Source: an uncultured Acidobacteriota bacterium (GTDB lineage: Bacteria; Acidobacteriota; Blastocatellia; Pyrinomonadales; Pyrinomonadaceae). Taken from it: a stretch of 64,000 nt of DNA. The notes beneath the pieces are model-generated. The model did no database searches. It saw nothing but the letters and a program-made list of their open reading frames with translations, and was not told the DNA's origin. Positions 1 to 64,000 of the stretch are shown here, one piece after another. The DNA is taken from positions 1 to 64,000 of the forward strand of contig CADEGD010000022.1 in assembly GCA_902826795.1 (NCBI GenBank), given 5' to 3'. A program made the translations under genes and the position numbers. Each line of letters starts with the position of its first letter. Position 1 is the stretch's first letter.

Positions 1-1016
1 CCATCACGGTCGAGATCAATATCGGCATCGCTCCGTGCGATGGGGAATACGACACGCCCGAAGAGATCCTGCGCGACGCCGACATCGCGATGCATTACGC
101 GAAAGAGAAAGGCAACGGGCTTGCCGTATTTACCAAGCAGCTGCGCGACCGCTTCCTCGAACGCGTGCGGCTTGAGATGGACCTTCGTTACGCGGTCGAC
201 CGTAACGAGCTTGCTCTTCATTACCAGCCGATCGTTTCGCTGTCCGACGGGCGGCTGATCGGGTTCGAAGCCCTGTTGCGGTGGTATCACTCCGAGCTTG
301 GATTGATCCCGCCGAACAAGTTCATCCCGATCGCCGAAGATTCCGGGCTGATCAAGCCGATCACCGTGTGGATACTCGCCGAAGCGGGCCGACAACTTGC
401 TAAATGGCAGATGCTTGCGGCGGATTACCGTTCGCTGATGGTAAGCATCAACATATCCGGCAAGCACTTGGGCAACGACGACCTTATCCACGACGTCGAG
501 CGTGCGCTGGAGATCACGAAGATCTGCCCTAGTTCGCTGAAGCTCGAGATCACCGAGAGCGCCGCGATGGAAAATCCGGACCACACGGTGAACATGCTTA
601 ACAGCCTCAAGGATCTCGGCGTTCAGCTCAGCATCGACGATTTCGGCACTGGCTATTCCAGCCTCAGCCACCTCCACAAGCTTCCTTTCGATACACTCAA
701 GATCGACCGCTCGTTCGTCTCCTGCGTCGGAGAAGACGGCGAGGGATCGGAGATATTGCAGACGATCATCTCGCTTGCCAAGAACCTCAGGATGCGTGTG
801 GTCGCGGAAGGCATCGAGACGGAATCTCAGCTCCGCGTCTTGCAAAATCTTGGCTGCGACCTCGGCCAGGGCTTCCTTCTCGCCAAGCCAAAAGGCCGCG
901 AAGAAACCGAGCGCCTACTTTACCAGCGTCCTTCGTGGCTGCCGGAAGAGCCGCTTGCCGATTACTCACAGCACATTACAGATTCTACGGTGGACGCCCA
1001 TCTGCCGGTGTTCTAA
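1..1016 (+). CDS. GGDEF-EAL cyclic-di-GMP protein, C-terminal part (5' truncated)
   Basis: The frame is open from base 3, so the gene begins outside the window. The first ~40 visible residues are the end of a GGDEF domain (NIGIAPCDGEY, then the DADIAMHYAKEKGNG helix). A complete EAL domain follows, with FEALLRW (the EAL signature), DDFGTGYSSLSHL, KIDRSFV and VAEGIET, and it ends in the usual GQGFLLAKP. These catalytic and metal-binding motifs look intact, so c-di-GMP phosphodiesterase activity is plausible. Whether the GGDEF half is an active cyclase cannot be judged because its signature lies upstream. It probably sets c-di-GMP levels for motility, pili or biofilm. Sensory domains, if any, are out of view. 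Confidence 0.93.
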   Translation, partial: ITVEINIGIAPCDGEYDTPEEILRDADIAMHYAKEKGNGLAVFTKQLRDRFLERVRLEMDLRYAVDRNELALHYQPIVSLSDGRLIGFEALLRWYHSELGLIPPNKFIPIAEDSGLIKPITVWILAEAGRQLAKWQMLAADYRSLMVSINISGKHLGNDDLIHDVERALEITKICPSSLKLEITESAAMENPDHTVNMLNSLKDLGVQLSIDDFGTGYSSLSHLHKLPFDTLKIDRSFVSCVGEDGEGSEILQTIISLAKNLRMRVVAEGIETESQLRVLQNLGCDLGQGFLLAKPKGREETERLLYQRPSWLPEEPLADYSQHITDSTVDAHLPVF

Positions 1017-1118
1017 ACAGAACATATCGGGCTAGTTTCGATCTTCAAAGTTGGCGAATATTCGTGCGCGAACTTATACTTTTTCAAGAATTCCAATTGA
1101 GAGGTATAGGTTCGTTTT

Positions 1119-3236
<2,118 letters not shown>

Positions 3237-3268
3237 TCTTCATCCGATGTGATTCAGTAGAAGGCCGG

Positions 3269-4102
3269 TCAGGAGCCGGGGAATTTCTTTATCCCTCGTT
3301 TCTGATTGGCCTTCACCCATCTTCTCTCAAGCTCTTCACGGTCTCGCCACGGGTTGAACGGCGGATCATTCCGCCTCGCCATAGCCCAGATGAACGAATC
3401 GCTGAACGTGCATCGCTTGAACCATCTGATAAGATTTTCGCTCTTTGCGTACCGCTCGTACAACTCCTGTTTGGACACCATCGAGACCGGCGGCCTGTAG
3501 TGACTGTAGAACTGACGGCCTCCGCGAGACGACACGTAAAGGTTTTCCATTATCGTCGCGATGAATTCTTCCTTGTTGTCGTAATCCTCGATCCATTCTG
3601 AATTCTCGGGAGATCCATTCCATCCGAAACGAAGAGCATGGACGAGTTCGTGATAGAGCGTGTCGTCGGATGAGATCACCCACTTATTACGGATCAACGA
3701 CTGGGACGGGCTGTAGTAAAGCCGAATTCCTCCGCCGCCCGCTGCGGTCGTCGAACGAACATAAGCCTCACAATTGTTACAGTCATCCGGCCGTTCATCG
3801 GGGCTCAAGGGAATTATCCAGACCTTCTCGCTGGGGTTCAGAGAATCGAGAGTCACTTTTCCGATCCGCCGCGAGGCAACTAGGTCGAGGTGCTTTACCA
3901 CCTCGCTTTCGAAAGCCAGGGCTATAGCACCCGGTGCGGGGTCTATCTGAATGTCGTCGAGATATTTCTGTACGTTGCGAAGCCTGGCTGTCTCGCGAAA
4001 GTTATGCTTCGCTCCTTGTTCCGCGAGATTCTTATCCCTGTTCGCTTTAAGAGCCGGAGGCGGAACGTTTATGTAGATGGGATAGTCTTTGTACTGTCTC
4101 AT
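3269..4102 (-). CDS. Putative zinc metalloprotease, M91 (NleD-like) type
   Basis: 277 aa with no signal peptide or membrane segment. Residues 151-155 are HELVH, within the context DDTLYHELVHALRFG. About 25 residues later comes NKEEFIATIMEN, which could supply the third zinc ligand (Glu178/179). The HELxHA...R then EEF...EN layout resembles peptidase family M91, the NleD/HopH1-type effector proteases and their many uncharacterised bacterial relatives. That assignment rests on motif shape only. The N-terminal 120 residues are not recognisable. It lies tail-to-tail with prolyl oligopeptidase and downstream of the OB-fold lipoprotein gene on the same strand. The substrate is unknown. Other zincin families remain possible. 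Confidence 0.55.
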   Translation of the reverse strand: MRQYKDYPIYINVPPPALKANRDKNLAEQGAKHNFRETARLRNVQKYLDDIQIDPAPGAIALAFESEVVKHLDLVASRRIGKVTLDSLNPSEKVWIIPLSPDERPDDCNNCEAYVRSTTAAGGGGIRLYYSPSQSLIRNKWVISSDDTLYHELVHALRFGWNGSPENSEWIEDYDNKEEFIATIMENLYVSSRGGRQFYSHYRPPVSMVSKQELYERYAKSENLIRWFKRCTFSDSFIWAMARRNDPPFNPWRDREELERRWVKANQKRGIKKFPGS

Positions 4103-4132
4103 GGCGCTACCATGCCTCGGCTAGTTAAAGTT

Positions 4133-4165
4133 GGATGGCAGTTCTCCGTAGTGAATCTGCCATCC
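4133..4165 (-). terminator. Terminator-like hairpin after the OB-fold lipoprotein gene
   Basis: A perfect 9-bp inverted repeat (GGATGGCAG at 4133-4141, CTGCCATCC at 4157-4165) has a 15-nt loop. It sits just downstream of the lipoprotein stop on the minus strand. The following tract (AACTTTAA) is a weak poly-U, so termination may be partial. Confidence 0.5.
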
Positions 4166-4189
4166 CATTTGTGTGGGCATCATGCGTGC

Positions 4190-4726
4190 TTAATTCGCCT
4201 CAAGTACCTGGCAGTGTTCGAGCCTCGGCGAGACTTTCGGAACGATAAAATCGTCCATAAAGCCCTGGACCTTTACCATCTTGTCTTCTTTCAATTTCGA
4301 CATTTGGCTGACATCCGCATCGTCAAAGTAGCAGCTAACGCCACGCAGCACTCCGGGGGCATACAACGTGACCCACGGCTGAACTGTTCCCTTCTTTTCG
4401 GTTACGAGCATCGAAACGCGTCCGCTGACGGCAATATTTTTGTTCTCGTATTTTTCTAGATCTTTGTCGGTCACGCCTTCCTTGTGAAACTCTTTATCGA
4501 GTTCCTCAGAGGTCACCGTGAAGTCAGCCTTTTCGATCTTGGCGTTTGTTGTCGAGGTTCCTGAGTTCGAAGCGTTGTTTGCTGAGTTGGTCGGTGGAGC
4601 GGTTCCAGTCGTATTAGAGTTGGCGGCCGTCTGATTCGATTCCCGCATTAACGAGCCGCACCCGAGTGACATAAGTGCGAGGGCGATCAGACCGGCTGCG
4701 ACGTTGAGTTTGTTGTCCTGTTTCAT
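4190..4726 (-). CDS. OB-fold (tRNA_anti-like) lipoprotein, copy 1
   Basis: 178 aa. The N-terminus is a lipoprotein signal with lipobox LMSLGC (Cys23), followed by a Ser/Thr/Asn-rich spacer (residues ~28-65). The C-terminal ~115 residues read KADFTVTSEELDKEF...NIAVSGRV...WVTLYAPG...VKVQGF. This is the strand pattern of the OB-fold tRNA_anti-like family (PF12869-type), in which a short segment binds a polar ligand or partner. The function is not known. A clear paralogue lies at 40268-40792 (same strand), roughly two-thirds identical over the OB domain by eye. It is downstream of the CHAT-TPR gene, with a ~220-bp gap. Confidence 0.75.
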   Translation of the reverse strand: MKQDNKLNVAAGLIALALMSLGCGSLMRESNQTAANSNTTGTAPPTNSANNASNSGTSTTNAKIEKADFTVTSEELDKEFHKEGVTDKDLEKYENKNIAVSGRVSMLVTEKKGTVQPWVTLYAPGVLRGVSCYFDDADVSQMSKLKEDKMVKVQGFMDDFIVPKVSPRLEHCQVLEAN

Positions 4727-4946
4727 TGAATTTGTCTCCGTAAACGTAGCTGTTCGATTACGTAAGACGTTTCTAATAAAACATTTCGGACAGTTTCGCG
4801 AATGTGAACAGCGGCCAGCCGTCGGTCCTGAGGGGCGTTCAACAATAATCTCTTACGCGGTAGGCTTTTTCTTTTTAATCGCGGTGTTTCCACGCCTAGT
4901 GCCATGTAACGGGGGTTATTCTAAATTCCAGAAGCAGTTTCTTGAT

Positions 4947-7925
4947 CTAGCGCTTGCCGTCGAGATTTGCCCATTCACCAGATTGGATGAAACTGGCCCA
5001 GTAGAAAGGATGCCGACGGTTCGGGCGTTTCAGCATTTCGATCTGTACACGCCGGAGCGATTCGCCGCGGCCGATTCCCTGTTTAAGGTTTTTGTAGTAG
5101 CCGGTCATCAATTCTCGGGTAACGTAATCGCTCACGGGCCAAAGGCTCATAACGAGAGACTCGGCACCGGCAATCACAAAAGCTCTCCTGAGGCCGTAAA
5201 CACCTTCGCCATTTCTTACCTCGCCAAGGCCTGTATCACAGGCTGACAGTACGACAAGCCTTGTACCCCACAGATTTAAGTTTGAGGCTTCAAGCGCGGT
5301 CAGGATTCCGTCGTCGCCTCTGGTAGAGCGGATGTTCGCACCGGCGAAGGCCAAGCCCGAACGGGTCATCGGATTTTCGATGTTGCGCCGCGTTTTCATC
5401 GTCGAGCGAGAACCGCCATCCGAATTGCCGGTGCGGTCCGGCAAAAAGAATCCGTGCGTTGCGATGTGAAGCATCTGCGGCGCGTCCGTTCGTTTGATCG
5501 ATTCCTCGGTCGCGTTTTGACCCGACAGCAAGATTGCGTTCGGGAAAAGAGACTTTATCGAACTCGCTTCAGCTCCGGTTCCCGCCAATTGGGCGAAGTA
5601 TGCGTCGGACATACCTCTCGCGTACGTGACTGCCGGTTTCCTTCTAGCACGGAGCGTTTGTCGACGTCCGGAAGAATTCTCTGCTGTGCCGTCCGGTTCG
5701 CCGAAAAGCGGATCCGCTACGATCATTGGTTGCGCGTGGCTCTCGCGGCGAACGCTCATACGCTTCAGGTCGCGGCCGCTCGTCAAATACGTGAACGAGT
5801 ATTTCTCGATCAAATATTTTCCGTCTTCGTCGATCAGCGCTTCGAACGGAATCAAATTCAATTCTCCGTCCGGCGCAACAAGCAAATGAACAGCGCCGTC
5901 GGCAAGCCTGCGTACCGCCGCCATCACCTTTCCGTCCACGGCCCGAGCCAGGCCGATCGCGTCTTTTCGCTTCGGATCGCGAAGCGCGTCGCGCAATGCG
6001 TTGACAGACACGTCTATATCTTTAACGGGTCCGAGGTCCGCCCAGCCGATCTCGCCAGTTGGGCGAACTACATAAACTGCGTAACGAGCCGAGCCGTAAG
6101 CCTTACCGTTACCGGGCAATTTGGGATCGTAGGGCCGGTAAAAGAAGAACTCGACTAAAGCGGCATCGTCCGGGATTCGGCTTTGGACTTCCGAGACGGT
6201 TACGGCGGGCGAGACTTCGAAATATCCCGCCGTTAGTTTACCGATTTCCGCCTCCAGCTTCCCGCGTCGGGCTTCGATGGCCTTTACCTCGGCTTCGTGC
6301 TCCGCCGGAGGCTTATCTTCCGGCCCTTCCAGGATCGCGTTTGTAAGCTCCGACGTGACGTTTCTGTATTCCTCAATGAGCGGTTTTTTGTCGGGACCGA
6401 GACGCTCGTACACGGCCGAAAGGCTATCGGCCATTGCATCGTGAACGCGACCCTTGCGCTGAAGGATCGTCGAGACGGCGAGGTTCGTGACCTCGCCGTC
6501 CATATCGGCGAGATCGGCTTGCATCGAAACGATCGCAAACGTATCACCGGCGGCTTCGTCGAGCAGTGCCAATTTCTCCTGCTCGGTCCCGCTCGCCAGA
6601 TTTACGTCTAATATGCGGTTCTCGATCGCGATACCGCGGCGCGCGAATTTGACGGCCTCCGATGCATTGCCCTGAACCCAATACAGCCTAGCAAGCCCGA
6701 AAAGAGCTCCTTCGAGGTTTACGCTCTCCGTCTTTTCTACCGAGGATAACGAGCGCCGGTAGGTTTGCTCCGCTTTTGCGAAATCCCCCATCGTTATGTA
6801 AAGAGACCCAAGTTCGTTCAACGCCGAAGCGATTCGGTGCGGGGTCGAGGCGAAGGTCTTCTCGCTTACTTTCACGGCACGGAGCAGCATCTTTTCTGCC
6901 TTTGGCAGATCGCCCGTTTCATGCGCGATGCTTCCGAGAGAGGTTATTACCGACGCAGTGTGAAAATGCTCTGGACCGACGACCTTTTCCCAAATGGATC
7001 CCGCCCGCTCGAAAAGGGCCTCCGCGTTTTTGTAATCGTCGAGTAAATAGTAGAGATCGGCGAGATCTTCGATAACGGAAGCGCCCTCGACCGTTTCCAT
7101 CATGTTAGCTTTCTCGTAAATCTGAATCGCTCGCGAATAACTGTCCTTTGCTTTGTCGGTTTCGCCCTTCCACACGTAAACCTGTCCGAGCTTTTGCAGT
7201 TCCGCCGCGACATACGGGTGGTCGATGCCCTTCTGTTTCTCAAAAATCCCGATCGAACGCTGATAGCTTTCCACCGCTCTGACATAATCTCCGGTCAAGT
7301 GATAATTCGTCCCGAGACTGGAAAGGAGCACAGCGACAACCTCGGCATCTTTTCCATATATACGTTCGTAAATCTCTATAGAACCGATCAGAAACGGCCG
7401 TGCCTCGTTGTATTTTCCGGAGTATTGGAGCGCGAAAAACCGATCTTTCAGTCTGCGGGCCTTTTGGATGTCGATCTCATCGTTGGTCGCGGGGCGGATG
7501 CTTAGAAGAGTTATCTCATACCTGCCCGTCGGGACGGTCATGGAGCCGGCAACGTCGAATTGGTAAGTTCCCGTGGCGTCGGAGATCGTATCGAATTTAA
7601 CCTCCGGCTTAGTACGCTCCGGTATATCGATAACCCGGACGATCTGTCCGTCAGGCTTCTGTGTAAAGACGCGAACGAATGTGCTGATTTGTTTGATGGT
7701 GATCGTCGCCAATTGCCCCGAGTCGATCTTAAGCGAATAACTCTGCTTTTCGCGGGCTTTGACTTCGCGCTCGATCGGTTTGTTCAGTTCGAGCGGCGTA
7801 ACGCTCGAATCTGCGGTTTTCGGCGGATCTTGAGCAAAACATAATGTCAAGAAACATAACAGCAAGACGTGAATGGAGAGGAAACGAAGAGCCGAGCTTA
7901 GAACAGGAACTGCGACCAGCAACAT
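4947..7925 (-). CDS. Secreted TPR-CHAT caspase-like protease
   Basis: 992 aa from the ATG at 7925. A GTG at 7997 would add 24 residues, but the ATG is preceded by AAGGAA at a usable distance. Order of domains: hydrophobic export signal; a beta-rich pre-peptidase-C-like domain (to ~residue 150); about eight tetratricopeptide repeats (~150-430); a helical linker; and a C-terminal CHAT domain (~600-990). The caspase-type dyad is present: His824 in HIATHGFF and Cys896 in LSACDTG. The last residues (HPFYWASFIQSGEW) are typical of CHAT ends. CHAT proteins are cysteine peptidases of the separase/caspase clan, often regulated by partner binding to their TPRs. The genes upstream encode an anti-sigma-like protein and an ECF sigma factor in the same direction, so expression is probably stress-controlled. 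The substrate is unknown. Confidence 0.88.
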   Translation of the reverse strand: MLLVAVPVLSSALRFLSIHVLLLCFLTLCFAQDPPKTADSSVTPLELNKPIEREVKAREKQSYSLKIDSGQLATITIKQISTFVRVFTQKPDGQIVRVIDIPERTKPEVKFDTISDATGTYQFDVAGSMTVPTGRYEITLLSIRPATNDEIDIQKARRLKDRFFALQYSGKYNEARPFLIGSIEIYERIYGKDAEVVAVLLSSLGTNYHLTGDYVRAVESYQRSIGIFEKQKGIDHPYVAAELQKLGQVYVWKGETDKAKDSYSRAIQIYEKANMMETVEGASVIEDLADLYYLLDDYKNAEALFERAGSIWEKVVGPEHFHTASVITSLGSIAHETGDLPKAEKMLLRAVKVSEKTFASTPHRIASALNELGSLYITMGDFAKAEQTYRRSLSSVEKTESVNLEGALFGLARLYWVQGNASEAVKFARRGIAIENRILDVNLASGTEQEKLALLDEAAGDTFAIVSMQADLADMDGEVTNLAVSTILQRKGRVHDAMADSLSAVYERLGPDKKPLIEEYRNVTSELTNAILEGPEDKPPAEHEAEVKAIEARRGKLEAEIGKLTAGYFEVSPAVTVSEVQSRIPDDAALVEFFFYRPYDPKLPGNGKAYGSARYAVYVVRPTGEIGWADLGPVKDIDVSVNALRDALRDPKRKDAIGLARAVDGKVMAAVRRLADGAVHLLVAPDGELNLIPFEALIDEDGKYLIEKYSFTYLTSGRDLKRMSVRRESHAQPMIVADPLFGEPDGTAENSSGRRQTLRARRKPAVTYARGMSDAYFAQLAGTGAEASSIKSLFPNAILLSGQNATEESIKRTDAPQMLHIATHGFFLPDRTGNSDGGSRSTMKTRRNIENPMTRSGLAFAGANIRSTRGDDGILTALEASNLNLWGTRLVVLSACDTGLGEVRNGEGVYGLRRAFVIAGAESLVMSLWPVSDYVTRELMTGYYKNLKQGIGRGESLRRVQIEMLKRPNRRHPFYWASFIQSGEWANLDGKR

Positions 7926-8087
7926 AGCGATTAGCTTCCTTAACCAGCGAGGAGTGGTTTGTGGGCTTATCTTCGCACGACCCGGTGCGAAAATCACTGA
8001 TTATTTCTCGCGAGTCTTCGGGGAGAGACGTCATACGTTAAGGTATTGACGCCGGCTTTTAGGAATTTTGCGAGATGGAAGATCGGG

Positions 8088-9017
8088 CTAGCGTTCTATG
8101 CGAAGGAGGTGTTCGTCGACGATCTCCGACTCGGTATTGGCGTCTAACAGACGGACGCTTCGGATGCCCTTCTTGAGTCGCGACGCGGGAACCCGAACTG
8201 AGACGGAAGTCCGACCGTTGGCAGACTTTCCACGAACTACGGGCGATCGCCAATCGGCGGCACCTGACGCATCACCGATCTCGACTGAGTATCTGCTGGA
8301 TGAAGGCGCCTCGGTTTGAAGAGTCAGGTTCAAAAATTTGGTATTCTCATCGATCTTTACGGAACGCATACTCGTCGATCCACGAGTCGGCGGTGCGAGC
8401 ATGATCGCAACAAACTCGACAGGTGAACGGCGGGTCGGCGTAGGCGAAGGTCGCGGGCTTTCCGTACTCGCCGGAGTTGGTGTAGGCGTGTTCACCGTTT
8501 CCATCGATGGACTCGAAGCCGGAGTTTGCGTTTGCTCGACCGGACTCACCGATGGAGACGAGACCACCGGCGGATCGGTCTGTGAGATCTCTACGGTTCC
8601 GTCTCTACGGAGTAAAAAAGCAGCCAATCCGGCAATGCCGATCAGGACCGCCAGTCCGGCAAAGCCGTATGCGAGCCTCGGCATTCCTCCGCCGAAGAGC
8701 CGCGAGAAAAAGGACGGTTCGGCTGAACGCTCGACAACGACCGCCCTCGGGGCGGCCGCTGTGAGTGTTCTCGAGATCTCGACCTTCTCTCTCAGAGTTG
8801 GAGATCGGGCGAGCAGTGCTTCGATGGCTGCTTTCTCATCTCCATCCGTTCGTCCGGCGACCCAGTCATCGATCATCTCGTACCGTTCAGCCGCCACCCG
8901 CTCGGCAAACTCCGGGCTGGTGACGGAAAGTTCATCGAGCCGGTCGGTAGTCGATTCGTCGAGTCTTCCAGTCAGCAGATCTCTGATCTCTTTCTGTGAT
9001 ATTTCTTCGTTGTTCAT
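8088..9017 (-). CDS. Membrane anti-sigma-like protein paired with the ECF sigma factor
   Basis: 309 aa from the ATG at 9017. An in-frame ATG at 9050 would add 11 residues; neither has a strong Shine-Dalgarno. The N-terminal ~95 residues are cytoplasmic and helical (EEISQKEIRDLLTGRLDE...ERYEMIDDWVAGR), as in anti-sigma factors of this operon type, but lack the HxxxCxxC zinc motif. One transmembrane helix (LAYGFAGLAVLIGIAGLAAFLL) follows. A Pro/Thr/Ser-rich spacer then leads to a ~100-residue beta-rich periplasmic domain. It lies 50 bp after the sigma factor gene and upstream of the CHAT-TPR gene. It probably sequesters the sigma factor and receives a periplasmic signal; this is inference from position and topology. 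Confidence 0.7.
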   Translation of the reverse strand: MNNEEISQKEIRDLLTGRLDESTTDRLDELSVTSPEFAERVAAERYEMIDDWVAGRTDGDEKAAIEALLARSPTLREKVEISRTLTAAAPRAVVVERSAEPSFFSRLFGGGMPRLAYGFAGLAVLIGIAGLAAFLLRRDGTVEISQTDPPVVSSPSVSPVEQTQTPASSPSMETVNTPTPTPASTESPRPSPTPTRRSPVEFVAIMLAPPTRGSTSMRSVKIDENTKFLNLTLQTEAPSSSRYSVEIGDASGAADWRSPVVRGKSANGRTSVSVRVPASRLKKGIRSVRLLDANTESEIVDEHLLRIER

Positions 9018-9067
9018 TCGAGAGGATGGCGATCGGCCATCCGTTAACATAAGACAAATGTCTCAAA

Positions 9068-9682
9068 TCATTTCACGTCATTGCTGCAATTACGGATACA
9101 CGCCTCAAGCTTGTCGCGTATGCGGCACGCGCGGATCGCGAGTGCGTTCGCGCTGATGCCCAATCTCTCGGCCAGTGAACGCCGATGGTCGATCTTCGTT
9201 CGCCGCTCGCCGACATAGTAACCGACGATCATGGTCCGGTCGTCTTCGGCAAGGCCCGACAAACAGCGGTCGAGACACACGCTCAGCTTTTCTTTCCGAT
9301 CGGAATCGTCAAGCTCATCGCCTGTTCGGAGCCGTTCAAGGTCCGCCGGATCAACGCCGTCTTCACGACGTCTGCCCGATCTTAAATATTCGAGAAATAC
9401 AAATTTTGCGGTGATGTAACAGAATTTTGCGGGAGTTTCGGTATCGATCTGACCGACTTCATCGAGACGACGATTGACGCGTTCGAGCGTTTCGTCAGCA
9501 AGTTCGTCCGGAATGTCGCACCCCTTGCGCTCGAAATACGCCACCAGCCGATTCCGAAGCGCCAGATACTCCGCTCCATCAGATTCACGGCCATCGTCGA
9601 TCCACGCAAGAAACCGGGCGAACGACGCCTCGCTCGCTTTCCACCTTGCGCTGATTCTTTCGGTGACGCCGGATTCCGTCAT
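9068..9682 (-). CDS. ECF-type RNA polymerase sigma factor
   Basis: 204 aa from the ATG at 9682 (a GTG two codons earlier is possible). The region 2 helices run through ELADETLERVNRRL...FCYITAKFVFLEYLRSGRR, the core-binding and -10 recognition part. Region 4 is LSGLAEDDRTMIVGYYVGERRTKIDHRRSLAERLGISANALAIRACRIRDKLEACI, a helix-turn-helix. The sequence type is the acidobacterial and cyanobacterial family often found beside CHAT-TPR genes. It heads a minus-strand run of sigma, anti-sigma and CHAT, with gaps of 50 and ~160 bp. It likely activates this operon. Its target promoter could not be recognised. Confidence 0.85.
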   Translation of the reverse strand: MTESGVTERISARWKASEASFARFLAWIDDGRESDGAEYLALRNRLVAYFERKGCDIPDELADETLERVNRRLDEVGQIDTETPAKFCYITAKFVFLEYLRSGRRREDGVDPADLERLRTGDELDDSDRKEKLSVCLDRCLSGLAEDDRTMIVGYYVGERRTKIDHRRSLAERLGISANALAIRACRIRDKLEACIRNCSNDVK

Positions 9683-9739
9683 TAACACTTTTGTCAGAGA
9701 CGGTCTAATTGTATTTAGATTGCCGCAAAAAATGAAGCT

Positions 9740-12565
9740 TTAGCGATGAAACGTGCAGAAATCCTTGGGTTCGGCTCCGGCGGCAAAGATTCGCATCTCC
9801 GTCTTGGGGCAGGCGGCGGTTCCCCGCATTCCGGTTATCGGACAGATGATCACTGAAATGTTTTTCTGCTTTTCGCCGGTTTGAGAGCGAGGCTTCGCCG
9901 GCTGCTGATCCGACTGTTCTTCCCAAGTCTCGTTGATCGGCGTCGCACTTTTTGACGGCGTCGGAGACGGTGTGATCGGCTCGCCAGTCTCGGGATCGTA
10001 TTGAAGGTCGTCTTCCGTTTTCAAAAACGATCGGCCCGGAATCGTACCAGCGACGAACAATTCGATGCGACGAAACTCGGCAGGCACGTCGTCGACAGGA
10101 ACTTCGGTTGTTTCTGGCTGAAACTCGGTCGCCCACGCAGGATCATCTTCAGGTCCGGGAGTTGGCGAAGGCGTAGGTGAGGCTGAGGTTTTTGCATCTG
10201 TCGGAGCAAGGGCGTCAACCTCGCGGATCAGAGATCCGTTGCGGGTATCGATCTCGGCTTTCCGGACGCCGACCGGCATTGACCAGTCGCCGTTCCATTC
10301 AGGGTGACGATCGAGGGCTTCCTTCATGAAATCGGCCCAGATCGGCATCGCGGAGTCGGAACCCTTCATTCCAAGATCATCGCCGTCGTCAAACCCGACA
10401 TATACAACCACAACCAGTTCCGGAGTGAATCCCGCAAACCAGCCATCTCGCGACGTGCCAGTCTTGCCGGCAAGCCCCGTCTTACCGGCGACGTTTCTAA
10501 ATCCCCAACTTTGAGCTTCATACGCCGTGCCGCGATTGACGACGTCTTTCATTATGTCCGTCAGGATGTACGCTACGTCTGAGCGAACTACGTTTTTCTT
10601 GTCGGGCTGAGAAAGCACAACGGTCGAGCCGTCGCCGTTCGTGATCTGCGTGATCGGCATCGGGGCCACGCGGTCGCCGAGGTTTGCGAACATCGTGTAC
10701 GCGGTTGCGACCTGAAGCGGCGTAGATTCCGCCGTTCCGAGAGCCATCGACGGCCACGCTTTCTCGACCTTCGGCAGGCCGGCCTTGTGAGCGAGGTTCA
10801 TCACGCGGCCGATGTTCACCTGCATGCCGATATCTACGGTGACAGTATTCTTACTCTTTACGAGCGCATCCCTAAGTGTTACTTCTTTGTTCGAGAATGT
10901 ATCGCCGTAGTTGTTAGGGGCGTAAGAATCGTTGCCGAAGGTGAATATCTTCTTCTCGTCTTTGAGAACCGTCGCCGCCGTGAAAAGGCGGCTCGATCCT
11001 TCGTACGCGGAGTTGACCGCAGCCGCGTAGACGAACGGCTTGAAGACCGATCCGGGCTGCCGCATTGCACTCGTCGCGCGGTTGAACTGGTTCTCGAGAT
11101 AGTCGCGTCCGCCGACCATTGCGACGATCTCGCCCGTCTTCGGACGTATCGCAACAAGCGATGCGTTCAAACTTCCCTTCGGCTTCTTCGGAAAAAATTT
11201 GTCAAGCTTCTCAAGCCGCTTGCTCACCGTCTCATACGCGATCCGCTGCAGGTCGGGGTCGATCGAGGTATACACTCGCATATGCTGCAAGGCTTCCGGA
11301 TCGCTCACGAGCTTCGGCATCTCTTCGATCACGTGCTGCGAGAAATACGGCATTCCCTGCAAGTCTTTCTTGCTCGAGATCTGTTTAAGCTCAAGCGGTG
11401 CATTTCGAGCCGCGGAGTGCTGTTCGGGCGAGATCTCGCCCGTCTCAAGCATCGAATCAAGCACCTGGTTCCGCCGCTCAGTCACGCGTTGCTGATTCTT
11501 GAACGGGTTGTAACGATTCGGGCTTCGGATAATGCCCGCGAGGAAGGCGGATTCGGCAACGTTCAATTGCGAGACATCTTTACCAAAATATACGTTCGAC
11601 GCCTCGCCAACGCCGTAGATAGACACGCCGAGCTGCTGGCCGAGATAGATCTGATTGGCGTAGAGCGTGAAGATCTCTTCTTTCGTTAGCCGCGTCTCGA
11701 GGATGACCGACATGAATGCTTCTTTAGCCTTGCGTTCGAGTGTCGGATCGTTGTTCAACAAAAGATTCTTGACGAGTTGCTGCGTGATCGAGGAGCCGCC
11801 CTGATTCGCGATCGGCGAATCTTCATCGCCGTCGTATCGCCGCCACGCGGCACGCGCTATACCGCGAAGATTCACGCCGTAATGCTCGAAAAACGCGCGA
11901 TCCTCAGTGACCGTGATCGCCTTGATCAGGTGCGGCGGCAGGTCGGCAAAGTTTACAACCTTGCGCCGCCCGTCGCCCTCGGCCGCGATCGTGCTGAGCA
12001 TCTTGGGCTCCAGCTTCGACTGTTGCTCGATCTTGCCGCTCTCAAGATTTTGGATCGCCTCGACCGACTTTCCGTCCTTCGCAAACTTTACCTGCAAAGG
12101 CGAGAAGGCTTTCGCTCCATTGATGATGGCTGTTGAGCCGGGTTCGATCAAAAGCTTGCCGTCAACGATCGAGTATCGACTGCGGTTCGGGTCAGCCTTT
12201 GCGTTCTTTTCTATATATCCGGCACTCTTCAAATATTCGATGAGGTCCTGAATAGTTACGGCATCGCCCGCTTTGAGAGTCTTGGGGGCTGAATATATGC
12301 CCGCGTTAGGAGTGAATATCTCATTACCAAGCAGTTTTCGATCGATCCGGTCCGAATATTCGAACCAGAAATAAGTAACGCCGAGAAAACCGGTCAGCAG
12401 CAGGACCAATGCAAATGTTCCCGTCCAGATGTTGAAGATGCCGCCAATTATTCGCCGAAATCGCGACCTTGGCGGGGTTTGAAACGCCGTGATCCGTTTC
12501 GCGCGCTTCCAGCCGCCCGGCGGCATTTTCGAGCGCGTGCTTTTTACTATCGGCGTTTCGTGCAT
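9740..12565 (-). CDS. Penicillin-binding protein 1A, bifunctional transglycosylase/transpeptidase
   Basis: 941 aa, a class A PBP. A basic cytoplasmic tail is followed by one transmembrane helix (IFNIWTGTFALVLLLTGFLG). The GT51 glycosyltransferase motifs TEDRAFFEHYGV and GGSSITQQLVKNLLL carry the catalytic glutamates region. The transpeptidase domain has RQPGSVFKPFVY (SxxK), KSKNTV (SxN) and AGKTGTSRDGWFAG (KTGT). The C-terminal tail is Pro/Thr-rich and ends in a cysteine-containing segment (CPITGMRGTAACPKTE...FCTFHR) that could bind metal or form disulfides in the periplasm. It polymerises and cross-links peptidoglycan. It reads divergently from the epimerase gene. Confidence 0.95.
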   Translation of the reverse strand: MHETPIVKSTRSKMPPGGWKRAKRITAFQTPPRSRFRRIIGGIFNIWTGTFALVLLLTGFLGVTYFWFEYSDRIDRKLLGNEIFTPNAGIYSAPKTLKAGDAVTIQDLIEYLKSAGYIEKNAKADPNRSRYSIVDGKLLIEPGSTAIINGAKAFSPLQVKFAKDGKSVEAIQNLESGKIEQQSKLEPKMLSTIAAEGDGRRKVVNFADLPPHLIKAITVTEDRAFFEHYGVNLRGIARAAWRRYDGDEDSPIANQGGSSITQQLVKNLLLNNDPTLERKAKEAFMSVILETRLTKEEIFTLYANQIYLGQQLGVSIYGVGEASNVYFGKDVSQLNVAESAFLAGIIRSPNRYNPFKNQQRVTERRNQVLDSMLETGEISPEQHSAARNAPLELKQISSKKDLQGMPYFSQHVIEEMPKLVSDPEALQHMRVYTSIDPDLQRIAYETVSKRLEKLDKFFPKKPKGSLNASLVAIRPKTGEIVAMVGGRDYLENQFNRATSAMRQPGSVFKPFVYAAAVNSAYEGSSRLFTAATVLKDEKKIFTFGNDSYAPNNYGDTFSNKEVTLRDALVKSKNTVTVDIGMQVNIGRVMNLAHKAGLPKVEKAWPSMALGTAESTPLQVATAYTMFANLGDRVAPMPITQITNGDGSTVVLSQPDKKNVVRSDVAYILTDIMKDVVNRGTAYEAQSWGFRNVAGKTGLAGKTGTSRDGWFAGFTPELVVVVYVGFDDGDDLGMKGSDSAMPIWADFMKEALDRHPEWNGDWSMPVGVRKAEIDTRNGSLIREVDALAPTDAKTSASPTPSPTPGPEDDPAWATEFQPETTEVPVDDVPAEFRRIELFVAGTIPGRSFLKTEDDLQYDPETGEPITPSPTPSKSATPINETWEEQSDQQPAKPRSQTGEKQKNISVIICPITGMRGTAACPKTEMRIFAAGAEPKDFCTFHR

Positions 12566-12665
12566 TGGCTTGACGTTCTGCGGTTTAGAGGGGATTCGGA
12601 AAAGGGCGGTTGCCCTTGTAGAATTTTATTGCGTTTAGCTCAGGTATGTCTAGCAGTTTGTCATT

Positions 12666-13523
12666 ATGAAGGTACTGGTCACCGGCGGCAGCGGATATCT
12701 CGGAACTCACGTTCGCAGCTATTTCAATGCGGACGACCTGTCGCGCAAGTCTGGCCGCAGCGTTTTGTATCTTCACGATCTTCGCGAGATCGAAGAGTAT
12801 GACCTCGTGATCCATCTCGCGGCTCATCTCGATAAATCGCCCGAAGCGGCAGAAGAAGTCTTTCTTACCAACGTAGAAGGCACGGTGAATGTCCTTAAGA
12901 ATGTCCGCAAGGGATCGGCCTTCGTTTTCGCCTCCACCAAAGACGTTTACGGACGCTTCGCAGACAATTTCGCCGAGGTGCCTGAAACTTGTCAGACGAT
13001 ATACGCAGGCCAATCGGCACTCGAATGGTCAAAGCTGATCGCGGAGCAATATGTTCACTACTACGCGAATCAAAACGGCTTTCGCTCGTGCATTTTTCGG
13101 CTTTCGAACGTTTACGGCAAAACGCCCGAGAACACGTCGCCCGGCTTTGTCGGAGCATACGTCGACGCGGTCAATACGGGCGAGCGGATCCGCTTGCCGG
13201 GTGGCGGATCGCCGGTTCGCGATTTGCTTCACGTCGATGACCTATCGGCCGCCTGCAAAGCTTTTAGTGATTCTGTGATCAATCACGGACTTTACAATCT
13301 AGGCGGCGGCCGGGCAAACGCTCTTTCGTTAAAGGAACTCGTACACAAGCTCGAAGAAGTCTCAGGATTTCAGGCCGTGATAGACGACGATAATCCGCTG
13401 CCCACTCCGGTTCCGCAGCGTTACGTAAGTGATCTATCCCTCGTTCGGCAGGAACTCGATTGGGAACCGAAGATCGGCCTTGATGAGGGACTAAAAGACC
13501 TGTTCCGCAGATCTTCTGACTAA
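12666..13523 (+). CDS. NAD(P)-dependent sugar epimerase/dehydratase-like protein, catalytic Tyr missing
   Basis: 285 aa extended short-chain dehydrogenase/reductase. The Rossmann motif VTGGSGYLG lies at residues 5-13, followed by HLAAHLDKS, the NVEGTVNVL helix and ASTKDVYG. The active-site YxxxK helix is altered: the segment reads SALEWSKLIAE, with Lys present but Leu119 where the general base Tyr is expected. The substrate-side motifs GSPVRDLLHVDDL and YNLGGG are intact. It is followed by waaF and gmhB, so a role in LPS sugar metabolism (for example heptose or another nucleotide sugar) is likely. The missing Tyr questions normal redox catalysis. Confidence 0.8.
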   Translation: MKVLVTGGSGYLGTHVRSYFNADDLSRKSGRSVLYLHDLREIEEYDLVIHLAAHLDKSPEAAEEVFLTNVEGTVNVLKNVRKGSAFVFASTKDVYGRFADNFAEVPETCQTIYAGQSALEWSKLIAEQYVHYYANQNGFRSCIFRLSNVYGKTPENTSPGFVGAYVDAVNTGERIRLPGGGSPVRDLLHVDDLSAACKAFSDSVINHGLYNLGGGRANALSLKELVHKLEEVSGFQAVIDDDNPLPTPVPQRYVSDLSLVRQELDWEPKIGLDEGLKDLFRRSSD

Positions 13524-13531
13524 CCCCTTGT

Positions 13532-13552
13532 CACTATCCACTAACCACTGAA
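13532..13552. repeat. Three degenerate tandem heptamers (CACTATC/CACTAAC/CACTGAA)
   Basis: In the 55-bp gap between the epimerase and waaF genes, three consecutive 7-bp units share the core CACT. Similar seven-base periodicity with other units recurs at 15231-15258 and inside mutS2. Confidence 0.5.
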
Positions 13553-13578
13553 GCTAAAAATGCTTTCGAAATCGTTAA

Positions 13579-14601
13579 ATGAGAATCGTCGTTAGAGGAG
13601 CAAATTGGATCGGTGATGCCGTGATGACGATACCCGCACTTCGGCGACTGCGGTGGATATTTCCTGACGCATCCATTTCGCTCCACACGCGACCGTGGGC
13701 GGAAGGCGTTTTTCGCGACGCCGACTTCGTCGACGAGATCATTACTATAGACGGCCGCAGTTCGATCCGCAGTGTGATCGATCAGTCCAACGACCTTCGC
13801 GTCCGGGGCTTTGACCTCGCCGTTCTATTCCCTAACTCATTCGAGTCCGCGCTGGTCGCGCGTCTCGCTCGAGTCCCAAAACGCCTTGGCTATGCTACCG
13901 AGCAACGCGGCTTTCTTTTGACGGACAAGCTCGCGGTGCCGTCATGGAAAAATGACGAGCATGAATCCCGGTATTACTTCGAGCTTGTTAATTCCCTGTC
14001 CGACAACGACGGCCGCAGTATTGAACTGCCTAAACTCACTGTATCGGATCAAAGACGTATTGAGGCAAGCAAAAAACTCGCGGAGATCGGAGTTGGCGAA
14101 GGAGCAAAACGGGTCGGCCTCGGTGCCGGCTCAACGAACTCGCTGGCAAAACGCTGGCCGGCGGAACATTTTTCGAGACTGGCGGACATGCTCTCGACCA
14201 AGGCGGATTCATGCGTGTTGTTGCTAGGAGGTCCGGACGAGATCGACATGTCGAAGGCAGTGATGGATGTAGCGAATAATATTCATTTCGACCTGACAGG
14301 CCGCACAGACCTCGGAGCAGCTACCGCGATTCTCAGCGAACTGGACTTATTCATATCGAACGACATGGGCCTCGCTCATATCGCCGCCGCGGTCGGAACG
14401 GCGACGATCGTGATCTTCGGCCCGACCAACGAAAACACTACGCGTCCGCTCGGGCCGCATGTCGAGATCATCCGCGAACCGGTCGATTGTGCGCCGTGCA
14501 TGCTTCGCGAGTGCCCGATCGACCATCGATGCATGACGCGGATCACGCCGGAACGCGTTTTTGAATCGGCGTGCAAAATGTTGGAAACTCAAACTCGATG
14601 A
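13579..14601 (+). CDS. waaF: LPS ADP-heptosyltransferase II-like (GT9)
   Basis: 340 aa, the normal size for family 9 heptosyltransferases. It starts MRIVVRGANWIGDAVMTIPAL, the conserved N-terminal loop of WaaF/RfaF, and has the nucleotide-binding C-terminal half with GLGAGSTNSLAKRWPAEHF, LLGGPDE, LFISNDMGLAHIAAAVGT and FGPTNENTTRPLGP. It transfers L-glycero-D-manno-heptose from ADP-heptose to the LPS inner core on the cytoplasmic face of the inner membrane. The last codons overlap the start of gmhB (ATGA), so the two are translationally coupled. This supports heptose-containing LPS. Confidence 0.93.
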   Translation: MRIVVRGANWIGDAVMTIPALRRLRWIFPDASISLHTRPWAEGVFRDADFVDEIITIDGRSSIRSVIDQSNDLRVRGFDLAVLFPNSFESALVARLARVPKRLGYATEQRGFLLTDKLAVPSWKNDEHESRYYFELVNSLSDNDGRSIELPKLTVSDQRRIEASKKLAEIGVGEGAKRVGLGAGSTNSLAKRWPAEHFSRLADMLSTKADSCVLLLGGPDEIDMSKAVMDVANNIHFDLTGRTDLGAATAILSELDLFISNDMGLAHIAAAVGTATIVIFGPTNENTTRPLGPHVEIIREPVDCAPCMLRECPIDHRCMTRITPERVFESACKMLETQTR

Positions 14602-15149
14602 GTGTTAGCGATGGAAAACGGTCAGCGGTCTTTATCGACCGCGACGGAACGTTGATCGAGGAGGTAAATTTCCTTTCGCGCGTCGACGACCTGCAGGTTT
14701 TTCCGTATACGGCTGAAGCCCTAAGGCTTTTGAAAGAAAATGGATTCTGGATCGTCGTTGTTACCAATCAATCCGGGATCGGCCGTGGGATCTACACTGA
14801 AGCGGATATGCACTCGATCCACGACGCGATGCAAAGTCAGCTTGATGGAGCTATCGACGCGTTCTATTTCTGCCCTCATCTTCCTGACGAAGGGTGCGAA
14901 TGCCGCAAGCCGGGGCTTGGAATGCTCAATTTCGCCCAACGGGATATGCCGATCGATCTCGAAGGTTCGTGGATGATCGGCGACAAACTGATCGATGTGG
15001 AAACGGGCCAGGCCGCGAACATTGGCTCGGTATTGGTGCTGACGGGATACGGTGAAAAGCATCGGCACGAGCTTAATGTTCAGCCGCAAGTCGTTGCCGA
15101 AAACATCCTAATAGCCGCCGAAAAGATCGTCGATTCTTCAAAGGCGTGA
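14598..15149 (+). CDS. gmhB: D-glycero-manno-heptose-1,7-bisphosphate 7-phosphatase
   Basis: 183 aa HAD-superfamily phosphatase. The start is the ATG that overlaps the waaF stop (ATGA). An upstream in-frame ATG at 14571 lies inside waaF and is less likely. Motif I is FIDRDGTLIEE, with the nucleophile and acid/base aspartates. Motif II is VTNQSGIGRG. The zinc loop CPHLPDEGCECRKPGLGM has the Cys/His set typical of GmhB. Motif III/IV is MIGDKLIDVETGQAANI. It removes the 7-phosphate in ADP-heptose synthesis. With waaF it forms an LPS heptose unit. Confidence 0.93.
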   Translation: MSVSDGKRSAVFIDRDGTLIEEVNFLSRVDDLQVFPYTAEALRLLKENGFWIVVVTNQSGIGRGIYTEADMHSIHDAMQSQLDGAIDAFYFCPHLPDEGCECRKPGLGMLNFAQRDMPIDLEGSWMIGDKLIDVETGQAANIGSVLVLTGYGEKHRHELNVQPQVVAENILIAAEKIVDSSKA

Positions 15150-15197
15150 TACCGCCGGAGATTACTGCTTGAGACCTTATCAAGCCTTAACTTATTC

Positions 15198-15258
15198 CTA
15201 ACAGTTACCGGGTAAAAACTATTAACTGACCTAACTAATAACTGCTAACTGTTAGATA
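15198..15258. repeat. Long-spaced 10-bp inverted repeat with internal TAACTG heptamers
   Basis: CTAACAGTTA at 15198-15207 is the exact inverse of TAACTGTTAG at 15246-15255. Between them are heptamer-like units (CTAACTA, ATAACTG, CTAACTG at 15231-15251). The element fills the 135-bp gap between the convergent gmhB and histidine kinase genes. It may form a bidirectional stem, or be one of the short tandem repeats seen elsewhere in the window. Confidence 0.5.
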
Positions 15259-15284
15259 GAATCTGATCGAGACAACGTCGCCGC

Positions 15285-16775
15285 CTACTGGACCAGCGGC
15301 AGCCGCACGGTAAACTTCGCTCCGCGATTCTCGCCCTCGCTTTCGACGCTTACCGTTCCGCCGTGCAGCTCGACAAGATTTCTGACGATCGCGAGCCCGA
15401 GGCCAAGCCCACCGTTTCGGCCCGGACTGTTTACGTCCTGACGAAAACGCTCGAAAACCAGCGGAAGGAAATCTTTGCTGATACCGATCCCATCGTCAGC
15501 CACGCTGACGACCGCCACGGCCGCGTCCTGATGAGCCGATACTTCTACACGGCCACCCTCGTGGCTGAACTTGATAGCGTTTGTAAGGAGATTAGAAAAG
15601 ATCTGACGCAGCCGATTACTATCTCCCATGACGAAGGCACCTGCGGCGAATGCCTCGCGATCGAATTCAAGTTTGAGATGTTTCTGCTGCGCCGCAGGCC
15701 TCGCGATCTCGATCGAATCGCCGACGATAGCAATAAGATCGACGCGGCTTTCTTCGAGTTCAAGTTTACCGGAGATCAGCCGCGCGACGTCAAGCAGATC
15801 TTCGATGAGTCGATTTTGAGTTTCAGAATTCTTGATGATCGTATGGACAGCCCGCTGAGTTTGGCTGTGGTCAAGCGTTCCATCCTTCAGCATTCGAGCC
15901 CAGCCGAGGATCGAGTTGAGCGGCGTTCGAAGCTCGTGTGAAACGGTCGCCATAAACTCGTCGCGCAGACGGTTGGCAACTTCGGCTTCCTGTCTGGCAC
16001 GTTTCTCGCCCTTGAGCAGCAGTTCCCTTTCGCCGCCGACCTCTCGAAGCTGGTCGTTTATCTCGACCAATTCTTCGGTGCGTTCTTCGACTTTTTCTTC
16101 GAGCGATCGATTCGCGTCTCTCAATTCGATCTCCGCCGTCTGCCGCTTCTTTATCTCGCGAAAAACGACGAAGTTTGCCAAGCCTAGGGCGATCACACCG
16201 GCGAGACTAGCGGCGATCAGTATCCACACCGTCCGGCTGAGTCCGCTGTCGAGCGTGTTATCTCTTTCCTGTCCCCTCGCGGTCACCGCATCCTTGAGTT
16301 GTCGCACTCCGACCTGCACCGCATCGACCATCGGACGATACGCTACGTTTGTGATCTGCTGAAGGCCGACCTCGGGGCCGCCGATCTTCCGCGCTTGGAT
16401 CTTTGCATCAGCCTCGTTAATAACTTGGTTTGTTGCCCCCTCAATGGCTAATACGAGAGCGACGGCTTCAGGATCGTCGGCCCAAGCCTGTTTCAATTGA
16501 GCTATATTTTGGGGAATTGCCGTCTTCGCCCGGTTGTACGGTTCGAGATACGTGTCAACGCCGGTGTAAGAGAATCCGAAAACGCTTCGGTCGATCGCCA
16601 TCGCGTGACGGGCGATGTCGTCAGCCATGCGGAGAGAATCGTTTGTGCGACGCTGCCACGCCAACGCCTCCTGAAACGAGGCCTGACTTTGATAGAAGAG
16701 GAAACCAACCGTCGAGAGCGTAAGGAAAACGACGAAGAGTATTAGCGGGAGCTTTTGCTCGGTTCTTAATGCCAT
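15285..16775 (-). CDS. Orphan sensor histidine kinase with CHASE3-like periplasmic domain
   Basis: 496 aa. TM1 lies near residues 11-30 ([20 protein letters not shown]). A ~150-residue helical periplasmic region follows, carrying the CHASE3 pattern ([25 protein letters not shown]). TM2 is at ~187-208, then a coiled coil ([21 protein letters not shown]). HisKA has [19 protein letters not shown] with the phosphorylated His. The HATPase has [18 protein letters not shown] and [19 protein letters not shown]. No response regulator is adjacent, so its partner is elsewhere. Confidence 0.92.
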
Positions 16776-16816
16776 CTACTGCTTCCGAGAGAGATGTGGC
16801 GGGCGTTCAGGCGAAA

Positions 16817-17173
16817 TCAGGCTCGGCCAAAATCGTCTTCGAGGCGTTCGATGTCATCTTCGCCAAAATACGTTCCAGTTTGGGTCTCAACGAAGACGAG
16901 AGGTTCGGAGCTGTCGGGGTTCTCAACTCGGTGGGCGACTTCTCTGCCGATGTCAATTGCATTTCCAGCGGATACTAGATATTCCTCGCCGTTTAGTGTT
17001 ACTTTAGCAGTGCCTCGGACAACGAACCAGTGTTCGGCACGCTGCTTGTGCCGCTGGTAGCTAAGCCGTTTTCCCGGGGAAACTTCGATCCGCTTGACCT
17101 TATAATCGTGTCCTTCGTCCAGAATCGTGTAGCTGCCCCACGGCCGGGTTTCTCCTTCGTTCGCGATTTGCAT
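16817..17173 (-). CDS. Stand-alone cupin, phosphomannose isomerase type II-like
   Basis: 118 aa single cupin. It begins with the WGSYTILDEG motif, then SPGKRLSYQRHKQRAEHWFVVRGTA (metal-binding His/Glu set), and ends IDIGREVAHRVENP. It matches the C-terminal cupin domain of bifunctional GMP/PMI enzymes but has no nucleotidyltransferase. It probably isomerises mannose-6-phosphate/fructose-6-phosphate or a related sugar phosphate. Its start codon is only 2 bp from the divergent pilS start, so each gene's promoter would lie within the other's coding region. Confidence 0.8.
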   Translation of the reverse strand: MQIANEGETRPWGSYTILDEGHDYKVKRIEVSPGKRLSYQRHKQRAEHWFVVRGTAKVTLNGEEYLVSAGNAIDIGREVAHRVENPDSSEPLVFVETQTGTYFGEDDIERLEDDFGRA

Positions 17174-17175
17174 AG

Positions 17176-18924
17176 ATGGTCAGTTTAAACGAAAACAGGT
17201 TTACCGCCAACGTTTCACCCAATCAACGCGTTTTGCTGCTCATCATCGGGCGGCTTGTTGCCATTTTCCTGCTGCTCGTCTCCAGTTGGATATGGTACAG
17301 CGGTTCGGCCGATTTCACGCTTCAGACGATCCCGCAGAGCACTCTGCTGATCTTTATAATTTCAGTCGGGCTGACCGTCGTTTACTTTTTTCTGCTGCGG
17401 ATAAGCAGCCTGATACGTTGGCAGATACGGTTCCAGTTTTTGGTTGACGCTCTTTTGATAACCTGGCTCATCTGGCGGACGGGCGACCTGACATCGCCAT
17501 ACATCACGCTTTACATCGTCCTGATATCGATCTCGAGCCTGTTTCTTCAATCTCGTTCGTCCATCCTGATGGCGTTTCTGTGTGTCGGCCTGTTTTGCGG
17601 GATAGCTCTACTTACCGGCTTTAACGCGATCGAATCTTTTGGCGTGCTGCAGACGCGCTCGAAGATGATCCAGATCCTCAGCTTTCATGCGGTGGCGTTT
17701 CTGGTCGTCGGTCTTCTGGCGTCAAGGCTGGCCGACCGCCAAAAATCGGGCGAAGAGCTGCGCGAAGCAACGAAAAGCCTGGCCTCGCTTCGAGCCCTGC
17801 ACGAGAGGATCATCGAATCGATCCGCTCCGGGCTTATCACTACCGACCTCGACGGCACCATTTTCACTTTCAACACGTCCGCATCCGAGATAACCGGGCA
17901 TACGCCTGATGAGGTCAAAGGTACTTCGATCTTCGATGTCATTCCGGGGATCAGGACGACCCTTTTGGATGCTTCGCTTGAAAGCAGCGAGGTTCAATCG
18001 CGCTATGAGACGGATCTGACGACGCCGGAGGGCTTCGTCGTTCGCATCGGCTACAGCGTCGCCAGGCTTTTTTCCGAAACCAACGAATCGAGCGGCTATA
18101 TCGTAACTTTTCAAGATCTCACCGAGATCCGTTCGATGGAAGAAAGCATCCGCAGAAAAGACCGGCTCGCTGCCGTCGGACGCGTCGGTGCAGGCCTTGC
18201 ACACGAGATCCGCAATCCGCTCGGAGCGATGCGCGGAGCGATCCAGGTTCTCGAATCGAGCATGCCGCCGAACTCGATACAGACCGATCTGATGGGCATC
18301 ATCCTACGCGAATCGGACCGTTTGAACAGCATCATTACCAACTTCCTCAGCTACGCAAAGCCGAAGGTCGGCAACTATTCCGAAATCGATCTGAACGACG
18401 CTATCCGCGACACGGTCACGCTGATGCGCCACAGTCCCGACCTCAAGGATTCGCATCAAATCGCCGAGATATTGCCGACGCAACCTATTTTTGTTTCGGC
18501 CGATCAGACTCAGATACAGCAGGTATTGTGGAACCTTACTCGAAATGCCGTTCAGGCGATGCCTGACGGCGGCGAGCTGACGATCAAGCTCGAGCATCTG
18601 CCAAACGATCGGGCCCGGGTAATATTTACCGACACGGGTAAGGGCATGCCGCCGGAACAAGTTGAGCAGTTGTTCGAGCCCTTTGCAAAGTCGACGACCG
18701 GCGGTACAGGCCTCGGCTTGTCGATCGTATATCAGATAATTCGCGATCATAACGGAACCATCAATGTCAGATCAGCCGAAGGCGAAGGAACCACGATAAC
18801 CATCGAACTGCGTCGCGAACCGATGGCTGGCCATCGTCTCGATGTCGATGGGGCTGATGGGGCGCAGTCACCGATCGAAGCGTGCCTTAAAGTCAATAAA
18901 ACCGGCGACGAAGATAACTCTTGA
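17176..18924 (+). CDS. pilS: PilS-like membrane sensor histidine kinase
   Basis: 582 aa. The N-terminal third is a membrane domain of about six helices (from LLLIIGRLVAIFLLLVSS to VVGLLASRLA), as in PilS. A PAS domain follows (~210-330: ERIIESIRSGLITTDLDGTIFTFN). HisKA has AHEIRNPLGAMRGAIQ, and the HATPase has NLTRNAVQAMPDGGE, FTDTGKGM and GGTGLGLSIVYQII. It would autophosphorylate and signal to the NtrC-family regulator encoded 115 bp downstream, controlling pilA. No convincing Shine-Dalgarno precedes the ATG. Kinase, regulator and pilin in this order is the standard type IV pilus arrangement. Confidence 0.9.
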   Translation: MVSLNENRFTANVSPNQRVLLLIIGRLVAIFLLLVSSWIWYSGSADFTLQTIPQSTLLIFIISVGLTVVYFFLLRISSLIRWQIRFQFLVDALLITWLIWRTGDLTSPYITLYIVLISISSLFLQSRSSILMAFLCVGLFCGIALLTGFNAIESFGVLQTRSKMIQILSFHAVAFLVVGLLASRLADRQKSGEELREATKSLASLRALHERIIESIRSGLITTDLDGTIFTFNTSASEITGHTPDEVKGTSIFDVIPGIRTTLLDASLESSEVQSRYETDLTTPEGFVVRIGYSVARLFSETNESSGYIVTFQDLTEIRSMEESIRRKDRLAAVGRVGAGLAHEIRNPLGAMRGAIQVLESSMPPNSIQTDLMGIILRESDRLNSIITNFLSYAKPKVGNYSEIDLNDAIRDTVTLMRHSPDLKDSHQIAEILPTQPIFVSADQTQIQQVLWNLTRNAVQAMPDGGELTIKLEHLPNDRARVIFTDTGKGMPPEQVEQLFEPFAKSTTGGTGLGLSIVYQIIRDHNGTINVRSAEGEGTTITIELRREPMAGHRLDVDGADGAQSPIEACLKVNKTGDEDNS

Positions 18925-19039
18925 ACTGAACACCGCATATTTGTGACAATATAGGTGCTGGATCGTCCGGCTCACTCAGGTTTCTAATTCCTCCGAACTG
19001 GTTTACCACGCACCCCGGCATTAGCTCCGGCACCAGAAG

Positions 19040-20434
19040 ATGTCCAATATCCTCATCGTTGACGACGAGCAAAGTTACCGCCAACTTCTTACTTTAGTAT
19101 TCGAAAGCGACGGCCATTCGATCAGAACTGCTTCAAACGGACGTGAAGCAGTTGAACTCGTAGCGGCCGAATCGCCAGATGTGATCGTGTCGGACGTGAG
19201 GATGCCCGACATGGACGGCATCGAGATGCTACGGGCGGTTCGAGAGACACATCCGGACCTTGGTGTTGTCTTTATGACTGCCCACGCGTCGGTTGAATCT
19301 GCTCGTGAAGCTTTCAAACTTGGCGCGGACGATTTTGTAACGAAGCCGTTCGATGTCGAAGAACTCAAGCTGATCGTCAAGAAAACCCTCGAAAAGCAGG
19401 AGCTGATCGACGAGAATCGGGCGTTCAAGCGGGCACAGCGTGATAGAGGCAGCGTAAAGAATATTATCGGCAGTTCGTCTCGTATGCAGGCGATCTATCA
19501 GATGATCGAGACCGTCTCTGAAGTTCAGTCGACGATCCTTATCAACGGCGAATCCGGCACAGGTAAAGAGCTTGTTGCCAGGGCGATCCACGACCTGAGC
19601 CCGCGTGCCGAGCGGCCTTTCATCTCGATAAACTGCGGTGCATTTACCGAAACCTTGCTCGAATCTGAGCTCTTCGGATACGTTAAGGGGGCTTTTACCG
19701 GAGCAAATACCAACAGGAAGGGCCTTTTTGAGGCAGCGAATAAAGGTACGATCTTTCTGGACGAGATCGGCGAAATGTCGCCTGCTATGCAGGTAAAGCT
19801 TCTCCGAGTACTACAGGAGAAAAAGGTTCGCCCTGTCGGAGCTCACGAAGAATTGTCTGTAGACGCTCGTGTAATCGCCGCTACTAACCGAGATCTCAAG
19901 AAGATGTCAGGCGAAGGCACGTTCCGCGAAGACCTTTTTTACCGTATCTCGGTGATCCCGATCAGCCTGCCGCCGCTGCGTGATCGCCGCGAAGACATTC
20001 CCGACCTCGTAGAACATTTCATCCACAAGTTCTGCGACATGTCCGGCCGTAATCTTTCGATCTCGCCAAAAGCGATGCAGATGCTCGAAGGATATATGTG
20101 GGGCGGAAACGTCCGTGAACTCGAACACACGATCGAGCGGGCCGTTGCCTTAGAACGTGGCGAAGAGATCGCACCGGAACGATTGCCCGAGCACATAACT
20201 AATTACAATCCCGAACGGATAAGTAAAGAGTTCGACCTTCCCGAAGACGGACTGAACCTGGCCGTTCACCTAGATAACCTCGAAAAGACCTACGTTGTTG
20301 AAGCTCTTCGAAAGACAGACGGCAATCAAACTAAGGCTGCCGATCTTCTTCAGATGCAGGTTCGTTCGCTTCGACATCTGCTCGACAAACACAACCTGAG
20401 ATCACTTTCCGCCCAGATGCGTAACGCCGACTAG
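19040..20434 (+). CDS. pilR: PilR-like sigma-54-dependent response regulator (NtrC family)
   Basis: 464 aa. The receiver domain has the phospho-acceptor in SDVRMPDMDG. The AAA+ domain has Walker A GESGTGKE, the sigma-54 contact loop GAFTGAN, Walker B GTIFLDEIGEM and the arginine-finger region. A Fis-type HTH ends the protein (GNQTKAADLLQMQVRSLRHLLDKHNL). It drives open-complex formation by RpoN holoenzyme. The near-consensus sigma-54 promoter before pilA, 220 bp downstream, is its obvious target. Confidence 0.93.
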   Translation: MSNILIVDDEQSYRQLLTLVFESDGHSIRTASNGREAVELVAAESPDVIVSDVRMPDMDGIEMLRAVRETHPDLGVVFMTAHASVESAREAFKLGADDFVTKPFDVEELKLIVKKTLEKQELIDENRAFKRAQRDRGSVKNIIGSSSRMQAIYQMIETVSEVQSTILINGESGTGKELVARAIHDLSPRAERPFISINCGAFTETLLESELFGYVKGAFTGANTNRKGLFEAANKGTIFLDEIGEMSPAMQVKLLRVLQEKKVRPVGAHEELSVDARVIAATNRDLKKMSGEGTFREDLFYRISVIPISLPPLRDRREDIPDLVEHFIHKFCDMSGRNLSISPKAMQMLEGYMWGGNVRELEHTIERAVALERGEEIAPERLPEHITNYNPERISKEFDLPEDGLNLAVHLDNLEKTYVVEALRKTDGNQTKAADLLQMQVRSLRHLLDKHNLRSLSAQMRNAD

Positions 20435-20454
20435 CGAATGAATCGAAGATGACT

Positions 20455-20488
20455 AAAAGAGCCTGAACAAATATGTTCGGCTCTTTTT
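20455..20488 (+). terminator. Rho-independent terminator after pilR
   Basis: The stem AAAAGAGCCTGAACA pairs with TGTTCGGCTCTTTT, with a single bulged A, a 5-nt loop and a run of T at the 3' end. It directly follows the pilR stop, so pilA is transcribed separately. Confidence 0.9.
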
Positions 20489-20507
20489 AGTTTTCATGGC
20501 CATCGCT

Positions 20508-20522
20508 TGACACTTTTTGTCA
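20508..20522 (+). promoter_or_regulatory. Candidate PilR enhancer: TGACA-ctttt-TGTCA inverted repeat
   Basis: A palindrome with TGTC half-sites lies about 130 bp upstream of the pilA sigma-54 promoter, flanked by direct repeats of CATCGCTT. PilR of Pseudomonas is known to bind (C/G)TGTC motifs at a comparable upstream distance. The binding here is inferred. Confidence 0.4.
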
Positions 20523-20653
20523 TCGCTTCTTTACCAAAATCTGGTATTTACAGGGTCTAGTTGCCGTTCATTTTGACCGCATCAAATATTTCAACCAAGT
20601 ATAAACGCTTTCTTATCAACACTTACGACATACCCATATAAGTCGCAAAAGTC

Positions 20654-20668
20654 TGGCACGGGGGTTGA
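20654..20668 (+). promoter_or_regulatory. Sigma-54 (-24/-12) promoter of pilA
   Basis: TGGCAC-GGGGG-TTGA matches the RpoN consensus TGGCAC-N5-TTGC except at the last base, with exact spacing between the GG and the -12 TG. It is 60-70 bp before the pilA start and downstream of the gene for a sigma-54 activator. Confidence 0.88.
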
Positions 20669-20727
20669 AATAGGCTTACTCGCCTGGGAAAGGTAGACGA
20701 AGACTTATATACACACTTTAGGAGATT

Positions 20728-21285
20728 GTGAATCAGACCATGAAAAATCAGAAAGGTTTCTCGCTTATCGAACTCTTGATCGTTGTCGTGATCATCGGAA
20801 TCATCGCTGCGATCGCTATCCCGAACCTGCTGGCGGCACGCCGCTCGGCTAACGAAGGTTCTGCTATCTCGTCGCTCCGCACCCTTCATGGTGCTCAGAT
20901 GACTTACTCTGCAACGACCGGTAACGGTGCTTATGCCGGTGCTACAGCCGCCAGCGAAGCTGCTCTTACGGAGCTCGCAGCAGCTAACGTCAACCTCGTT
21001 GACAACGTTCTCGGCGGCAGCTCGACCACGAAGAGCGGCTACAAGTTCCTCGGCGGACGCGTTGCTGCAACGGGCACGACCCCTGCTCAGTTCTGGTACA
21101 CGTCGAATCCGACCTCAGTTTCGGGTCTGACGAAGACCGGTACGCGTCGCTTCGGCGTTGACACCCCTGGTGTTATCGTTGTCGACCCGACAGAAGCTCA
21201 GCTCGCAGCCGCATTCACGCTCGCAGCTATCGGTACCTGCCAGACGGCTCCGAACCCAGCAGCTTGCCAGCCGCTTCCCAACTAA
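20728..21285 (+). CDS. pilA: Type IV pilin, major subunit PilA-like
   Basis: 185 aa from the GTG at 20728, which follows AGGAG closely. An ATG at 20740 (leader MKNQKG) is an alternative. The class III signal is cleaved at QKG/FSLIELLIVVVIIGIIAAIAIPNLL, with the Glu5 required for assembly. The rest is a short globular head rich in Ala/Thr/Gly. A final cysteine pair (GTCQTAPNPAACQPLPN) can form the D-loop disulfide. The N-terminal extension (AARRSANEGSAISSLRTLHGAQ) is typical of acidobacterial pilins. It has its own sigma-54 promoter and terminator, as expected of a highly expressed monocistronic pilin. Confidence 0.92.
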   Translation: MNQTMKNQKGFSLIELLIVVVIIGIIAAIAIPNLLAARRSANEGSAISSLRTLHGAQMTYSATTGNGAYAGATAASEAALTELAAANVNLVDNVLGGSSTTKSGYKFLGGRVAATGTTPAQFWYTSNPTSVSGLTKTGTRRFGVDTPGVIVVDPTEAQLAAAFTLAAIGTCQTAPNPAACQPLPN

Positions 21286-21312
21286 ATTAGGGCTGTCAAC
21301 TTTGACATAACC

Positions 21313-21352
21313 GCAGGAGACAGTCTTCAGGCTGTCTCCTGCTTTCCCTTTA
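21313..21352 (+). terminator. Rho-independent terminator after pilA
   Basis: A perfect 11-bp stem, GCAGGAGACAG/CTGTCTCCTGC, has an 8-nt loop and is followed by a T-rich tract (TTTCCCTTT). Confidence 0.9.
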
Positions 21353-21403
21353 ACCTCCCTAACGCCTCCCCAGCTTTACCCCGCCCGATCTCGCCGCACT
21401 CTA

Positions 21404-23107
21404 ATGACAACCGAATCATCGAAAATCGGATCGAGAAGATTCAATCTTAACGACCGCGCCGCGATCCTGCTGCTGCTCGTATTCTCGGCAGCTCTCGTGG
21501 CCCCCGCAGCCTACTTTGGGATTCCAGACAATTACGACCTTGGTCAACACCTGCGTTTTGCTCAGACGTGGAATCAAACTCTTTCCGAGGGTTCGATCTT
21601 TGCCGCATGGGGTGCCGTGGATAATGCCGGACTTGGCAGTCCTGGCGTTCGCTTCTATCCGCCCGCGAACCACATGCTGATGGGCCTGCTGCAAATAGCG
21701 ACCGGCAGTTGGTATGACACGCTTTGGATCACGATGCTGATCTGGATGTTCATCGGCAGCATAGGCGTCTATAAGCTCGCCTCCGAATGGCTGACGCCTG
21801 AAACGGCCTTCTGTTCATCGCTTCTTTACGGCATAGTTCCATATCACCTGCTTCAAGTATTTCAGGCGTTCCTTCTCGCCGAGTTCGCGGCTGCGGCTAT
21901 CCTGCCTTTCTGTTTTCTGTACGCTCACCGTCTTATCAATGCGGGTGGCACGAAGAACATCCTGCTTTTCGCCTTTTCTTATGCGGGCCTGATACTCGCC
22001 CACATCCCGTCAACGATCATAGGCTCACTTTCATTAGGCGTTTTCGTTCTTTGTTTTCTGTCGAAAAGGAACTTTCTTCGCTCGTTTGCGGGTTTCGCCA
22101 CCTCGGGAGTTACCGCTCTCGCACTAACCGCCTTCTACTGGGTGCGCATGGCCAGCGAACTGGCTTGGGTCAAACACAACACGTCCGAATACTATTCGGC
22201 CGGCTTTTATAACTACTCCACTTACCTTTTTCCGATGATCATTAGCGCCGGCGACGATTACGTCCCACGTTTTCTTTGGCTGATGGATATCTGCATACTA
22301 CTGACGATCTTCCTGTTTATTCCGGCGATTATCGTGGCGTTGATACGCAGAAAGGGAGGCGTTCCGCGATTTCTGATCGCGTTTCTTTCGACAGGCTTCT
22401 TTACCGTCTTCATGATGTCGGTTTTGAGCACGGCTATCTGGGATAACGTTTCGCTTATCCAAAAGCTCCAGTTCGCATTCCGCTGGCTGAGTGCAACTTC
22501 CGTAATAGCGGCGATAGTCTTCCCCGCCGCCGTCGCATGTCTAATTGCGAATCGAAAGACCATCACCCGACCTTTCGCTTACGGTTTGGCCTTAGTTATC
22601 ACGATGATTATTGTCGTCGATATGAGCCAGATCGTTATTCCATCAGCTCCAGTTCCTCGCGAACGCATTCAAGAAATCGTCGATACGCTAAATGAGAAAG
22701 CCGGCTGTGAATGCTGGTGGCCTATATGGGCGAAACCCGGGGCGATGAAAGAAGCCGAACCGGTTGTCGCGGGAACCAGAGAAGTAAAGATAGAAAGCTG
22801 GGAAGCAGGCGACCGACGCTTCACAATCGAGACCGGAGAATCGACATCGGCCCGCATCGCGACCTTCTACTATCCCTACTGGAAGGCCGAGATCAACGGC
22901 CAGGAAATCGCTCCGAACCTTGCAGACGACGGTGCCATGACGATTCCGCTTTCGGCCGAAAGGTCGGACGTAAGGCTTTATTTTGCCGAACCGGCAAAAG
23001 TAACGGTCAGTCGATATTTATCCGCATCCGCTCTGGCAGTTTGGCTTCTGGCTTTCACTGCAATTCGGATTCGCCGGAAAAGAGCCGAGGAGGGTGAATA
23101 TGTCTGA
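21404..23107 (+). CDS. Polytopic membrane protein, GT-C/PTPS-related type, possible glycosyltransferase
   Basis: 567 aa with about 10-11 hydrophobic helices. The first periplasmic loop carries DNYDLGQHLRFAQTW, with an acidic pair as in GT-C enzymes that use lipid-linked sugars. The region HIPSTIIGSLSL and the overall layout resemble 6-pyruvoyl-tetrahydropterin-synthase-related membrane proteins and YfhO-like enzymes. The C-terminal soluble part (FTIETGESTSARIATFYYPYWKAEING) looks like a beta domain, again as in YfhO-like proteins. It sits between pilA and an acyltransferase gene, which it overlaps. Modification of pilin or surface glycan is a reasonable but unproven role. Confidence 0.6.
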   Translation: MTTESSKIGSRRFNLNDRAAILLLLVFSAALVAPAAYFGIPDNYDLGQHLRFAQTWNQTLSEGSIFAAWGAVDNAGLGSPGVRFYPPANHMLMGLLQIATGSWYDTLWITMLIWMFIGSIGVYKLASEWLTPETAFCSSLLYGIVPYHLLQVFQAFLLAEFAAAAILPFCFLYAHRLINAGGTKNILLFAFSYAGLILAHIPSTIIGSLSLGVFVLCFLSKRNFLRSFAGFATSGVTALALTAFYWVRMASELAWVKHNTSEYYSAGFYNYSTYLFPMIISAGDDYVPRFLWLMDICILLTIFLFIPAIIVALIRRKGGVPRFLIAFLSTGFFTVFMMSVLSTAIWDNVSLIQKLQFAFRWLSATSVIAAIVFPAAVACLIANRKTITRPFAYGLALVITMIIVVDMSQIVIPSAPVPRERIQEIVDTLNEKAGCECWWPIWAKPGAMKEAEPVVAGTREVKIESWEAGDRRFTIETGESTSARIATFYYPYWKAEINGQEIAPNLADDGAMTIPLSAERSDVRLYFAEPAKVTVSRYLSASALAVWLLAFTAIRIRRKRAEEGEYV

Positions 23108-24254
23108 CCTCGAAGTCAGCCCGGCAAACGCAGCCGCTGATACATCGCCAGAACCGGAATTTAGGCACTATCCGGTCCTCGACGGACTGCGGGCGATCGC
23201 GGTTCTTACCGTCATGGTCTATCACCTTGACGAACTCGTGCCGGGCCTCACGATGTTCACGTCCGGAGGATTTCTCGGGGTGGATATTTTCTTCGTCCTC
23301 AGCGGCTTCCTGATAACCTCGGTTTTGCTCAATGAACATAGACGAACCGCCACTTTCAGCCTTCCGAACTTCTTCATCAGACGTTTCTTCAGGCTTACTC
23401 CGGCCCTGTGGTTCTTTTTGTTTTTTGTGCTTGCCTTTGGCGAAATTCTCCAACCCGGCCTGTTTAATGTACTTTCATACGACACGGTCATTTACGCCTT
23501 TACCTATCTCCTTAACTGGCACAGCGCGGCGGGCGGCATGGGCAGCCAGCTTAACCACATCTGGTCGCTCTCGATCGAAGAACAGTTCTACATTTTTTGG
23601 GCTCTAGTCCTCTATAAGGCATTCGCTGAAGGACGATCACGCGAGAAGATCGCCGCTGGCACTGCTCTCTTGATCTCGGTTCTTGTACTTCAGCGAGCGA
23701 TCAGAGCGGCAACTGGAACCGAGCCGAACATTCTTTACTATTCAACCGACACGCGCATAGACGGACTATTGATCGGATGCCTAGCGTCGATGGCCCTGTT
23801 TTGGCGGCTATTGAGTTCCGATTTTCTCAGATCCGTGGCATTCCGTCGCATCTTTCTCGCATCGTTTCTCGTCGCGGTCGGCGTGTTTATCACATTCGCC
23901 TACAACGACCGTGCCCTTTATTACGGCTTTATTTCCCTATTTTCGTTGTCCGTGGCTGTCTCAATTCTCTGGCTGATCTCAAACGACGGAACGCTGATCC
24001 ACCGACTGCTTGAGAATCGAACCATGCGTTGGATCGGCAAGATCTCGTACGGGCTCTATCTTTGGCATTACTTCTTTTACACCGTCATCAAAAATCAGAA
24101 GTATGTAGAATCGATGTCCGCACAAGTGGCGATCGCCCTGGCCCTTTCTTTCGCGGCAGCGTCCGTTTCCTACTACCTTGTCGAACGCCCGATACTTTCC
24201 CTCAAGGACTCGTTCCAGAAACGAAAAACTCCGCGGCTTTCGGAAGCGGTGTGA
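23100..24254 (+). CDS. Membrane acyltransferase, OafA/acyltransferase-3 family
   Basis: 384 aa. Start chosen at the ATG at 23100, which has AGGAGG six bases upstream; the GTG at 23094 is inside that Shine-Dalgarno. It overlaps the preceding gene by 8 bp (coupled). The family hallmarks are LDGLRAIAVLTVMVYHL, GGFLGVDIFFVLSGFLIT, FFIRRFFRLTPALW, LNHIWSLSIEEQFYIFW and WIGKISYGLYLWHYFF, with ~10 membrane helices. The His in MVYHL is the conserved catalytic residue. It adds acetyl or another acyl group to an extracytoplasmic carbohydrate. Coupling to the GT-C-like gene suggests the same glycan. Confidence 0.9.
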   Translation: MSDLEVSPANAAADTSPEPEFRHYPVLDGLRAIAVLTVMVYHLDELVPGLTMFTSGGFLGVDIFFVLSGFLITSVLLNEHRRTATFSLPNFFIRRFFRLTPALWFFLFFVLAFGEILQPGLFNVLSYDTVIYAFTYLLNWHSAAGGMGSQLNHIWSLSIEEQFYIFWALVLYKAFAEGRSREKIAAGTALLISVLVLQRAIRAATGTEPNILYYSTDTRIDGLLIGCLASMALFWRLLSSDFLRSVAFRRIFLASFLVAVGVFITFAYNDRALYYGFISLFSLSVAVSILWLISNDGTLIHRLLENRTMRWIGKISYGLYLWHYFFYTVIKNQKYVESMSAQVAIALALSFAAASVSYYLVERPILSLKDSFQKRKTPRLSEAV

Positions 24255-24324
24255 CCTGCTGTACTGCTCTTCGGTTATGTTAAACTACTGCTCTTTCGGG
24301 CCAGTCAGGTAGCCGAAGTTCTTG

Positions 24325-25125
24325 ATGAATAATTCCTCGAACGCAAGTAACCCGCTTCACAGGATCATGTCGATCGCCCGAAACACGTTTCGCGAGGCGA
24401 TCCGCGATCGGGTTCTGTATAACCTCATCATTTTTGTTTTGCTCCTCGTCGTTTGTGCTGTCCTCTTAGGCGATCTTACCGATGGGCAGGAAGCCAGAAC
24501 GATCGTGAACATCGGCCTGAACGCGGTGCTTTTGTTCGGTGCCTTCATCGCGATCTTCGTCGGTGTGGGCCTGGTATCGAAAGAGATCGAGAAGAAGACC
24601 GTATTCGCACTCTTCGCCAAGCCCGTACGTCGAACAGAGTTTATCGTCGGAAAATATCTCGGGCTTTGCGTTACTTTGCTTGTTAACGTGTCGATCATGG
24701 CGGCGGGAGTAACGCTTGCGTTGCTTTATGTCGGCGGTACGTCGCTGGTCGTACCGGTTTGGACATCATCGCTGCTAATTTTTTTTGAACTGGCGATCAT
24801 CACTGCGATCGCGATCCTTTTTTCTTCATTTTCGTCGCCGGCACTCTCGGCGCTGCTGACGTTCCTCGTGTTTGTTATCGGCCACTTGAGTGCGTCGCTT
24901 CGCGACCTTGGCAACAACCTCGGATCGGCGGTGGCATCCGCCCTCTTTAACGCTATTTATTATCTCCTGCCGAATCTTTCGATCTTTAGTTTCAGGACGG
25001 AAGCTGCTATTGGCCTCACGCCATCGATCTCGATGACCGGAGCGTCTCTGAGCTACGCAATCGCTTACAGTTGTATAGCCCTTGCTATCGCAGCGGCTGT
25101 CTTTTCTCGTCGCAACTTCAAATAG
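24325..25125 (+). CDS. ABC-2 type exporter permease
   Basis: 266 aa from the ATG at 24325 (a TTG is directly before it). An amphipathic entry segment (IARNTFREAIRDRVLYNLIIF) is followed by six hydrophobic helices. The conserved SKEIEKKTVFALFAKPVRRTEFIVGKYLG loop is typical of ABC-2/NosY-like permeases. The ATPase gene follows two genes later (26072), with a TPR gene in between. The three are spaced 7 and 6 bp apart and form one operon. The substrate cannot be deduced. Confidence 0.88.
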   Translation: MNNSSNASNPLHRIMSIARNTFREAIRDRVLYNLIIFVLLLVVCAVLLGDLTDGQEARTIVNIGLNAVLLFGAFIAIFVGVGLVSKEIEKKTVFALFAKPVRRTEFIVGKYLGLCVTLLVNVSIMAAGVTLALLYVGGTSLVVPVWTSSLLIFFELAIITAIAILFSSFSSPALSALLTFLVFVIGHLSASLRDLGNNLGSAVASALFNAIYYLLPNLSIFSFRTEAAIGLTPSISMTGASLSYAIAYSCIALAIAAAVFSRRNFK

Positions 25126-25132
25126 CCGAACA

Positions 25133-26065
25133 ATGGCCGGCCGACTTAAAGATTTTTTGCCAACATTCGTCGTGATCGTCGCGGCTTTTCTTGTCGTCTT
25201 CTGGTTGAGTAACTACGTCGAAAGCGCCAAACCAAAGCTTCCGGAAAGCTTTAAGGACACGGACCTCGTCTTGCAGGGCAAGAAATTGAAGGGTTATGCA
25301 CTCGGCTCAGAGGGAATGCTCGCGGATTGGTATTGGATGATGGCGCTTCAGTATATCGGCGGGGAAAATGCGGATAGCCCGCAAGAGCAGATCGACATCG
25401 GCGACCTCAGAAACCTTAATCCGCGACTGTTGTATCCGTATCTTGACAGCGCGACCGATCTCGACCCGAGCTTTTTCGCAGCGTATTCTTACGGAGCTAT
25501 TGTGCTGCCCGCCATCGACGCCGATAAGGCAATCGCACTGACCGAGAAAGGCATCCGAAACAATCCCGACAAGTGGCGGCTCCATCAATATCTCGGATAT
25601 ATCTACTGGCAAATGAAGAATTTCGAGAAGGCCGCCGAAACCTATGAAGCCGGATCACAGGTCGCAGGGGCCGCGCCGTTTATGAAGGAAATGGCGGCTC
25701 AGATGCGATCGAAAGGCGGAAGTCGCGACGTTGCCCGAGCGATGTTTCGCCAGATCCTTGAGAGTTCCGAAGACGAACAGAGCAAACGCAGTGCTCAGCT
25801 CAAGCTATGGGGACTCGACGCCGAAGACGAGATCACCGCGATAAATGAAACCCTTACGTCGGCGAAAGCTGCGAATGGGTGCCCGGTTAAACTTTCCGAT
25901 GTTTACTCGCAGCTCGCGAATATAGATCTGCCAAATGGCGGCGACTTTCGGATCGATAAGGATAAAGGACTCGTCGATCCTACGGGCGTTCCTTATCGGT
26001 TTGACGCCTCAAGTTGCTCGGTCGAGCTTGGCCCCGAATCAAGACTGCCAAAACCGCTTAATTAA
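25133..26065 (+). CDS. Membrane-anchored TPR protein within the ABC operon
   Basis: 310 aa from the ATG at 25133, which is 7 bp after the permease stop. The longer frame from 25082 overlaps the permease gene and is less likely. One N-terminal membrane helix (TFVVIVAAFLVVFWLSNYV) is followed by a soluble region starting with LVLQGKKLKGYALGSEGMLADWYWMMALQYIGG. Two or three TPR-like helical repeats come next (LDPSFFAAYSYGA...NPDKWRLHQYLGYIYWQMKNFEKAAETYEAG). The C-terminus is ~60 residues with DPTGVPYRFD. It is not a known ABC subunit. Its place between permease and ATPase suggests a dedicated partner of this transporter. Confidence 0.72.
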   Translation: MAGRLKDFLPTFVVIVAAFLVVFWLSNYVESAKPKLPESFKDTDLVLQGKKLKGYALGSEGMLADWYWMMALQYIGGENADSPQEQIDIGDLRNLNPRLLYPYLDSATDLDPSFFAAYSYGAIVLPAIDADKAIALTEKGIRNNPDKWRLHQYLGYIYWQMKNFEKAAETYEAGSQVAGAAPFMKEMAAQMRSKGGSRDVARAMFRQILESSEDEQSKRSAQLKLWGLDAEDEITAINETLTSAKAANGCPVKLSDVYSQLANIDLPNGGDFRIDKDKGLVDPTGVPYRFDASSCSVELGPESRLPKPLN

Positions 26066-26071
26066 ATTTCT

Positions 26072-27004
26072 ATGGAAAACGTCGTTCAGATAACAGATCT
26101 CGTCAAAGATTACGAAACCGGTTTTTTCAAGAAAAAGAAGGTTCGAGCCGTTGACGGCATCTCGCTCACCGTCAGCGGCGGTCAGATCTTCGGATTCCTC
26201 GGCGGTAACGGAGCGGGTAAAACGACGACGATCAAGATATTGATGAGCCTGCTCTATCCCACTTCGGGAAACGCTCAAATACTCGGCTCCGATATCTCCG
26301 ATTTCGAAATGCATCGCCGCATCGGTTATTGCCCGGAGAATCCTTACTTTTACGATTACCTGACGCCAAAAGAATTGCTTTCTTACTTCGCCGAAATATT
26401 TGGAATCAGCCCAGCAGAGTCGAAAAAGCGCACGGAAGAACTTCTTACACAAGTCGGTCTTGAAGAAAAAGATTGGAACAAACAGCTTCGAAAATTCTCG
26501 AAGGGAATGCTGCAACGCGTCGGACTCGCCCAATCGCTGATCAACGACCCCGAACTCGTTTTTCTTGACGAACCGATGTCCGGCCTCGATCCGATCGGCC
26601 GCCGCGAGGTCCGCGAACTCATCGCAAGTCTCCGCGATCAAGGCAAGACCGTATTTATGTCTACGCACATTCTCTCGGACGTCGAGGCGCTGTGTGATGA
26701 AGTTGCAATACTGCGGAAAGGCAAACTTGCGGCGAACGGACGGCTAGATGACCTGCTCACGACTCATGCCGGCGATCAGGCATTCGAGATAACTCTTCGC
26801 GGAATAGCGGCTGAAAAACTCTCGGAGGCGTTCGCCGATGCCGACATCGTCTCCCGCGGCCACGGCGTTACCTTGCGCGTGTCTGACGAATCAAAGATCG
26901 ACACCGTCCTCGCCGAAGCCCGCAAACACGGCGGCAAACTCACAAGCGTCCAGCCGACCAAGCAATCGCTCGAAGAACTTTTCGTCAGCAAAACCGGCGA
27001 ATGA
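26072..27004 (+). CDS. ABC transporter ATP-binding protein
   Basis: 310 aa. Walker A GGNGAGKTTTIK, Q-loop region CPENPYFYDYLTP, signature FSKGMLQRVGLAQ (a variant of LSGGQ), Walker B LVFLDEPMSGLDP and switch His in STHILSDVE are all present. After the nucleotide-binding domain there is the ~90-residue C-terminal extension usual in DrrA/CcmA-like exporters. It powers the permease encoded at 24325. Confidence 0.93.
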   Translation: MENVVQITDLVKDYETGFFKKKKVRAVDGISLTVSGGQIFGFLGGNGAGKTTTIKILMSLLYPTSGNAQILGSDISDFEMHRRIGYCPENPYFYDYLTPKELLSYFAEIFGISPAESKKRTEELLTQVGLEEKDWNKQLRKFSKGMLQRVGLAQSLINDPELVFLDEPMSGLDPIGRREVRELIASLRDQGKTVFMSTHILSDVEALCDEVAILRKGKLAANGRLDDLLTTHAGDQAFEITLRGIAAEKLSEAFADADIVSRGHGVTLRVSDESKIDTVLAEARKHGGKLTSVQPTKQSLEELFVSKTGE

Positions 27005-27076
27005 TTATTTTCTCAGGTCATCTTTTTTACTCTCGTTCATCCCGTTCCGTGTTAAAAAAAATACTGACCACAGAAT

Positions 27077-27100
27077 AAGAAGAAAAGAAGAAAAGAAGAA
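27077..27100. repeat. Three exact tandem copies of AAGAAGAA
   Basis: An 8-bp unit is repeated exactly three times, abutting the stop codon of the minus-strand gene at 27102. It is a simple-sequence tract in the convergent gap after the ABC operon. Confidence 0.85.
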
Positions 27101-27101
27101 A

Positions 27102-27614
27102 TTACTGAGCCCGTATCGCCGTTACTTTCCAGCGGATATTGGCGCGATCGTCATCTTTGGTGAACCCGTCGATCGCGAGCGTGATCGGGATCGTCTCGCC
27201 CGGTCCGAGCAATTCACGCTGCGTGGGTATCACGAGCACCTTTTTCTCTTTCAAGACTTGATTGAACTGATCGACGACTGCGGCATTCACTTCAAGGCCG
27301 TTCAGCGTGCGGCTTCCCTTGTTCCTGATGTTGCCCGTGATTGACATCGATATCAATCCGTTCAAAGAGTTGGGAAACTGAACGGTCTTATCGGGGTCGG
27401 TCCCGATAATAATGTCTTTTGTTATCTCCTGGAACTGCGGCGAATCCTCACGAAGAGCGTCTGCCAGCACCGCCGCCTTCTGATCGTCCATCGACGGCCG
27501 CTGCATCGCGATCAGCACGACGATCGCGATCAGTAACAAGCCGACCAGCCCGCCGATCAACAGCCCTTTGTTAAGCCCAGACTTCTTCTCTTCTTTGTCG
27601 AAAAGCGTATCCAT
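27102..27614 (-). CDS. Small single-pass membrane protein with FxLYD/DUF2393-like beta domain
   Basis: 170 aa from the ATG at 27614; the frame stays open upstream to 27797, but that part overlaps the start of priA. The cytoplasmic stretch MDTLFDKEEKK is followed by a membrane helix (GLLIGGLVGLLLIAIVVLIAM). The outer part ends with ISMSITGNIRNKGSRTLNGLEVNAAV...GPGETIPITLAI, the alternating pattern of a single immunoglobulin-like sandwich seen in FxLYD/DUF2393 proteins. Function unknown. It is divergent from priA (72-bp gap). Confidence 0.65.
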   Translation of the reverse strand: MDTLFDKEEKKSGLNKGLLIGGLVGLLLIAIVVLIAMQRPSMDDQKAAVLADALREDSPQFQEITKDIIIGTDPDKTVQFPNSLNGLISMSITGNIRNKGSRTLNGLEVNAAVVDQFNQVLKEKKVLVIPTQRELLGPGETIPITLAIDGFTKDDDRANIRWKVTAIRAQ

Positions 27615-27686
27615 ATTGGTCTTCGTTAGACGCTCGTTTCCCGCCAAAAGTTCCCATAGGTTATCATCGCTTGATAGCGAATCGAA

Positions 27687-30161
27687 ATGCCTGCCGCCCA
27701 ACAACCTCACAAGCCGGAGCTGCCGTTTATCGAAGTAGCATTGCCGTTGCCGGTTAGGCAAAGTTTCACTTATCGGCTTCCAGAAGAGTTGTCGCATGCC
27801 AAGATGGGAGCACGCGTTCTGGTCCCGTTCGGCCGCCGCACGCTAACCGGTTATGCGGTCGGGTTCCCTGCCCGGCTCGATCCGAAATACGATCTCAAAG
27901 CCGACGATCTCAAAAGCGTCCTCGAACTTATCGACGAAGAGCCGCTCATAACCGACGAGATCCTCGAACTCACGCGTTGGTCCGCCGAGTATTACGCCGC
28001 ATCATGGGGCGAGATGTTGAAGGCATCGCTGCCCGCCGGTATTAACGCATCGGTCGATCAGGTCGTTTCGATCACCAGCAAAGGCCGCCTCGAACTGGTC
28101 AATAATTCGTCCGCAAAAAGTAAAAAGGTTCAGCTCCTTTCACGTCTCGCTTCCGACGGCGATATCGACCTCAAGACTCTGATCGTCGACTTCGGCGAAT
28201 CTACCGCAAAGCGTGCCGTCCGCGAACTCGCCAACTCCGGACTCGCTTCGATCCGCTTCGAAACCGCAACTCCGACGGTGAAAGCCAAGCGGCGCAAGGC
28301 TGTAAAACTTATCGCCGAACCGCCCGATGATACACCGCTTACCGAACCGCAAATACGCATTCTCGAAGCTCTCAAGAGCAACAGTGACTCGGTCGCATTC
28401 ACCGATCTCCTCGAACTCGCAAACGTCGGAGCGTCGCCGATAAATACTCTCGCAAAACGAGGGATCGTCGAGGTGTTCGTGCAAGAGGTCGAACGCGATC
28501 CGCTCGCCGGAGCCGAACTGCCCAATAGCCTCGATCTAAAACTTAACGCCGAGCAGTCGTTCGTACTTTCAGAGATCTCAAACGCGGTCCGCCACGGTGA
28601 ATACAAAGCATTTCTACTCCACGGCGTCACCGGCAGCGGCAAGACCGAGGTCTACATCCGGGCTATGCAGCAGGCACTGGCGCTCGATAAGGGATCGTTG
28701 ATGCTTGTCCCGGAGATCGCGCTGACGCCGATCTTTTCACGCCGCCTCCGTGCCGCTTTCGGCGATCAGGTCGCGATCCTGCACTCCAGCCTCTCGCCGG
28801 GAGAGCGCTACGACGAATGGAGGCGGATCCGGTCCGGCAAAGCCCGCATCGTTATCGGAACTCGCTCCGCCATCTTCGCACCGATCGCAAACATCGGCCT
28901 CATCGTTATCGATGAAGAGCACGATTCGTCTTATCGCCAGAACGAATCGCCCTTCTATAGCGCACGCGACCTCGCAGTGATGCGTGCAAACCGAGCGAAC
29001 GCCGCCATCGTGCTGGGCTCCGCCACGCCGTCGCTCGAATCGTTTCACAACGCGAAGGCGGGTAAGTATCAATATCTCCAACTCCAACACCGCATCGGCG
29101 GCCGTCCGATGGCGGAGGCCGAGACGATTGATATGCGCGAGGTGTTCAAGCGGGCGGGCAAGGATGTCGTGATCTCGCAGCAGCTTATCGACGCGATCCG
29201 CGAAACGCATGCGAAAGGCGAACAGTCGATCGTGCTGCTCAACCGACGCGGATTCTCTTCCTTCGTTCTCTGCCGAAGCTGCGGCGAAACGCTCCGCTGC
29301 ATCAATTGCGACATCACACTCACCTATCACCGACGCGAGAACAAGATCACCTGCCACTACTGCAACTATTCGACGCCGACGCCGAAGGTCTGTCCGTTTT
29401 GCGAGAGCGAGTTTTTATACTTCGTCGGCCAGGGTACCGAACAGATCGAGACCATCCTCGAAAAACATTTCCCCGATCTTCGCATCGCGCGAATCGATCG
29501 TGACACGATGAAACGAAAGGGTGAGATCGACCGCCTGCTGCTCGCCTTCGACCGCGGCGACATCGATATGCTCGTCGGCACGCAGATGCTCGCTAAGGGA
29601 CACGATTTTCATAACGTGACTCTTGTTGGCGTGATATCCGTCGATGCGGGATTGGGAATGCCGGACTTTCGCTCGGCGGAAAGGACGTTTCAATTGCTTA
29701 CGCAGGTCGCGGGCCGAGCGGGCCGGGGCGATCTTCCAGGCCGCGTGCTCATCCAGACTTATCATCCCGAACACTACGCGCTCCGATACGCCGTCGAGCA
29801 GAACTACGAAAGGTTTTACGACCATGAGATCCGCTTTCGCGAGCGGATGTCATACCCGCCTGTCGTCTCACTCGCGTCCGTTCTCATCCGCCATCCGGAT
29901 CTCGAAACCGCGCAAAAACAGGCGGCGATACTCAAACAAGCGCTCGACCACGCTAACGCCGACAAATCTGTCCGCATCATCGGCCCCGCATTGGCATCCA
30001 TCTCGCGGCTCAAAAACGAATACCGCCTCCAGATAATCCTTCGCTCCCAAAGCCGCAAGCAACTCCGCAAAACTCTCGACACCGCCCTAGACCAAGCCCC
30101 CGTTCTCGGCGGCGACCTCCGACGTTACAATGTTGAAATCGACCCGCTAAACCTGCTCTAA
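27687..30161 (+). CDS. priA: Primosomal replication helicase PriA (N')
   Basis: 824 aa, slightly longer than E. coli PriA. The 3'-DNA-binding domain has RQSFTYRLPEELSHAKMGARVLVPFGRR. A winged-helix region follows. Superfamily-2 helicase motifs are HGVTGSGKTEVY (Walker A), DEEHDSSYRQNESPFYSARDLAV (DEEH box) and VLGSATPSLES. The zinc-binding insertion has CRSCGETLRCINCDITL and CHYCNY...CPFCES. Later motifs are GTQMLAKGHDFHNVTLVGV and QVAGRAGRGDLPGRV. It reloads the replisome at stalled forks. Confidence 0.97.
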   Translation: MPAAQQPHKPELPFIEVALPLPVRQSFTYRLPEELSHAKMGARVLVPFGRRTLTGYAVGFPARLDPKYDLKADDLKSVLELIDEEPLITDEILELTRWSAEYYAASWGEMLKASLPAGINASVDQVVSITSKGRLELVNNSSAKSKKVQLLSRLASDGDIDLKTLIVDFGESTAKRAVRELANSGLASIRFETATPTVKAKRRKAVKLIAEPPDDTPLTEPQIRILEALKSNSDSVAFTDLLELANVGASPINTLAKRGIVEVFVQEVERDPLAGAELPNSLDLKLNAEQSFVLSEISNAVRHGEYKAFLLHGVTGSGKTEVYIRAMQQALALDKGSLMLVPEIALTPIFSRRLRAAFGDQVAILHSSLSPGERYDEWRRIRSGKARIVIGTRSAIFAPIANIGLIVIDEEHDSSYRQNESPFYSARDLAVMRANRANAAIVLGSATPSLESFHNAKAGKYQYLQLQHRIGGRPMAEAETIDMREVFKRAGKDVVISQQLIDAIRETHAKGEQSIVLLNRRGFSSFVLCRSCGETLRCINCDITLTYHRRENKITCHYCNYSTPTPKVCPFCESEFLYFVGQGTEQIETILEKHFPDLRIARIDRDTMKRKGEIDRLLLAFDRGDIDMLVGTQMLAKGHDFHNVTLVGVISVDAGLGMPDFRSAERTFQLLTQVAGRAGRGDLPGRVLIQTYHPEHYALRYAVEQNYERFYDHEIRFRERMSYPPVVSLASVLIRHPDLETAQKQAAILKQALDHANADKSVRIIGPALASISRLKNEYRLQIILRSQSRKQLRKTLDTALDQAPVLGGDLRRYNVEIDPLNLL

Positions 30162-30179
30162 CGAGGCCGCAATACTCTC

Positions 30180-30212
30180 TTCACCGTTTCTTCATAAAAC
30201 CTTCAGCAATTC
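30180..30212 (+). promoter_or_regulatory. Three 11-bp direct repeats starting TTCA (Pho-box-like)
   Basis: TTCACCGTTTC, TTCATAAAACC and TTCAGCAATTC follow one another exactly, so TTCA recurs every 11 bp. Direct 11-bp half-sites are the binding pattern of OmpR/PhoB-type regulators. The array ends ~70 bp before the FAD monooxygenase start. An overlapping inverted repeat (CAGCAATT 30204-30211, AATTGCTG 30221-30228) is also present. Confidence 0.45.
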
Positions 30213-30280
30213 ATAAAGAAAATTGCTGCGTTGCGAAGCTACACTTGGCACATTACGCACTAATAGCGGGAAAAATACAT

Positions 30281-31669
30281 ATGAATAAAGATATTGCAAA
30301 GCGACGAGTGATCGTTATCGGAGGAAGCATTGCAGGTTTGCTTGCTGCTCGCGTCGTCGCGGATCACTTCGACGAAGTTACGCTGATAGAACGCGATGAC
30401 CTGCCCCTGGAGCCTCATCAGAGAAGAGGCGTCCCGCATGGACATCATGCACATGCGATCCTGGCGAGTGGTCAGAAGGTCCTTGACGAGTTGTTCCCCG
30501 GATTCTGCCGTCATCTTCTCGATGCGGGAGCTTTGTCGGCCGACTCTCTTAATGACGGAACTTGGTTTTTCGAAGGAGCGGCGTTAGCGAAAGCACCGAG
30601 CGGTACTAGCGGCGTTCTTTCAAGCCGTCCCTTCCTCGAGGCGGAGGTCCGGCGACAGGTACGCTCTCTTGCCAATGTCCGATTCCTTTGCGGCGAATCC
30701 GTCCGCGGCCTCCTCACCGACGACGGGCAAAACCGGGTAACTGCGGCGGTAACAGACACTCAAACCATTGAGGCCGATCTGATAATCGACGCGACCGGTC
30801 GTGGGTCTAAAAGCGACAGCTGGCTTCGCTCGCTTGGCTACGATGCGGCACGAGAAGAAAAGGTCGGGATTGATCTGGTCTACACAACCCGCGGCTTTTC
30901 AGCACATGCGGGGTTTCTTTCAGACGAAAGATTCATCGTCATAGCTCCAACCCCTCATGGAAAGCGAGGCGGTGTCGTCGCCCTTCAGGAAAGCGGACAG
31001 GCGATTGTTACGTTGTTCGGGCATTTCGGCAACGTCGCGCCAACGGAACTCAGCGAATTTATCGCTTATGCAAAGACTCTGCCTTCGCGCAAGATATACG
31101 ATGCGATCAAAGATGCCGAACCAGTCGGCGAGCCGATGACCTTCAGATTCCCCGCAAGCACTCGCCGGCACTATCAGGAACTTAAACGATTTCCGAAAGG
31201 GTTTCTCGTCTTTGGCGATGCGGTCTGCAGTTTCAATCCCATCTACGGACAAGGAATGTCTGTGGCGGCACTCCAGGCGAAAACATTGGCAAGCGTCCTT
31301 GAGGCAGGCGAAGAGAACCTCGCGTTGCGATTCTTCCGATCGGCATCGAAGGTGATCGACAATCCGTGGAGCATTGCAGTGGGCGGTGATCTGAAGATGC
31401 CGGAAACGTCAGGACTGCGGACCGCTTCGGTCAAATTCATCAACTGGTATATCGGTAACGTTCATAAGCTTGCTCATCATGACCCGAAGACCGCTATAGC
31501 GTTCATTAAAGTTGCTCAGCTGCTTGAAGAGCCGAGCACACTAATGCGCCCTGGACTGGCATTAAAAGTTCTCGCGGCCGCTACTCGTCGAAAACTTTCT
31601 GGGCATGCGGCTTCGCAGAAGGAACGGAGTCCGATCCGAGCGGACACAGCGGTCAGAACCGGATCATGA
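30281..31669 (+). CDS. FAD-dependent monooxygenase/oxidoreductase (PHBH fold)
   Basis: 462 aa from the ATG at 30281; an in-frame TTG at 30245 is less likely. The dinucleotide-binding motif is VIVIGGSIAGLLAARVV...VTLIERD, followed by RRGVPHGHHAHAILASG. The mid-protein DATGRGS motif and FLVFGDAVCSFNPIYGQGMSVAALQA (the FAD ribityl GD motif) place it in the class A flavoprotein monooxygenase-like group. The C-terminal ~100 residues are helical. It may oxidise a lipid or aromatic substrate; specificity is not visible. It is convergent with the permease gene, 7 bp apart. Confidence 0.85.
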   Translation: MNKDIAKRRVIVIGGSIAGLLAARVVADHFDEVTLIERDDLPLEPHQRRGVPHGHHAHAILASGQKVLDELFPGFCRHLLDAGALSADSLNDGTWFFEGAALAKAPSGTSGVLSSRPFLEAEVRRQVRSLANVRFLCGESVRGLLTDDGQNRVTAAVTDTQTIEADLIIDATGRGSKSDSWLRSLGYDAAREEKVGIDLVYTTRGFSAHAGFLSDERFIVIAPTPHGKRGGVVALQESGQAIVTLFGHFGNVAPTELSEFIAYAKTLPSRKIYDAIKDAEPVGEPMTFRFPASTRRHYQELKRFPKGFLVFGDAVCSFNPIYGQGMSVAALQAKTLASVLEAGEENLALRFFRSASKVIDNPWSIAVGGDLKMPETSGLRTASVKFINWYIGNVHKLAHHDPKTAIAFIKVAQLLEEPSTLMRPGLALKVLAAATRRKLSGHAASQKERSPIRADTAVRTGS

Positions 31670-31676
31670 TCAAACG

Positions 31677-33620
31677 TCATCCCCCGACGTGAACGCTCGG
31701 GCGCAACTCGGGGTCGGGCTCGGCTTGGCGGAGGATCTCGCGGGTGATGGGGGCGGTGTCGCCTTCGCCGAACAGAATGTAGCGGATCAGGTACTTGATC
31801 GGGTTGCCCTCGCTCCAGCCGAAATAGACGTGCGGGATCGTGTTGGTCGTGTTGCGAATGTGCAACAGCAACGCGGCGATCGCGTTCGGTACTGCGGGAG
31901 ACTTCGTTCGGAGGATCTTGTATCCGCCAATGTCGACGCCCGATATCTGGAGCTTTCCGGTAAACTCCGAGGCATCACCGACGTCAATCTCGTAAAACAA
32001 GATCGGGTCGGTTGACGGAATGTGATTATCGATCCGCTTCTCGTGTTCCTTAAATCGATACTCGGTCACGTCTCCAGTTTCTCGTCGGTTTGTCACGATT
32101 CGCACGTCGCCTTCAGATGACAGATCTTCAAGAAACTCCTTCGCAGTTGCGTCAAGCTCGATCTTCTCGATGCGGATCTCCGTCGTCCTCATCGCCCGCG
32201 ATACGAACGATGCGATCACGATGCCGGCTATAAAGAACGCGGCGATCTTGATGCCGTCAGGCCGCTCGACAATGTTTGTGATCGTTGTATACGCGAACAC
32301 AACCGAGATCGACATGAAGATCCATTTTACGGCTTCTTTCCGATACCACGCAGAGATGGTCACGGCGATCGCTGCTGATGTCATGAGCACCAATACGCCG
32401 GTTGCGTACGCCCCGCCTTGCGCTTCGACATCCGCCTCGAAGATATAAGTGATCGCAAAACAGATGGTCGCGAACACGATCACCAACGGCCGCGTGGCCC
32501 TTGCCCAGTTTGGCGCCATACCGTATCGCGGCAAGTATCGTGGGACGATGTTCAGCAATCCGGCCATCGCAGACGCTCCAGCAAACCAAAGTATGAGGAT
32601 CGTGCTGATGTCGTAAACGGTGCCGAAGACTTCGCCGAGGTACGCGTGTGCGATAAACGCCAATGCCCTGCCCGACGCCTCACCGCCCTGAGCAAATTGA
32701 GCCGGCGGGATCAAGAGCGTGGTGACAAAGCTGCTGCAGATCAGGAAAAAGCTCATGATCACGGCGGCCATCATCAGCAGTCGCCGAGTCTTCTTGATGC
32801 GGCCCGGATTCTCAACAAGTGGCATCACCGCAACACCGGTTTCGAATCCCGAAAGGCCAAGTGCAAGTTTCGGAAACACAAGCAGCGACAATCCGATGAT
32901 CGCGAGCAGAGATCGCGGTTCGGTTAGTCCACCGGCGGTCGTCGTCGTAAACAGTGCGTCTTTCCAGTTTGTTATCAAGCCCGGATTCAACGATATCTCA
33001 TAGAATCCAGTCGCGACGACGACAACATTTAGTCCGAGATATGCAATAACAAGGAACACAGCAATGCCGATCGCTTCCTTAAAACCCTTTAGAAATACGA
33101 CCGCCAATGTTGCGACCAGAAGAAACGTCACCGCCACCGGATGATCGAGACTCGGAAAATGCTCTTCGATGTATGGGTTATGAATAATATGTTCAGTGGC
33201 GTCAGCCGCGGAAAGCGTGATCGTTATCACGAAATCGGTTGCAACGAAGCCGAGGAGCATCAGCACGAAGAGCTTTCCTTTCCATCTGGAAAGCAGGCGT
33301 TCGAGCATCGAGATCGAACCCTGTCCGTGCGGGCTTTCGGCAGCCACTCGTTTGTATATCGGCAGTGCTCCGAACAGGGTAAGCAGGATGAGAATGATCG
33401 TAGCTATCGGAGATAGGGCTCCCGCCGCAACGAATGCTATTCCCGGCTGATATCCAAGCGTCGAAAAGTAGTCGACACCGGTCAGACACATCACTTGCCA
33501 CCATTTATGCTGGTGATGTTTATTCGCCGCCGCTCCTGCCGCATCCACCGGCCTGACGCCCTGCAAAAACCAATCTTTAAACCCGCCCTTCCCGCTTACC
33601 GTTGTAACTGCTGATGCCAT
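31677..33620 (-). CDS. APC-superfamily permease, KimA-like (possible K+ importer)
   Basis: 647 aa from the ATG at 33620, preceded by GGAAG; a TTG eight codons earlier is possible. It has about 12 membrane helices, beginning with [25 protein letters not shown] ~150-residue cytoplasmic C-terminal domain follows (from [22 protein letters not shown]). The length and soluble tail are closer to KimA/KUP-type potassium-proton symporters than to short amino acid permeases. The gene is the last of a minus-strand run that starts with a KdpD-like kinase and KdpE-like regulator, which makes K+ a plausible substrate. Amino acid transport cannot be excluded. Confidence 0.75.
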
Positions 33621-33665
33621 TTTCTTCCGTAGTCTAGATGCCAATTGGTGAGGCTCTCATAAGCC

Positions 33666-33684
33666 CCATAAAGATTTTGTAAAG
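33666..33684 (-). promoter_or_regulatory. Repeated 19-bp motif before the permease gene (copy 2)
   Basis: CCATAAAGATTTTGTAAAG matches 34019-34037 at 16 of 19 positions. On the minus strand it reads CTTTAC-N5-TTTATGG, two similar half-sites offset by 11 bp. It lies directly after the small membrane protein's stop and ~45 bp before the permease ATG. Confidence 0.6.
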
Positions 33685-33685
33685 G

Positions 33686-33961
33686 TCACGCGCGATCTTT
33701 CAGCTCTTGAAGCCGATCCATCGCATGAGCAAATCCCATAAATGCGGTAAGCGATAAAACTATCAAGACCGGCACGGCTAGCCGTACGCCTGAATTCGGC
33801 TCAATGACTCCCTCCGCCGTCAGGAAGGAAAGCAGCAGCCCGGCAATTCCCCCGCCAACCCCGACTATCGCCGAACCGCCGAGGGCACATGCCCAAAACG
33901 CTTTTTTTAGATTCGAAGCCGCGGGGGCTTCAATTACTTTGTTCGTCTCTATTGCCTGCAT
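33686..33961 (-). CDS. Small two-helix membrane protein
   Basis: 91 aa. Two hydrophobic segments (ACALGGSAIVGVGGGIAGLLLSFL and LAVPVLIVLSLTAFMGFAHAM) are separated by a short loop, with a charged C-terminal end (DRLQELKDRA). No family is recognised. It sits between the response regulator gene and the permease gene, each flanked by the repeated 19-bp motif, so it probably belongs to the same regulon. It could be a small accessory subunit of the transporter (compare KdpF in Kdp systems), but that is speculation. Confidence 0.6.
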   Translation of the reverse strand: MQAIETNKVIEAPAASNLKKAFWACALGGSAIVGVGGGIAGLLLSFLTAEGVIEPNSGVRLAVPVLIVLSLTAFMGFAHAMDRLQELKDRA

Positions 33962-34018
33962 AGTCCCTCTCGTACATCCTCAATGTACGGCGGAGGAAAT
34001 AAAGGCCGGATAAACGGG

Positions 34019-34037
34019 CCATAAAAAGTTCGTAAAG
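34019..34037 (-). promoter_or_regulatory. Repeated 19-bp motif before the small membrane protein gene (copy 1)
   Basis: CCATAAAAAGTTCGTAAAG lies right after the response regulator's stop codon and ~60 bp before the small membrane protein start. It is the partner of the motif at 33666-33684. The 11-bp offset of the TTTA half-sites suits an OmpR-family regulator such as the one encoded immediately upstream. Confidence 0.6.
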
Positions 34038-34038
34038 A

Positions 34039-34728
34039 TTATTTTGAAGGTGTGAAGCGGTAACCGACCCACGGCTCGGTCAAAATGTAGCGGGGTTTGG
34101 AGGGTGTAGCCTCGATCTTTTTCCGAAGATTGCCAACGAAAACCCGAAGGTATTCGGTCTGTTCGGTGTAATCGCCGCCCCAGATCTTTGATAGCAAGGT
34201 ACGGTGAGTTATCACGCGGTCGTGATGTTCGATCAGGTAGGCTAGCAAATCGAACTCTTTCGGTGTCAGGTGGACGTTACTTCCATTAACGCTGACTTCC
34301 CTTTTCGAATGATCGAGTGTGAAGTCGCCGACACTTACGACGGTTTGCTCCTCGACTTCCGACGGTCCGCGACGAAGTGACGCTCGGACGCGAGCGAGTA
34401 GCTCGTTCATCCCAAAAGGCTTCGTAATAAAATCGTCTGCACCGGCGTCGAGTGCGTCGACCTTGGTCTGCTCTTCGCCCTTCACAGAAAGCACGATTAT
34501 CGGTACGTCAGACGCCCCGCGGATCGACTTACATACCTCGATCCCGCTCATTCCGGGCATTGAAAGATCGGTGATAACGAGATCAGGATGAAAGTCGCTG
34601 AACGTATCCATTCCCGACTCGCCGTCCGCAGCCGTCCGAACGTCATATCGATGAGCTCCAAGGCTTCGCTTCAGTACACGCGTGATTTGAAACTCATCGT
34701 CGATGACTAAGATCCTTTTCGGTGTCAT
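34039..34728 (-). CDS. KdpE-like OmpR-family response regulator
   Basis: 229 aa. The receiver has DDE at residues 10-12 and the phospho-acceptor Asp in VITDLSMPGMSG. The C-terminal winged helix (VSVGDFTLDHSKREVSVNGSNVHLTPKEFDLLAYLIEHHDRVITHRTLLSKIWG...YLRVFVGNLRKKIE) closely follows KdpE. The cognate kinase gene lies just upstream (34866). It probably regulates the genes that follow through the duplicated motif. No kdpFABC genes are present in the window. Confidence 0.9.
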   Translation of the reverse strand: MTPKRILVIDDEFQITRVLKRSLGAHRYDVRTAADGESGMDTFSDFHPDLVITDLSMPGMSGIEVCKSIRGASDVPIIVLSVKGEEQTKVDALDAGADDFITKPFGMNELLARVRASLRRGPSEVEEQTVVSVGDFTLDHSKREVSVNGSNVHLTPKEFDLLAYLIEHHDRVITHRTLLSKIWGGDYTEQTEYLRVFVGNLRKKIEATPSKPRYILTEPWVGYRFTPSK

Positions 34729-34865
34729 TCTCCTTCCCGTTTTCTATTTTCGTGTATCGCGTGTTTCTCAAAATTCCTCTCATCTTCTTCCTTCCTGTTC
34801 ATCTTCTTCTGTGGTGAAAATTTTCCGGAAAACACTGAACGAGAAGAACGACACGACTCCCGTGC

Positions 34866-36065
34866 TTACGAAGGTGGAGTGGCAGCCGTTTTGGCTGACG
34901 GGGTGGTTCTATCGTTACCACCGACATCGACACTCAATGGCAGACGAACTACAAATTTGGTGACAAATGCGCCATCGCCGTCTTCGATCCGTATCGATCC
35001 GCCTTGCGATTCGACGATACCTTTCGCGATCGCAAGTCCCAAACCGAGCCCGCTGCCGGTACGGTGGATATCCTGTTCCTTCGTACGAAAAAATTTATCG
35101 AAGACCCGCTCTCGCATCGCCGGATCGATCCCGCATCCCTGATCCTGCACGATCAGGAGGACTTCATCTGCCGAAGGTATGGCGGAGATCGCGATCGTTG
35201 TTCCATCCTTCGAGTACTTAGCCGCGTTATCGATCAACGTAAAGACAACTTCCGAGATCGAAGCTGCGTCAGCATAGACGTCGGTGATTTCCGGTGGAAT
35301 CTCAACCCTAACGGTGCGTCGCGACACCGCCCGCTTTGCTCGCTCGACCGCATTGCCGATGATCTCTTCGACCGACGCCGGCCGCAGCCGAAGCCCCATC
35401 GCATCCGCCTCGACCTTCGCGATTCCGACCATTCCCTCGATAAACTCGTTCAACCGATCAGTCTCTTCTTCAATGATATCGAGAAATTCCTGCCTCGATT
35501 CTCCATCGAGCAGCTTCTCCCGCGAATCTTCGATCAGCGTCGTCACCGACGCCTTGATCGATGTCAGCGGAGTTCGAAGGTCGTGGGTGACGGCGTCGAG
35601 CAGAGCGGACTTCAACTTCTCGCTTTTCCGCAGCGCCTCGGCCTCGCTCGCCTGCTCGAAGGCTCCTCGCAGCTCTTGGTAAAGCCGCTCGATCTCAACC
35701 TTTCTCGCCTCACTCTCCTCCGCTTGTCGGCGCGCATATCCCGAAAGCTGCCCAGAGATCAGCGCCGTGATGACAAATGTACCGAAAGCGATCCAGTTTT
35801 CAGGGCCTGAAATATTGAAGGTATGAAACGGCGGCAGGAAAAAGAAGTTGAAGCATGCGATTGCTGCGACCGAAGCGACCAGCCCAGACGTACTGCCGAA
35901 AAGCGTCGAGGCGAACAGCACGACCAACAGCAGAGTCAACGCAACCTCCGTCGGCGTCAGAAATTCTCGGAGCGGCAGGAATGCGAGTGTAACGACCAGC
36001 ACCGTGCCCGCCGCGATGACATTTCGCAGCCCGCGGCTCCACTTATCCAATCTAACCAACGCCAC
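34866..36065 (-). CDS. Short KdpD-like sensor histidine kinase (DUF4118)
   Basis: 399 aa. The N-terminal ~100 residues are the four-helix KdpD membrane domain (from VIAAGTVLVVTLAFLPLREFLTP, with FNFFFLPPFHTFNISGPENWIAF). HisKA has DAVTHDLRTPLTSIKASVT. The HATPase has FTLIDNAAKYSKDG, VQDQGCGI and [20 protein letters not shown]. It lacks both the KdpD N-terminal sensor domain with its ATP-binding fold and the USP domain, so it is a truncated-type KdpD. It pairs with the regulator gene 137 bp downstream. Confidence 0.9.
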   Translation of the reverse strand: MALVRLDKWSRGLRNVIAAGTVLVVTLAFLPLREFLTPTEVALTLLLVVLFASTLFGSTSGLVASVAAIACFNFFFLPPFHTFNISGPENWIAFGTFVITALISGQLSGYARRQAEESEARKVEIERLYQELRGAFEQASEAEALRKSEKLKSALLDAVTHDLRTPLTSIKASVTTLIEDSREKLLDGESRQEFLDIIEEETDRLNEFIEGMVGIAKVEADAMGLRLRPASVEEIIGNAVERAKRAVSRRTVRVEIPPEITDVYADAASISEVVFTLIDNAAKYSKDGTTIAISAIPSADEVLLIVQDQGCGIDPAMRERVFDKFFRTKEQDIHRTGSGLGLGLAIAKGIVESQGGSIRIEDGDGAFVTKFVVRLPLSVDVGGNDRTTPSAKTAATPPS

Positions 36066-36217
36066 GGGTCAAGACGGTACCGTTTTGCTGGTCAGTAATC
36101 AACCCGCGAGAAGATATGATGGTGGCCGTAGGCCGCAGATTGGCATTGCTGCTGTATATTCAGCGATCTACAGATCCCGATATTTCGCCCGGGAGAGCGA
36201 GAAAAGCCCGATATGAC

Positions 36218-36829
36218 TCAGTTTACGGCGGCGGAGCTTATCGAAGCGTGACCGAATTTAACTTGGGCGTAGATTTCCGACAGCGAGACCTTGCAGTTGA
36301 TGGATTCCATCGCGAGCACGTCATCCCGCTCGTTATAGATCTTATAGATCCACTGCTTTGCGTTCTGCTTGGCGTAATGCTCAATCCGCATCTCGTCCTC
36401 TTTTACGAGAATGCACTCGCGTATACTGTCCATCGCCAGGAAGGCTTCAAGCTTCTGGGTTTTGTCTGAAGTGTTCGTAGCGCTCGATATGATCTCCAAT
36501 ACAACAGTCGGGTTCAGCAGCAGGTCGGCGTTCTGATCTCCAAATGCGGGATCGCCGTTCACCACTACCACATCCGGATAGCAGATGAAATTATTGCGCA
36601 GCCTCACACGCATGTTGCCGATGTAAATGTCATTTTTAGCCCCGTGAATACGGCTGCCGATGGCGACCGCTGCGTTGGAAACGATAAGGTTATGCCAGCG
36701 GTTTGACCCCGAGCGTCCTATTACTCTTCCATTGTGAAATTCGTTTTTTGCCGGGCTTTGTCGTTCTGCCATAAGATAATCGTCTGAGGTCCTGTATTTA
36801 GGTGTGCTGCTGAGGGGATTTTGAGTCAT
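36218..36829 (-). CDS. Uma2 family putative endonuclease (DUF820, PD-(D/E)XK fold)
   Basis: 203 aa from the ATG at 36829, which has AGGA at a suitable distance; the frame stays open upstream. Family signatures: SDDYLMAERQSPAKNEFHNGRVI, FICYPDVVVVNGDP (first acidic residue), NPTVVLEIISSATNTSDKTQKLEAFL (Glu and the D..K element) and ECILVKEDE. Uma2 proteins have a restriction-nuclease fold and occur in many copies in Cyanobacteria and Acidobacteriota, but their role is unsettled. It is divergent from lpxD. Confidence 0.88.
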   Translation of the reverse strand: MTQNPLSSTPKYRTSDDYLMAERQSPAKNEFHNGRVIGRSGSNRWHNLIVSNAAVAIGSRIHGAKNDIYIGNMRVRLRNNFICYPDVVVVNGDPAFGDQNADLLLNPTVVLEIISSATNTSDKTQKLEAFLAMDSIRECILVKEDEMRIEHYAKQNAKQWIYKIYNERDDVLAMESINCKVSLSEIYAQVKFGHASISSAAVN

Positions 36830-36974
36830 ACTTCGTTCCTGCTCCTTTAAGGTGGTAATGGAGTAAATCGCGTGTGCGGTGGGCAGCAAAGTTTTTGGGG
36901 GACTTTGTAAGGGGAAAGTTGTCTGGTAAAAAATAGTTTTACACACCAACCTTCAACTTTTCAAGGTACTTGAT

Positions 36975-38000
36975 ATGAAACTTTCCGAACTTGCGGAACT
37001 GACCTCAACATCGCTCGAATCCGGCTCGCCCGACGCGGAGATAAGAGCAGCCGCTGGACTCGATCTGGCGGGCGACGGCGAAGTCACTTTCCTCGCAAAT
37101 CCTAAGTACACGCCGCAGATCCGCGAGACTGCAGCATCCGCGATCTTTCTGAATGAAGGCGTCGCTATCGACCGCTCCGACATTGCCGTGCTCCGCGCGA
37201 AAGACGCATACGTCGCCTATACCCGTGCGCTCAGGGCCTTCCATCCGATTGAGCCTGCCTCTCCGGGAGTGCATCCATCTGCGGTGATAGACCCAAGCGC
37301 CGATGTTTCCGATAAGGCTGAGATAGGGGCAAATGTCGTAGTTGGGGCGAAGGCTTCGATCGCTGCGGGTGTGAGGTTGTTTCCCAACGTAACGATATAT
37401 CATGGAGTTTCGATCGGCGAAGGTTCGGTCCTGCATTCAGGTGTATCAGTTCGCGAAAACTGCGAGATCGGCCGAAACTGCATCATCCACAACAACTCGA
37501 CAATAGGCTCAGATGGATTTGGATACGCCAAGGATGAACAACGGCGCTGGCTGAAGATTCCACAGGTCGGGCGAGTAGTGCTTGAAGACGATGTCGAGAT
37601 CGGTGCGAACACTGCGATCGATTGCGCTTCGGTCGGTGAGTCTCGCATCAAGCGTGGTGCGAAGATCGACAACCTGGTGCAAATCGGGCATTCGTGTACG
37701 GTAGACGAGGATGCGTTGATATGCGCACAGACTGGACTGGCCGGGAGCTCGACGATCGGCAAACGAGTTATATTAGCAGGCCAGGTCGGGATCGCCGGGC
37801 ACCTGACCGTAGGCGACGATGCCGTTTTGACGGCAAAATCAGCCACCTCGCACGACGTCGACCCCGGAAAGACCATCTCCGGCATTCCCGGATTCGACAA
37901 TAAAGAATGGCTTCGGTCAACAGCTGCTTTTCGCCGGCTCAGCGATCTGCAGCGAAAGCTCCGGGCGATCGAGAAAGCGGTCGAAGAACTGCAAAATTAG
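36975..38000 (+). CDS. lpxD: UDP-3-O-acylglucosamine N-acyltransferase LpxD
   Basis: 341 aa. The N-terminal uridine-binding domain (KLSELAELTSTSLESGSPDAEIRAAAGLDLAGDGEVTFLANPKY) is followed by a left-handed beta-helix of hexapeptide repeats. It contains NNSTIGSDGFGYA and KIDNLVQIGHSCTV, the latter with the catalytic His, then ISGIPGFDNKEWLRSTAAFRRL. It adds the N-linked acyl chain in lipid A synthesis. It stands alone here; in many Gram-negatives it lies with fabZ and lpxA. This indicates an LPS-bearing outer membrane. Confidence 0.95.
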   Translation: MKLSELAELTSTSLESGSPDAEIRAAAGLDLAGDGEVTFLANPKYTPQIRETAASAIFLNEGVAIDRSDIAVLRAKDAYVAYTRALRAFHPIEPASPGVHPSAVIDPSADVSDKAEIGANVVVGAKASIAAGVRLFPNVTIYHGVSIGEGSVLHSGVSVRENCEIGRNCIIHNNSTIGSDGFGYAKDEQRRWLKIPQVGRVVLEDDVEIGANTAIDCASVGESRIKRGAKIDNLVQIGHSCTVDEDALICAQTGLAGSSTIGKRVILAGQVGIAGHLTVGDDAVLTAKSATSHDVDPGKTISGIPGFDNKEWLRSTAAFRRLSDLQRKLRAIEKAVEELQN

Positions 38001-38039
38001 CCGATGTATCTGCGATCGCTACGACGAACGATCTCCTGC

Positions 38040-38435
38040 TTAGATATCGGCGAGCCGCATAATGCCAACCCTTAAAGCATACGGTACCGACCTATTGTTT
38101 GTGGAACCTATGAAAATCGTATAGTCACCCGTTTCCTCAAGTCCAACCTCATGATGTCCGCCTTGGTCTTCGCGCAAAAGCACCACATGTCCGTATCTGC
38201 CACTTGTCTCGACCTTGACCCCGATTCCCGCCGCAGGCGATAGATCAATAACGATCTTTTGCCCAGCTTGCGCCCGTACCACATACGTAACTCCGTGTAG
38301 TCCCGTTACGCCCCGAACGACGGCCGAACTCTTACCTTTCGGGAACTGAATGCGTTTCTCACTTTGAGCGACAGCTGGAATGGCCGATAGTAGCCCGATT
38401 GAAATGAAGAGCTTTAATAAGTGTAGTTTCGTCAT
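38040..38435 (-). CDS. Small secreted protein with PPC-like beta domain
   Basis: 131 aa. The signal peptide is MTKLHLLKLFISIGLLSAIPAVAQS. The rest is beta-rich (VVRAQAGQKIVIDLSP...LEETGDYTIFIGSTNNRSVPYALRVGI), the pattern of pre-peptidase C-terminal (PPC-like) domains, in which a final GDYTIFI strand pairs back. A similar domain is at the N-terminus of the CHAT-TPR protein. Function unknown. It converges on lpxD. Confidence 0.6.
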   Translation of the reverse strand: MTKLHLLKLFISIGLLSAIPAVAQSEKRIQFPKGKSSAVVRGVTGLHGVTYVVRAQAGQKIVIDLSPAAGIGVKVETSGRYGHVVLLREDQGGHHEVGLEETGDYTIFIGSTNNRSVPYALRVGIMRLADI

Positions 38436-38619
38436 AAATTTGTCTGCCTTCTATCATTCGTTATTCGATTTGACTGAGAAGCGGCGCATACAGACACGAA
38501 AGTTGAACCGTGCCGCCTCGACATAACTAACGCATTCTTGTCGAGGTAAGGGACACGCAGCCTGAACCTTTTCGATGTTTTTGGAATGGATCGAACGATT
38601 GGTGGGATATAATTTGATC

Positions 38620-39084
38620 ATGGACGCTCAAACAAGACAGGACCGCTCAGATTCGGGCTACGACATCACACCACTCGACCAAGACACGATCGAGCGTCTT
38701 GCTCAGGATCTGAACGATGAGGAGAGAAGAATACTGCTGAATCACGGCACTGAGGCGGCGTTCTGTGGGACGCTGCTCGATAACAAGATGGACGGGACGT
38801 ACGCATGTCGCCTTTGCGGTTTGCCGCTGTTCACGTCGAAGCACAAGTTCGATTCGGGCACCGGCTGGCCGTCGTTCTACGCTCCGTTCGATAAGGAACA
38901 CCTAACGAACATCGAAGACAACAGCTATGGAATGCGCCGGATCGAGATCCGCTGTGCCAGATGCGGCGGACATCAGGGACACGTTTTCCCCGACGGTCCT
39001 CCGCCGACCGGTCAACGGTATTGCCTCAATTCCGCGTCGTTGGAGTTTTTTGAAGAGGGCCAGGACATCCCGCAGAAGGCATAA
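38620..39084 (+). CDS. msrB: Peptide methionine-(R)-S-oxide reductase
   Basis: 154 aa from the ATG at 38620; the frame is open from 38575 but MDAQTRQ is the natural start. Zinc-binding pairs are Cys63/Cys66 (CRLC) and Cys112/Cys115 (CARCGG). The catalytic Cys135 is in RYCLNSASL, and Cys49 (AFCGTLLDNK) is a candidate resolving cysteine. DSGTGWPSFYAP and HVFPDGPPPTGQ complete the fold. It reduces the R-sulfoxide of methionine in proteins. No export signal, so it is cytoplasmic. Confidence 0.96.
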   Translation: MDAQTRQDRSDSGYDITPLDQDTIERLAQDLNDEERRILLNHGTEAAFCGTLLDNKMDGTYACRLCGLPLFTSKHKFDSGTGWPSFYAPFDKEHLTNIEDNSYGMRRIEIRCARCGGHQGHVFPDGPPPTGQRYCLNSASLEFFEEGQDIPQKA

Positions 39085-39090
39085 ATTTTG

Positions 39091-40230
39091 TTAGTTACCG
39101 GCGACGATCCGACGTGCGGTGGTTTCGTCGGCCTCCGCCTCGGTCGTTTTACCGAGTTTTCTGTAGGCCAACGCCCGTAGTTGGTGGGCCTTGTAATCGC
39201 CCGCCAGTTTCTCGATGTAACCGGTCAGCATATTTACCGACAGTTGAAATGAGCCTTTGTTCAGAAGGACCAGGCCGAAATTGTAGTGACTCGAAGGATC
39301 TTCCGGCAAGATCGACATCGCTCTCGTGAAATCCGCGATCGCCCTTTCATAGTTCCCTGTTTTCGCACAGGCGATCCCACGATTATTGAAAGCCTGGTAG
39401 TAATTGGGGTTAAGGGCGATCGCCTTAGAATAGTCGGCGGTGGCTTTGTCGAATTCGCCGAGCTTCATTTGGTTATAGCCTCGATCGAAATATGCTCCGG
39501 CAAAATCGGGATTTACCTGAAGTATTTTAGTGAGTTTTTCGAGGTTTTCCGTCGCGAGATCACGGATCTCTTTTGCTGAATCGGGAACGAGTTCGACCGG
39601 CCCCCTCATCGAAGGGAGATAAGAATTGGCTAGGTCTTCTTCGCTAAGCAGCTTACGAGGAATTCTGCGAATTGCTTCGACAATTATGGTTGGCGGAACG
39701 GCTGAAGGATCTTCTTCTATTAGTTTCCAGGCTTTATCCGCTTTTCGTTCATCGACCTCGGCGCGTGCCACTTCGCCAATCTCGCGGTAAGCCTCCGCCC
39801 GGGACGACAATGCTCCGTGGTCGTTCGGCACGAGCCTCAGCACTGTCGTGAAATCGGCGATCGCTTCGCGGAATTTCCCGACCTTCGCGTAAAGATCGCC
39901 CCGCAGCTGAAACGCGCAGTCGAGGCGGCGATTGAGCTTGATCGCGGTCCCGAGATCGGCGAATGCCTTTTCAAATTCGAGCAGCTCATCGAAACACTGT
40001 GCACGCTCCATTAACGCATGTGCGTGGTTCGGCTTCAGCTCGATGGCCCGGCCGAAATCCTTTATCGCTTCCCCGCACTCGCCGTTTAATCGTTTATCGA
40101 TGCCCCGCTTGTAATAGGATTCGGCGGGCGATGTAATTCCCTTTTGACCGAATGATAAATTCGCTAAGACAACCGCCGTAAGGAAAAGACCGATGACCGT
40201 TCGGGTGAAGGTGACTGCTGGAGGATTCAT
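39091..40230 (-). CDS. Secreted TPR-repeat protein
   Basis: 379 aa. The signal peptide ends near LTAVVLANLSFGQKG. Five or six tetratricopeptide repeats are visible in two blocks: ~35-150 (YYKRGIDKRLNGECGEAIKDF, AHALMERAQCFDELLEFEKAF) and ~235-375 (AGAYFDRGYNQMKLGEFDKATADYSKAIALNPN, YQAFNNRGIACAKTGNYERAIADFTRAM). The 60-residue spacer lacks repeats. It is probably a periplasmic protein-interaction scaffold. It is the last gene of a minus-strand run with the OB-fold lipoprotein (37-bp gap). Confidence 0.85.
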   Translation of the reverse strand: MNPPAVTFTRTVIGLFLTAVVLANLSFGQKGITSPAESYYKRGIDKRLNGECGEAIKDFGRAIELKPNHAHALMERAQCFDELLEFEKAFADLGTAIKLNRRLDCAFQLRGDLYAKVGKFREAIADFTTVLRLVPNDHGALSSRAEAYREIGEVARAEVDERKADKAWKLIEEDPSAVPPTIIVEAIRRIPRKLLSEEDLANSYLPSMRGPVELVPDSAKEIRDLATENLEKLTKILQVNPDFAGAYFDRGYNQMKLGEFDKATADYSKAIALNPNYYQAFNNRGIACAKTGNYERAIADFTRAMSILPEDPSSHYNFGLVLLNKGSFQLSVNMLTGYIEKLAGDYKAHQLRALAYRKLGKTTEAEADETTARRIVAGN

Positions 40231-40267
40231 TGAGTAATCTTACACCCTTGCGGCGTGCATTTGCCGA

Positions 40268-40792
40268 CTAGCTTGCCTCGATCACGGCGCAGTGTTCGAG
40301 TTTGGGCGAAATCTTCGGTACTAGGAATCTGCCCTGAAAGCCCTGCACTTTGGTCATTTTGTCTTTCTGCAGCAGTTTCAACTGTTCCGCGCGATCGTCG
40401 TCGAAGTAGCAGTTTACGCCGTGCAGAATTCCGGGGGCATATAGCGTCACCCAAGGCTGCACGGTTCCCTGTTTTTCCAGAACGATCGTGGCGACGCGTC
40501 CGCTCACCGCGATGTTTTTGCTTAGATATTTTTCAAGATCCTTCGACGTCACCCCATCGCGAGTGAACTCCCGATCAAGATCTTCGGCCGTAACGGTAAA
40601 ATCGGCTTTCTCCAAATTCGGATTATCGATCGTCTTTTTGCCGGTTTGATTGGCCGGTGAAGATTCCGCTACGTTCGAGGCGGTCGTGTTCACCGGCATC
40701 GTGTCGGTCGGTTGAGAGGCGAGAGATTTGCACGCGAGGCACGACGCGAGCAGAGCCGTTATCGCAAAAGATGCTAACCAAAAGTTTTTCAT
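40268..40792 (-). CDS. OB-fold (tRNA_anti-like) lipoprotein, copy 2
   Basis: 174 aa. The lipobox is LASC with Cys18 as the likely lipidated residue. After a short Ser/Asn-rich spacer, the OB domain (LEKADFTVTAEDLDREF...NIAVSGRVATIV...TVQPWVTLYAPGILHGVNCYFDDD...KVQGFQGRFLVPKISPKLEHC) parallels copy 1 at 4190-4726 almost without gaps. It probably forms an operon with the 219-residue protein upstream (22-bp gap) and the TPR protein downstream. Function unknown. Confidence 0.75.
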   Translation of the reverse strand: MKNFWLASFAITALLASCLACKSLASQPTDTMPVNTTASNVAESSPANQTGKKTIDNPNLEKADFTVTAEDLDREFTRDGVTSKDLEKYLSKNIAVSGRVATIVLEKQGTVQPWVTLYAPGILHGVNCYFDDDRAEQLKLLQKDKMTKVQGFQGRFLVPKISPKLEHCAVIEAS

Positions 40793-40814
40793 AGCGTTTA
40801 TCCGTCGAAGCGGT

Positions 40815-41474
40815 TCACGGGCAACCGATCAGGTTCGTCTCCTCGTACTTCGCGGCCGATGCCCCGTAGCGTCCGCCGCCGGCGTAGTCTTGGACAACCG
40901 AGACGTAATAAAGCTTGCAAAATGGATGATCGTCGGCAGAATCCTTGGCCAGGATGTAGCCCCTTTTGAACCGATAGCTCGGCAGTCCGTAGCTGTCCTT
41001 GTATATTTCCCAGTTCGCCTGTGACAACCCGATTTTCATCACCTTCCGCGTCGTCGAGCCCCTCAGCTGCCCCAACATCAAGCGCTCGTCCGCCGGGCTT
41101 CGAAACGCAAAATATCTTGTGGCCGGCTTGTACAGGGCTAGTTTCCGATTGACCGCCTCGCCCAGCGAATTGAAAACCGGATCGAGAAACGCCTGCTGCG
41201 GCGGGGCGAACTGATCCTGCCGGTAATATTCCGCCCTTGCCCGCGTCGACACCGAAAACAAGACCCAATCCTTAAATCCTCGCTCTACAAATTTCTCACT
41301 GGTCGCTGGGTCGAAGTTTTCCACCTCTTGTTTTTTCTTATTGATCTCGTCCCGGATAATCTCCGTCCGCACGTCGATCTTACCTTGTGACGCTGCGGAG
41401 ATAGCGAAAATTGCGAGTGTCGACACCAAATAGGATATTTTCAAGAGCCTAATTTTCAAATGCCCACGGTACAT
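40815..41474 (-). CDS. Secreted protein of unknown function
   Basis: 219 aa. GAGGAAA precedes the ATG. The signal peptide is LLKISYLVSTLAIFAISAAS. The mature part starts with a charged helix (DVRTEIIRDEINKKKQEVENF) and then a region with YKPATRYFAFRSPADERLMLGQLRGSTTRKVMKIG and a C-terminal YGASAAKYEETNLIGCP. No family recognised. It is first in a run with the OB-fold lipoprotein and the TPR protein. Confidence 0.6.
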   Translation of the reverse strand: MYRGHLKIRLLKISYLVSTLAIFAISAASQGKIDVRTEIIRDEINKKKQEVENFDPATSEKFVERGFKDWVLFSVSTRARAEYYRQDQFAPPQQAFLDPVFNSLGEAVNRKLALYKPATRYFAFRSPADERLMLGQLRGSTTRKVMKIGLSQANWEIYKDSYGLPSYRFKRGYILAKDSADDHPFCKLYYVSVVQDYAGGGRYGASAAKYEETNLIGCP

Positions 41475-41601
41475 AGAGATTTCCTCTTCTTACGATTTCG
41501 CAGCCTTGGATTCCGTCCAAGGGTTTTGATGCGATCCAGCAGAACCTTTTTCTTAACAGTGAACGGGCTCGACTTCTCTGCAAATGGGAACTTGCTTCAA
41601 A

Positions 41602-42654
41602 TCACGCGAAGTGCAAAATTCTCCCTGAAGTGCCGACGACCTTCGGTTTCCAGTACTTTATTAAATCCTTGTAACTATTCACTCCCGGGTAACTAATGGT
41701 GGCGTCAAAGGAAGGTGCGAGGGCATTCGGAAAACGCTTGTAAATTGCAGTTCGCTTCGCCTCGTCAAGGCCAGTTATGAAGCTATCTGTCCGGACCTGC
41801 GGGAGGTCAGATAATCGTCTTGTCCGTAAAGCAAGCGCGTCGCTATCGTACTGCGTATTTTGATTCGTTATCATATCTTTGGTGTCATCGATGTAAATCA
41901 CAACGTAGTTGGCAACGTAATTCTTGAGCATGGCGTAGAGCAATTTGTCGGACATGGATAGGAAAGCATACTCACCAACGGCCTCATTTCCCGCTAGACC
42001 AACCCCCTCGAACTCGGTGGTAATGCGTCCGATGATGTCTGCATCTCCGTCGGTTCCTTGTGGCTCCAGCAATGCGGCCTGTCGAGCAGCGATCAGGTCA
42101 TTGGCTGTCTCAGCAAGATCGAATACTTTGTCCAAGAACTCGAACTGTTTTGCGAAAAGCGCTTTGGCCGTGTCGTTGCGGGAGTTTAAATGTTTCTGAA
42201 TCTCGGATGCAGCCTCCCGACTTTCACTATTGTCCCTTGGTGATCTTAAGCGGTCTCGAACATCTTTGGCTATACTCAAGGCCTCAGAGAATTTTTGATC
42301 CAGTTCGTCGACCTTTTTGATCGCGTCGTCTACTATACTGGTCCCCCGGACACCCGCTCTAAAGAGACTGGCCCCCCGGACACCCGCTTCAAAGTGCTTG
42401 ACGGTAGCGACGAGCTTCAGCCCAGGTAGCACGTCAAGAATAATTCCGAAGAAAATATCTCCGATAAATGACTTTGTTGCCTCGGACTTCATGATACTGT
42501 CGTACTCGGTGCTTGCTGTTTGCATGGCCGCGGTTAGCTTGATGGTTGTACGCAGAATATTTCTTTCCACCTTGGCCACGTAGTTCTGAGCTGCGGTAAC
42601 TTGACGTGCCACTTTATTTTGCCACTGGTCGTATGCTGTGCCACCGTTTGGCAT
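41602..42654 (-). CDS. Unknown protein with long helices and one hydrophobic segment
   Basis: 350 aa, preceded by GGAGGT eight bases before the ATG. No signal peptide. Residues ~1-60 form long Ala/Thr-rich helices (NKVARQVTAAQNYVAKVERN). A hydrophobic segment (FIGDIFFGIILDVLPGLKLVATV) follows at ~65-87. Then comes a duplicated 10-residue unit (EAGVRGASLF/RAGVRGTSIV), encoded by a 30-bp tandem repeat at 42337-42396. Helical charged regions continue to a C-terminal globular part ending SYPGVNSYKDLIKYWKPKVV. No homologous family recognised. It faces away from the PD40 regulator gene. Confidence 0.6.
   Translation of the reverse strand: MPNGGTAYDQWQNKVARQVTAAQNYVAKVERNILRTTIKLTAAMQTASTEYDSIMKSEATKSFIGDIFFGIILDVLPGLKLVATVKHFEAGVRGASLFRAGVRGTSIVDDAIKKVDELDQKFSEALSIAKDVRDRLRSPRDNSESREAASEIQKHLNSRNDTAKALFAKQFEFLDKVFDLAETANDLIAARQAALLEPQGTDGDADIIGRITTEFEGVGLAGNEAVGEYAFLSMSDKLLYAMLKNYVANYVVIYIDDTKDMITNQNTQYDSDALALRTRRLSDLPQVRTDSFITGLDEAKRTAIYKRFPNALAPSFDATISYPGVNSYKDLIKYWKPKVVGTSGRILHFA
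42337..42396. repeat. 30-bp tandem duplication inside the unknown gene
   Basis: Two adjacent units begin ACTGG and share CCCCCGGACACCCGC. They differ at a few positions and, being a multiple of three, keep the frame. On the minus strand they encode the repeated AGVRG(A/T)S unit. Confidence 0.8.
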
Positions 42655-42824
42655 TTGCCTTTACCTCCGATTAGTTGTGTAGGCCACTTACTTGACAATA
42701 GTCGCGATACTACGTCGAAAATACTTACGTCCCATCAATATCTCTGCTAAAATCGCGCTTTACCTGTTTCGCCATGGCAACACGCAAAAACTATTTGATT
42801 TTGCGGTCGCAAGTACTAAGAAAC

Positions 42825-42857
42825 CTCTTAGTTAGTTCCTAGAAATTTCCTAGTTGC
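42825..42857 (+). promoter_or_regulatory. Three 11-bp direct repeats (TCTTAG/TTCCTAG) before the PD40 regulator gene
   Basis: CTCTTAGTTAG, TTCCTAGAAAT and TTCCTAGTTGC follow one another and end 3 bp before the ATG at 42861. The last two share TTCCTAG exactly. Eleven-base direct repeats suit OmpR-type winged-helix proteins, so this may be an autoregulatory operator. There is no Shine-Dalgarno in the same stretch. Confidence 0.5.
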
Positions 42858-42860
42858 CGT

Positions 42861-45029
42861 ATGTCTTTGAAGCTAAAGCAGATTGCGTTTGGCGAGTACG
42901 TGTTGGACGCAGACGAGAAGGTACTTTTCCGACACGGAAAGACGGTGGCGGTAACCCCGAAGATCTTCGATCTCCTGCTGGCGTTGGTAGAAAATCACGG
43001 TCACATTGTTCAAAAAAGCATTTTAATGGAGCGCGTCTGGGCCGGGAGTTTCGTTGAGGACAGCAACCTGACGTTCAGCATCCGCCAGCTGCGCAAGATC
43101 CTTGGCGACGACAAACATCATCCGCAATTTATCGAGACTGTTCCCCGCCGCGGTTACCGTTTCATCGCGAACGTCGAAGAAATAGCCCCGGATGAAAACA
43201 CGAAAGCGGATCGCCGCTCAGAGCCCCTAATATCAGAGAACCTAAAGAGCGGCGGCGCTACGTCGACGATTTCGTATTTACGCCCGATTATCGTCGGGGC
43301 GGTCGTGCTTCTAACCGTCGGGCTGCTTTTATCGGCTGCCGCTATTGTCTGGAACCCGACGCGGTCGGAACCCAGAGATCTTTTCGCCGCGGATCCGGCC
43401 GCGCGATTCGAGACGGTGGCGAGTTCCAATCATCCTATGAGCGCCGCCATCTCGCCGGACGGCAAATATATGGCCTACACGCGCACGGCCAACGGGCGGA
43501 ACAGTCTATGGCTTCGGCAATTGTCCAGCGAGATGAACACGCAGATCATCCCGCCGGAAGACGGCACCAGGTATCTCGGCCTCGAGTTTTCCCCAAACGG
43601 GGAATACGTTTACGTCGCCCGGGCCAACAATAACGGACCGGCCCACATCGATCGCATATCGATCCTTGGCGGCCCGCCGAAATTGAACATCATTACCGGC
43701 ATTGACGGGGCGTTCAGCATCTCGCCGGACGAGCGATCCATCTCGTATCGGCGCTATGGTCCGCAGACCCGTCGGCTTTTTATCGCCAACATCGACGGCG
43801 GCGGCGAGCGCCAAATATTCGAGACCGATAAGACATTCACTGATAACGTATTTTCCCCAGACGGGCAGTCGGTTGCCTTTGCAATGGGCCAATCGGACAC
43901 TGGTGAAAGGGATTTTGGCGTTTATGTCGTAGACATTAGCAACGGTGAGTTTAAGAGAGCAACACAGTTTAGCTGGCTGCACGTCCGCAGCATCGAGTGG
44001 CTGCCCGATCAAAGCGGCCTGATCGTGACAGGACGGAGCGACGCCTCGGATCTCTCGCGGCTGTGGAGCATCTCTTTCACCGACGGACGAGTGGAAGGCG
44101 TGCTTCAGCCACAGGCCGGCTTCGTTTATGTTTCTGCCGCAAAAGATTTCAGTAAAGCCTTGCTGATGAAGGTTTCGCGAAATTCGAACCTTTACCTCGC
44201 CCTTTCTTCCAATTTGGAAGACATTCGCCCGGTTACGATCGCCTTTGACGGAATCGGTTGGATGCCGGATGGAGGTCTTGTGTACTCTTCACCCGTGACC
44301 GCCAATCGCAATCTCTGGCGGCTTGACGCAGACCGAATTACTCAAAAGCAATTGACCGTCGAGGATTCAGTGGATTTTGAACCGGTCGTATCGCCGGATG
44401 GTAGATACATCGTCTTTGTCTCGAATCGCGCCGGCAGATTTAACATTTGGCGCATTAACGCGGACGGCGGCAATCCCGTCCAACTCACTTTCGGGAGCGG
44501 AGAGCAAAGGCCCGCATTTACGGCTGATGGCTCAGCTGTCATCTTCAACTCGATGAACGACGTCAGTCTGTGGAAGGTGCCGATAGAAGGCGGCGAACCC
44601 AGCAGGACCTCGACCGAGGGTGCGTATGCCGTTTCCATATCGCCCGACGGATCGAAAGTGGCCGTGATCAAAGCTATCGACGGTGAAACGAAAGTTGTGA
44701 TTCGCCTCCTCGCCGAAGATAAGCCCTTCGCCACCTTCGCAATCCCGGCGGGACTGGTAGCGGGCGGCAACATAACCTGGACGTCAGACGGCAAATCGGT
44801 GTGCTACGCGGCTGACAGCGGCACTGGAGTCGGCAACATTTGGCGACAGCCGCTTATCGGCGGCCAAGCCGAAATGATCACGCACTACAGCTCCGAAGAG
44901 ATTTTCGATTTTTCTGCCTCACCTGACGGCTCGCAAATGGCTTTCGTTCGGGGATCTTGGGAATACGAGGTTATCCTGATCGAACGGCCGCCGGCCGTCG
45001 CCATCTCGGCTATCTCGCAGAAACGCTAA
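42861..45029 (+). CDS. CadC-like winged-helix regulator fused to a periplasmic TolB/PD40 propeller
   Basis: 722 aa. The N-terminal ~105 residues are an OmpR/CadC DNA-binding domain (GEYVLDADEKVLFRHGKTVAVTPKIFDLLLALVENHGHIVQKSILMERVWAGSFVEDSNLTFSIRQLRKIL and TVPRRGYRF). A linker leads to one membrane helix (PIIVGAVVLLTVGLLLSAAAIVW) near 145. The rest is a periplasmic beta-propeller of PD40/WD40-like repeats (AISPDGKYMAYTR, ISPDERSISYRRY, VFSPDGQSVAFAM, VSPDGRYIVFVSNRAGRFNIWRINADGG). This one-component membrane sensor type is very common in Acidobacteriota. The signal and targets are unknown. Confidence 0.92.
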   Translation: MSLKLKQIAFGEYVLDADEKVLFRHGKTVAVTPKIFDLLLALVENHGHIVQKSILMERVWAGSFVEDSNLTFSIRQLRKILGDDKHHPQFIETVPRRGYRFIANVEEIAPDENTKADRRSEPLISENLKSGGATSTISYLRPIIVGAVVLLTVGLLLSAAAIVWNPTRSEPRDLFAADPAARFETVASSNHPMSAAISPDGKYMAYTRTANGRNSLWLRQLSSEMNTQIIPPEDGTRYLGLEFSPNGEYVYVARANNNGPAHIDRISILGGPPKLNIITGIDGAFSISPDERSISYRRYGPQTRRLFIANIDGGGERQIFETDKTFTDNVFSPDGQSVAFAMGQSDTGERDFGVYVVDISNGEFKRATQFSWLHVRSIEWLPDQSGLIVTGRSDASDLSRLWSISFTDGRVEGVLQPQAGFVYVSAAKDFSKALLMKVSRNSNLYLALSSNLEDIRPVTIAFDGIGWMPDGGLVYSSPVTANRNLWRLDADRITQKQLTVEDSVDFEPVVSPDGRYIVFVSNRAGRFNIWRINADGGNPVQLTFGSGEQRPAFTADGSAVIFNSMNDVSLWKVPIEGGEPSRTSTEGAYAVSISPDGSKVAVIKAIDGETKVVIRLLAEDKPFATFAIPAGLVAGGNITWTSDGKSVCYAADSGTGVGNIWRQPLIGGQAEMITHYSSEEIFDFSASPDGSQMAFVRGSWEYEVILIERPPAVAISAISQKR

Positions 45030-45206
45030 AAGGTAGGAGCATATTTCACGACTTAGAGCGATAGATCCGAGCCGTTTGTGATTCTCTCAAGCCGTATTCC
45101 TCCTTCACGCCTCACGTAAATAGGCTCCCAACATCTTTCCAAAAACGACTTACTTGCTTTATAGAGTCAAAATTTTGCGACGGGCCGGACAAAAAGGCTC
45201 CTCTTT

Positions 45207-45443
45207 TCAAGGCCGGCTCTGCAGCAGCCGTTTAACCTCGTCAAGCAGAATATATGTCGCTCGAACCGCGGTCGCGAGATCTGCCATTCCGTCGGCTAAT
45301 TCGTAGACGGCGATCGCCATGTGCGATTTTTGCATGCCCTCGTCACCTTGGTTTTTAGCCGCTATCTGATGTGCCATTTGGCTGTGGGATTTTGCGATGC
45401 CGAAGTGCACCCTCGCGGATTCGGTTGGCTTCTTGTCGCTCAT
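45207..45443 (-). CDS. Small helical protein of unknown function
   Basis: 78 aa, cytoplasmic, rich in His, Met and Ala (HFGIAKSHSQMAHQIAAKNQGDEGMQKSHMAIAVYELADGMADLATAVRATYILLDEVKRLL). It is predicted to form two or three helices. The upstream gap holds AGGAGG (TCCTCCTG on the plus strand near 45450), supporting this start. No family recognised. Confidence 0.6.
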   Translation of the reverse strand: MSDKKPTESARVHFGIAKSHSQMAHQIAAKNQGDEGMQKSHMAIAVYELADGMADLATAVRATYILLDEVKRLLQSRP

Positions 45444-45538
45444 AGTTTCCTCCTGAGGTCGCCGTCGCTTACTGGCTTGTTGGCGATTGTCGAAATCGAT
45501 TCAGATACATAAGACGAAAATCGAAGTTGCTTTCAGAC

Positions 45539-45564
45539 AAAAAAGGCCGCCTCAAGGGCAGCCT
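45539..45564 (-). terminator. Rho-independent terminator of the amidohydrolase operon
   Basis: On the minus strand AGGCTGCC-cttga-GGCGGCCT (one G-T pair) is followed by TTTTT. It lies 24 bp after the last amidohydrolase gene's stop. Confidence 0.85.
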
Positions 45565-45587
45565 ATTATTATCGACAAGGTCTCAGA

Positions 45588-46940
45588 TCACTTCCGGTCT
45601 TTGAAACTATCGAAAAGTTCCGTATGACGGCTAGTCAGCGGGATGAGTCGCCCATTAATGAAAACGTGCTTAATGTTTGTTCGCGGGTCGAGAATATCGC
45701 CATCCGAAACAACAACATTCGCCATCTTACCGACTTCTATAGAACCGAGGCGATCCGAGACGCCCAATATCTGAGCGGGATAAAGCGTCACCGACTTGAG
45801 CGCCTCTTCAGGCGAAAGGCCGTGAGAACCGGCCAGACCGGCGTGATACGGCAGGTCGCGAGCCTCGGCTCCAACATCTCCGGTCGAGATCGCAAACTTG
45901 ACGCCCGCGGCTTGCAGTTTAGACGGAACATCGAATAGAGAATCGTAAGGATCGTCATCGCGAACCGGCAGACTGTAGATATTGGTGAAGATCACCGGAA
46001 TGTTGTTCCGTTTTAATTCATCGGTCGCCTTCCACGCTTCCTGGCCGCCCACGACGATGCCTTTGATCTTCATATCGGCAACGAACTTCGCCACCGCCTT
46101 GATGTCCCGCTCGCGCTCGGCGGTGAAGACGATCGGTTTTTCGCCGCGTACGTAAGGGATCATCGCCTCATAAGCTAGATTGGTCGGAACCATCGGCAAC
46201 GACTTATCTTTCGCGTATGCCTCAACGGCCTTTGCATGGTTCAACGCCGCCGCAAAGGTCTTTTTGAGTTCTTCGACAGCGGTATCCCGACGGCGAACAA
46301 GCTCGTTAAAATCAACTTGCGGTCCGCCTCCAAATCCGCCGAAGCCACCACCGAATCCGCCTCCTCCAGCAACTCGCGGGAAATTGATAACTAGGGCCAC
46401 AGTTGACTCAACCGCCATGTCTGCCTGAGTCGACCCGTTAAGGTTGATAACGGTTCCCTGGCCAGTGATCAATCCGCCTATCGGTGCCGACATAACCGTC
46501 GTAATGCCGTTCACACGAGTCACGTTGATATGAGACGAATGCGGATTGACCGCCGTTATTGCTTTCGCATTGGAATTGTTCCCTGCGATCTCGGCAATGT
46601 CGACGGTCGCATTCGCACCCTGACCGATCTCCGACAGACCCATTGAGGTAGATGAATCGATCATGCCGGGATAAACCGAAAGGCCTTTTCCATCAATACG
46701 CTCGGCTCCTGACGGAACTGAAGCACCGGCTCCTACTGCGGTGATCTTGCCGTTTTGAATAACGACCGTTCCGTTCTCGATGACTGCTCCGGAAACGGTC
46801 ACAACCCTGGCCCCGACGATCGCGAACGTGCCGGCTCGGCCCGTCTTGTTCTGTTGGGAGCCATCGCTCTGAGCGAATACGGCAAGTGACAGCAGAGAGG
46901 TGAGCGAAAATGAAATAAGAATTCGTCTCATCGTTTTCAT
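45588..46940 (-). CDS. Secreted amidohydrolase-like protein lacking the HxH metal site (third gene)
   Basis: 450 aa. The signal peptide is ILISFSLTSLLSLAVFAQS. The imidazolonepropionase-like composite domain (AIVGARVVTVSGAVIENGTVVIQNGKITAVGAG) precedes the barrel. The strand-1 motif, normally GxIDxHxH, reads GMIDSSTSMGL, so both metal-binding His are missing. The C-terminal part retains GLSPEEALKSVTLYPAQILGVSDRLGSIEVGKMANVVV. The start codon overlaps the stop of the gene upstream (TAATG). It is either catalytically changed or a non-enzymatic paralogue. Confidence 0.85.
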   Translation of the reverse strand: MKTMRRILISFSLTSLLSLAVFAQSDGSQQNKTGRAGTFAIVGARVVTVSGAVIENGTVVIQNGKITAVGAGASVPSGAERIDGKGLSVYPGMIDSSTSMGLSEIGQGANATVDIAEIAGNNSNAKAITAVNPHSSHINVTRVNGITTVMSAPIGGLITGQGTVINLNGSTQADMAVESTVALVINFPRVAGGGGFGGGFGGFGGGPQVDFNELVRRRDTAVEELKKTFAAALNHAKAVEAYAKDKSLPMVPTNLAYEAMIPYVRGEKPIVFTAERERDIKAVAKFVADMKIKGIVVGGQEAWKATDELKRNNIPVIFTNIYSLPVRDDDPYDSLFDVPSKLQAAGVKFAISTGDVGAEARDLPYHAGLAGSHGLSPEEALKSVTLYPAQILGVSDRLGSIEVGKMANVVVSDGDILDPRTNIKHVFINGRLIPLTSRHTELFDSFKDRK

Positions 46941-48346
46941 TAGTTGTCACCTCCGATCTCTCCACGGTCTGCTTCGTCACGTTCCTTTATCCGACGTTCC
47001 GCCGGACGGGCCGGAGGTGTTCCGCCCGAGCCCGGAGCCTTGTTGACGTCTAGTTTCTCCAGCTCTTCTCGCTCTTTTGCGAGAACAGCCCTATTCAATT
47101 TGTCACGGCTTCGGTCGAAGAAGACCTCCCCTTCGATCATCGTTATCTCCGGGTGAGAATAGGGACTGAAAGGATGCATGTTCCAGATAACAATGTCGCC
47201 ATCCTTACCCTGTTCGATCGACCCGGTCCGTTTGTCGATGCCCAGTTGCTTCGCGGGATTGAGCGTGATCATCTTTAAAGCGTCTTCTTCAGGAACGCCG
47301 CCAAATTTCATGGTTTTCGCCGCGTCAAGGTTCAGACGACGCATACGTTCGTCCGAATCGGAGTTGATCGACACGGTGACGCCATTTTTCCAAAGAATGT
47401 ACGCGTTATAGGGCGTGTTGTCGTAAGCCTCAAGCTTGTAGCTCCAGCTGTCGGTAAAGATCGAAACGCCGGCTCCGTGCTTCGCAATTTCAGGAGCGAT
47501 CTTGTATGCCTCTAACCCGTGTTGAAGCGTGCCGACTCGGAAGCCGAACTCTTCCGCCATGCGGAGAATATTTAGGTGCTCGTCTGAGCGGTAACCGTGG
47601 CAATGGACGATCCGTTTACCTTCGAGGATCTCAACCAGCGGCTGCAGTTCCTCGTCTACTCGCGGGGGAACCTTGGTCTTCTTCGCACGGAAATCATCCC
47701 ATTCCTGCTTGTAGTCGCGAGCGCGACGAAAGGCGTCGCGGATAACCTCCATCGTTCCCATTCGCGTGCGCGGATAACGGAATGTTTGGCCGGGCTGGGT
47801 CTGCGTCTGACTAGAACGCTTTACGTTCTCACCCAGAGCAAACTTGATCCCGAGCGGTGCGTCAGGAATCAGGTAATCTGCGGCAGGACGTCCCCATTTG
47901 AACTTCACGGTCGCAGATTGTCCGCCGATCGGGTTAGCCGATCCGTGCAGCAGCAGAGCGCTTGTAACGCCACCGGCAAGGGCTCGGTAGATGGTAATGT
48001 CGGTCGGATCGAGCATCTCTTTGACGTCGGTCATCGACGTGACGGCGAGCGAGCCTTCGTTGATCGCGCTAAGCATCGTATGCGAGTGAGCGTCGATGAT
48101 ACCTGGAGTTACGAATTTGCCGGTCGCGTCGAACGTTACCGCGCCGGAACCCGCGGTCAGGCCCTTACCGATCCGAACGATCTTGCCGCCGCGAATCAGT
48201 ATGTCGGTCCCCTCGAGCGTGCCGCGAGCAGCCGTCAGAACGGTCGCGTTCTTGATCAAGACCTCGCCGCGAGCTTGCGCCGAAACCGGCACAAAAGCCG
48301 CTACCGTCAAAAGTAGGAATGTGAACAGAGTGAGTACTCGTCTCAT
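46940..48346 (-). CDS. Secreted metal-dependent amidohydrolase (second gene)
   Basis: 468 aa from the ATG at 48346 (signal peptide RRVLTLFTFLLLTVAAFVPVSAQA); the frame stays open further upstream. The metal-binding motif GIIDAHSHTML is intact. Further ligands appear in IVHCHGYRSDEH and the NSDSDERMRRL strand. The C-terminal DALKMITLNPAKQLGIDKRTGSIEQGKDGDIVIWN is the family hallmark. Hydrolysis of a cyclic amide or peptide-like substrate in the periplasm is likely. It is the only one of three tandem paralogues with a complete site. Confidence 0.9.
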   Translation of the reverse strand: MRRVLTLFTFLLLTVAAFVPVSAQARGEVLIKNATVLTAARGTLEGTDILIRGGKIVRIGKGLTAGSGAVTFDATGKFVTPGIIDAHSHTMLSAINEGSLAVTSMTDVKEMLDPTDITIYRALAGGVTSALLLHGSANPIGGQSATVKFKWGRPAADYLIPDAPLGIKFALGENVKRSSQTQTQPGQTFRYPRTRMGTMEVIRDAFRRARDYKQEWDDFRAKKTKVPPRVDEELQPLVEILEGKRIVHCHGYRSDEHLNILRMAEEFGFRVGTLQHGLEAYKIAPEIAKHGAGVSIFTDSWSYKLEAYDNTPYNAYILWKNGVTVSINSDSDERMRRLNLDAAKTMKFGGVPEEDALKMITLNPAKQLGIDKRTGSIEQGKDGDIVIWNMHPFSPYSHPEITMIEGEVFFDRSRDKLNRAVLAKEREELEKLDVNKAPGSGGTPPARPAERRIKERDEADRGEIGGDN

Positions 48347-48368
48347 AGTATTTTTGATCTCAATTGTT

Positions 48369-50054
48369 TTACGGATTCTTCGTTCCGGTAATCGGGATAG
48401 CTCCTTGCGGCGAATCGACAGTTCCGGAGAAAGTGTTGCCCGTGACAGTCGCTTGAACCGTAAAATCGATCGATTGTCCGCCAAACATAACAGTTCCGGC
48501 AAAACTGAAACCATTCTGAGTAACGCGGCCATCGCGGATAGGGCCCGAACCAAGCTCGGTCGTCATCGTGCCGGTCAGTTGGCCGCCCTGTTGTGTCAAC
48601 GAGAGTGTGCCGGCAAGAGCCTGTCCCGGTGCGGCAATATTGATCGAATAAGTTCCGCCAACATTCGGTAAGGCCGCCGGATTCGCTCCTGCGGCGGGTC
48701 CACCGGGACCGCGTCCTCCCGGACCTCGTCCCGCCGGAACCTCCGGAGGCTTGGGCTCGAAAAGTTTGCCGTCTACAAAAACGTGAGTAACTGTCTTTTG
48801 CGTTCCAAACAGATCGCCTTTAATAACGGTAAGATTCGCGATCTTCCCGGTCTCGATCGAGCCCATCCGGTCGCTGATACCGAAGATCTCGGCCGGCGAA
48901 AGCGTCATCGCTCTAACTGCTGCGTCCTTAGATAAGCCATTCTCGGTAGACTTGACGGCTGCGGCAACGAAATCGTTTACGTTTGTTGCACCGCCATTTT
49001 GAAAGGCGAACTTGATCCCGGCAGCTGCCAATTTACTCGCGACTTTAGGAACTTCGGCCCTGAAACGAAGCGTATCAAGCGTTTCCGGATCTGCATCGGG
49101 CGCCGCCGCAGCCGTACGTTTCGGGAAGTTCATCGAAAGCAGTACCGGCACGTTTTGAGTCTTTAGGCGATCAACGAATTTGCCCGATTCCTGTCCGCCC
49201 GCGATGATCGCCTTCAGGTTGTATTCCTTCGCCAGATTCAGCGCACGTTCGATCTCGTTTTCGCGATTCGCGACCAAGATCACCGGCATCTGCCCGTTAA
49301 CTACAGGCACGAGAGCCTCGAGCGACTTGTCGTCCGCCGGACGCCGCATACCTTTCGGATCCTGTGCATACATCTTGAGCAGTTCACCGTGACGCTTTGC
49401 ATCGTTGAACATCTGCCGAAGAGCAGAGAACGTTCCAAGCAATGAACCCGGATATTGCCCCGGTATTGTCACGAACGCAACGTGCATCGCGACCGGCGAT
49501 TTGATCGTCATCACCGAAACGTTGTCGCCTGCGAGATTGATCAAGGCGGATTGGCCGGTGAATATTCCGGTTCGGCCAGTCGAAAGCGCCGTTGTAAATC
49601 CCGCATTCCGCGTAGCCTCGAATTGAGCCTCGCCGGCTCGAATGTCTTCAAGGGTCGCGTATTCGGGACGCAATCCTGAGGGATAATTCGAGTTTGATGG
49701 CTGTCCCGCCGCTGCTGCAGCTGCAGCAGCTGCAGCTTGGCCTCCGCCCGGACCGCCTTGTCCAGGGGCCGGTGTTGGTCGTGCGGCTAAGCCAAGATTC
49801 GAAAGCGAATCGATGAACCCCGGATAGACAGTCGCACCGCCTACGTCAAACACCTGCACATCAGCAGGAACGGCGGTATTCGCGCCGACGGCGTATATCA
49901 GTCCATCGCGAATGACAATCGTTCCGCGTTCGATGGTCGCACCCGAAACCGTAACGATCCGCGCATTCGTCACTGCATAGGACTGCGCAAACGCACTTCC
50001 TCCAAACAGAATGCCGATCGCCGCAAAAGCGTACAAAACGAGCTTCGATTTCAT
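48369..50054 (-). CDS. Secreted amidohydrolase-like protein without HxH, with C-terminal beta domain (first gene)
   Basis: 561 aa. The signal peptide is LVLYAFAAIGILFGGSAFAQ. The strand-1 motif reads GFIDSLSNLGL, so the HxH is absent. A poly-Ala/Gly/Pro-rich insert follows (ten Ala in a row, near residues 108-117, encoded by a GCTGCA-type tract at about 49710-49740). The barrel resembles the third gene. After a second Gly/Pro-rich linker (~residue 435) there is a ~110-residue beta-rich domain (GGTYSINIAAPGQALAGTLSLTQQGGQLTG). It heads the operon; 22 bp separate it from the next gene. Confidence 0.85.
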   Translation of the reverse strand: MKSKLVLYAFAAIGILFGGSAFAQSYAVTNARIVTVSGATIERGTIVIRDGLIYAVGANTAVPADVQVFDVGGATVYPGFIDSLSNLGLAARPTPAPGQGGPGGGQAAAAAAAAAAGQPSNSNYPSGLRPEYATLEDIRAGEAQFEATRNAGFTTALSTGRTGIFTGQSALINLAGDNVSVMTIKSPVAMHVAFVTIPGQYPGSLLGTFSALRQMFNDAKRHGELLKMYAQDPKGMRRPADDKSLEALVPVVNGQMPVILVANRENEIERALNLAKEYNLKAIIAGGQESGKFVDRLKTQNVPVLLSMNFPKRTAAAAPDADPETLDTLRFRAEVPKVASKLAAAGIKFAFQNGGATNVNDFVAAAVKSTENGLSKDAAVRAMTLSPAEIFGISDRMGSIETGKIANLTVIKGDLFGTQKTVTHVFVDGKLFEPKPPEVPAGRGPGGRGPGGPAAGANPAALPNVGGTYSINIAAPGQALAGTLSLTQQGGQLTGTMTTELGSGPIRDGRVTQNGFSFAGTVMFGGQSIDFTVQATVTGNTFSGTVDSPQGAIPITGTKNP

Positions 50055-50132
50055 AGAAATGAATTTAAGTAGAAAATTTGGAACTTCTTGATTCTGTGTT
50101 ACGGAGAGAATAATGGAAAAGTTTCAGAACGC

Positions 50133-50163
50133 AAAACGTCCGGCACTTTGACCGGACGCTTTT
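50133..50163 (-). terminator. Rho-independent terminator after ada
   Basis: On the minus strand GCGTCCGG-tcaaagtg-CCGGACGT is followed by TTT. The flanking As on the other side would also allow use by plus-strand transcripts. Confidence 0.8.
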
Positions 50164-50187
50164 ACAAAAACTTACGAAATTTAGTCG

Positions 50188-51252
50188 CTATTCATCGCAG
50201 GATTCAGCTTCAAGAAGTTTCGATTTTCGCTCGACGCCCCATCGATATCCGCTTAGCTTCCCGTCTTTGCCAACGACTCGATGACAGGGGATCACGACCG
50301 CGACACGGTTACTGGCGCACGCCTGCGCGACGGCCCTGACCTTTTTCTTGTCGCCTAGCTGTTCCGCGATCTGCGTGTAGGTAACGGTTTCGCCGTACGG
50401 GATCTTGCGGAGTAATTCCCATACCCGCATCTGGAACGCGGTCGCCTGAATATCAAGAGGCAGGTCGAGCCGTTTCTTCTTGCCCGCGAGATGAATAAGG
50501 ATCTCGTCAACGAAGCCTTTCAAGACAGCGGCATCTTTGGTGACTTCAGCATTCGGATACTCCTTTTTTAGACTCGCTTCAAGCGTCGAATCGTCATCCG
50601 CAAACGCCACGTTACATAGACCCTTAATTGTCCTCGCGACCAAGATCCGGCCGAGCTCGCAGTCGGTGATCGTGTAATTTATCTCCACTCCCTGGCCGCC
50701 TTTCTTGTACTTGGTCGGCGTCATACCCAGGTTCTCGGACGCCTTTTCATACAACCGGCTGCTCGAGCCGAATCCGACATCGTACATCGCCGTCGTCACA
50801 TCACTTCCGGACCGCAATTCATTTTTGAACTTTTCCATCCTCTTTGCCTCCGCGTATTTTTTCGGCGATACGCCGATGATCTCTTTGAAACTTCGCTGCA
50901 AATGCGACGGGCTCAATCCAACCTCGTCCGCGAGCATATCCAGCGAGAAAAGGTCGTCTGATTCAAGCATTTCACAGACCTTTAAGATGGCCGTTATCTG
51001 TGAATCTCGGCCCCTGATCTCTTTCGGTTTGCATCGCAGACACGCCCGCAGGCCAAATTGCTCAGCGAGTTGAATAGTCGGGAAGAAAGCTACATTCTCC
51101 CGCTTCGGCGTACGCGCCCGGCAAGACGGACGGCAGTAGATCCCCGTAGTTTTCACGCCGAGATAAAACGCTCCGTCGAACCTCGCATCGTTAGTTTTCA
51201 CCGCATTCCAAAACACTTCCGTTTCCATGTCTTTAAGACTACGCTCAGGCAT
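50188..51252 (-). CDS. ada: Ada: O6-methylguanine-DNA methyltransferase and transcriptional activator
   Basis: 354 aa (an ATG at 51228 is an alternative start). The N-terminal zinc domain has Cys40, Cys44, Cys71 and Cys74 (TTGIYCRPSC...CLRCKP), where one Cys accepts methyl groups from phosphotriesters. An AraC-type HTH follows (~88-180: MLADEVGLSPSHLQRSFKEIIGVSPKKY). The C-terminal methyltransferase has PCHRVVGKDGKLSGYRWG with Cys323 as the acceptor. All three parts of the adaptive response protein are intact. It repairs alkylated DNA and induces its own gene. Confidence 0.95.
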   Translation of the reverse strand: MPERSLKDMETEVFWNAVKTNDARFDGAFYLGVKTTGIYCRPSCRARTPKRENVAFFPTIQLAEQFGLRACLRCKPKEIRGRDSQITAILKVCEMLESDDLFSLDMLADEVGLSPSHLQRSFKEIIGVSPKKYAEAKRMEKFKNELRSGSDVTTAMYDVGFGSSSRLYEKASENLGMTPTKYKKGGQGVEINYTITDCELGRILVARTIKGLCNVAFADDDSTLEASLKKEYPNAEVTKDAAVLKGFVDEILIHLAGKKKRLDLPLDIQATAFQMRVWELLRKIPYGETVTYTQIAEQLGDKKKVRAVAQACASNRVAVVIPCHRVVGKDGKLSGYRWGVERKSKLLEAESCDE

Positions 51253-51290
51253 AAATGAATTCTATCCGTTTTTTGCGGTAGAATTTTTAT

Positions 51291-51683
51291 ATGGGAGCGA
51301 TCGTGCTTTTCGACGGCATATGTAATTTTTGCAACGCTTCGGTAAATTTCGTGATCGAGCATGACAAGGCAGGGTATTTCAAGTTCACCCCTCTCCAGTC
51401 GGAGATTGGTGAGCAACTTATCGCAAAGCACGGCATCATTACTGCGGATACTGATTCCGTGATAGTCGTCGAGAACGATCGGGCTTACACGCATTCCTCG
51501 GCGGCGTTGCGAATCGCTAGACGATTGGACGGCTTGTGGTCTAGGGCATATGCGTTCATCGTCCTTCCGAAACCGATCCGTGATTTGGCCTACAAGCTAT
51601 TTGCAAAGAATCGGTATCGATTGTTTGGCAGGCAAGACGCATGCATGATGCCGACGCCCGAAGTCAGAGCGAGATTTTTATGA
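51291..51683 (+). CDS. DCC-family thiol-disulfide oxidoreductase (DUF393)
   Basis: 130 aa. It starts VLFDGICNFCNASVNFVIEHD, with the DGxCxxC signature (Cys11, Cys14) that gives the family its name. FTPLQSEIG and the C-terminal RDLAYKLFAKNRYRLFG are also typical. It is a thioredoxin-like redox protein of unknown substrate. It is divergent from ada (38-bp gap). Confidence 0.9.
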   Translation: MGAIVLFDGICNFCNASVNFVIEHDKAGYFKFTPLQSEIGEQLIAKHGIITADTDSVIVVENDRAYTHSSAALRIARRLDGLWSRAYAFIVLPKPIRDLAYKLFAKNRYRLFGRQDACMMPTPEVRARFL

Positions 51684-51783
51684 CTGGCGTCGTTCGATGT
51701 CCTACGTATTTCCGTATGGTGAGAGGGTTCGTGCTCTGCACTTAGGCAAGCAGGATACTTGCAGCTCCAGTCGAGGAAAATTT

Positions 51784-52065
51784 ATGAAAGCAACTTGGAA
51801 CAACACGGTCATCGCCGAGAGCGATGAAACGATCGAGGTCGAAGGCAATCAATACTTCCCGGCCGATTCGATCAACAAGGAATTTTTTAAGCCCAGCGGC
51901 ACTCATACTGTATGCGGCTGGAAGGGCACGGCGAGCTATTATGACGTCGTGGTGGATGATAAGACTAACGCCGACGCAGCTTGGTTTTACCCCGAAACCA
52001 AACCGGACGCCAAGAACATAGAAGGTTATGTCGCGTTCTGGAAAGGCGTGCAAGTTATTGAATAG
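51784..52065 (+). CDS. DUF427 family protein
   Basis: 93 aa from the ATG at 51784, preceded by GAGGA. It contains NTVIAESDETIEVEGNQYFP, THTVCGWKGTASYYDVVVDD and AAWFYPETKPDAKNIEGYVAFW, the conserved core of DUF427, a small beta-rich domain. Its role is unknown. mutS2 starts directly after its stop codon. Confidence 0.9.
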   Translation: MKATWNNTVIAESDETIEVEGNQYFPADSINKEFFKPSGTHTVCGWKGTASYYDVVVDDKTNADAAWFYPETKPDAKNIEGYVAFWKGVQVIE

Positions 52066-54510
52066 ATGGCGTTTTCGCTTGAAACACTTGAATACTCTCA
52101 GCTTCTCGAGCTTGTAAGCCGAAATGCACAGACGCCGATAGGCGTCGAGCGATTTGCCGACTTGCGCCCGTTCACTAGTAGGCCGGAGCTTGATCGCGCG
52201 TTGGCGGCATTGTCTGAAACGATCCTACTCAACGAAGAGAAACAGGTCTCGTGGTCTTTCAGCGGACTCGAAGACCCTTCAGACGCTGTCGCGATACTGA
52301 AAATTAAAAACGCCACGCTCGAACCGACTCGGCTGCTCGAAGTAACGCGGGTCTGCAATCAGGCGATCTTTGCCCGGTCGCTTGTACATCCCGAAAAGGA
52401 GTTTGTTCCGGTCGTTTGGTCGATCGTTGAGGTGATTCCGCCTCAATTGCTGACCACACTCGAATGCGTCAACAAGAAACTTCTGCCGAGCGGCGAGATC
52501 GACGATTCCGCGTCGCCGGAACTTGCGAACATCCGTCGCGAGATAGCGTCACAGCGAGTACGCCTTACGAAATCGCTCGAATCCGTAATGCGAAACGCCG
52601 GTGACGCGATCCAAGATCAGATCGTCACACAGCGAAACGACCGCTTCGTAATTCCCGTCAAGGCCGACTTCCGCGGAAAGGTTGGAGGCGTGGCACACGG
52701 ATTTTCTTCCAGCGGAGCTACGGTCTTCGTCGAACCGCTTGATGCGATCGAAGCGAACAACGAACTTCAGAACCTGAAAGGCAAGGAAGAACGCGAGGTC
52801 GCCCGCATCTTGTTCGAGCTAACCGAATCGCTCCGCGAACAACTCCCCGCGATCGAAGCCGCCGTCGATGCCGTCGCTGAACTCGATTTCATCAAAACGA
52901 AGGTCGAATTCGCTCGGAAGTTCAACGCAATCGTTCCGGTTATCTCCGAAGCTGGAACGCTCGAATTTGTCGAGGCCAGACATCCGTTATTGCAAGAGAA
53001 TCTGGAAAATCTTACAGCTAAGAGCTTACAGCTTGCGGCTCTAAATAAACCTGATGCTAGCAAGATCGTTCCGTCGAGTTTCACCCTAACCAGCGACAAG
53101 CCGGTAATGATCATCTCAGGCGCGAACGCCGGCGGTAAGACAGTCATACTCAAGACCGCAGGATTGCTCAGCCTGATGGCTATCTCGGGATTGCCTGTTC
53201 CGGCGACGGAAGCCCGAATTCCCTTTTATCGATCGATACTAGCCGACATCGGTGACCATCAATCAATTTCGGCTAATCTTTCGACTTTCAGTTCGCACAT
53301 GTCGAACATCGCCGGAATGATGCTTGATTGCGTATCGCCATCGCTCGTGTTGCTAGATGAAGCCGGCACTGGAACCGACCCCGAGGAAGGTTCGGCACTC
53401 GGCGTTGCTATTGTCGATCATTTCCGACGGGCTTGCGGTTCACAGGTCATCGCTTCGACACACTATCGCGGACTGAAGATTTACGCCGCGAACGATCCGG
53501 GCGTGGTGAACGCGTCCGTCGAGTTTGATGAGAAAACGCTGCAGCCGACATATAAACTGCTACTCGGGTTGGCCGGTGCATCATCGGGCATCCAGATCGC
53601 CAGCCGCTTTGGCATCAAGCCGGAGGTGATCGATCACGCTCGCGAGAATCTCGATACCTCGGCTCAGGAAGCCGAGGCTTACCTTCGAAAACTCTCGACC
53701 GAAACGAAGCAGGCCGAAGACCTGCGAGAAGCCCTTGAAGAAGAACGCGAGGCGGTTGCGATGAAATACGCCGGACTCGAGGTCGAGGCTGTAAAGAAAG
53801 AGAAGTCTCGCCAGAAGGAGTTCGAAAAAACACTAGCCGAGACCGTCGAGTCGTTCGACCGCCAATCGAAAGCGTTTCTCGATTCGATCGAAGACAAGGC
53901 GCTCAAGAACAAGCTGGATAAAGAACGCTCCGTCCGCAAGGCCGAGTTGAACCGCAGTGTTCTATCCAAAGTCCAAAGTCCAAGATCAAAGGTCGGCACT
54001 ACACAGGCGGAAACACAACCGGTAGGGAGTGTGCCCCTCAGCCCAGAATCGATCTCGGTAGGATCAAGTGTGATTACTACCTTCGGCAACATAGGTACTA
54101 TTGAAAAAATGGACAAAGAAACCGCCGAGGTACTCGTCGGCGGAATGCGGCTACGGCAAAAGCTTTCAGATCTGCAGGCCATTGCATCACAGGCGGAAAC
54201 ACGACCGGTAGGGAGTGTGCCAGGTGCCAAACGCACAATCTCAAAACCAATCGATTCCCCCGACGTCCCAACAGAACTCAACCTTATCGGCAAGACCACC
54301 GCCGAGGCCGACTACGAACTCGACCGCTTCATCGACGAGGCCTACATGGCGTCGCTCCCCCGCGTCCGAATCATCCACGGCTTCGGAACCGGCGCCCTAA
54401 AAAACTTCGTCCACCATTTCCTAAAGAACCACGACCTTGTCGAACGCTTCGCCTTCGCCTCATCCGACCAAGGCGGCAATGGCGCTACAATTGCAGAATT
54501 GAAGACTTAA
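52066..54510 (+). CDS. mutS2: MutS2 endonuclease/ribosome-rescue ATPase
   Basis: 814 aa. The core region is followed by the ABC-type ATPase: Walker A SGANAGGKTVILKT, signature region STFSSHMSNI, Walker B LVLLDEAGTGTDPEEGS and STHYRGLK. A coiled coil follows (residues ~540-640), then a variable linker and a C-terminal Smr domain (ELNLIGKTTAEADYELDRFI...VRIIHGFGTGALK). The linker carries two 34-bp repeats and heptamer repeats in frame. Known MutS2 proteins suppress recombination and, in Bacillus, split collided ribosomes. The stop overlaps the next start (TAATG). Confidence 0.96.
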   Translation: MAFSLETLEYSQLLELVSRNAQTPIGVERFADLRPFTSRPELDRALAALSETILLNEEKQVSWSFSGLEDPSDAVAILKIKNATLEPTRLLEVTRVCNQAIFARSLVHPEKEFVPVVWSIVEVIPPQLLTTLECVNKKLLPSGEIDDSASPELANIRREIASQRVRLTKSLESVMRNAGDAIQDQIVTQRNDRFVIPVKADFRGKVGGVAHGFSSSGATVFVEPLDAIEANNELQNLKGKEEREVARILFELTESLREQLPAIEAAVDAVAELDFIKTKVEFARKFNAIVPVISEAGTLEFVEARHPLLQENLENLTAKSLQLAALNKPDASKIVPSSFTLTSDKPVMIISGANAGGKTVILKTAGLLSLMAISGLPVPATEARIPFYRSILADIGDHQSISANLSTFSSHMSNIAGMMLDCVSPSLVLLDEAGTGTDPEEGSALGVAIVDHFRRACGSQVIASTHYRGLKIYAANDPGVVNASVEFDEKTLQPTYKLLLGLAGASSGIQIASRFGIKPEVIDHARENLDTSAQEAEAYLRKLSTETKQAEDLREALEEEREAVAMKYAGLEVEAVKKEKSRQKEFEKTLAETVESFDRQSKAFLDSIEDKALKNKLDKERSVRKAELNRSVLSKVQSPRSKVGTTQAETQPVGSVPLSPESISVGSSVITTFGNIGTIEKMDKETAEVLVGGMRLRQKLSDLQAIASQAETRPVGSVPGAKRTISKPIDSPDVPTELNLIGKTTAEADYELDRFIDEAYMASLPRVRIIHGFGTGALKNFVHHFLKNHDLVERFAFASSDQGGNGATIAELKT
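53011..53038. repeat. 14-bp-spaced repeat of CTTACAGCT in mutS2
   Basis: CTTACAGCT occurs at 53011-53019 and 53025-53033, exactly 14 bp (two heptamers) apart, in the stretch encoding ENLTAKSLQLAALNKPD ahead of the ATPase domain. Confidence 0.6.
53965..53992. repeat. Four tandem heptamers TCCAAAG/TCCAAAG/TCCAAGA/TCAAAGG in mutS2
   Basis: Four consecutive 7-bp units lie in frame within the linker between the coiled coil and the Smr domain, just before the first 34-bp repeat. Confidence 0.75.
54002..54035. repeat. 34-bp repeat in mutS2, copy 1
   Basis: It begins CACAGGCGGAAACACAACCG and ends GTAGGGAGTGTGCC. It matches 54188-54221 except for one base and is in the same frame, encoding QAETQPVGSVP. 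Confidence 0.9.
54188..54221. repeat. 34-bp repeat in mutS2, copy 2
   Basis: It differs from copy 1 only by G for A in the CACGACCG part and encodes QAETRPVGSVP. The copies are 186 bp apart, a multiple of three. Confidence 0.9.
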
Positions 54511-55253
54511 TGCGACTCATTCTCCTTTACCTTATTGGATTTGCCATCGTAACCGCTGCTCAAGCGCCGCAACCGGTTTTGGTAGACGAATTTGCGACCT
54601 TGTGTTCAGACGACTTGCGAGTGCGGCTCGACAATTTTCTCGTTGCGATCTACGAGAGGCCGGAGTCAGTCGGTTACGTCGTGGGTAATGCGGAGGCGAC
54701 AACGCCAGGTCGATTGCATAAGTATTTTCGGGTGTTTCAGAATCACGTGCAATTTAGACGTTTTGACGTAAATCGGCTTCGATATTTTCGTGGAACTAAT
54801 GCCGAGTCTATGAGGTTTCAGCTTTGGCTAGTTCCTAAAGAAGCACGCCCTCCAGAGATTCCACTGTCTTTCCCAAGGGAGACCTTCGAAAACTCGGTGA
54901 TGTTCGACGCCAGCGAACTTAGTTTCACGAAGAAGGGCGTTGTTGAATTTGGTGGCGAATGGGGAAACGAACCTTGCGATTTCGGCTTGGACCTAAATCA
55001 GTTCGCTATTGTTCTAGGTGCAAATCCGAATTTGAAAGGCTATTTGATTGCTTCATCGATTAGTCGAGGCGACCGAGCCAATGCGAAAAAGGCTCTCGAT
55101 CTAACGAAATCTGATTTGGTTAGGAACTATCGAGTGCCCGCGAGCAGTATCAAAACGATTTTTGCTGGGAATCGCAAATCCAGAGTCATGCAATTATGGC
55201 TTGTTCCGAACGGCTCACAAACGCCAAGTTTTCGCGAAAACTCCGTTCCTTAA
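54510..55253 (+). CDS. Secreted protein with a duplicated module ending in QLWLVP
   Basis: 247 aa. The signal peptide is RLILLYLIGFAIVTAAQA. Two related halves are visible. The first (~25-115) has RLDNFLVAIYERPESVGYVV...FRRFDVNRLRYFRGTNAESMRFQLWLVPKEARPP. The second (~155-240) has LDLNQFAIVLGANPNLKGYLIASS...YRVPASSIKTIFAGNRKSRVMQLWLVPNGSQTP. The order of elements in the second half loosely recalls OmpA/MotB-type domains, but this is uncertain. The start overlaps the mutS2 stop (TAATG). Function unknown. Confidence 0.65.
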   Translation: MRLILLYLIGFAIVTAAQAPQPVLVDEFATLCSDDLRVRLDNFLVAIYERPESVGYVVGNAEATTPGRLHKYFRVFQNHVQFRRFDVNRLRYFRGTNAESMRFQLWLVPKEARPPEIPLSFPRETFENSVMFDASELSFTKKGVVEFGGEWGNEPCDFGLDLNQFAIVLGANPNLKGYLIASSISRGDRANAKKALDLTKSDLVRNYRVPASSIKTIFAGNRKSRVMQLWLVPNGSQTPSFRENSVP

Positions 55254-55256
55254 TCC

Positions 55257-57107
55257 GTGCTCTACGACCAATACTTCATTGACGACCTGAAAGACCGGGC
55301 TGATCTGGTGCGGATCATCGAGCCGTATGCTCGTGATCTCAAGAAGAAAGGCGCGAACTGGATGGCGTGTTGTCCGTTTCATCAGGAGAAAACGCCGTCG
55401 TTCTCAGTGAATCCGCACAAAGGGTTTTACAAGTGTTTTGGCTGCGGAAAGGGCGGGAATGCGTTCACCTTCCTGATGGAAATGGAAGGCCTGAACTTTC
55501 CCGAAGCGATCCAGCGAGTCGCGGAGATGGCCGGCGTGCCGCTGCCGGAACCGATCGACGACGGGCAGTACAAGCAGAACAAACAGCGTCGCGAAGAGAA
55601 AAAGCAGCTATCCGAACAGGTCACTGAGCTTAACAAGATCGCCCTTGAATTTTGGGAATCGGAGCTGCATTCAAAAGACAAAAAGGCGAAGGCGGCCCGC
55701 GAATATCTCGAACAGCGTGGCATCTCGGACGAGATTCAGAAGCAGTTTCGAATCGGATTCTCGCCAGACTCGTGGCAAGCACTACACGATCACCTTCTGG
55801 AAAAGGGTGCTGATGAGAAGATAATAGAGCAGTCCGGACTTGTCTCGGTAAACGAAGAAAAAGATCGTGTATTCGACCGCTTCCGAGGGCGAATAATGTT
55901 TCCAGTGCTCGACGTTAACGGAAATCCGATCGCGTTCGGAGCGCGGGCAATGGGCGACGACCAGCCGAAGTATCTCAACTCGCCCGAGACTCCGGCATAC
56001 GTCAAGGGCCAGCATCTCTACGGCCTTTTTCAATCGAAGGAAGCGATCCGGCAGAAGAAATTCGCGATCCTCGTTGAGGGCTATCTCGACCTGATCGCCC
56101 TTTATCAATTCGGCGTCAACAACGTTGCCGCCAGCCTCGGGACCGCGTTCACGCCTGAACAGTCGAAGCTTTTGTCGCGATTCACAAAACGCGTCGTGAT
56201 CAACTATGACGGCGATTCGGCGGGCATAAAAGCGGCTCGACGTGCGATATCGGAACTCTTGCCGCAGGATTTCGAGATCAAAGTTCTCGTACTTCCGGAC
56301 GGCCAGGACCCTGACGACTTTATTCGTGCGAATGGCACAGACGGATACAACGCCGCACGTGGGCAGGCCAAGTCGTATCTCTTCTTTACGTTCGAATCCG
56401 CAATGACCGACCGCTCGCTCGCTAATCCGCGTCACAAAGCCGAAGCGATCGAAGACGTTGTTCCCGTCCTTTCGGCGATCCGCAATCCGATACAAAAGAG
56501 AGAAAGCTTCGACCAGACGATGGATTATTTCCGCGTGGAGGACGCGGGCTTGAAGCGCGACCTGTGGAATACGGTCAAGAACGGCAGTCAAGCCGCACCC
56601 GATGCGATAAGGCGTGAAGTGAGACGTGTCGCTCAGGCGAAAGTTACGGTCGCCGAACAGCATCTGCTCGAACTGCTCGTGCATGACCGCGAACTGCGCG
56701 AAGCTGTCATGCCGATCCTCGAAGAAAGCGACTTCGAATCTCTCGCCACCTCGGCGATCTTTCGAGCGATCTACGCTATAGATGAAAGAGGCGAAGATTT
56801 AGATCTCGGCGCGTTGCTTGATGCGACCAGCGACGATGAACTGGCAGCCGACCTCGTTCCGATCGTGATGATGGGCGAGCCTAAACGAGGCGAGGGCGAG
56901 ATGATCGACGACGTTTTTCACGATGCCGAAAACTGCATCCTCAGCCTGCGCTCGATGGCCATTCAAAATCGCATTCACGAGGTCAGCCAGGAACTCTTGG
57001 CGGCCGAGCAGTCCAGCGACGCCGCAAAGGTCAATTCCCTCGTTCTCGAACACCTTGATCTATCTAAAATGAAGCAGGTCTTGCTTAGTAAACTCAAAGA
57101 AACCTGA
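55257..57107 (+). CDS. dnaG: DNA primase DnaG
   Basis: 616 aa with a GTG start three bases after the preceding stop. The CHC2 zinc domain has CPFHQEKTPSFSVNPHKGFYKCFGCGKGG. The catalytic core has GRIMFPVLDVNGNPIAFGARAMGDDQPKYLNSPET. The TOPRIM motifs are VEGYLDLIAL and NYDGDSAGIKAA. The C-terminal helicase-interaction region is poorly conserved. It makes RNA primers at the fork. It precedes rpoD, as in the classic macromolecular synthesis operon, but rpsU is absent. Confidence 0.97.
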   Translation: MLYDQYFIDDLKDRADLVRIIEPYARDLKKKGANWMACCPFHQEKTPSFSVNPHKGFYKCFGCGKGGNAFTFLMEMEGLNFPEAIQRVAEMAGVPLPEPIDDGQYKQNKQRREEKKQLSEQVTELNKIALEFWESELHSKDKKAKAAREYLEQRGISDEIQKQFRIGFSPDSWQALHDHLLEKGADEKIIEQSGLVSVNEEKDRVFDRFRGRIMFPVLDVNGNPIAFGARAMGDDQPKYLNSPETPAYVKGQHLYGLFQSKEAIRQKKFAILVEGYLDLIALYQFGVNNVAASLGTAFTPEQSKLLSRFTKRVVINYDGDSAGIKAARRAISELLPQDFEIKVLVLPDGQDPDDFIRANGTDGYNAARGQAKSYLFFTFESAMTDRSLANPRHKAEAIEDVVPVLSAIRNPIQKRESFDQTMDYFRVEDAGLKRDLWNTVKNGSQAAPDAIRREVRRVAQAKVTVAEQHLLELLVHDRELREAVMPILEESDFESLATSAIFRAIYAIDERGEDLDLGALLDATSDDELAADLVPIVMMGEPKRGEGEMIDDVFHDAENCILSLRSMAIQNRIHEVSQELLAAEQSSDAAKVNSLVLEHLDLSKMKQVLLSKLKET

Positions 57108-57136
57108 TATACTTTACGATTTCGATTAGTGCGCCC

Positions 57137-57158
57137 GGCTCGGGAACAAATCCCGGCC
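57137..57158 (+). other. Hairpin in the dnaG-rpoD intergenic leader
   Basis: GGC-(T)-CGGGA pairs with TCCCG-GCC across a 5-nt loop with one bulged T. There is no T tract, so it is not an intrinsic terminator. It may be mRNA structure or a processing site between the two genes. Confidence 0.35.
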
Positions 57159-57228
57159 CTGGAGCGTATATAAGTATTATTGAAAACAACGATTTACAGA
57201 GAATTGCAATCTTATCTCCCTACCATTT

Positions 57229-58974
57229 ATGCCTGATTACGACGAAAAAGAAGATCTAATGGATCGATTGCTTGCCTTGGGCAAGCGAAAAAAATTTCTA
57301 AGCCTCGATGAACTTCACCGCGAGATCCCGGAAAACATGATGTCCGCGGACGATCTCGAAGACGTTCTCGAACGGCTCGAAGGCGCAAATATATCCGTCG
57401 CCGAGACCGACGCTCAGCTTCTCGAACGCGCTCAGAACCTTGCGGTCGACGACGCCGAGGCGACGGAAGAAGAGGACGAGGAAGATCTCGATCTTGACCT
57501 TTCGGCAGGAACGCTCGACAAATCTAACGACCCAGTTCGCCTTTACCTCCGCGAGATGGGTATCGTTCCGCTTCTCACCCGCGAGGGCGAAGTAACGATC
57601 GCAAAACGCATCGAGCGCGGCCAGATCAAAACTCAGAAGTCGATCTCCCGTTCGCCGATCGCCGTCGAGCGGTTGATCAAGATTGGCGAAGATCTCGAAC
57701 GCGGCAAAGCCAGCATTCGCGAAACCGTCGCTTTTGCGGAACAAGCCGAGATCTCCGTTGAAGAAGACAAGGCCGAGGAGTATCTCCGTTGGACGATCGA
57801 GGGAATCGGAAACATCAAAGGACTTTACGCCGAAGCGTTGAAAGCGTTCAAGGCCTTTGAGAAAGAGGCTGTCGTTCAGAAGGCGAAGGGAAAGAATGCT
57901 AAGCCAGGCAAAAAGTATCTTCGCCTGAAACGCGGCGCGGCTCGCGTGAGGCTTGAGATCGCTCAAGAGATCAAGAATCTCAATCTGACCGAACATTCAA
58001 GGCAGGTACTGATCGCATCGATCCGTAAAGTTACGGAAGACATCAAACGTGCTGAGTCGACGATCAAAAAGACCAAGGAAAAGGTCGACAAAAAGCCCGC
58101 TGCTCCCGAAAAACGCGAGTTGAACAAACGCATCGCGGAATCGAAAGCGGTTCTGGCCGAGATCGAGGAGAAATTCCATCTCACCACTGTCGAGATCAAG
58201 CGTTCTTATCAAACGATCAGCGTCGGTGAGGCTCAGACCAATCAGGCAAAGCGCGAATTGGTGGAGGCGAATCTCCGGCTTGTCGTTTCGATCGCAAAGA
58301 AATACACAAACCGCGGCCTACAGTTCCTCGACTTGATCCAAGAAGGCAACATCGGTCTGATGAAGGCCGTGGATAAGTTCGAATGGCGTCGCGGATATAA
58401 ATTCTCGACGTACGCGACGTGGTGGATCCGACAGGCCATCACGCGCGCTATCGCCGATCAGGCCCGTACTATTCGTATTCCGGTCCACATGATCGAGACG
58501 ATCAACAAGCTGATCCGCACATCGCGCCTGCTTGTGCAGGAACTCGGTCGCGAACCGTCGAGCGAAGAGATCGCCAAGCGGATGGACATTCCGGTATCGA
58601 AGGTTCGTAAGGTTCTGAAGATTGCTCAAGAGCCGATCTCGCTTGAAACGCCGATCGGTGAAGAGGAAGATTCGCATCTCGGCGATTTTATCGAAGATAA
58701 ATCGATCCTTAATCCGGCGGAATCGGTTACGTTCTCGAATCTGCGTGAGATCACCGACGAGGTTCTCGCAACTCTTACACCGCGTGAAGAGAAAGTTATC
58801 AAGATGCGGTTCGGGCTCGGTAATACCGGTTCGGAACACACGCTCGAAGAAGTCGGCCAGCATTTTGCCGTCACTCGCGAGCGTATCCGTCAGATCGAAG
58901 CTAAGGCACTACGCAAGCTGCGTCACCCTTCGCGGTCAAGGCGTTTGAAGGCTTTCCTGGAAGGAAAGGCTTAG
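57229..58974 (+). CDS. rpoD: Primary sigma factor RpoD (sigma-70)
   Basis: 581 aa. An N-terminal region 1.1-like part ([33 protein letters not shown]) and an acidic stretch precede region 1.2 ([31 protein letters not shown]). A charged non-conserved insert with coiled-coil character follows. Region 2 is [68 protein letters not shown]. Regions 3 and 4 end [29 protein letters not shown]. It directs housekeeping transcription. No clear Shine-Dalgarno precedes the ATG. Confidence 0.97.
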
Positions 58975-58995
58975 TTATTTCAGATTTTTAGCAGG

Positions 58996-59038
58996 ATTGA
59001 GCGATCTTGAAGTTTCTTCGGGATCGCTCAATTTGTTT
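58996..59038 (+). terminator. Strong rho-independent terminator after rpoD
   Basis: ATTGAGCGATC pairs perfectly with GATCGCTCAAT, and the stem continues through two wobble pairs and GAAG-ttt-CTTC. TTGTTT follows. Confidence 0.93.
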
Positions 59039-59059
59039 GAGTCCAGCAATTAAAATCAC

Positions 59060-60475
59060 CTAAATCCGTTTTTGAGCTTCCGCTATCGCCGAGTCAAGGT
59101 CGATAATTTTTCCATCAAGTTGCAGTTCATAAACAGCGTCGAGAATCGACTTAAACTGCGGCGACGGCTGCAGCCCGAGATCTATCAAATGCCGACCCAT
59201 CAATATAGGATCGGGGGCTGACTTCTCGACCTGCAACTCTCTTACTCGTTCAATAAACCATTCTTGAGCCTCGGAGCCGAATACCAACTTGCTGCGATCC
59301 CAGTTTGGATAACGCCCAAGCGAATCTGCTTTGGCGACTCGATATAAAAGGTCCGGCTCAACCTTTCGAGCAAGCCGGCGGAAGGCGCCGTCGCCGACCG
59401 GCGTCTTAGATTTGTAATACATCCCCGGCTTCAAGTGATAGCGAACAAGTTGGATCACCTGCTCGCGAACGTCGAAACCGTGGATGGCGTGAATTCCGAG
59501 GCGGTCAAGGAAAGTGATCGTCGGCTCCACTCCCGCTTCGTCGTGCCCGAGCGAACGCGTTCGGCCATCGACAAACTCGGTGGTCGGCGGCTTGCCAAGA
59601 TCGTGGCATACGGCTCCGAGCATAACCGTCACCTGCCGAGGGTAATCAAGGTCGTCAATCAGCTTTCGGGCCTCGTCCGCGACCATCATCGTGTGAACAT
59701 CAACGTCACCTTCCGGATGCCACTCTGGTTCCTGAGGCACGCCGACAAGCGATGCGAGCTCGGGAAAGAGCTGATCGACAACGCCAAGATCGTAGAGCCA
59801 TCTCAGGCCGATCGATGGTTGCTTTGCGTGGAGTAGTAGCTTTTCAAGCTCACCCCAAATGCGTTCCTTGGGAAGGTCAGTGACGTCTATCGACTTACAC
59901 AATTCGACGGTCTCGGATGCGATCTGGAACTCGAGCCTCGCCGCAAACTGAGCGGCCCGCAAAACTCGCAATGAGTCCTCAACAAATGTTTCTTTAGACA
60001 CATGTCGGAGAAGTTTCTTACCGAGGTCTCTCCCGCCGTTAAAAGGATCAATGATCTCACCCGTCAGCGGATCTTTCAGGATCGCGTTGACAGTAAAGTC
60101 TCGCCGCGAACACGCCTCTTCGAAAGACATCTCCGGATCGCCCTCAACTACGAATCCTCGATGACCGGAACCGGCCTTTCGCTCGCGACGCGGGATCGAT
60201 ACGTCCAGATGAGGACCGATCTTGTAGACCGCGAACGACTCTCCGACAGCATCAGTACTCAGGCCGATTGATTCGGCAAAACCGTCGAGTATGCTTCGCA
60301 GCTTTTTAGGTTCGACCGCATAAACTTCAAGATCCCAATCCTTCGCCGGGATTCCCCTCAGCTCATCGCGAACGCATCCGCCGACGAGCATCGCCCGCCC
60401 GCCCTCGCTGCGGATCAACTCGGCCAGCTCAATGCTCTTTTCGTGAAAACTCATCGCCTGCGTACATTTGCTCAC
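59060..60475 (-). CDS. cca: CCA tRNA nucleotidyltransferase / HD-domain phosphohydrolase
   Basis: 471 aa (an ATG at 60454 is an alternative). The nucleotidyltransferase motif is MLVGGCVRDELRGIPAKDWDLEVYAV with the catalytic acidic pair. SRRDFTVNAILKDPLTGEIIDPFNGGRDL and EDSLRVLRAAQFAARLEF follow, as in class II CCA-adding enzymes. The C-terminal part carries an HD domain (LGAVCHDLGKP; VDVHTMMV; RYHLKPGMYY). It adds or repairs the 3' CCA of tRNAs. It is convergent with rpoD. Confidence 0.93.
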   Translation of the reverse strand: MSKCTQAMSFHEKSIELAELIRSEGGRAMLVGGCVRDELRGIPAKDWDLEVYAVEPKKLRSILDGFAESIGLSTDAVGESFAVYKIGPHLDVSIPRRERKAGSGHRGFVVEGDPEMSFEEACSRRDFTVNAILKDPLTGEIIDPFNGGRDLGKKLLRHVSKETFVEDSLRVLRAAQFAARLEFQIASETVELCKSIDVTDLPKERIWGELEKLLLHAKQPSIGLRWLYDLGVVDQLFPELASLVGVPQEPEWHPEGDVDVHTMMVADEARKLIDDLDYPRQVTVMLGAVCHDLGKPPTTEFVDGRTRSLGHDEAGVEPTITFLDRLGIHAIHGFDVREQVIQLVRYHLKPGMYYKSKTPVGDGAFRRLARKVEPDLLYRVAKADSLGRYPNWDRSKLVFGSEAQEWFIERVRELQVEKSAPDPILMGRHLIDLGLQPSPQFKSILDAVYELQLDGKIIDLDSAIAEAQKRI

Positions 60476-60584
60476 ATGCCTGACCGGAGTTCAATCTGCC
60501 GAACTTTGGTCTGAGATCGGATAAGATTCTTCGGCAAATTTTCTGGAATAGGACGTTCCCTTGGTAGATATTCATGGAGGAATT

Positions 60585-61001
60585 ATGTCTAACCTCAAGT
60601 TATCACCGGCCTACAGTTCTCAAGAGATGGCTGTGAAATGTGGTTTCAAGAAGATCATGGCCGACAATAACAAGCAATACACATCCGAATGGGGCTTTTG
60701 GGTCATACTGAAAGCCGTGAAAGGGAGGCAAACGCCCGATTACCATTACACTGAACCCGAAGGAGGCGGAAGTAGTGAGGTGACGCTGACGCTTCCGATT
60801 GGCGTGCCCGTGGTCGCTCACTGCCATACGCATCCGAAACGGATCAGTACGGGGGACTTCAGTACTGGGGATAAGCGGAACTTTGAAAAGCTGCGCAAAT
60901 ACCGTGGCGGTATTGCGTATTATTTGCTAAACCCGCACTCGGAGATCCGCCGAGCTAACTCCGCCAGTGAGTTTCCTGCCGGCACGGTCATCCCGTGGTA
61001 G
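60585..61001 (+). CDS. Free-standing DUF4329 (JAMM/JAB-like) protein
   Basis: 138 aa from the ATG at 60585, preceded by GGAGGA. It contains GVPVVAHCHTHPKRISTGDFSTGDKRNFEKLRK, an HxHxxP...S/T-x-D arrangement typical of DUF4329 and JAB-type metallohydrolase folds. The final strand is GIAYYLLNPHSEIRR. DUF4329 is usually found at the C-terminus of large polymorphic toxins; here it is alone and without a signal peptide. It might be a peptidase or isopeptidase. There is no adjacent toxin scaffold or immunity gene. Confidence 0.65.
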   Translation: MSNLKLSPAYSSQEMAVKCGFKKIMADNNKQYTSEWGFWVILKAVKGRQTPDYHYTEPEGGGSSEVTLTLPIGVPVVAHCHTHPKRISTGDFSTGDKRNFEKLRKYRGGIAYYLLNPHSEIRRANSASEFPAGTVIPW

Positions 61002-61018
61002 AAGATGAAGCTGCTAGA

Positions 61019-62404
61019 TCAGAGTCTCTGCCGTAGATAGTTCGCCAAGGCGGCGAACGGGACTCTCTCCTGCCCCCATGTATCGCGATCGCGGACGGTA
61101 ACGGCATTGTCTTCGAGAGATTCGTGATCGACAGTGACGCAGAACGGCGTGCCGATCTCGTCTTGGCGAGCGTAAAGTTTGCCGATTCCTCCCGTGTCAT
61201 CGTAGACCGCACGCATCGAAGGCTGTAGATCTTTCTTGATCTTGCGGGCCATCTCGACTATCTCTGGTTTGTTCTTGGCTAACGGTAGAACCGCAACCTT
61301 GATCGGAGCTAACTCAGGCTTGAGCTTGAGGATCACGCGGACCTCGCCCTTGTCGTTCGTCCGTTCTTCATAAGCATCCATCATCACCGCGAGCAGCGTT
61401 CGATTCACTCCGGTCGAAGGCTCGATGATGTAGGGATAAAAACGCTCATTCGTTTGCGGATCGAAATACGATAGGTCTTCCGTAGAATCCGAATTGATCC
61501 GCTTCCCTTCAGAATCTTCCGGCTTTTTCGAATGGACGCGAAGATCATAGTCTGTTCTATTCGCGATCCCCATCAATTCATCCCATTGCTTCGACTCATC
61601 GTCGCGTTCGGGAAAGAAACGATAAAGGATATCAACGGTTCGTTCCGAATAGTGTGCTAATTCGTGCTTCGCCTGCTCGTAATCCTTAATGTTCGCGTCC
61701 GAAATGCCGAGCGTCTTTATCCATTCGTGAAATCCTTCAAGCCATTCTTGATGCACGCGAGGCGCGTCCTCCGGCCGGCAAAAATACTCGATCTCCATCT
61801 GCTCGAACTCTCGCGTGCGGAAGATGAAGTTACCCGGCGTTACCTCATTTCGAAAAGCCTTGCCAATCTGCGCGATGCCGAACGGAAGCTTGCGACGCGA
61901 CGTGTCGAGAACGTTTTTGAAGTTTGTGAAGATGCCTTGAGCCGTTTCAGGACGAAGGTAAGCTAGCGCCGACTCGTCATCTTCGCTCGACGCGGCACCG
62001 ACCGTCGTCCTGAACATGAGGTTGAACGGACGCGATTCGGTTAGGTTCGTCGAACCGCAATTCGAGCAGACCAATTTCCCTTCATCGTTAGTGTCGAGCT
62101 TGTCTTCACGAAGCCGTGTCTTGCAGTCGCGGCAATCCACGAGCGGATCGCTGAACGTCGCCTCGTGTCCTGAATACTTCCACACCAGCCGGTTCTGAAT
62201 GATCGCCGAATCCAGCCCCTCGATGTCGTCTCGCTCATAAACCACCCACCGCCACCAACTATTCTTGATGTTGTTCGCAAGTTCGACGCCCAACGGACCG
62301 TAATCCCAAGACGAACCCAGCCCGCCGTAAATATCCGAAGCTGGATAAACAAACCCGCGGCGTTTGGAGAGAGAGACGATAGTTTCGATATTAGGTGCAG
62401 ACAT
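61019..62404 (-). CDS. glyS: Glycyl-tRNA synthetase (class II, dimeric type)
   Basis: 461 aa. It starts IVSLSKRRGFVYPASDIYGGLGSSWDYGPLGVELANNIKNSWW. A zinc-ribbon-like CRDC...CSNC pair follows. Class II motif 2 is FGIAQIGKAFRNEVTPGNFIFRTREFEQMEIEYF, and motif 3 is GVNRTLLAVMMDAY. The C-terminal anticodon-binding domain includes KVAVLPLAKNKPEIVEMARKI. It charges tRNA-Gly. Its ATG is only 3 bp after the vapC stop, with no visible Shine-Dalgarno, so it is probably co-transcribed and translationally coupled with vapBC. Confidence 0.95.
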   Translation of the reverse strand: MSAPNIETIVSLSKRRGFVYPASDIYGGLGSSWDYGPLGVELANNIKNSWWRWVVYERDDIEGLDSAIIQNRLVWKYSGHEATFSDPLVDCRDCKTRLREDKLDTNDEGKLVCSNCGSTNLTESRPFNLMFRTTVGAASSEDDESALAYLRPETAQGIFTNFKNVLDTSRRKLPFGIAQIGKAFRNEVTPGNFIFRTREFEQMEIEYFCRPEDAPRVHQEWLEGFHEWIKTLGISDANIKDYEQAKHELAHYSERTVDILYRFFPERDDESKQWDELMGIANRTDYDLRVHSKKPEDSEGKRINSDSTEDLSYFDPQTNERFYPYIIEPSTGVNRTLLAVMMDAYEERTNDKGEVRVILKLKPELAPIKVAVLPLAKNKPEIVEMARKIKKDLQPSMRAVYDDTGGIGKLYARQDEIGTPFCVTVDHESLEDNAVTVRDRDTWGQERVPFAALANYLRQRL

Positions 62405-62407
62405 GTA

Positions 62408-62803
62408 CTAGTATTTTATTGTTTGAAGCCCTAGATGCGTTTCAAAGGGCACAAAGTCCCGATCGTTATGAAGTAATCGAAATCCGCTGAGGATACACTT
62501 AGTTGCGATAAGGGTGTCAACGGTCTTTCGGATGGTGAATCCAACCGAACGCAGGTAGACAAAATTTCGGGCAGCCTGAACAGCAACATCGCGTCCGCCG
62601 ATCGGCTCAAACCGAAATGCATCTAGAACCTTCAGTGTGTCCTCGAAATCCTTTTTGATCCTAAATCCCTGAAGGACCTCAGTCATGATTACGTCTGTTA
62701 CCACGATCTCCTGGTTTCCAAGTATTTCATTGACTTTCCGTGTGTGCGGAAGATCGTCACCGTTGAAGTAGTCAATCCAGACGCTGGAATCAATGAGGAT
62801 CAT
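62408..62803 (-). CDS. vapC: VapC toxin, PIN-domain ribonuclease
   Basis: 131 aa. The PIN metal-binding acids are present: Asp5 (MILIDSSVWIDYF), Glu42 (MTEVLQGF), Asp96 (KTVDTLIA) and Asp113/Asp115 (LLHNDRDF). The start overlaps the vapB stop (ATGA). VapC toxins cleave RNA, often tRNA or rRNA loops, and are neutralised by VapB. The catalytic set looks complete, so it should be active. Confidence 0.92.
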   Translation of the reverse strand: MILIDSSVWIDYFNGDDLPHTRKVNEILGNQEIVVTDVIMTEVLQGFRIKKDFEDTLKVLDAFRFEPIGGRDVAVQAARNFVYLRSVGFTIRKTVDTLIATKCILSGFRLLHNDRDFVPFETHLGLQTIKY

Positions 62804-62997
62804 TTATCAAGCCTCATATCCTCGAGATCCCCTTCCCATTTCACCTTTCCACGTAAACTTTTGGCCAACTGTTCTTGGCGCTTTAGCCGAAGGAGCGTTT
62901 CCAATCCGAGTTCAACGACCTCGCGCTTCGTCTTCAACCCAGTGGCTTTGAGAGTCTCTTTTATCAGTTTATCGTCGATGTCGATATTCGTTCGCAT
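62800..62997 (-). CDS. vapB: VapB antitoxin
   Basis: 65 aa. It begins MRTNIDIDDKLIKETLKATGLKTKREVVELGLETLLRLKRQ, the ribbon-helix-helix-like N-terminus of the VapB family (DUF2191 type), then a C-terminal toxin-binding tail (LRGKVKWEGDLEDMRLDK). Gene order, antitoxin first with a 4-bp overlap, is standard. It should bind VapC and repress the promoter. Confidence 0.92.
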   Translation of the reverse strand: MRTNIDIDDKLIKETLKATGLKTKREVVELGLETLLRLKRQEQLAKSLRGKVKWEGDLEDMRLDK

Positions 62998-63025
62998 GTG
63001 TATAGTGAGTCCTTTTCTTACACAT
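62996..63025 (-). promoter_or_regulatory. Candidate VapB operator
   Basis: An exact inverted repeat of ATGTGTA (62996-63002) and TACACAT (63019-63025), with a 16-bp spacer, overlaps the vapB start codon. The GTATAGT sequence repeats nearby (62999-63006 and 63027-63033). It fits toxin-antitoxin autoregulation. Confidence 0.5.
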
Positions 63026-63049
63026 CGTATAGTAACGGAAAGTCAAAGT

Positions 63050-63076
63050 AAAAGGACGGCCGAAACCGTCCTTTTT
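63050..63076 (-). terminator. Rho-independent terminator after pnp
   Basis: A stem AAAAGGACGG/CCGTCCTTTT has a 6-nt loop. On the minus strand it is followed by T-rich sequence. It separates pnp from vapBC. Confidence 0.88.
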
Positions 63077-63097
63077 CAGTTTCGGTTGAGTCGGCGA

Positions 63098-64000
63098 CTA
63101 CTCGTCCCCGCCCTTAGCCTTGGCCTTCTCTTCCATCAAGATCGCCTTGCGGGAAAGCTTGATCTTGTTGCCTTCTTTGCCGATGCACTTGACGAGGATC
63201 TGCTGGCCTTCTTTGAGTTCGTCGCGAACATCCTTGACGCGATGCTCGGCGATCTCGGAGATGTGCAGCAGGCCGTCAAGCCCCGGCATGATCTCGACGA
63301 ATGCGCCGAAATCGACGATCCGCGACACAGTACCTAGATAAGTATCACCGATCTCCGCTTCGGCTGTGATCGCCTTGATGCGGGCTACAGCCTCGGCGGC
63401 GGCATCGCCGTCTGCGGTAGCGATAAGAATCGTTCCGTCATCCTGAACGTCGATCTTTGCGCCCGTCTCCTCGGTCAACGCACGGATGACCGATCCGCCC
63501 TTTCCGATGACGTCTCGGATCTTGTCCGGATGGATCTTAAGCGTAATAATGCGCGGAGCATAGTCCGAAATATCCTCACGCGGTTCTGCGATCGACTTCT
63601 GCATGATCTCCAGAATATGCATGCGGCCCTTGCGAGCCTGTTCGAGCGCTTCCTGAAGGATCATCGCGTTAACACCGGCGACCTTTATATCCATCTGCAA
63701 CGCAGTGATGCCCTCGCTGGTCCCAGTCACCTTGAAATCCATATCGCCGTAATGATCTTCAGCACCAGCGATATCTGAAAGGATCGCGTACTGCTTCCCT
63801 TCCATCACGAGTCCCATCGCTACGCCGGCGACCGGTCGCTTGATAGGCACACCCGCGTCCATCAAACTTAGAATTCCGCCGCAGACCGATGCCATCGACG
63901 ACGATCCGTTCGATTCAGTGATGTCCGAAACGATTCGGAGCGTGTACGGAAACTTCGTCTCATCCGGCAGTACCGCCTCGATCGCTCGGCGTGCAAGGTT
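63098..64000 (-). CDS. pnp: Polyribonucleotide nucleotidyltransferase, C-terminal part (5' truncated)
   Basis: The frame is open to the window edge, so the gene begins outside. About 300 residues are visible. The end of the second RNase PH domain has [21 protein letters not shown] and GVAMGLV...[26 protein letters not shown] domain follows ([34 protein letters not shown]). The C-terminal S1 domain has [41 protein letters not shown]. It degrades RNA 3' to 5' by phosphorolysis. Confidence 0.96.

Follow-up and report, generated by a model that had tools for sequence, protein, structure and literature searches.

A Predicted Operon for a Sigma Factor, a Membrane Protein, and a CHAT Peptidase

The window analyzed here is a 64,000-nucleotide stretch of DNA from an uncultured acidobacterium. 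Three open reading frames lie on its minus strand, in the place and order given by the initial annotation: a gene for an ECF sigma factor (9068 to 9688; 206 amino acids from a GTG codon, with an in-frame ATG at 9682), a gene for a zinc-less transmembrane protein that is a putative anti-sigma factor (8088 to 9050; 320 amino acids, with an alternative ATG at 9017), and a gene for a TPR-CHAT protease (4947 to 7997; 1016 amino acids from a GTG codon, or 992 if translation begins at the ATG at 7925, the likelier start). The gap between the sigma and anti-sigma genes is 17 nt and that between the anti-sigma gene and the GTG of the CHAT gene is ~90 nt; gaps are comparable in most relatives in which the CHAT gene lies downstream of the pair. 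We infer that the three genes are cotranscribed as a single signaling operon. Counts of consensus promoters and terminators at the operon equaled those of shuffled controls, and no RNA family reached its gathering score between positions 4000 and 13000.

By sequence match to ECF families, the first gene qualifies as an ECF sigma factor gene. Taken singly, the window protein gave modest matches, every one below the curated cutoff (TIGR02989, E = 4.4e-10; TIGR02937, E = 1.9e-7; Sigma70_r4_2, E = 0.0014). At E ≤ 1, TIGR02989 matched 27 of 27 family members and TIGR02937 matched 25 of 27, and a profile of the family matched two solved ECF sigma factors, SigL (6dv9; E = 5.7e-6) and RpoE (2q1z; E = 3e-5), in agreement with the annotation of the gene. 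Four cysteines in region 4 (Cys138, Cys142, Cys197, and Cys201) are conserved across the family.

The second protein had been described as an anti-sigma-like membrane protein without the usual zinc motif. It does have one transmembrane segment (residues 129 to 147; 8610 to 8666, minus strand, from sequence and a structural model), and it contains no cysteine, so the HxxxCxxC motif of zinc-binding anti-sigma (ZAS) proteins is absent. Two features of class I anti-sigma factors, a single transmembrane segment and a site adjoining an ECF sigma gene, were found in the window. A putative N-terminal helical anti-sigma domain (8751 to 9017, minus strand; predicted helices 8 to 88) was delimited by an alignment, A7, with the N terminus of fused relatives. 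At the other end, a disordered linker rich in Pro, Ser, and Thr precedes a modeled C-terminal beta-sandwich, presumably periplasmic (model mf332f30a45bb, residues 202 to 308; 8094 to 8414, minus strand). A fold search returned generic beta-sandwiches only, having in effect covered the C-terminal domain alone. Matches of the window protein to anti-sigma models were weak (NF010501, E = 0.026; zf-HC2, E = 0.83). Among 27 relatives, 15 matched the "antisigma" model NF052375 at E ≤ 1 (best, 2.8e-8), and 16 matched zf-HC2 at E ≤ 0.1 (best, 1.9e-5). In the PDB, the domain profile came closest to 3hug_B, which we take to be RslA, but not significantly so (E = 0.062). The protein is thus a putative anti-sigma factor, weakly recognizable by itself and identified mainly through its relatives.

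The third protein matched the CHAT peptidase family PF12770 above the cutoff (264.1 bits; E = 2.4e-77; residues 684 to 1007; 4977 to 5948, minus strand), and both catalytic residues are present in the predicted peptidase. These are His848 (codon at 5454 to 5456, minus strand) and Cys920 (5238 to 5240, minus strand), counted from the GTG; counted from the ATG, they are the His824 and Cys896 of the initial annotation, which had called the dyad intact. Secretion, as also proposed there, is probable, given a hydrophobic N-terminal helix in both sequence and model that is likely an export signal (7836 to 7898, minus strand). The helix is followed by a predicted beta domain (7491 to 7775, minus strand; model residues 51 to 145) and by a TPR or helical-repeat region (6327 to 7484, minus strand; model helices 148 to 533), where TPR_12 and other Pfam TPR models matched. 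The annotation of a PPC-like domain stands only in part: the beta domain is predicted, but no Pfam PPC model matched at E ≤ 1. Across the family, His and Cys are retained in 88 of 89 CHAT proteins, the sole exception being a fragment, and an export signal scored above the cutoff in only 43 of the 66 separate CHAT proteins that have a 5′ end.

A CHAT Gene Accompanies the Sigma/Anti-Sigma Pair in Many Relatives

A synteny search had been proposed as a check on the operon. An initial sigma profile proved too heterogeneous to scan genomes with; of 76 sigma matches below an E value of 1e-10, 75 were taken in (G053:C110 was left out), and 12 of 66 named loci were removed as duplicates. An anti-sigma gene lay directly downstream (≤700 nt) of 122 of 133 sigma genes of this family, a count that is not independent because the anti-sigma and CHAT profiles derive partly from the same loci. 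A CHAT gene, with its identity backed by Pfam, adjoined the pair at 90 of the 133 loci: downstream at 25 (≤1700 nt), upstream at 38 (≤700 nt), convergent at 10 (≤2600 nt), and fused to the anti-sigma gene at 17. No anti-sigma gene was detected in 2 of the 25 downstream and 3 of the 38 upstream cases; the latter 3, with several others, sit at contig ends. At most four downstream cases (L213, L230, L238, and L248) have a CHAT gene without a signal sequence and could be frameshifted fusions. In a quick FastTree phylogeny, the window sigma factor fell within a set of 16 with 100% support, 15 of which share its gene order. At the remaining 43 loci the CHAT gene was either more distant (12) or not found (31, of which 8 are on short contigs); hence, an adjoining CHAT gene is not obligatory.

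Of the 60 genomes, 55 carry CHAT genes, an abundance that would suit a chance neighborhood with no functional tie. Against this, a CHAT gene was found at only 2 of 40 other ECF loci in the same genomes (Fisher P = 3.2e-13 versus 90 of 133), where the controls were a hand-picked, nonrandom set of top matches from a scan with a type III-E sigma model, both control CHAT genes would count as convergent by the distance rule, and this anti-sigma family was matched at two of the control loci. Since the partnership is also kept across several gene orders, we consider chance adjacency very unlikely, to the point of setting it aside. We concluded that the dedicated linkage proposed for the three genes is conserved in many relatives, and the 17 single-chain fusions strengthen it. 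One refuting condition named in the initial annotation, a lack of co-occurrence in relatives, therefore does not hold.

Fusions and DdvA Suggest that the Protease Lies on the Input Side

In each of the 17 fusions, one chain carries an anti-sigma domain, one transmembrane segment (starting at residue 114 to 139), and a TPR-CHAT part. The anti-sigma domain is alignable with that of the separate form (alignment A7); the charges flanking the transmembrane segment fix no orientation by the charge rule. A CHAT-bearing transmembrane anti-sigma factor has been solved already, DdvA of Myxococcus xanthus (PDB 8rot and 8rw5), in which ATHG and AACEG motifs align with the His/Cys dyad. DdvS/DdvA, reportedly the subject of studies by Bernal-Bernal in 2018 and 2024, thus resembles the window system in pairing an ECF sigma factor with a transmembrane anti-sigma factor bearing a CHAT domain in which both His and Cys are present. 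The general makeup of the acidobacterial fusions is therefore known, and the statement in the initial annotation that the function is not established needs that qualifier. The window differs in that its anti-sigma and CHAT proteins are encoded separately; the DdvA-type single chain occurs at 17 of the 133 related loci. A search with profile A7 missed the anti-sigma domain of DdvA.

These comparisons lead us to the following model. The N-terminal helical domain of the anti-sigma protein would bind the ECF sigma factor and keep it at the membrane's inner face. On the other side, presumably in the periplasm, the exported TPR-CHAT protein (a cysteine protease of the caspase/separase kind) would both receive the signal and carry out proteolysis: the TPR part would sense a cue, and the CHAT domain would then cut the periplasmic part of the anti-sigma protein, in trans for the split genes of the window and in cis for the fused relatives. 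Further proteolysis would release the sigma factor. Because CHAT is fused to the anti-sigma domain, the protease would belong to the input of the switch. We judge the whole model, in which a periplasmic CHAT protein either cleaves the anti-sigma protein or serves as its sensor arm and so frees the sigma factor, about equally likely to be right or wrong. Weighing against it are the 43 loci where no CHAT gene adjoins the sigma gene, the separate CHAT proteins that fell below the export cutoff, the charges of the fusions that fix no orientation, the lack of a common promoter motif, and the weak family matches of the window anti-sigma protein.

The initial annotation had placed the protease under the sigma/anti-sigma pair. 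The dedicated linkage it assumed was found, but the fusions and DdvA suggest an input and not merely a sigma-controlled gene. In the corresponding alternative, the sigma factor activates the operon in which it is encoded, and what the exported CHAT protein acts on is envelope or foreign proteins and not the anti-sigma protein. The position of CHAT as a third gene after short gaps would fit, as would its separate convergent unit at 10 loci, several with a clostripain gene, and the 43 pairs that lack an adjoining CHAT gene. A mere target would be an odd fusion partner for the anti-sigma protein itself, however, and DdvA also has its CHAT within an anti-sigma factor. Nor did we find the signature of autoregulation sought, a common two-part promoter word upstream of the sigma genes. 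We regard this alternative as possible but on the whole improbable. For a role in cell fate, which had also been raised, we found evidence neither for nor against.

The CHAT protein might instead have no proteolytic role and, as a sensor or scaffold, control the anti-sigma protein through binding, possibly in dimeric form. DdvA is described in the title of 8rw5 as a dimeric transmembrane anti-sigma factor, and TPRs are typical binding modules. Although the proteins diverge widely, 88 of 89 retain both catalytic residues, which argues for catalysis, and we consider a scaffold unlikely.

DdvS governs a CBASS/CRISPR island, according to PMC12288465, and Craspase is built from the same kinds of parts, so the module could control antiphage defense. 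No defense island was recognized beside the window genes, with one weak match among 9 neighbors, and only two-copy repeats, none array-like, were detected in the window at the settings used. Nor was a complete system recognized by PADLOC or Pfam among 47 of 104 listed neighbors at 17 related loci, for 25 of 41 PADLOC families and 25 of 52 Pfam families. Scattered PADLOC matches did occur among the 47 (one protein each for PD-T4-6, mad6, MkoA, PglW, and PDC-S03, and two for subtilase), but the Pfam matches listed for the neighbors were mostly household proteins. A defense role is, in our assessment, distinctly unlikely.

Comparison with Craspase and Other Sigma Switches

The best fold match of the CHAT model was the TPR-CHAT protein of Craspase (Z = 31.4; root mean square deviation, 5.3 Å; 582 residues). 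Craspase (type III-E) likewise has a TPR-CHAT protein (Csx29), an inhibitor (Csx30), and an ECF-like CASP-sigma in one locus. It is cytoplasmic and RNA activated, whereas the window CHAT protein would be exported or, in the fused form, membrane tethered. The Craspase protease cleaves a sigma inhibitor, and a CRISPR-Lon system is touched on alongside it, in PMC10028731. The III-E sigma model matched the window sigma factor weakly (E = 0.043) and 23 of 27 relatives at E ≤ 1. Across 60 genomes, neither it nor the Csx29 model gave a match above its cutoff. The best matches to the sigma model were other ECF sigma factors, and by eye none among the matches listed belonged to the family. For Csx29, other CHAT proteins of the same genomes mostly scored higher and lay mostly away from sigma pairs; in the genome of the window, C48 (9.8e-18) and C89 (4.6e-13) matched, whereas the window CHAT protein did not at 1e-3. 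The contig of the third-best match (G023:C82) carries two sigma/anti-sigma pairs, and two fusions matched too. Since both models favor other ECF sigma factors and CHAT proteins, we rejected descent from, or specific kinship with, Craspase, which resembles the window module by analogy in logic.

The logic proposed for the window, a membrane anti-sigma factor cut on its periplasmic side, resembles proteolysis of RseA by DegS/RseP; the protease proposed here is not a PDZ serine protease but a CHAT protein, whose gene adjoins the anti-sigma gene or is fused with it. The CRISPR-Lon system, which we take to be CalpL/CalpT/CalpS, also has a protease that cleaves a sigma-binding protein, but this is a Lon-type protease, activated by cyclic oligonucleotides and linked to CRISPR. 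ECF54 sigma factors share with the window a conserved gene context of CHAT domain proteins and are described, in PMC8999054, without an anti-sigma factor; one is present in the window and at 122 of 133 loci, a separation made by description. In a literature search of limited coverage, neither the split operon of acidobacteria nor its clostripain partner turned up as the subject of a paper.

In 18 contigs, the CHAT gene has a clostripain gene as its neighbor.

More tentatively, and with more doubt than belief, we propose that caspase-gated sigma factors form a large class, found mostly in acidobacteria, in which one sigma/anti-sigma core is linked to clan CD cysteine proteases in split, convergent, or fused form. 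On ~1/6 of contigs, a clostripain-type protease, lacking an export signal, would lie inside the cell and the exported CHAT protein outside, and the anti-sigma protein would be cut on both sides of the membrane. The class would be an independently assembled envelope counterpart of the protease/anti-sigma/sigma logic of type III-E CRISPR. For most bacterial CHAT proteases we know of no natural substrate, and the operon offers candidates. It proposes caspase-like proteolysis as a general route for sigma factor release across a membrane. With split and fused forms both occurring in nature, the model lends itself to direct testing; these forms would also join DdvA and Craspase in one functional theme.

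Products of the putative window operon

The window operon lies on the minus strand and encodes an ECF sigma factor of 206 amino acids (positions 9068 to 9688), a putative anti-sigma factor of 320 amino acids with one transmembrane segment (8088 to 9050), and a TPR-CHAT protein of 1,016 amino acids (4947 to 7997), in an assembly of 98 contigs totaling 4.15 Mb. His824 and Cys896, which the initial annotation named as the catalytic residues of the CHAT protein, are correct if numbering starts at the ATG at 7925. The same annotation described the anti-sigma factor as lacking the usual zinc motif; this is so because the protein contains no cysteine.

In single-sequence searches, the window sigma gave only modest matches to ECF families, and phmmer found no match to it in the PDB at an E value of ≤10. 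A profile built from 27 members of the sigma family matched SigL (E = 5.7e-6) and RpoE (E = 3e-5) in the PDB. We conclude from these comparisons that the window sigma is a divergent ECF sigma factor. The window anti-sigma alone matched anti-sigma models weakly (NF010501, E = 0.026; zf-HC2, E = 0.83). Among 27 members of its family, 15 matched the NCBIfam model "antisigma" at an E value of ≤1 (best, 2.8e-8) and 16 matched zf-HC2 at an E value of ≤0.1 (best, 1.9e-5). Its predicted structure (mean pLDDT, 79.6; pTM, 0.43) has five helices between residues 8 and 88, a transmembrane helix (115 to 138), a disordered stretch, and a beta-sandwich (202 to 308).

On the same strand, a gene at 9740 to 12565, by eye of the penicillin-binding protein 1 type, stops ~50 nt before the sigma gene begins, and read-through into the operon is therefore possible. 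The product of the downstream gene (3269 to 4102) has an HExxH motif, spotted by eye, and a weak match to Peptidase_M91 (24.5 bits; cut-off, 25).

Linkage of CHAT genes to the sigma/anti-sigma pair

We searched the genomes of 60 relatives with the window sigma and found a match in 28; flanking DNA was obtained for 75 of the 76 hits with an E value of <1e-10. After addition of 66 named loci from GTDB genomes and removal of 12 duplicates, the scored set comprised 133 sigma open reading frames (ORFs), the window's among them, across 134 contig blocks. An anti-sigma gene lay ≤700 nt downstream of the sigma gene in 122 of the 133. A CHAT gene adjoined the pair in 90 loci: behind it in 25 (anti-sigma detected in 23), ahead of it in 38 (anti-sigma detected in 35), fused to the anti-sigma in a single chain in 17, and convergent with the pair in 10. 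The CHAT gene was more distant in 12 loci and absent from the available sequence in 31, 8 of which are on short contigs. Among 40 other ECF loci from the same genomes, taken as controls, 2 had a CHAT gene within ~5 kb, both convergent (Fisher P = 3.2e-13). Linkage of the three genes is thus conserved in many relatives.

In the sigma tree, the window sigma falls inside a fully supported set of 16, 15 of which keep the window gene order; in the sixteenth (locus L191), a 601-aa ORF precedes a more distant CHAT ORF, which may reflect a split gene. The layouts require 38 changes on the tree as drawn, with far fewer forced by well-supported branches, and the partnership therefore seems to outlast gene order.

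Nearly all named loci with a window-type sigma are titled Acidobacteriota, many of them Blastocatellia or Pyrinomonadaceae. A profile of the N-terminal helical anti-sigma domain (A7) matched 32 of 149 genomes sampled from the phylum at an E value of ≤0.001, many of the stronger matches being within the window's class. Outside Blastocatellia, CHAT genes were found beside the sigma in loci titled Thermoanaerobaculia, Holophagales, Bryobacter, and Solibacter and in one titled Chthoniobacterales; a KSB1 locus on a short contig had no CHAT gene beside its sigma. These loci are metagenome bins, and lone odd titles may reflect misbinning.

The window's genome has a second sigma of the family (contig G000:C32, 33156 to 33773), with a short anti-sigma (133 amino acids); the sequence covered there contains no CHAT gene. 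At L072 (G045:C16, 27704 to 32278) and L073 (G057:C52, 4926 to 8225), a long, exported-looking protein with repeats, Ig-like by eye, directly follows the anti-sigma, with no adjacent CHAT gene.

CHAT fusions and the catalytic dyad

The 17 fused loci encode single polypeptides of 1,159 to 1,254 amino acids in which an anti-sigma domain, alignable with the separate anti-sigmas (A7), is followed by a hydrophobic segment beginning at residue 114 to 139, TPRs, and CHAT. Because the anti-sigma domain has to be on the cytoplasmic side, we expect the CHAT portion to be external; the charges flanking the hydrophobic segment did not decide orientation. In keeping with an outside location, a distinct hydrophobic segment is present at the N terminus of 43 of the 66 separate CHAT proteins whose genes include the 5′ end, and a transmembrane segment at the C terminus of 8 of 72. 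Both catalytic residues are kept in 88 of 89 CHATs across the four layouts, the exception being a 139-aa fragment missing the His region.

The fusions argue that CHAT acts on the input side of the sigma switch, and for this reason we favor proteolytic release of sigma over its rivals. Gene content, linkage, the fusions, the retained dyad, and the predicted fold come directly from the analysis, whereas the location of CHAT, sigma binding, and cleavage are inferences. We give about an even chance that CHAT proteolysis frees the sigma. That CHAT is purely a downstream protease has perhaps one chance in four by our reckoning; that it is a nonproteolytic sensor is improbable.

Cysteines of the sigma family

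Around region 4, the sigma family conserves two CxxxC pairs, C138 (112 of 133 sigmas) with C142 (127) and C197 (119) with C201 (111). Among 38 control ECFs, cysteine was absent from the C142 column and present in at most 3 (C138 column) and 2 (C197 column), counting residues beyond the eight listed as possible cysteines; the C201 column was empty. These four cysteines could give the sigma its own metal or redox site, whereas the anti-sigma is without one.

Additional proteases near the module

We clustered 821 neighboring proteins from 126 contigs. One cluster, found in 20 contigs from 20 genomes (e.g., L198, 1176 to 2936, and L208, 9874 to 11556), belongs to the clostripain family (C11; PF03415, E = 3.4e-27 for one member run against Pfam). 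In 18 of the 20 contigs, its gene and that of CHAT share a strand and are ≤371 nt apart. The proteins are probably cytoplasmic, since in all 20 the N-terminal segment failed to exceed the cut-off of 1.9. Near some sigma/anti-sigma pairs, a four-contig cluster encodes a caspase-domain protein (C14; E = 3.9e-22 for one member, Pfam); one example (L120, 1485 to 2606, on G001:C58) lies directly upstream of the sigma gene. The two genes after the window operon matched neither family in Pfam.

Relationship to DdvA, Craspase, and ECF54

The CHAT-domain profile and Foldseek both matched DdvA, named in its PDB entries (8rot/8rw5) as a transmembrane anti-sigma factor; its aligned stretch retains ATHG and AACEG. 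DdvA is described as the inhibitor of the ECF sigma factor DdvS, with the inducing signal unknown in 2015 (PMC4374960). An anti-sigma bearing CHAT was hence known before; in the literature searched, we found no published description of the split operon, its breadth, or the clostripain partner. DdvS is reported to control a CBASS/CRISPR island in Myxococcus xanthus (PMC12288465). There is a small chance that the window-type module is also tied to defense; the neighborhoods examined gave scattered single matches and no recognized system. The ECF54 context includes CHAT proteins, and ECF54 is said to function without an anti-sigma (PMC8999054).

The closest fold to the predicted CHAT protein structure (pLDDT, 82.2; pTM, 0.74) is the Craspase TPR-CHAT (Foldseek E = 3.9e-15; Z = 31.4; root mean square deviation, 5.3 Å over 582 residues), with separases the next-best proteases. 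This Craspase protease is reported to cut Csx30, an inhibitor of CASP-sigma (PMC10028731). Models of the type III-E sigma and of Csx29 each matched 0 of 60 genomes at their cut-offs. We rejected a specific kinship with Craspase, as among the matches listed these models mostly favored other ECFs and CHATs of the same genomes. Two other CHATs of the window's genome, on G000:C48 (L140) and G000:C89 (L141), are closer to Csx29 than the window CHAT is (E = 9.8e-18 and 4.6e-13), and no sigma of the window family occurs in the stretches examined. Convergent assembly out of widespread parts is the best interpretation of the logic common to Craspase and the window module.
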